Origin: Aurantiacibacter poecillastricola
GTDB lineage: Bacteria > Pseudomonadota > Alphaproteobacteria > Sphingomonadales > Sphingomonadaceae
Direction: 5' to 3'
NCBI RefSeq assembly: GCF_030730945.1
Contig: NZ_JAVAMS010000013.1
Location: 1 to 16,707 of the forward strand
DNA: 16,707 nt
This document shows, piece after piece, positions 1 to 16,707 of the stretch. Within the stretch, counting starts at the first letter, position 1. Each line of letters begins with the position of its first letter. The notes below the pieces were generated by a model. It did not search any database, had not been told where the DNA came from, and saw only the letters and a program-made list of their open reading frames with translations. A program made the translations under genes and the position numbers.

Positions 1-1
1 C

Positions 2-1171
2 CTGACGCGCGGCCAGCGCCAGACCGGCGGGCAGAACCTGTTCGACCCGGCAGACAATCTCGAAAGCGACTACGCGCGCGACGCGCTCAGCCGCTGGTTC
101 CAGCTGCTCTATGACGGCAAGCTCGAAGCCACCACCTTTGGTAACTTCGTCGAGCGCACCGGCCTCCGGCTCGAAAACCCCGATGGCGGGCTGACCGACA
201 ATCTCCCCACGATCCAGCGCTGGCTCAATCGCATACTCGCGCTGCCGATCGCGCTGCAGAACGCCCTATTCGACGAATATCTCGGGTTGGTAGAGGCGCG
301 GATCGAAGCCGCGCGCGAGGCCGGAACGCTCGACCAGGGACTGGAAACCGTGAGGGTCGATCACTTCACGGTTCTCGCCGATGAACTCCTGCGCACAGAC
401 CCCGTGACCGGAGCGGAGACCCGCCTCGTCTCGCTCGAAGTAACGAGGCACCTTCGGCCTCTACGCTTGCACCGCCTCGTACGCATGCACGAGATCGGCA
501 GCCCGCACGCGATCCCGATGCGCAATGCGCGCTCTGGCATGGTCGCACTGTCGGTTCCGGCCCGACGCCTCATTGCTGATGACGGCGCCGTGATCGAACG
601 CCGCCGCCTGCTGCGCCCGCTCAAGTCCGCGAACTGGACACTTGAGGCACTCGGTGAGAGCCACTGGGAAGAAATTGGCGTCGCTGCGTTCACCAGCGCA
701 TGGCGGACCGAGGAAGAAGAGGCGGCCAAGTCACCGGTGACCGAGCGCGTCCATCTTGCCACCGGACTGCTACTGCCAGTCTGGAAGCGCCTCCCTGGCG
801 ATCATGTCCGCGTCACGCGGCTCGTTGCCGAGGACGGCCAGTCGATCATCGGGCGCGAAGTGCTCGATGTCGATCTCGCGGCAATTGCCGATACCTTTGG
901 CCTTTCCGGAGTTACCGGGCCAGCTGCAGAGCAGATCGGCGACCTCGTCCTCTCAAGCGGAAAACCACTGGGCCTCGCGAGCCACGATCCACTCACCGTG
1001 AAGCGCTCGCTGGTCGGAGGCGAACAGCGCCTTGAGCTCACCGGATTCTCCCCGGATCGCCTCAACTGGTACAAGGACAAGGGCTGCTTCACCGAGATCA
1101 TCCGCTACCGCACGCGGCTGTTCGTCCCGGTGTCGAAAGCCTCGTCGGTCCTCCCCGCGCTTGCCGCCTGA
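2..1171 (+). CDS. Strawberry-notch-family helicase-like protein, C-terminal part (5' truncated)
   Basis: The frame is open from the left edge to the stop at 1169-1171, giving 389 residues without a start, so the gene begins outside the window. The visible part starts with TRGQRQTGGQNLFDPADNLE and continues with ALSRWFQLLYDGKLEATTFG and LQNALFDEYLGLVEARIEAA. I recognise these as the C-terminal region of bacterial strawberry-notch proteins, large SF2-type helicase/methyltransferase-like proteins carried on plasmids and integrative elements. The helicase motifs themselves would lie upstream and cannot be seen. The last roughly 250 residues are a mixed alpha/beta region without a recognisable catalytic motif. 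The parB-like gene follows on the same strand after 104 bases. Family assignment comes from memory of the motif pattern. The biochemical role of the family in mobile elements is not established. Confidence 0.8.
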   Translation: MTRGQRQTGGQNLFDPADNLESDYARDALSRWFQLLYDGKLEATTFGNFVERTGLRLENPDGGLTDNLPTIQRWLNRILALPIALQNALFDEYLGLVEARIEAAREAGTLDQGLETVRVDHFTVLADELLRTDPVTGAETRLVSLEVTRHLRPLRLHRLVRMHEIGSPHAIPMRNARSGMVALSVPARRLIADDGAVIERRRLLRPLKSANWTLEALGESHWEEIGVAAFTSAWRTEEEEAAKSPVTERVHLATGLLLPVWKRLPGDHVRVTRLVAEDGQSIIGREVLDVDLAAIADTFGLSGVTGPAAEQIGDLVLSSGKPLGLASHDPLTVKRSLVGGEQRLELTGFSPDRLNWYKDKGCFTEIIRYRTRLFVPVSKASSVLPALAA

Positions 1172-1182
1172 TATCACGGGCA

Positions 1183-1275
1183 GACCCCAATCTCAGAATG
1201 AGAGTGGAGGGAGCCCTTTGGGCTTTTGGGCCTCGTGATCCTCACCTGCGCCTTCATTCCATCAGGAGAACACCC
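1183..1275 (+). promoter_or_regulatory. Leader of the ParB-like gene with shared ATCAGGAGA ribosome binding site
   Basis: The leader begins with a block, GACCCC-A-ATCT-GAATG-AGAGT (1183-1205), then GGAGGGAGC (1206-1214). Both recur in the same order before the ArdC-like gene (7278 onward and 7324-7332). It ends with ATCAGGAGAACACCC directly before ATG 1276, a ribosome binding site that recurs nearly unchanged before 7385, 8986 and 11599. Unlike those leaders, only a 4-bp CCTG/CAGG pairing can be seen here. The regulatory meaning is inferred. Confidence 0.5.
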
Positions 1276-3249
1276 ATGATCCAGTCGATTCCCTTGAAGA
1301 AGCTCGTCCCGAGCCCGCGCAACGTTCGCAAGTCGAGCGACGTGCTGGCCGACCTCCAGCTGCGGGCAGACATTGCCGCGCGCGGCCTGCTGCAGAACCT
1401 CGTCGTGCGCAAAGGCAAGCGCGGCAAGTTTGAGGTCGAGGCCGGCGGTCGCCGGCTCGCCGCGCTGCAGGCACTGGCAGAAGAAAGCACCTTGCCCGAA
1501 AACCACGAGGTCACCTGCCTCGTCATCGAAGGCGAGGAAAGCGAAGTGCGCGAAGCCAGCCTTGCCGAGAACTTCCAGCGTCTCGCGATGAACCCTGCCG
1601 ACGAGGCGCAGGCTTTCGCGGCGATCATCGAGGCAGGGGCTACCACCGAAGACGTGGCACGCCGCTTCGGCCTCACCGTCCGGTTCGTCGAAGGACGTCT
1701 GCGCCTGGCAAGCCTCGCACCCTGCGTCTTCGAAGCCCTCGCCGAAGGCACGATCACGCTCGACATGGCCAAGGCCTACGGCGCGATTTCCGACGTCGAG
1801 CGCCAGGCGCATGTCTATGCCGAACTGCAGGATGCCTGGTACCAGATCACGCCCGACACGATCCGCCGCATGGTGCTCGATGCCACGGTGCGCGGTTCCG
1901 ATCCGCGAGCTGTGCTCGTCGGACGCGATGCCTACATCGCAGCGGGTGGCCGGATCGAGCGCGAACTTTTCGATGATGATGCCAGTGAAAGCTGGATCGA
2001 TGTCGCGCTGCTCGAGGATCTCGCGCACAAAGCCATGGACGAAGCGGCAGAAAGGGTCGCACTCGAATATGGCCTTGCCTGGGTGCGCCCGACGCTTGGC
2101 AACTATGTCAGCCATGACCTTGTTGACGGCCTCAATCGTTTGCCTTGCGAACCTGCGCCCATGACCGAAATGGAAGCACAGGAGCTTGGCGAACTCGAAG
2201 CCGACTACGACCGTGTCGCCGCTATTCTCGAAGACGAGGACAGCGACGAGGACGAAGTGGCCAAGGCCGACGAAGAACTCATGGCGATCAATCGCGCCAT
2301 GCGAGACCTCACCGATCGTCCGCCGATGCTGGCCGAAGAACTGAAAGCCGAAGCCGGTGCTTTCCTCGTCCTCTCGCGCAATGGCGAACCGACATTGGTC
2401 CCGCAGTTCTACACTGAGACCGAAGTTATTGCTGACGAAGGCGTGGTCGAGGCCATTGAAGAGAGCGGTGCGGCTAAGCCCAAGGGGAGCTCGCTTTCCC
2501 AGCGCCTGCTCGACGAGCTTGCAATGCAGCGCCGCGATATCCTCGCCATCCACCTCGCCAACGATCCGGCACTGGCGCTCGACTTCATGGTCTTCACGCT
2601 CGCCGATGCCGATGGGCACGACTGGCGCGCCAAGAAGGCGTCGACGCTTGTCGGCTCTGTCGCGTCCGGCCCGGTCACCGGGTTCGAGGCCAAGGATGCG
2701 CCCGCGAGTGCTGCTTTGGCCGAGTTTGCCGGGTCGCTCGATGAAAGCTGGCGCTCTGGCGAAAGCGATGTTGAGCGGTTTGCCAGGTTCCGGGCACTAT
2801 CCGACAAGGGGCGCTCGGCCTGGCTTGGTCATGTCGTCTCGCGCACGCTTGTCGCGAGCCTGGCCTGCGAAGGCGAGCGCTCGGTGCCAATGCATGAGGC
2901 TCTGGGCTCGCTCCTGGAAATCGAGACCGCGCATTGGTGGCGTCCCACGGCGGCCAACTATTTCGACCGCGTGGCCAAGGCCCGCACGCTCGAGGCACTC
3001 GATGCTGCCGGTGGTCCCGAACTGGTCAGTCGCTACGCTGCATCGAAGAAGGCCGAATTGGCGAGCGCTGCCGAGCGCATCTTCTCCGGCAACTTCATTG
3101 GCGAGTCTGAGGTCAAGGAGCGGGCGCAGGCTTGGGTTCCGCCGATCATGCGTTTCGCCGGTTCCGAAGAAGGCGAATTGTCCGACCACGAAGAAGACGA
3201 AGCGGTCAACACAGTAGAAACTGACGAGATTGCCGAGCAGGCTGCCTGA
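1276..3249 (+). CDS. Large ParB/Spo0J-family nuclease-domain/HTH protein
   Basis: This 657-aa protein begins at ATG 1276, which sits six bases after AGGAGA; an upstream in-frame codon at 1198 lacks such a site. Residues 1-110 form the ParB N-terminal domain: GLLQNLVVR (38-46), AGGRRLAAL (57-65, equivalent to the nucleotide-binding GERR box) and ENFQRLAMNPADEAQAF (98-114). An HTH follows at about 123-147 (TTEDVARRFGLTVRFVEGRL). The remaining 500 residues are alpha-helical and very acidic around 300-345, with no domain I recognise. Classical ParB proteins are about 300 aa, bind parS, load as CTP-dependent clamps and act with ParA. No parA lies next to this gene, so a role in partition is not shown, and the long C-terminus suggests a different partner or job. 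A terminator follows 30 bases downstream. Confidence 0.88.
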   Translation: MIQSIPLKKLVPSPRNVRKSSDVLADLQLRADIAARGLLQNLVVRKGKRGKFEVEAGGRRLAALQALAEESTLPENHEVTCLVIEGEESEVREASLAENFQRLAMNPADEAQAFAAIIEAGATTEDVARRFGLTVRFVEGRLRLASLAPCVFEALAEGTITLDMAKAYGAISDVERQAHVYAELQDAWYQITPDTIRRMVLDATVRGSDPRAVLVGRDAYIAAGGRIERELFDDDASESWIDVALLEDLAHKAMDEAAERVALEYGLAWVRPTLGNYVSHDLVDGLNRLPCEPAPMTEMEAQELGELEADYDRVAAILEDEDSDEDEVAKADEELMAINRAMRDLTDRPPMLAEELKAEAGAFLVLSRNGEPTLVPQFYTETEVIADEGVVEAIEESGAAKPKGSSLSQRLLDELAMQRRDILAIHLANDPALALDFMVFTLADADGHDWRAKKASTLVGSVASGPVTGFEAKDAPASAALAEFAGSLDESWRSGESDVERFARFRALSDKGRSAWLGHVVSRTLVASLACEGERSVPMHEALGSLLEIETAHWWRPTAANYFDRVAKARTLEALDAAGGPELVSRYAASKKAELASAAERIFSGNFIGESEVKERAQAWVPPIMRFAGSEEGELSDHEEDEAVNTVETDEIAEQAA

Positions 3250-3279
3250 CCCCTCCTGACAGGTCCAGGTCACTCGGCG

Positions 3280-3313
3280 GGCGGTCCGTCCCTTCCGGGA
3301 CGGGCCGCCTTTT
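3280..3313 (+). terminator. Rho-independent terminator after the ParB-like gene
   Basis: The 13-base arms GGCGGTCCGTCCC (3280-3292) and GGGACGGGCCGCC (3297-3309) pair with a single G-U wobble around a TTCC loop, and four T follow. It closes the helicase/parB unit. The 111 bases between it and the stop of the minus-strand PIN gene (3314-3424) hold nothing I can recognise, and they mark the change from high-GC backbone to the lower-GC cargo. Confidence 0.85.
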
Positions 3314-3424
3314 CAATGTAAGATTTTGGGCCACTTGCTGACCGTCTCGTTTGGGAAAGAACGAGAAGCAAAGCTGCCCTTTCGTCCACATCATCGATTG
3401 GGGAAGAGCACGCAAGAATGCTGG

Positions 3425-4048
3425 TCATTTGGCTTCCCAAGAACCCTTCCGACTCTTGAACCCCGGAAGGCTATTGCACGCGACGGCGCGTTCAAATCCG
3501 ATCAACCTTGCAACCGCCTCACAGCGCTCATCATCAATCCTCATTCGACCTTCTCGAAGGGCGAGATAGACGGCCTCGATATACCCGTCACCGACGAGCT
3601 CAATCTGCACCGCTGGATGCACCAAAAGGTCCAACGACCAAGCGGGGGCTTGGCCGTTCATCAGGTCTTGGGCTCGTGCCCGACCCTTTCGCTCATCGAC
3701 AACGGGCAGAAAACCCTGTGACACCGCCACTGCAATCGTAGCTGCTTCGCCGTCATCTAGCGAACCGGGAGAACGGATCATCGTCTCAAAAAGACGAGCC
3801 GCTGCATCATCGATCTGGACGACCTTGACGACGTTCTCCGATATCAGGCGTTGGATGAACCCGTTCTCGCCATTGGCGTGACTAGTTTCATGGTTGAGTT
3901 CCGTAACCACCGTTTCAGTCAGAACAATGTCGTTTGGAATGGCCCGAAGCACCTGTTCGCCAAACGTACAAGCGTGCAGATTGATCAGCACGCTCGTATC
4001 GGGGACTAATGGGATCAGCGTATCAGAGAGGGAGCTTAAACAGGTCAT
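3425..4048 (-). CDS. PIN-domain protein (putative RNase)
   Basis: This 207-aa protein has the layout of PIN-fold nucleases, which cut RNA in a Mg2+-dependent way. Four acidic positions match the active site: D17 in VPDTSVLINL, E50 in VVTELNHET, D99/E101 in LDDGEAATIAVA and D118 in LPVVDERKGRA. The start is ATG 4048, nine bases downstream of GAGGAG (4063-4058); an in-frame TTG at 4066 would lie upstream of that site. The gene overlaps the 3' end of the XRE/ImmA gene by 26 bases, so the two are probably translationally coupled. The partner's HTH and protease domains would fit an antitoxin or regulator role, and this protein would then be the effector. The last 60 residues are not part of the core PIN fold that I recognise. 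The nuclease function is inferred from motifs only. Confidence 0.8.
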   Translation of the reverse strand: MTCLSSLSDTLIPLVPDTSVLINLHACTFGEQVLRAIPNDIVLTETVVTELNHETSHANGENGFIQRLISENVVKVVQIDDAAARLFETMIRSPGSLDDGEAATIAVAVSQGFLPVVDERKGRARAQDLMNGQAPAWSLDLLVHPAVQIELVGDGYIEAVYLALREGRMRIDDERCEAVARLIGFERAVACNSLPGFKSRKGSWEAK

Positions 4049-5210
4049 CCGTTTCGCTCTCCTCAAGTTCCATTTGATCGAGCAGAGCGCGCAGCTCTAG
4101 CCGCTTGATTTTAAGAAGCTCGGCCAGTTGTCCTTCCGACATCAGATCGCGTTTCCAGGCGGTGTAGGCCATGAAGCTCATGCGATGGGACACCGGCCGG
4201 TTTGCATCATCTTTTGCTGGGTCGGGCTTACTTGAAGCATCGCCCAGCACTTCACGCACCTGTGCGGGAGTAATGCCACCATGGGCTTTCAGCTTGTCCC
4301 ATGCTCCCCGCTTAACAAGTCCGAGCTCTTCCAGCCTCCTCACACAAGCTTCGCGTGAAATGCGGAAATGGCGCGCCTGTACGATGATTGGCCTGCGGGT
4401 AATCTCAGAGCCAGCGGTGAGCTGACGCCACGCCGCTTCAAAGCTCTTGCGCGGTGAGAGAAAGGCGCGCCCAAACGCATGAGCATATCGCTCTTCGCGT
4501 GACTGAAACTTCTCATTTTCTTCCAGAACTTCTGGCGCCTGACGAGTGCCAACGAAATGCCCCAGCTCGTGAGCTGCGGATTGAATACGCCGCTCCAGTG
4601 GGAAGTTCGCATTCAAGAGAATGCAAGCTCCCAAAGTTTGGTCGTAGGTGAAGAGCGCATCCACCTTCGAACCCTTCGACAGGCGTCGCTGGTAGAGTCG
4701 GATGCCGAGATCCAACTCCATCAAGCTGAAGATATCGGCGATTGGGCCAGAGCCCAATCCGAGCCAGTCGCGCAGCTCTTGCGCGTGCTGTTCTGCCAAT
4801 TCGACGACATCGCCAGTGTTGATGCCCCTTTCGGGCGGGTAATTCTTAGGCCGCTCAATGCCGAGAATGTTCTCCAACTCAACCTCAGCTCGAACGAGAT
4901 CATTCAGCAGTTGCACTGCCTCGCCGGTATGCTCATCCTCGGTTTCCCGCAGTCGGCGGAAGCGTGGCACAAGGTCAGTATGGACTGCCTCGCGGCGCAG
5001 CAGGGCATTCACCGATACCCCATAATGGTTCGCAAGCGCCTGAAGCTCCTGAATACGAACCCGCCTATCCCCCTTTTCAATTGAAACGAGGGTGGGGCGA
5101 GACATGCCAATTACCTTGGCTGCTTCGTCCTGACGGATTTTTGCGCTTTCGCGGGCAAGGCGAAGGCGGCGACCGATCTCTTGTGCGGTCAGCTCGTTTA
5201 GATCAGTCAT
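4023..5210 (-). CDS. XRE HTH / ImmA-IrrE (M78) metallopeptidase fusion
   Basis: This 395-aa protein has an N-terminal XRE-type HTH at residues 10-70 (IGRRLRLARESAKIRQDEAA, MSRPTLVSIEKGDRRVRIQE) and an ImmA/IrrE-like zinc protease at about 140-260. The catalytic HELGH is at 214-218, and an EERYAHAFGRAFL segment near 239-251 supplies the likely third zinc ligand. The C-terminal 130 residues are helical and unassigned. Known members of this fusion family cleave phage repressors or stress regulators (ImmA acts on ImmR, IrrE on DdrO), often relieving repression after damage. The start at ATG 5210 has GGAGG five bases upstream. It overlaps the QueC-like gene by 8 bases and the PIN gene by 26 bases. 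It is probably the regulator of this four-gene unit, binding its promoter and losing repression through its own or a partner's cleavage. That role is an inference. Confidence 0.88.
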   Translation of the reverse strand: MTDLNELTAQEIGRRLRLARESAKIRQDEAAKVIGMSRPTLVSIEKGDRRVRIQELQALANHYGVSVNALLRREAVHTDLVPRFRRLRETEDEHTGEAVQLLNDLVRAEVELENILGIERPKNYPPERGINTGDVVELAEQHAQELRDWLGLGSGPIADIFSLMELDLGIRLYQRRLSKGSKVDALFTYDQTLGACILLNANFPLERRIQSAAHELGHFVGTRQAPEVLEENEKFQSREERYAHAFGRAFLSPRKSFEAAWRQLTAGSEITRRPIIVQARHFRISREACVRRLEELGLVKRGAWDKLKAHGGITPAQVREVLGDASSKPDPAKDDANRPVSHRMSFMAYTAWKRDLMSEGQLAELLKIKRLELRALLDQMELEESETDDLFKLPL

Positions 5211-6585
5211 GGCGACCTCCCTTCGTCCATAGTTGCAGAAAACTCTCTTCGCCCTGGTCCTGCTCGAATGCTGCCCATTCTTTCGAATGTTGCACGAGCA
5301 TGTCCCTAAGCTGGCCGGTCACGTCATCTACTGACGATCCAACGGCTTCAGCGATTTGGAATGCGTGAGGCTTCAGGGCGGTATCTGGCACACTGGCCAA
5401 ATCGGCCAGTTGTTGCAGGTGCCGCGCGCCCATATAGCCGTAATCGTAAAGGGTGTTGGTGGCCCTGAAGCTGTTTTGCTTCGGCAGGGCATCACTAAAT
5501 CGCGCGGCCCGCAAATTGGCAATGGCATAATTCTCGGGTGGCTCGACAACGCCGGCGGCGTGCAAGCTCATCCGGCGCAATAGGCACGCCGCACAAATGC
5601 CGCATTGGCGTACTTTCCCTCCCACGCGCACGTTTGCCCGCTGCTGCCAGCACGAGCGGGTATCAATCACGTGCTGGGGCTTTACGCCTGGCCTTTGCAA
5701 AAACGCCGCGATGGTCTGCCCTTTGGTATGCCAGAGGCGCGGTTGCTCATAGGTGAGATCGATACCAAGCAACGCCTTTATGAAGCGCTCCATCTTTCTG
5801 AAGAAAGTCGGGTGGTTCCGGTAGTCTGGATAGATGTTGAGCAGGGGGAGCAACACAGGCCCCAGAGCGCCCTGTCCACTTTCAGGCACAATGATCCGGC
5901 TGACATTTGACAGCTGCGAGGCGATTGCAATCACCGCCGCAAATTTGAAACCACGCGAACGGGCGCTGTTCTCGGGATTCGGCTTCACCTTCACATCAAA
6001 GGGCAGGCGGTCGAACGGCCGCTCATCTTTGCGCAGGCGTTGCTTGAATTTCGACACACGCACGCTCACGGCAGTGTCATTCTCGTTGTAGAGGCCCGAA
6101 ACACTTAGCGAGTCCAAGCCTTCGCTGTACGCAATGGCGAACGCCTTTTGCTGGTTCGGGAATAGCGGGCCTTGTCGCGGCTTGCTTGTTGCTGCGCCCT
6201 CATGGCGCACGAAGCTAAAACGCCACTCGTCACCAGTCAGATGGCGCAGGGTATCGCAAAGACCTTGTTGAACAGTCGCATCCTGCCAGGTCGCAAGTTC
6301 AATCACGGGCACAGTCACATGAAAGTGCCGTGCCCAATGTGCACTGCCGCGTCCCCAGCGGCGATCTGCAAATTCGACGGCCGCGCAGACAATCAACAGG
6401 TCGTGATGAATGTTGCTCCAGCCTTCATGGCAGTAGCTGTCAAAGATGTCCTTATCGCACTTAATCTCTGAGCCGATGGTCGCATAAACGCGCCCCTTCG
6501 CGCCTCGACGCGGAACCGCTTGCCCCGCCTCAAGTATGGTTAGGTCACGTTCAGAAAACTTAGAAAATTCACTCATTACAATCAC
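5203..6585 (-). CDS. QueC-like 7-cyano-7-deazaguanine synthase-family protein, Qat/CBASS type
   Basis: This 460-aa protein (GTG 6585; 457 aa if ATG 6576 is used) has the two QueC signatures. An N-type PP-loop, AYSEGLDSL, is at residues 152-160. A zinc site comprises C312 (DTRSCWQQR) and the triplet C328, C331 and C334 in QCGICAACLLRR; SRGFKFAAVIAIA (209-221) also fits. QueC uses ATP and ammonia to turn carboxydeazaguanine into preQ0. This protein is about twice the length of housekeeping QueC (roughly 230 aa), with a 145-residue N-terminal extension and a 110-residue C-terminal tail, as in the QueC components of Qat and type IV CBASS defence. No queD, queE or queF lies nearby, so queuosine synthesis is unlikely. 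The canonical SGGxDS loop reads SEGLDS, an unusual substitution. The GTG overlaps the upstream stop by four bases, and the 3' end overlaps the XRE/ImmA start. Confidence 0.85.
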   Translation of the reverse strand: MIVMSEFSKFSERDLTILEAGQAVPRRGAKGRVYATIGSEIKCDKDIFDSYCHEGWSNIHHDLLIVCAAVEFADRRWGRGSAHWARHFHVTVPVIELATWQDATVQQGLCDTLRHLTGDEWRFSFVRHEGAATSKPRQGPLFPNQQKAFAIAYSEGLDSLSVSGLYNENDTAVSVRVSKFKQRLRKDERPFDRLPFDVKVKPNPENSARSRGFKFAAVIAIASQLSNVSRIIVPESGQGALGPVLLPLLNIYPDYRNHPTFFRKMERFIKALLGIDLTYEQPRLWHTKGQTIAAFLQRPGVKPQHVIDTRSCWQQRANVRVGGKVRQCGICAACLLRRMSLHAAGVVEPPENYAIANLRAARFSDALPKQNSFRATNTLYDYGYMGARHLQQLADLASVPDTALKPHAFQIAEAVGSSVDDVTGQLRDMLVQHSKEWAAFEQDQGEESFLQLWTKGGRHD

Positions 6586-6872
6586 AGAATTGGGTCATCG
6601 AGACCGGTTCTTTTTTTTAGGTCCAGCTTGAACGCGTTCTTATCGCAGCTCTTCACGGCCTCCTGAATGCGCGCACGGTCAAGGCTCTTCGAGACTTCGC
6701 CCAATCCTTCATTGAGACGGTCGAGCTGGTCTCTGTGCATCGGGCCTTCCCGGTGCGCCTCTAGCCCAGCTTCCTGAATACGGGTGAGCGTCTTGCCGAT
6801 ATTGGTTTCGACACATGCGTTCAAAGCCTTGTCGATTGCATCGCGAGAGCTCTCACCATCGTGCAGCCTCAT
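6582..6872 (-). CDS. Intact 3' ORF of the broken small gene (96 aa, hypothetical)
   Basis: This is the longest part of the small gene with its own ATG. It is a charged, helical 96-aa protein beginning MRLHDGESSRDAIDKALNAC and ending TGLDDPIL, with heptad-like spacing in IQEAGLEAHREGPMHRDQLD. No Shine-Dalgarno sequence precedes ATG 6872, and protein-like sequence continues upstream in the same frame. The ATG is therefore more likely an internal methionine than the original start, but a shortened product could be made from it. Its stop TGA overlaps the GTG of the QueC-like gene (6585-6582), so translation is probably coupled. No family is recognised. Confidence 0.5.
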   Translation of the reverse strand: MRLHDGESSRDAIDKALNACVETNIGKTLTRIQEAGLEAHREGPMHRDQLDRLNEGLGEVSKSLDRARIQEAVKSCDKNAFKLDLKKRTGLDDPIL

Positions 6873-7090
6873 GGCGACTTCACGTTGGAGGTCATCCGAA
6901 AATTCCGACTTATCGTGCTTTTCGAAGATACCCTTGATTGATCCCTTTGGATCGAGATCAAGCTGCCCATCCGCACCATAACTCTGCAGGTCGCGGATCA
7001 GTCCGGATCTTCAGCCTCATTTTGTACAGCTTCCGCAAACCGCCTTGAGCGACTGTCGAGCTTCAAATTCTTGAATGGGCCGTCGGTCAT
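6582..7090 (-). pseudogene. Small protein upstream of the QueC-like gene, reading frame broken by one shift
   Basis: A well-placed start (ATG 7090, with GGAGGACGGG immediately upstream) opens a frame beginning MTDGPFKNLKLDSRSRRFAE that stops after 30 residues at 6998. The next frame continues without an ATG, GTG or TTG start through LIRDLQSYGADGQLDLDPKG and IKGIFEKHDKSEFSDDLQRE into the 96-residue ORF that ends at 6582. The upstream segment has protein-like composition, which a random frame would not be expected to show. The parts join by a -1 shift around 7000, giving about 168 residues. I do not recognise the family. Position and coupling make it the natural partner or substrate of the QueC-like enzyme. 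The break may be a true mutation, a deletion of a short segment, a programmed frameshift or a sequencing error. Confidence 0.6.
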
Positions 7091-7110
7091 CCCGTCCTCC
7101 TGCGACGGAC

Positions 7111-7164
7111 CATTACGTGTATATTCTGACAATGTCAATATATTAGCAGAATATCCTGACATTA
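7111..7164 (-). promoter_or_regulatory. Promoter/operator region of the QueC-like cargo operon
   Basis: A perfect inverted repeat TGACA-A-TGTCA lies at 7127-7137. A second TGACATT at 7158-7164 pairs as an inverted copy with AATGTCA (7131-7137). The words ATATTCTGACA (7121) and ATATCCTGACA (7151) repeat directly at 30-base spacing. On the minus strand the first repeat overlaps a perfect -35 box TTGACA (7139-7134), with a weak TAATGG 17 bases further. The start at 7090 lies shortly downstream. An XRE-type regulator, such as the one encoded in the operon, is the likely ligand, which is inferred. Confidence 0.5.
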
Positions 7165-7277
7165 GATAGGACATCCGCGATGGACGTGAAAGCTCAAGTT
7201 GCTGAAAGGTACTGAAAGCTGAAGGAAATCGCTTGTGCCAGTGTGGCGGAACGTCGGGCTTTTGGAGGCTCGCGTGT

Positions 7278-7384
7278 GACCCCAGATCTGAATGGAGAGA
7301 GTATAACCGTCGCCCCTTAGAGGGGAGGGAGCTTTGCTCTTCCTGAGCCGGGGCATGTCCGTCCCGGCGATCAGGAGAACTCCC
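7278..7384 (+). promoter_or_regulatory. Leader of the ArdC-like gene with Shine-Dalgarno-occluding hairpin
   Basis: The block GACCCC-AGATCT-GAATG-GAGAGAGT (7278-7302) and GGAGGGAGC (7324-7332) match the leader of the ParB-like gene. TCCTGA (7341-7346) and GCCGGG (7347-7352) pair with CCCGGC (7363-7368) and TCAGGA (7371-7376) around a 10-base loop, with a GA bulge. The second arm covers the Shine-Dalgarno sequence AGGAGA before ATG 7385. The stretch 7165-7277 upstream of the block holds nothing I recognise. Confidence 0.55.
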
Positions 7385-8314
7385 ATGACCAATTCCCGCC
7401 GCACTGCTTCGACATCGCCCGCTCAGCGCATCACTGCCGCAATCATCGAGAAGCTAGAGCAAGGCACAAAGCCCTGGATCAAGCCGTGGCGCGGTGTGCC
7501 GGTCTCGCGGCCCTTGCGGAGCTGTGGGACGCCCTACCGCGGGATGAACACCTTCTGGTTGTGGATGGTGGCCGATGGCTGCGGCTACGCCTCGCCTTAC
7601 TGGATGACCTACCGCCAATGTCAGGCGCTCGGCGGACAGGTCCGCAAGGGTGAGAAATCGACCATCGCGATCTTCTACAAGAGCTACACTAAGGAGGTCG
7701 AGAACGCCGAAGGCGAAGCTGACACCGAGAACCGGCGCGTCCTCAAGGCTTATGCCGTGTTCAATGCCGACCAGTGCGACGGCCTCCCCGAGTTCTACCA
7801 TCCCAAGCCACTCATTGCCGCGCTGGAGCCCGAAGGACGCGAAGAGCGGCTTGATACCTTTTTCGCCGAGATCGGCGCTGACCTGCGGCATCATGGAGCC
7901 CAGGCCTATTACGAGCCGCAGCGTGACCGGGTCACCATGCCGCCAGCCGAACTCTTCGAAGCCTATGACCACTACTACGCAACGCTCGCCCACGAGCTGT
8001 CGCACTGGACGGGTCATTCTTCGCGGCTCGACCGCGATCTTAAGAACCGCTTCGGCAGCGACGCCTATGCTGCCGAAGAACTGATCGCAGAACTGTCCTC
8101 AGCAATTCTTGGGGCCGAACTGGGCCTTCCAGTCACCCACCTCGACCATCACGCCAGCTACATCGCGTCTTGGCTCCAGATCCTCAAATCGGACGAGCGC
8201 GCGATCCTGACCGCTGCGGCCAAGGCCGAGGAAGCGGCCAGCCTGTTACTTGACCTTGGTGGTCACCAATCCGACGAAAGCGAGACCGACATCGATCTCG
8301 TTGATGCAGCCTGA
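7385..8314 (+). CDS. ArdC-like antirestriction protein (ssDNA-binding domain plus zincin)
   Basis: This 309-aa protein starts at ATG 7385, placed after ATCAGGAGAACTCCC. The N-terminal ArdC-type ssDNA-binding domain (about 10-130) shows LEQGTKPWIKPW, YRGMNTFWLW, YWMTYRQCQALGGQVRKGEK and the AYAVFNADQC end strand. The C-terminal zincin-like metallopeptidase has HELSH at 203-207 and a likely third ligand in YAAEELIAELSSA (about 229-241). ArdC-type proteins from conjugative plasmids protect incoming DNA, particularly single strands, from restriction, which fits an early-transfer role here. Length and domain order are as usual for the family. The next gene begins 12 bases after the stop, so both are probably one transcript. 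Its leader suggests translational control. Confidence 0.88.
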   Translation: MTNSRRTASTSPAQRITAAIIEKLEQGTKPWIKPWRGVPVSRPLRSCGTPYRGMNTFWLWMVADGCGYASPYWMTYRQCQALGGQVRKGEKSTIAIFYKSYTKEVENAEGEADTENRRVLKAYAVFNADQCDGLPEFYHPKPLIAALEPEGREERLDTFFAEIGADLRHHGAQAYYEPQRDRVTMPPAELFEAYDHYYATLAHELSHWTGHSSRLDRDLKNRFGSDAYAAEELIAELSSAILGAELGLPVTHLDHHASYIASWLQILKSDERAILTAAAKAEEAASLLLDLGGHQSDESETDIDLVDAA

Positions 8315-8325
8315 GGAGCAATGAG

Positions 8326-8766
8326 ATGGGACGTTCCGTCAGCTATCCAACCGGCTCCGTGGTGGCCTTTCGCCTGCTTGATGACGGCGAAGACGACGAT
8401 GTCGACTGGGCCTACGAGTGCCTAGTCGACGAGGTCATCGATACCACGAAGGCGGCCTTTCCTTCCTTCGAGCGCTTCGAGGGATGGCGCGGCCGCGAGG
8501 ACCGTATCCTCCTGCGCAATGCCTTCGCGGATTGCGGCATATCGACCTATTGCGGCCTTGCCGCGATCTGGCTCGCAGAACGCGACGATGCGCGGTACTG
8601 GGAGGCCGACTTCTACAACCCACGAACGGCGAGAGCACGGCACTGGCTTGGCCAGGTCTCGGGTAGGTTCATCGACTTGGTTGGTGAGTTGTGCCTGGTC
8701 GGGCGGTTCTCAAATGGCGAAGCGATCTTCGAGCGCTCCCGATCCGCTTGCGCCACCGGGTCCTGA
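8326..8766 (+). CDS. Conserved-looking hypothetical protein, 146 aa
   Basis: ATG 8326 follows the ArdC-like stop by 12 bases, and the Shine-Dalgarno sequence GAGGAG overlaps that stop, so the two are coupled. The protein is acidic near the start (LLDDGEDDDVDWAYECLVDE) and contains ERFEGWRGREDRILLRNAFA followed by a cysteine pair region (DCGISTYCGLAAIWLAERDD). The second half is basic and aromatic (RYWEADFYNPRTARARHWLG). No signal peptide, membrane segment or known catalytic motif is visible. It is probably a soluble accessory protein of the element backbone. I do not recognise a family. Confidence 0.7.
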   Translation: MGRSVSYPTGSVVAFRLLDDGEDDDVDWAYECLVDEVIDTTKAAFPSFERFEGWRGREDRILLRNAFADCGISTYCGLAAIWLAERDDARYWEADFYNPRTARARHWLGQVSGRFIDLVGELCLVGRFSNGEAIFERSRSACATGS

Positions 8767-8985
8767 TCCTGCCTCATCCCTGTCCGCCGGGAGAGGCCCT
8801 TGGGCCGGTCGGGGCGCGCCGCAACCTGCGGCCCGTCGGCCCGTGTTGCCCGCGCCAGCCTAGGGCCGCAGGTTTCCCGCTACGCGGTGCGCCTTGCCCC
8901 TTTTCCCGGCCCTGATCGGGCTCCGGCGGACAGGCCCGAGGCAATGGTGCCTCCTCTCCTTGTCCCCGCGATCAGGAGACACCCC
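8767..8985 (+). promoter_or_regulatory. Non-coding structured leader before the DUF2493 gene
   Basis: This is 219 bases of GC-rich sequence with several short self-complementary stretches (for example GGCCC/GGGCC around 8796). At its end TCTCCT (8955-8960) is exactly complementary to AGGAGA (8974-8979), the Shine-Dalgarno sequence for ATG 8986, across a 13-base loop. The 10-base word CAGGTTTCCC (8869-8878) recurs in the SSB leader (10419-10428). An open frame from 8800 runs through this region into the DUF2493 gene, but it lacks a ribosome binding site and looks non-coding. Confidence 0.5.
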
Positions 8986-9921
8986 ATGTACGACAGCTTC
9001 ATCGATCAGTTGAGCGGCCTCGACCTTTCAGGCCTCAGCATCAGGCCAGCCCCTTTCAACGAGACCGACTTTCCCTGCGAGGATGCGATCGACCAGACGC
9101 TTGGTGCCGTATGGTCCGACCTCTTCGCGATGTTTTCCGACACGGCCCTGGAAGCTGATGCCGAGGATATTGCCTGGGGCATGGTCAATCTCTTTCACCG
9201 TGCCGTCAGTCGGAAGTCCGCTCAGCTCGACCGGGCCAGCGACGAGATCCGGGTCCTCCTCGCATCAGCCGATGGCTCCGAAGTGCACTCGAGCAATCTG
9301 GAAGAGCAGGTCGAACGTGCACAGGCTGCCGAAGCCAGCATGCTGGCCTTCGAGCAGATGCGCGAGGCTGCGGCAGCACTCTACCGCGACGAGACCGGTT
9401 CATCGTGGAAGCCCGTTTCCGGCTCGCGCACGAGCCATTCGCGAAACCTCACATCGGCCGTGATCGATGCCCGCGACTTCCTCCGCGCACGCGCAGAGAA
9501 CCGGCGTCATGCTTTGATTCCGGAAGGAACTCCAATCGTCTTTGCCGGTGGTCGTCAGAGCTTCGAGAACGCTGAAGACGCGCGCGCCTATGCCGACAAT
9601 ATCTGGGCGACGCTGGACAAGGTTCGCGATGTGGTTCCCGATCTCTACCTGGTTCATGGCGGCGACGGCAAGGGTGCCGATCGTCTGGCAGCGAGTTGGG
9701 CCGAGCGCCGCGAAGTGCAGCAGCTGACTTACTCGCTCGATCGTCGCCTCGGTGCCCGCGCCGGCTTCAAGCGCAACGAGCAGATGCTCTCGCTCAATCC
9801 ACGCTACGTTGTCGCCTTCCCGGGCAATGGCGTGACCGAACGACTGGTGATCGATGCTAAGACGCGGCGGATCACCGTGGTCGATCGTCGCGGCCTCTTG
9901 GGCACTTCTCCTGGGGGCTGA
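8986..9921 (+). CDS. DUF2493-domain protein (Rossmann-like nucleotide-binding)
   Basis: This 311-aa protein starts at ATG 8986 after ATCAGGAGACACCCC. Residues 1-70 are of unknown fold, 75-135 look like a long helix or coiled coil (SRKSAQLDRASDEIRVLLAS, SNLEEQVERAQAAEASMLAF), and 180-300 form the DUF2493 domain. That domain shows a starting beta strand and glycine turn IVFAGGR (184-190), LVHGGDGKGADRLAASWAE (222-240) and FKRNEQML (261-268). DUF2493 is related to the SLOG/DprA-type Rossmann folds that bind nucleotides or nucleotide-derived ligands. Members are common on plasmids and phages, but no function is settled. The N-terminal extension is typical of the plasmid form. The role in this element is unknown. 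Confidence 0.82.
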   Translation: MYDSFIDQLSGLDLSGLSIRPAPFNETDFPCEDAIDQTLGAVWSDLFAMFSDTALEADAEDIAWGMVNLFHRAVSRKSAQLDRASDEIRVLLASADGSEVHSSNLEEQVERAQAAEASMLAFEQMREAAAALYRDETGSSWKPVSGSRTSHSRNLTSAVIDARDFLRARAENRRHALIPEGTPIVFAGGRQSFENAEDARAYADNIWATLDKVRDVVPDLYLVHGGDGKGADRLAASWAERREVQQLTYSLDRRLGARAGFKRNEQMLSLNPRYVVAFPGNGVTERLVIDAKTRRITVVDRRGLLGTSPGG

Positions 9922-9991
9922 GGGGTCCTTCATCATCTTCATCTGAATTGCCTGGATGTGCATTCGGCGCTGAGCCGACTATGGACTGGTC

Positions 9992-10261
9992 ATGCAACTT
10001 GACGATCTGCTGCAGCGCTACTTTGCCACCACCGACCTCTCCGGGGTTGCTCCCGACACGTTGTCAGCCGGCATCGAGCATTGCCGGGTCGATCTCGGCC
10101 TTGAGGAGGACCGAGGCAAGCGCTTTGCACTGTGGTCGTTCCTGCACATGTTCGGGTCCGCCCCCGATCTCGATGTGGCGTTCGAAAACGAGGAGGACCG
10201 GGAGGCCGCGCGCAACTTCATGGATCTGCTGGCGGCATCGGAAGGCGAAGGCGAAGCCTGA
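9992..10261 (+). CDS. Hypothetical acidic protein, 89 aa
   Basis: This small acidic protein begins MQLDDLLQRYFATTDLSGVA and ends MDLLAASEGEGEA. The coding sequence has the same strong third-position GC bias as its neighbours, and it lies 70 bases after the DUF2493 stop on the same strand. No convincing Shine-Dalgarno sequence precedes ATG 9992 (TGGACTGG is the nearest purine-containing stretch), so the start is less certain or translation is weak. A helical fold seems likely from the leucine spacing. No family is recognised. Confidence 0.6.
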   Translation: MQLDDLLQRYFATTDLSGVAPDTLSAGIEHCRVDLGLEEDRGKRFALWSFLHMFGSAPDLDVAFENEEDREAARNFMDLLAASEGEGEA

Positions 10262-10531
10262 TTGCAAGCGCCGGTCACGGCACCTTCAGATCCGCACCCG
10301 ATACCCATCCGGCTTTCTTCGCGAACAGTCCTGAACCAGGTCAGCTGAGGACAGCAACCCGTTCCTTTCCGGCCGTGTTGTCGCGCTTCGCGCGCCTGCC
10401 CGCACCACCCGTCATGAACAGGTTTCCCTTGGAGCTTCGCTCCTGCGGTGCAGTCCTCCCATGCCCTGCTTCTTCTGGATGTTCGCAAGCCGGAGATGGT
10501 CTTCGGTTTGAGGAACTGAAGGACTACTATC
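10262..10531 (+). promoter_or_regulatory. Non-coding leader before ssb (270 bases)
   Basis: No gene is visible. The stretch holds a hairpin candidate GTCCT/AGGAC (10328-10332, 10348-10352), a short GCGC-TTC-GCGC stem near 10383, and the word CAGGTTTCCC (10419-10428) shared with the DUF2493 leader. The Shine-Dalgarno sequence GAAGGA (10518-10523) stands eight bases before ATG 10532. It can pair only weakly with GTCTTC upstream, so a blocking hairpin is not convincing here. Confidence 0.35.
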
Positions 10532-10930
10532 ATGACCAATATCGCAATCCTCACCGGCCGCATCGCTCGCGATCCCGACACTCGCGAGACCAAGGGCGGC
10601 ACCAATGTCACCGGGATCACCGTCGTCACCGATCGCCCCGCCCGCGACAAGGATGGCAAGACCTACAAGGACGAGAACGGCTACACCGCCAAGGAAAGCG
10701 AGTTCCACCGGGTGACCTGCTTCAACGGCCTCGCCAAGACGGTCGGCCAGTACTGCTCCAAGGGCCAGTTGGTCAGCGTCCAGGGCCGCATCCACTACAC
10801 CCAGTGGGAGGACAAGGACGGGGTCACGCGCTACGGCACCGAGATCCTCGCGGACAAGGTCGACTTCCTCAGCCGCGGCAACGGCTCGGGTGACGAGAAC
10901 GACAACACCGACGCTCCCGAGATCGACTGA
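10532..10930 (+). CDS. ssb: Single-stranded DNA-binding protein (mobile-element type)
   Basis: This 132-aa protein has an OB fold over residues 1-112. It shows the SSB start MTNIAILTGRIARDPDTRET, the central FHRVTCFNGLAKTVGQYCSK segment with aromatic and basic binding positions, and the final strands QLVSVQGRIHYTQWEDKDGV and RYGTEILADKVDFL. It would coat single-stranded DNA in conjugative transfer or replication. It is shorter than chromosomal SSB, and the acidic tail ends in DNTDAPEID without the final Phe of the usual DDIPF-type tip. Recruitment of host repair proteins may therefore be reduced. The start is supported by GAAGGA eight bases upstream. A strong terminator follows 24 bases after the stop, ending the backbone transcript. 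Confidence 0.92.
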   Translation: MTNIAILTGRIARDPDTRETKGGTNVTGITVVTDRPARDKDGKTYKDENGYTAKESEFHRVTCFNGLAKTVGQYCSKGQLVSVQGRIHYTQWEDKDGVTRYGTEILADKVDFLSRGNGSGDENDNTDAPEID

Positions 10931-10954
10931 CATCCATCATCATCGATCCCCATC

Positions 10955-10992
10955 AGAGGGGCGCTGTCCAGACCGGACAGCGCCCCTCTTTG
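10955..10992 (+). terminator. Strong rho-independent terminator after ssb
   Basis: A perfect 15-bp inverted repeat, AGAGGGGCGCTGTCC (10955-10969) and its complement (10975-10989), surrounds the loop AGACC. T-rich sequence follows. It separates ssb from the convergent minus-strand gene whose stop is at 10997. Confidence 0.92.
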
Positions 10993-10996
10993 TGTT

Positions 10997-11263
10997 CTAA
11001 CCGGACGATGCCTGGGGCTCGCGAGCGGGAGCAGAGCGGGCTGTTTCCAGCCGCCGCAGGCCTTCTTCTTCGCCCAGCTTGCCGAGCAGTTCACCGGCCT
11101 TCCTGATGGCCTTCTTCGAGAAGGTCTCGATACCTGTGCCGAGCAGCATCTGGCCCAATTCAGTGGCAGCCTTCTCTTCCAGTTCACGCTGCCGCTGGTC
11201 GAGCACTTCCCGGTCGGCTTCGAGTTTCTTCAATGCGGCAATCGCGCTTCGTTGTGATGGCAT
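10997..11263 (-). CDS. Small helical accessory protein, 88 aa
   Basis: This 88-aa protein begins MPSQRSAIAALKKLEADREV and is strongly predicted to be helical and coiled-coil through EVLDQRQRELEEKAATELGQ. It then shows MLLGTGIETFSKKAIRKAGE and a leucine-rich end. The start ATG 11263 is preceded by AAAGGA. I recall similar short proteins on sphingomonad plasmids, grouped as a domain of unknown function, but I cannot name the family with confidence. It is transcribed toward the ssb terminator and away from the long leader at 11264-11598. No enzymatic motif is visible. A structural or DNA-associated role would fit but is not shown. Confidence 0.72.
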   Translation of the reverse strand: MPSQRSAIAALKKLEADREVLDQRQRELEEKAATELGQMLLGTGIETFSKKAIRKAGELLGKLGEEEGLRRLETARSAPAREPQASSG

Positions 11264-11598
11264 ATGGGGGTCCTTTCAATAATCCCCTTGTGGCGGCAGC
11301 CCGCACGCTCTCTGCCCCGGATCCAGGCATGTAGGAAAACGAAATCTGACCTCGCGCCAGGAGGAAAGGTGAGAGGGTCCTGGCTCACGGAACACACATG
11401 CTGACGGGGCTGCAACCACCGCGTCAAGGACGGCGGGGCCCCACGATTTTGCCTCCCCTTCGCTGACGCTACGGTCCGACAAAACCGTTACCCCCACCGC
11501 CGCTTCGCGGTCGCCCATGCGGGCGATCCTGTGACCCGGCGGCCGCATCCCCGTCCGCCAACCTCCTGTCGGCTTCCCGACAAAATCAGGAGGATATC
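11264..11598 (+). promoter_or_regulatory. 335-base divergent non-coding region ending in a Shine-Dalgarno hairpin
   Basis: This region separates the minus-strand 88-aa gene from the plus-strand 73-aa gene, so it should hold promoters for both. Frames across it look non-coding. At its right end CCTCCTG (11562-11568) pairs exactly with CAGGAGG (11587-11593), the Shine-Dalgarno sequence of the 73-aa gene. The inner TCGG/CCGA (11569-11572, 11577-11580) stacks on it around CTTC, with CAAAAT bulged. GC-rich repeats such as CCGCTTCGCGG near 11501 suggest further structure. Confidence 0.55.
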
Positions 11599-11820
11599 AT
11601 GGCTACACTTGCAACGGTTCAGACCACTTCGAACAGCTACTTCGAGGCACTTGCCACCGCCGAACGGCGGGCACTGCACAGCTTCTTCGACCAGCACGTC
11701 ATCGAGGACGGCGATCTCGGTTACTTCGCACTCGACGAGGGTGACTACAACGCCCTGCCGGCACACCTGGCACACCGCGTGGTGCACACGGTACATGGGG
11801 GCATGCTCGACGAATACTGA
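11599..11820 (+). CDS. Hypothetical acidic protein, 73 aa
   Basis: This 73-aa protein starts at ATG 11599, six bases after CAGGAGG. It begins MATLATVQTTSNSYFEALAT, continues with ERRALHSFFDQHVIEDGDLG and ends VVHTVHGGMLDEY. It is acidic and probably helical, without membrane segment or known motif. It stands alone between a structured leader and its own terminator, so it is an independent transcription unit with its own control. Third-position GC bias and the good ribosome binding site support a real gene. No family is recognised. Confidence 0.7.
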   Translation: MATLATVQTTSNSYFEALATAERRALHSFFDQHVIEDGDLGYFALDEGDYNALPAHLAHRVVHTVHGGMLDEY

Positions 11821-11829
11821 AGCGCCGAC

Positions 11830-11865
11830 AAGGGCGGGGCCGGTGACGGTTCCCGCCCTTTTTTC
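11830..11865 (+). terminator. Rho-independent terminator after the 73-aa gene
   Basis: The perfect 9-base arms AAGGGCGGG (11830-11838) and CCCGCCCTT (11852-11860) lie before a six-T run (11859-11864), starting nine bases after the stop codon. Confidence 0.88.
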
Positions 11866-12304
11866 ATGCTCGCATGCGTTGGAGACGGGGCGTGAAATTG
11901 AGCGGGGCTGTGGACGCGCTCTGTCCCGCGCAGCCGGTGCTGCGCTCCTGAGGGCGGGGCCTGATTTGTTTCCGGGCCCCGCACGCACTTGCGCACCGGA
12001 ACCGAGTCGGACCAGCGCGCGCGGCAGGACCGACAGACCCCGTTCCTGCCGCTCCACACGTGGTCCTTGGCCGGTCCCTCTTGCGCAGGTGCGGTCTATT
12101 GTTTGCAAGGGCGACAGGGCACTGCCGCTCGCTGTCATTGGTCAATGGAGAGGGTTGCTCACGCTCCCGAGGTAAGGGAAGGCAATGACCCTTGAGACAG
12201 AACAGCCGAGGTCACTGGTCACCACCCGCGCAATTGGGGATGAGATGCACACCGTACGCCGCCATGCGGCAGAAAGAGATTGTTAAGCAATAGTTTACGC
12301 GAAG
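11866..12304. other. Gene-free region upstream of the recombinase pair
   Basis: About 440 bases without a credible gene; open frames exist on both strands but are arginine-, proline- and serine-rich with no ribosome binding sites. Structures seen: GCGGGGCC (11954-11961) with GGCCCCGC (11975-11982); CATTG-GT-CAATG (12136-12147); tandem GGTCACT/GGTCACC (12210-12223); GCCGC-CAT-GCGGC (12258-12270); and the near-palindrome ATTGTTAAGCAAT (12279-12291). The position before an integrase gene makes it a candidate for an attachment site, recombinase binding sites or the integrase promoter. None is demonstrated. Confidence 0.4.
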
Positions 12305-12328
12305 TTGTTCCTCTACAAAGAGGAGCAA
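12305..12328 (+). promoter_or_regulatory. Hairpin covering the ribosome binding site of the first recombinase
   Basis: TTGTTCCTCT (12305-12314) pairs with AGAGGAGCAA (12319-12328) around an ACAA loop, ten pairs with one G-U. The second arm contains the AGAGGAG Shine-Dalgarno sequence, and ATG 12333 starts four bases after the stem. The structure would keep translation of the recombinase low unless it is opened. Confidence 0.7.
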
Positions 12329-12332
12329 GTCA

Positions 12333-13589
12333 ATGCAAGCAAATGGCTATCTGCTACCAGCGAATGAAGCCACGAATCATGCCGCAACACGATCCGGTGA
12401 GGGGCGCGGGAGTGGTGAAAAGGCAAAGCCGTCCAACCGGGTTAGGCTCAACGGCAACATCGTCCGACGCAAACCGGGCAAGCGCATCCGCGAGTATTGG
12501 GATGTTGACCTGCCGGGCTTTGGCCTGCGGGTAAATCCTGGCGGCAGGCGGACATGGTTCGTGCTGTTCCGCCAGCGCGGCAAGCTGCGGCGGGTTTCGC
12601 TGGGGACCTCCCGCGACATCTCACCCGCCACAGCCCGCCGCCTCGCGAGGGCGAAGCTGGCAGAGGTCACTCTCGATGGGTTGCCGACGCGCAAGAAGGC
12701 CCGCGCTGCGCAGAAGAGCGATGCACCTTTGCTGCGCGACTACGCCGAACGCTTCTGGGCCGACTACGCGCGGCACTGGAAGCCTTCGACCCGCAAACGC
12801 AACGAGAGCGCCATCTTCAAGGAAATCCTCGGTGCGTTTGGCGATCGGCGCGTCGACGATCTGGCGAAGGGCGACATCCTGTTCTGGCGCGACAGCTTTG
12901 TCGAACGCCCCGGCGTGTTCAACCGCACCTTGCCGGTGTTCTCGGTGATGATGGGATACGCGGAGCGCCTAGGCTTGCGTCCCCGTGGTTCCAATCCCTG
13001 CAAGGGCACGCCGCGCTACAAGCGCAAACCGATGGAGCGGTTTCTGTCGCCACATGAATACGCGCGGCTAGCCACGGCATTGCGGGACTACGAGGCGGAG
13101 CAGCCGCTCTATGTCACGGCGATCCGCCTGCTGATCTTCACCGGCGCACGTTGCGGAGAGATCGAGCAACTGCGCTGGGAATGGGTTCAGGAACCGCGCC
13201 TGATGCTGCCTGATAGCAAGACCGGAGCGAAGATCGTCTATCTCAACCGGCAGGCTATCGATGTGATTGATTCGCTCCCAGACCGGAAAGCAACCGGCCT
13301 GCTGTTTCCCTCGTTCCGCAATCCCGACAAGCCGATCACGCTCGGCATCCATTGGTCGAAAATCCGCAATTGCGCAGCATTGCCGGATGTGCGCCTACAT
13401 GACCTGCGCCACAGCTTTGCCTCGGTCGCGATCCGGGACAACATCTCGCTCATGGTCATCGGCAAGCTGCTGGGCCATGCGCTGGCAGAAACGACGACCC
13501 GATACGCGCACCTGTCCGACGAGATCGTCGCCGATGCCGCCGAGCGCGTATCCGGCTCTATCGCGCGCCTGATCGGAGTGGAGCAATGA
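12333..13589 (+). CDS. Tyrosine recombinase/integrase 1
   Basis: This 418-aa integrase has an arm-binding-like N-terminus (about 40-110, with LPGFGLRVNPGGRRTWFVLF), a SAM-like core-binding domain (130-215, LLRDYAERFWADYARHWKPS) and a catalytic domain (235-410). All expected residues are present: R273 (FTGARCGEIEQL), K296 (DSKTGAK), H356 and R359 (LHDLRHSF), H382 (KLLGHAL) and the nucleophile Y391 (TTTRYAHL). It would catalyse site-specific insertion or excision of the element through a covalent phosphotyrosine. Length is normal for element integrases. The first 35 residues are low in hydrophobics and may be an extension from an early start. The gene overlaps the next recombinase by ATGA (13586-13589), so the two are co-translated. 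Its ribosome binding site is folded in a hairpin. Confidence 0.92.
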   Translation: MQANGYLLPANEATNHAATRSGEGRGSGEKAKPSNRVRLNGNIVRRKPGKRIREYWDVDLPGFGLRVNPGGRRTWFVLFRQRGKLRRVSLGTSRDISPATARRLARAKLAEVTLDGLPTRKKARAAQKSDAPLLRDYAERFWADYARHWKPSTRKRNESAIFKEILGAFGDRRVDDLAKGDILFWRDSFVERPGVFNRTLPVFSVMMGYAERLGLRPRGSNPCKGTPRYKRKPMERFLSPHEYARLATALRDYEAEQPLYVTAIRLLIFTGARCGEIEQLRWEWVQEPRLMLPDSKTGAKIVYLNRQAIDVIDSLPDRKATGLLFPSFRNPDKPITLGIHWSKIRNCAALPDVRLHDLRHSFASVAIRDNISLMVIGKLLGHALAETTTRYAHLSDEIVADAAERVSGSIARLIGVEQ

Positions 13590-14827
13590 ACGCGCTGACC
13601 CTGCGTGGGATCGTCGCCGAGGAACTGGGCAGTCTCCGGCTCCATGTGATCGGCAAGTGCAGTGGCCTGGGTGAGCTGCGCAAGACGTGCTGGACGCGCG
13701 AACTGCCGGGATTTGGCACCCGGCATTATGCGAGCGGACGCAAGGTCTATATCGTCCAGGCGCGAATGGAAGGGCGCACCCGCACGGTGACGATCGGCAA
13801 CGCCAAGGTGCTGAGCCGCGTGCAGGCGATGGATGTGGCGCGCCGAGTGCTGCTGCGCGCCCAAACTGGCGACAATCCGGCGGAGGAGCGCAAGCGGTTG
13901 CGCAAGGTTCCGTCCTACCGCGACTTCCTGAAAACCTACTGGGAGCGCGTGTCGCCGAGATGGAAGCCTTCAACGCTCTACACCCATCGCTACTACAAGC
14001 GGAAATACCTCGACCGGGCATTCGAAGGGCTGTTCCTCGACGAGATCGAGGAACGCCATGTGCAGGAATGGTTCAACCGGATCACCAACACGGGCGGCCC
14101 GGGTGCTGCCAATCGTTGCGGGGAAATCCTTCGCGCCATGTTCAACAAGGCCGAGCAATGGGGCGTGCGGCCCGAAGGCTCGAACCCGTGCCTCTACATC
14201 CGCAAGAACAAGGGGCGGAAGTGCGAGCGCTTCCTGTCCGATCAGGAGTTCCGACGGATTGGCGAAGTGATCGACCGCCACCGCAAGACCTTCCCACTGC
14301 ATTGCGCTGCGATCAGCCTGCTGATCCTGACCGGCTGCCGCAAGTCGGAGATCACCTGCCTCAAATGGAACGAGGTGCGGGGAAGGCGCTTGCTTCTCAC
14401 CGACAGCAAGACCGGCCCGCGCACGGTCTGGCTGGCCGAAGCGGCAGCGACGATACTGCACGCCCTGCCGCGCCGGGAGAAGCAGCGTTACGTGTTCTGG
14501 AATCCGGCCACCCAGCGACCGATCACGGATATTGGCAATCTGTGGAGCAAGCTGCGCGACGAGGCAGGCCTTCCCGGCGTCCGCATCCACGATCTACGGC
14601 ACAGCTTTGCCAGCCATGCCGCCGCTCATTCCGAAACCCTGCCGATGATCGGCAAGCTGCTCGGTCATGCCGATGTGCGCACGACGACCCGCTACGCACA
14701 CCTTGACGATGGTCATGTCATCGAGGCAGCGCAGCGTATCGGCGACCTGATCGAGCGCAGCATGAGCGGTTCATATTCATTGAACCATAACACTATGTAT
14801 GATAGCGGGCCATTGCTGCATGACTGA
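13586..14827 (+). CDS. Tyrosine recombinase/integrase 2
   Basis: This 413-aa integrase follows the first with a 4-base overlap. It repeats the same domain plan: an arm-binding-like region (35-95, ELPGFGTRHYASGRKVYIVQ), a core-binding domain (105-200, SYRDFLKTYWERVSPRWKPS) and a catalytic domain with R252 (LTGCRKSEITCL), K275 (DSKTGPR), H335 and R338 (IHDLRHSF), H361 (KLLGHAD) and Y370 (TTTRYAHL). Both genes share RWKPST/HWKPST, GSNPC and the catalytic boxes at clearly diverged overall sequence, so they look like old duplicates rather than a recent copy. Both active sites are complete, so they may act as a heteromeric pair. The 3' end (about 14765-14827) is AT-rich compared with the body and overlaps the toxin start. 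Confidence 0.92.
   Translation: MNALTLRGIVAEELGSLRLHVIGKCSGLGELRKTCWTRELPGFGTRHYASGRKVYIVQARMEGRTRTVTIGNAKVLSRVQAMDVARRVLLRAQTGDNPAEERKRLRKVPSYRDFLKTYWERVSPRWKPSTLYTHRYYKRKYLDRAFEGLFLDEIEERHVQEWFNRITNTGGPGAANRCGEILRAMFNKAEQWGVRPEGSNPCLYIRKNKGRKCERFLSDQEFRRIGEVIDRHRKTFPLHCAAISLLILTGCRKSEITCLKWNEVRGRRLLLTDSKTGPRTVWLAEAAATILHALPRREKQRYVFWNPATQRPITDIGNLWSKLRDEAGLPGVRIHDLRHSFASHAAAHSETLPMIGKLLGHADVRTTTRYAHLDDGHVIEAAQRIGDLIERSMSGSYSLNHNTMYDSGPLLHD
14769..14803 (+). promoter_or_regulatory. Possible promoter/operator of the toxin-antitoxin pair inside the integrase 2 end
   Basis: An AT-rich patch in GC-rich DNA contains the inverted repeat GTTCA-N7-TGAAC (14769-14773, 14781-14785) and a -10-like TATGAT (14798-14803), with a weak TTCATT 16 bases upstream. 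Toxin-antitoxin operons are usually autoregulated through such palindromes. The evidence is only sequence resemblance. Confidence 0.35.
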
Positions 14828-15218
14828 GAACCCGCGCATCCGCATCTACGCCAACCGCTGGTTCGCCAAGTTTGCGGCAAAGGAAAAGATCAGCGATGCC
14901 ACGCTTGCTGATGCCGTGCATCGGGCCGAAGCCGGCCTGATCGATGCCGATCTTGGCAGCTGCCTCGTCAAGCAGCGCATCGCGCGCCAGGGCGGAGGCA
15001 AGTCGGGCGGCTATCGCTCGATCCTGATCTTCCGCTCGGGCGAGCGGGTCATATTCGTGTTTGCCTTCGCCAAGAGCGATAAGGCGAACCTGAGTGCGGC
15101 GGAACTGAAGGTCTATCGCAAAGCGGCCAGCATCATGCTGGAACTGGGCGAAGACCAGATCGAAACGGAAGTTGAAGCAGGCCGATTGGTCGAGGTGAAA
15201 GACGATGAGCAAGGCTAG
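14820..15218 (+). CDS. Type II toxin, RelE/HigB-like family
   Basis: This 132-aa protein shows NRWFAKFAAKEKISDATLAD (12-31), LIDADLGSCLVKQRIARQGG (40-59), the core strand SGGYRSILIFRSGERVIFVF (62-81) and AFAKSDKANLS (82-92). This order is typical of a RelE/ParE-superfamily group of cytotoxic translational repressors. Such toxins cut mRNA at the ribosome. ATG 14820 is chosen because family members start just before this block. An in-frame ATG at 14799 would add seven residues (MIAGHCC) of doubtful value. It overlaps the end of integrase 2 by 8 bases and the antitoxin by 14. The toxin-first order is that of HigBA-like systems. The C-terminal 30 acidic residues extend beyond the core fold. Confidence 0.85.
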   Translation: MTENPRIRIYANRWFAKFAAKEKISDATLADAVHRAEAGLIDADLGSCLVKQRIARQGGGKSGGYRSILIFRSGERVIFVFAFAKSDKANLSAAELKVYRKAASIMLELGEDQIETEVEAGRLVEVKDDEQG

Positions 15219-15534
15219 GGCAAAGACCTACAAGAGCGAGGCGATGGCCGCAGTCCACGAGATGATGGAAGGCCTCCATGACGCGGGCAGCATCGACAAG
15301 CGTACCATGCGCGAGTTTGACGAGGCCTGCCTTGCGCCTGCGCCCGTCCTGTCACCGGACGAGATCAAGGCTATCCGCGAAGCGGAGCATGTCTCGCAGC
15401 CGGTGTTCGCTCGTTATCTCAACGTGTCGAAGAACCTAGTGTCGGACTGGGAGCGCGGAGCGAAGAAGCCGGGAGGCCCGGCACTGCGGCTGTTGTCGAT
15501 TATCCAGCGTAGTGGGCTGGAGGCGGTGGCGTAA
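15205..15534 (+). CDS. XRE-type antitoxin/transcriptional regulator
   Basis: This 109-aa protein has a C-terminal helix-turn-helix at about 53-89 (EIKAIREAEHVSQPVFARYL, NVSKNLVSDWERGAKKPGGP), as in the HigA/NadS-like antitoxins that accompany RelE/HigB-like toxins. The N-terminal 45 residues (SKARAKTYKSEAMAAVHEMM) probably contact the toxin. It neutralises the toxin and represses the operon in the usual model. The ATG lies inside the toxin frame, with GAGGTGA upstream, so expression is coupled. It could instead also regulate the recombinases, since all four genes overlap in a chain. Confidence 0.87.
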   Translation: MSKARAKTYKSEAMAAVHEMMEGLHDAGSIDKRTMREFDEACLAPAPVLSPDEIKAIREAEHVSQPVFARYLNVSKNLVSDWERGAKKPGGPALRLLSIIQRSGLEAVA

Positions 15535-15712
15535 GCCGGGTCATTATCACGCCGTATTCCCAGCTGCATGAAACGGATTTCACCGGTTTGAATTCGTTGA
15601 GCTTGACGGTTCCGCGATGAGGGGCACACAGTCTCTGCTGACGGGTACGTCCACCTGATCGAGTTAATATATAGAAACTTCCGGAAAATGGAGATGTCTG
15701 ATTTTCAAGTCA
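15535..15712. other. Non-coding junction with abrupt drop in GC
   Basis: These 178 bases hold no gene I can support. The left half is GC-balanced; from about 15660 the sequence turns AT-rich (TTAATATATAG at 15664-15674) and stays so to 16550. No terminator hairpin, tRNA or clear direct repeat was found by eye. It is a candidate element boundary or insertion point. Confidence 0.4.
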
Positions 15713-16153
15713 TTGTTCGGCAAGCCCGAAGCTAGTCCGCCTCCCACGATCATTCGAGATCTGAACGGCCTGAAGCCTCACCTAGCACAGGCCGGTTATT
15801 CTATTGAAGACAGGCCGCCCGTCGAAATCCTTGGTGTCCCGATGGAACGCGTCCGCATGAACCAAGCAGGAGTAGTCTCTGCAGTTGGATTCGGGGGCGG
15901 GTATTTTCATATAGTGCGAATGATCGGGCTCACGCGGACATTGACCCCGAAGGAGGTCGTCGATTTTAACGCAAGTGTCCAAATTTTCAACGTAACGCCC
16001 AATGATGAACCCCCGAGCGCTATCATAAAAACGCATGTTCCAGCGCGACATGGCGCAGCGCTTCAAACGATAATAGACTTGCTTTCATATTCCGATGACG
16101 CAGTAAAAAAGCTTATTTCAGTCGTTGGCCAAAGTAGTGTGAAGGGTATATAA
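15713..16153 (+). CDS. YbjN-like small protein, first of two
   Basis: The 146-aa reading starts at TTG 15713. The same frame is open back to 15668, and an upstream reading L-I-F-K-S-L-FGKPE from CTG 15698 looks natural, so the true start may be non-ATG and slightly earlier. The two ATGs just upstream (15688 and 15694) are in another frame that stops after 15 or 13 codons. The body (GYSIEDRPPVEILGVPMERV, GGGYFHIVRMIGLTRTL, VVDFNASVQIFNV, IIDLLSYSDDAVKKLISVVG) has the strand and helix order of YbjN/type III chaperone-like folds. Such proteins are thought to act as chaperones or regulators. It lies one base before the next gene, and codon use is much less GC-rich than to the left. The fold assignment is tentative. 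Confidence 0.6.
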   Translation: MFGKPEASPPPTIIRDLNGLKPHLAQAGYSIEDRPPVEILGVPMERVRMNQAGVVSAVGFGGGYFHIVRMIGLTRTLTPKEVVDFNASVQIFNVTPNDEPPSAIIKTHVPARHGAALQTIIDLLSYSDDAVKKLISVVGQSSVKGI

Positions 16154-16154
16154 A

Positions 16155-16550
16155 TTGGAAAATACGTTTATCCAGACGCAAGATTTGAGTTCACTTGATA
16201 AGACAATTAGAAAAATCGGCATTGAATGCATCGAAGGGCGGGAAAATGGTGTTCCCGTCTTAACTGTTACAGTTGGACGCATTCTGTTTATGGCCATGAT
16301 TCACAATCAGTGTCTAAAGCTCATCTATCGCTTACGAGAAGATAATTTTCAGGGCGGCGTAGCATTCGCCAACCACTGGAACTCGATGAATTTTCTTGGC
16401 ACGTTAATTCCAATGACTGACGGTTTCGTAATGAAATATGAAAGCCTTGTAAGTCACGGTATTATTGTGGGAAATCTCAAAGATACGCTGACATTGTTTG
16501 CGGCTTCTGTAGATAAATTTCTGGACGAGTGGTTCACGCTCACATCGTAG
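16155..16550 (+). CDS. YbjN-domain protein, second of two
   Basis: This 131-aa protein starts at TTG 16155, eight bases after GAAGGG, immediately behind the first YbjN-like gene. It follows the YbjN pattern: LDKTIRKIGIECIEG, VLTVTVGRILFMAMIH, LKLIYRLREDNFQGG, then the conserved helix FANHWNSMNFLGTLIPMTDG, a strand KYESLVSHGIIVGNLKDTL and a final amphipathic helix FAASVDKFLDEWF. The family is small, soluble and linked to stress or sensory regulation in enterobacteria, but has no settled activity. Translational coupling with its neighbour and similar size suggest the two form a heteromeric pair. The low GC suggests origin outside the backbone. Confidence 0.68.
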   Translation: MENTFIQTQDLSSLDKTIRKIGIECIEGRENGVPVLTVTVGRILFMAMIHNQCLKLIYRLREDNFQGGVAFANHWNSMNFLGTLIPMTDGFVMKYESLVSHGIIVGNLKDTLTLFAASVDKFLDEWFTLTS

Positions 16551-16578
16551 CAGTTATGGAGGGGGCTCGCATCGGCCT

Positions 16579-16707
16579 TTACCCGAATATTAGCCCCAAT
16601 AGAAACAGACCTAGAGCAACTGGGATCGCCAGAATCATCAGTTGTGCCATGCAGCCTGCAGACCAGCATCCAGCGGCAACCCCATTTGAAACTGCGCCCT
16701 CAACTTT
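16579..16707 (-). CDS. C-terminal end of a membrane-anchored protein (5' truncated)
   Basis: On the minus strand a frame open from the right edge ends at the stop 16581-16579. Its last 23 residues (MAQLMILAIP followed by VALGLFLLGLIFG) form a hydrophobic helix suitable as a C-terminal membrane anchor. Before it lie small-residue-rich sequences (GAVSNGVAAGCWSAGC). Only about 42 residues are visible, and no family can be assigned. The gene converges on the YbjN pair. It may equally be a chance frame. Confidence 0.35.
   Translation of the reverse strand, partial: KVEGAVSNGVAAGCWSAGCMAQLMILAIPVALGLFLLGLIFG

What the first reader, a model, noticed from the sequence alone, without database searches (positions are those of the whole stretch)
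3425..7090. Candidate undescribed system: small protein + QueC-like enzyme + XRE/ImmA protease + PIN nuclease
Seen: four same-strand genes with overlapping junctions, lower GC than the flanks, inserted opposite to the backbone between the parB terminator and the ardC leader. Known: extended QueC-like proteins are components of Qat and type IV CBASS defence; XRE/ImmA fusions relieve repression after damage or infection; PIN proteins are RNases. Inferred: a sensor-protease regulates a QueC-like modifier and an RNase effector, with the small protein as modification partner. None of the QatA, QatB or QatD genes, nor any CD-NTase or TGT-like gene, is present, so the combination differs from the systems I know.
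Basis: partly seen in the sequence, partly recalled or inferred. Interest (0 to 1): 0.88.

Follow-up and report, generated by a model that had tools for sequence, protein, structure and literature searches.

The report
QueC-based four-gene defence cassette
A mobile bacterial cassette of four genes, nearly always found together, looks like an unnamed anti-virus system in which a queuosine-type enzyme tags the front end of a small partner protein, next to a switchable repressor-protease and an RNA-cutting enzyme; the copy in this window carries a broken partner gene.

Summary
The operon is real and a conserved unit. Searched from the QueC-like protein, 47 loci share one order: small protein, QueC-like enzyme, XRE/ImmA, PIN. 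In 72,556 plasmids the QueC-like and XRE/ImmA proteins of this clade mark the same 25 records; PIN marks these plus one. The small protein diverges to 12% identity yet starts M-[S/T]-D-G-P, paralleling the MGGS and MGTS partner starts of type IV CBASS and Qat. The enzyme has the QatC body but keeps the Y-x-D-x-R base site of QueC. qatA, qatB and qatD are absent. A conserved near-palindrome precedes the small gene. The cassette sits between parB and ardC, where sister elements carry CBASS, TIR-Argonaute, other cargo or nothing. Here the small gene is broken by a 61-nt deletion, not a programmed frameshift. Best reading: an unnamed third QueC-based defence type, with N-terminal tagging of the small protein, repressor-protease control and a PIN RNase. 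Tagging, sensing and anti-phage action are inferred. The open-access papers searched do not describe it.

The parts
3314..7319 (.). Cargo segment between parB and ardC; approximate boundaries of the variable site
   Evidence: blastn of the window to 16 sister stretches: homology stops near 3314 (3310-3382) and resumes at 7318-7319 in the 11 other-cargo or empty stretches that reach ardC
7156..7162 (-). Upstream half-site ATGTCAG of the presumed operator
   Evidence: read; a TGTCAG half-site stands about 74 nt before the small gene in many relatives (by eye, not counted)
7126..7138 (-). TTGACATTGTCAG, a palindrome overlapping a -35-like TTGACA, 48 nt before the small gene start: presumed operator of the XRE/ImmA protein
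   Evidence: 36 of 42 relatives within 1 mismatch, 100 shuffles give a mean of 0.01 and a maximum of 1 of 42; exact TGACANTGTCA in 18 of 43; no promoter scan was run
6998..7090 (-). 5' piece of the small-protein gene (30 codons, starts MTDGPFKN), ends in a premature stop
6582..7004 (-). 3' piece of the small-protein gene, out of frame with the 5' piece after a 61-nt deletion
5203..6585 (-). QueC-like enzyme of QatC type, 460 aa (GTG start; ATG also possible at 6576)
   Evidence: QatC models 6e-33 (PADLOC) and 5e-36 (NCBIfam, 124 of 280 bits needed); fold match to QatC 9y01
4023..5210 (-). XRE HTH - ImmA/IrrE (M78) metallopeptidase fusion, 395 aa; H214, E215 and H218 invariant among 26 sequences
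   Evidence: Pfam Peptidase_M78 1.6e-15, HTH_3 2.3e-12; invariance
3425..4066 (-). PIN-domain protein, 213 aa; D23, E56, D105 and D124 invariant among 25 sequences
   Evidence: Pfam PIN 0.0074 (below cut-off), PADLOC PDC-S70 3.8e-10

Best explanation
The locus is a mobile, autoregulated defence operon built around a QatC-type QueC enzyme. Shown: a conserved four-gene unit, an invariant start of the small protein, conserved catalytic and nucleobase-site residues in the enzyme, a conserved near-palindrome before the operon, and residence in a site that holds known defence systems in some sister elements. Inferred: (1) the enzyme uses ATP to join a 7-carboxy-7-deazaguanine-type base to the N-terminus of the small helical protein, exposed as Ser/Thr-Asp-Gly-Pro after loss of Met; (2) the XRE/ImmA fusion represses the operon at the palindrome and is released by its peptidase on infection or DNA damage; (3) PIN is the RNase effector, armed or restrained by the tagged small protein and/or XRE/ImmA. 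In this window the tagging arm is probably dead, because the small gene is broken.
For: Co-occurrence: all 32 loci found with QueC alone carry XRE/ImmA, 31 carry PIN and the other contig ends first; over 47 loci XRE/ImmA 47, PIN 46. Plasmids: the same 25 records for QueC and XRE/ImmA, 25+1 for PIN. 385 genomes of the class: QueC 3, PIN the same 3, XRE/ImmA those plus one partial. Small protein: start motif in 45 of 47 loci and in 120 of the 120 listed of 472 homologues; only M1, D3, G4, P5 invariant in 68 sequences; helical model, mean pLDDT 89.5, last seven residues under 50. Enzyme: 33 residues invariant across 26 members and three QatC; Y252-x-D254-x-R256 aligned by profile to Y-P-D-C-R of solved QueC 2pg3; only significant fold matches QatC 9y01 and 9y02. 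Operator. Site. Literature: the CdnD MGGS start is the NDG acceptor and the QatB MGTS start is essential (PMC13279940).
Against: No experiment shows phage defence or modification. The acceptor would be Ser/Thr, not Gly as in CBASS and Qat. L036 starts VRDGIWKG, which would not be processed the same way. The small protein shows no detectable similarity to QatB by profile (only 4 QatB sequences, two without their N-terminus) or in the Foldseek list. Seven of 13 other cargo segments at the same site gave no defence match (40 of 61 ORFs scanned). A second conserved tail (C-terminal, G-L-D-E-G-P type) is unexplained. The near-palindrome is exact in only 18 of 43. The window's own copy is broken.
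Confidence: 0.55

Rival explanations
1. XRE/ImmA and PIN form a toxin-antitoxin (addiction) module of the kind Makarova et al. predicted in 2009, and the small protein and QueC-like enzyme are an accessory layer. The main role would be maintenance of the mobile element rather than phage defence.
For: XRE-COG2856 fusions next to PIN genes are listed as a frequent association (PMC2701414, passages). Many loci sit on plasmids and the window's lies in an element with relatives in 26 of 197 genomes. Broken copies hit the small gene or QueC in four loci (window, L032, L043, L030), against one each for XRE/ImmA (L004, two segments in different frames) and PIN (L018, truncated near a contig end); the numbers are small.
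Against: In this clade XRE/ImmA does not appear without QueC in the plasmid set (25 of 25), and PIN only once in 26. Exact palindromes lie before the small gene, not before XRE/ImmA, apart from five copies downstream of PIN in Bradyrhizobium. The parB-ardC site carries CBASS and TIR-Argonaute in sister elements.
Confidence: 0.25
2. The invariant start of the small protein is not a base acceptor but a cleavage or recognition tag (for the ImmA peptidase or the enzyme), and the QueC-like enzyme joins something else or modifies another target.
For: Both ends of the small protein are conserved. Residue 2 is Ser/Thr rather than Gly. The P-loop is S-[D/N/E]-G-L-D-S, not SGGxDS, in 117 of 120 listed relatives.
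Against: The strictest conservation in the family is at the extreme N-terminus, as in the proven and proposed acceptors (PMC13279940). XRE/ImmA and PIN have no invariant residue before R38 and D23.
Confidence: 0.3
3. The enzyme makes a free 7-deazaguanine or helps modify nucleic acid, as in queuosine or Dpd pathways.
For: It matches Pfam QueC (24.0 bits, cut-off 22) and keeps Y-x-D-x-R of QueC.
Against: QatC-like N- and C-terminal extensions. The host already has a canonical QueC at 228 bits and a TGT elsewhere. No queuosine or base-exchange gene matched in the operon.
Confidence: 0.07

Closest known systems
qatABCD (Qat), core QatB-QatC
   Same: QueC core with long N- and C-terminal extensions; 33 invariant residues shared with three QatC; helical partner protein with a conserved start encoded just before the enzyme; only significant fold matches are QatC
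   Different: No QatA, QatB or QatD match in the 47 loci held; partner starts [S/T]DGP not MGTS and is not detectably related to QatB; Y-x-D-x-R kept where QatC has S-T-R-T-T; P-loop S[DNE]GLDS; adds XRE/ImmA and PIN
Type IV CBASS (Cap9/Cap10/CdnD), N-terminal deazaguanylation
   Same: QueC-family ligase paired with a protein whose N-terminus is conserved; nucleobase-recognition Y-x-D kept
   Different: No CD-NTase or Cap10 TGT-like match among the window's operon proteins; enzyme 460 aa instead of a median of about 185 (PMC13329287); acceptor Ser/Thr instead of Gly
XRE-COG2856 (ImmA/IrrE) fusion with PIN, predicted toxin-antitoxin family (Makarova 2009)
   Same: XRE-ImmA fusion followed by an overlapping PIN gene
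   Different: Here tied to a QueC-like enzyme and a small protein; QueC is not mentioned in that paper's text
CapH/CapP and PprI/DdrO derepression
   Same: HExxH M78-type peptidase linked to a Xre-type repressor; presumed operator before a defence-type operon
   Different: Repressor and peptidase are one polypeptide; trigger unknown

Membership tests
Qat (qatABCD) | QatC-type enzyme | tested here: inconclusive
   PADLOC QatC 6.2e-33 and NCBIfam QatC 124 bits against a cut-off of 280; best fold QatC: a relative, not within the curated family
Qat (qatABCD) | QatB with MGTS start | tested here: not met
   partner starts M[ST]DGP in 45 of 47 loci; hhalign to 4 QatB gives probability 0.1 on a 0-100 scale; no QatB hit by tblastn in 47 loci or the window
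Qat (qatABCD) | qatA and qatD in the operon | tested here: not met
   no tblastn hit in 47 loci or the window at E 1e-3; both found in 2 control qat loci
Qat (qatABCD) | Thr in place of the Tyr/Asp nucleobase residues | tested here: not met
   D254 and R256 invariant in 27 sequences, Y252 in at least 90%; aligned to Y-P-D-C-R of solved QueC 2pg3
Type IV CBASS | CD-NTase with MGGS start in the operon | tested here: not met
   the window's operon proteins match no cyclase model at E 0.1; other loci were not scanned for cyclases
Type IV CBASS | Cap10 TGT-like gene | tested here: not met
   no such match among the window's operon proteins; the host's only TGT match lies on another contig
QueC-mediated N-terminal deazaguanylation (works like) | base joined to the partner's N-terminus | not testable with these tools
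   needs mass spectrometry
XRE-COG2856/PIN toxin-antitoxin | XRE-ImmA fusion adjacent to PIN | tested here: met
XRE-COG2856/PIN toxin-antitoxin | toxicity of PIN and neutralisation | not testable with these tools
   needs expression assays

The most novel reading that the evidence does not exclude
A third, unnamed class of QueC-based immunity: a QatC-bodied enzyme with a QueC-like base site conjugates a 7-deazaguanine to a Ser/Thr N-terminus of a new helical protein family. The tagged protein controls a PIN RNase, and a one-piece repressor-protease switches the operon on during infection.
Probability: 0.4. Interest if true: 0.86.

Novelty: new variant of a known kind. Interest (0 to 1): 0.74.

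Why it matters
Protein deazaguanylation is reported for type IV CBASS and proposed for Qat, and what QatC does remains open (PMC13279940). A third family with the QatC body, a QueC-like base site and a partner with a different conserved start would test whether base tagging is a general immune chemistry and whether the acceptor must be glycine. It also ties that chemistry to an RNase and to a repressor-protease switch, and the unit is small, mobile and easy to clone.

Tried and rejected
Programmed frameshift in the small gene: rejected, because relatives are open and the window lacks 61 nt.

An exact palindrome downstream of PIN in five Bradyrhizobium loci: it falls inside an open, conserved stretch without the flanking half-site, so taken as chance.

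Phage carriage: no QueC hit in 50,697 phage records.

QueE in the host: one match of 48.8 bits against a 240 cut-off, left open.

Papers: searches showed no description of this combination. Several listings were capped (25 of 55, 15 of 26, 12 of 22, 8 of 42), and one search returned off-topic papers. The library is open-access only, and the two concurrent QatBC papers cited in PMC13279940 were not seen. Of PMC13329287 I read the outline, a term search and parts 1-2 of 3 of the results; of PMC13279940 the outline, part 1 of 2 of the results, the QatB section and the discussion; of PMC11996544 the abstract; of PMC13092281, PMC10853773, PMC2701414, PMC12255303 and PMC10904395 matching passages only.

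Full report
What is there. On the - strand the window encodes, in transcription order, a small protein, a 460-aa QueC-like enzyme (5203-6585), a 395-aa XRE HTH-ImmA/IrrE peptidase fusion (4023-5210) and a 213-aa PIN-domain protein (3425-4066), with overlapping ends. The G+C content is 0.51-0.59, against about 0.60-0.67 nearby. The small gene is not intact here: it starts at ATG 7090, stops at 6998, and resumes in another frame down to 6582.

The unit. A scan of one genome per species with the QueC-like protein alone gave 32 loci at 49-98% identity in the best segment. XRE/ImmA was found in all 32 and PIN in 31; the contig of L005 ends first. Adding 13 plasmid loci (of 25 clade records) and 2 loci from a class survey, I checked 47 loci. 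The QueC-like gene is present in 47 (2 frameshifted: L030, L032). XRE/ImmA is present in 47 (L005 cut by a contig end; in L004 its two segments lie in different frames). PIN is present in 46 (1 truncated, 1 at a contig end). The small protein is present in 46 by sequence (1 truncated). In the 47th, L036, an ORF of similar size stands in the same place. L032, counted open by the stop-to-stop test, has a frame break near its start.

Co-distribution without conditioning on neighbours. In 72,556 plasmid records the QueC-like protein marks 25 records at 33-51% identity before identity falls below 30% among records mostly annotated qatC (top 40 of 85 seen). The XRE/ImmA protein marks the same 25 at 45-72% before falling below 30% (top 40 of 94 seen). 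PIN marks 26: those 25 and a Microvirga plasmid with PIN alone. The small protein of L001 finds 8 records, all among the 25; it is too diverged to find the rest. In 385 genomes of the class the enzyme is in 3, PIN in the same 3, and XRE/ImmA in those 3 plus one partial match, so the system is rare but coherent. Pairwise identities of the four proteins rise and fall together (Spearman 0.84-0.90 over 22 loci; shared ancestry alone can give this). All four genes are under purifying selection (NG86 dN/dS 0.035-0.18 in 12 comparisons; small gene compared through L001). DNA homology between the window and L003, L004, L006 and L007 covers just the operon (window about 3485/3511 to 7090/7143), so the four genes with their operator appear to move as a cassette.

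The small protein. It is the fastest-changing member (identity down to 12% among 22 loci), yet M-[S/T]-D-G-P-[F/H]-[K/R] opens it in 43 of 45 loci, once per locus and nowhere else in those loci on either strand. The same motif opens it in both later loci. All 120 listed of 472 homologues have [S/T]DGP[F/H/Y][K/R] near the start. In 68 aligned sequences only M1, D3, G4 and P5 are invariant. The C-terminus is also conserved, often of the type G-L-D-E-G-P-x-L. AlphaFold2 gives nine helices at mean pLDDT 89.5 with a low-confidence C-terminal tail and a less certain start. No solved structure matches at E 0.001.

The enzyme. Among 26 family members and three QatC, 33 residues are invariant, including D119, W121, R209, R211, P282, T287, K288 and the cysteines C312, C328, C331, C334. 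Its predicted model matches only QatC of the QatBC complex significantly (9y01 E 2e-13, 9y02 E 3e-12; model pLDDT 73, weakest around the active site). But where the three QatC have S-T-R-T-T-H-P, this family has Y-x-D-Y-R-N-H-P. D254 and R256 are invariant in 27 and Y252 in at least 90%; all three are invariant in a closer set of 44. A profile built here aligns that stretch with Y-P-D-C-R of the solved QueC 2pg3. The published QatC work states that QatC replaced the Tyr/Asp that read the base by threonines and that its reaction is unknown (PMC13279940). So this family combines the QatC body with a QueC/Cap9-like base site. Its P-loop is S-[D/N/E]-G-L-D-S in 117 of 120 listed relatives. The host has a canonical QueC and a TGT elsewhere, so 7-deazaguanine precursors are likely available; QueE was not settled.

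Regulation. TTGACATTGTCAG lies 48 nt before the small gene. Within one mismatch it is present in 36 of 42 relatives with enough upstream DNA, while 100 shuffles give 0.01 on average and 1 at most. The exact palindrome TGACANTGTCA is present in 18 of 43; many relatives have TTGACTTTGTCAG instead, and five have a shorter centre, TTGACATGTCA. It contains TTGACA, which equals the -35 consensus as I recall it; no promoter scan was run. TGTCAG half-sites repeat around it (by eye). The relatives are not independent, but they include loci at about 37-55% enzyme identity. I infer that XRE/ImmA is an autorepressor. CapP/CapH and PprI/DdrO show peptidase-driven derepression, activated by ssDNA (PMC10904395, passages).

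The site. The parB of this element matched 26 of 197 related genomes at 38 places, the window's own included; I fetched 16 of the other 37. Homology to the window ends near 3314 and, where ardC is reached, resumes at 7318-7319. One stretch is L001 with the same operon. Two are empty (36 and 35 nt between the boundaries). Nine hold other cargo before ardC, and four show no ardC within the 8 kb fetched. Of the 61 cargo ORFs I scanned 40 against PADLOC. Six of these 13 segments gave defence matches: NucC/TRIP13/cyclase CBASS in the window's own genome (L074), TIR plus Argonaute (L075), patatin/cyclase/CapP CBASS (L077), Gabija (L078, one of the four without ardC), TIR/cyclase CBASS (L079), E1-like plus CapP (L084). 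Seven gave none, including efflux-like genes. Annotated neighbours in the ten annotated of 13 plasmid loci include Shedu, AbiE, AbiJ, Lit, restriction-modification and reverse-transcriptase genes. There was no matched background control.

Mechanism. The pattern of enzyme plus a partner with an invariant start matches the NDG acceptor of type IV CBASS (MGGS) and the essential QatB start (MGTS) (PMC13279940). I therefore read the small protein as the substrate, tagged on Ser/Thr2 after Met removal; Met is typically removed before small residues. The exception L036 (VRDGIWKG) and the change from Gly to Ser/Thr count against it. PIN, with four invariant acidic residues, is the likely RNase effector. 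Whether tagging arms PIN, or XRE/ImmA restrains it as an antitoxin, cannot be told from sequence. XRE-COG2856 fusions beside PIN were listed as likely toxin-antitoxin or three-part systems in 2009, without mention of QueC (PMC2701414).

Known or new. No qatA, qatB or qatD match lies in the 47 loci or the window, while both control qat loci ring. The NCBIfam QatC cut-off is not met (124 of 280 bits). A 2026 survey of the QueC family describes Qat and Cap9 contexts and finds qatA beside only 34.3% of its QatC cluster; its main text has no occurrence of XRE, ImmA, PIN or toxin as words (PMC13329287; supplements not seen). DefensePredictor's main text does not mention QueC. A search for QueC, XRE, PIN and defense together found no paper. 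I conclude it is an unnamed variant of QueC-based immunity, with the defence function itself still inferred.

Noticed in passing
own genome G000:C12:1199000-1207200 (L074): A second copy of the same integrative element in the window's genome carries a NucC/TRIP13/cyclase CBASS in the site where the window carries the QueC operon.
   Followed up: partly
window 3314-7319: The stretch between parB and ardC is a cargo hotspot in elements of the window's genus and family (unnamed handles), holding CBASS, TIR-Argonaute, other genes, or nothing; in one stretch Gabija follows parB.
   Followed up: partly
L051:4929-5573 (Microvirga plasmid): An orphan PIN of this family without the other three genes; a stand-alone or leftover copy.
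   Followed up: partly
window 12333-14827: Two adjacent, overlapping tyrosine integrases in tandem, likely the element's recombination module.
   Followed up: no
window 14799-15534: A 139-aa ORF overlapping a 109-aa HTH protein with weak MqsA-type antitoxin matches; looks like a small toxin-antitoxin pair.
   Followed up: no
window 15713-16550: Two small ORFs in a stretch falling to 0.42 G+C, without confident family match in PADLOC or NCBIfam; possibly a further low-G+C insertion.
   Followed up: no
L036: Most diverged relative (Roseomonas plasmid): small protein start VRDGIWKG, with a Shedu gene just after PIN.
   Followed up: no
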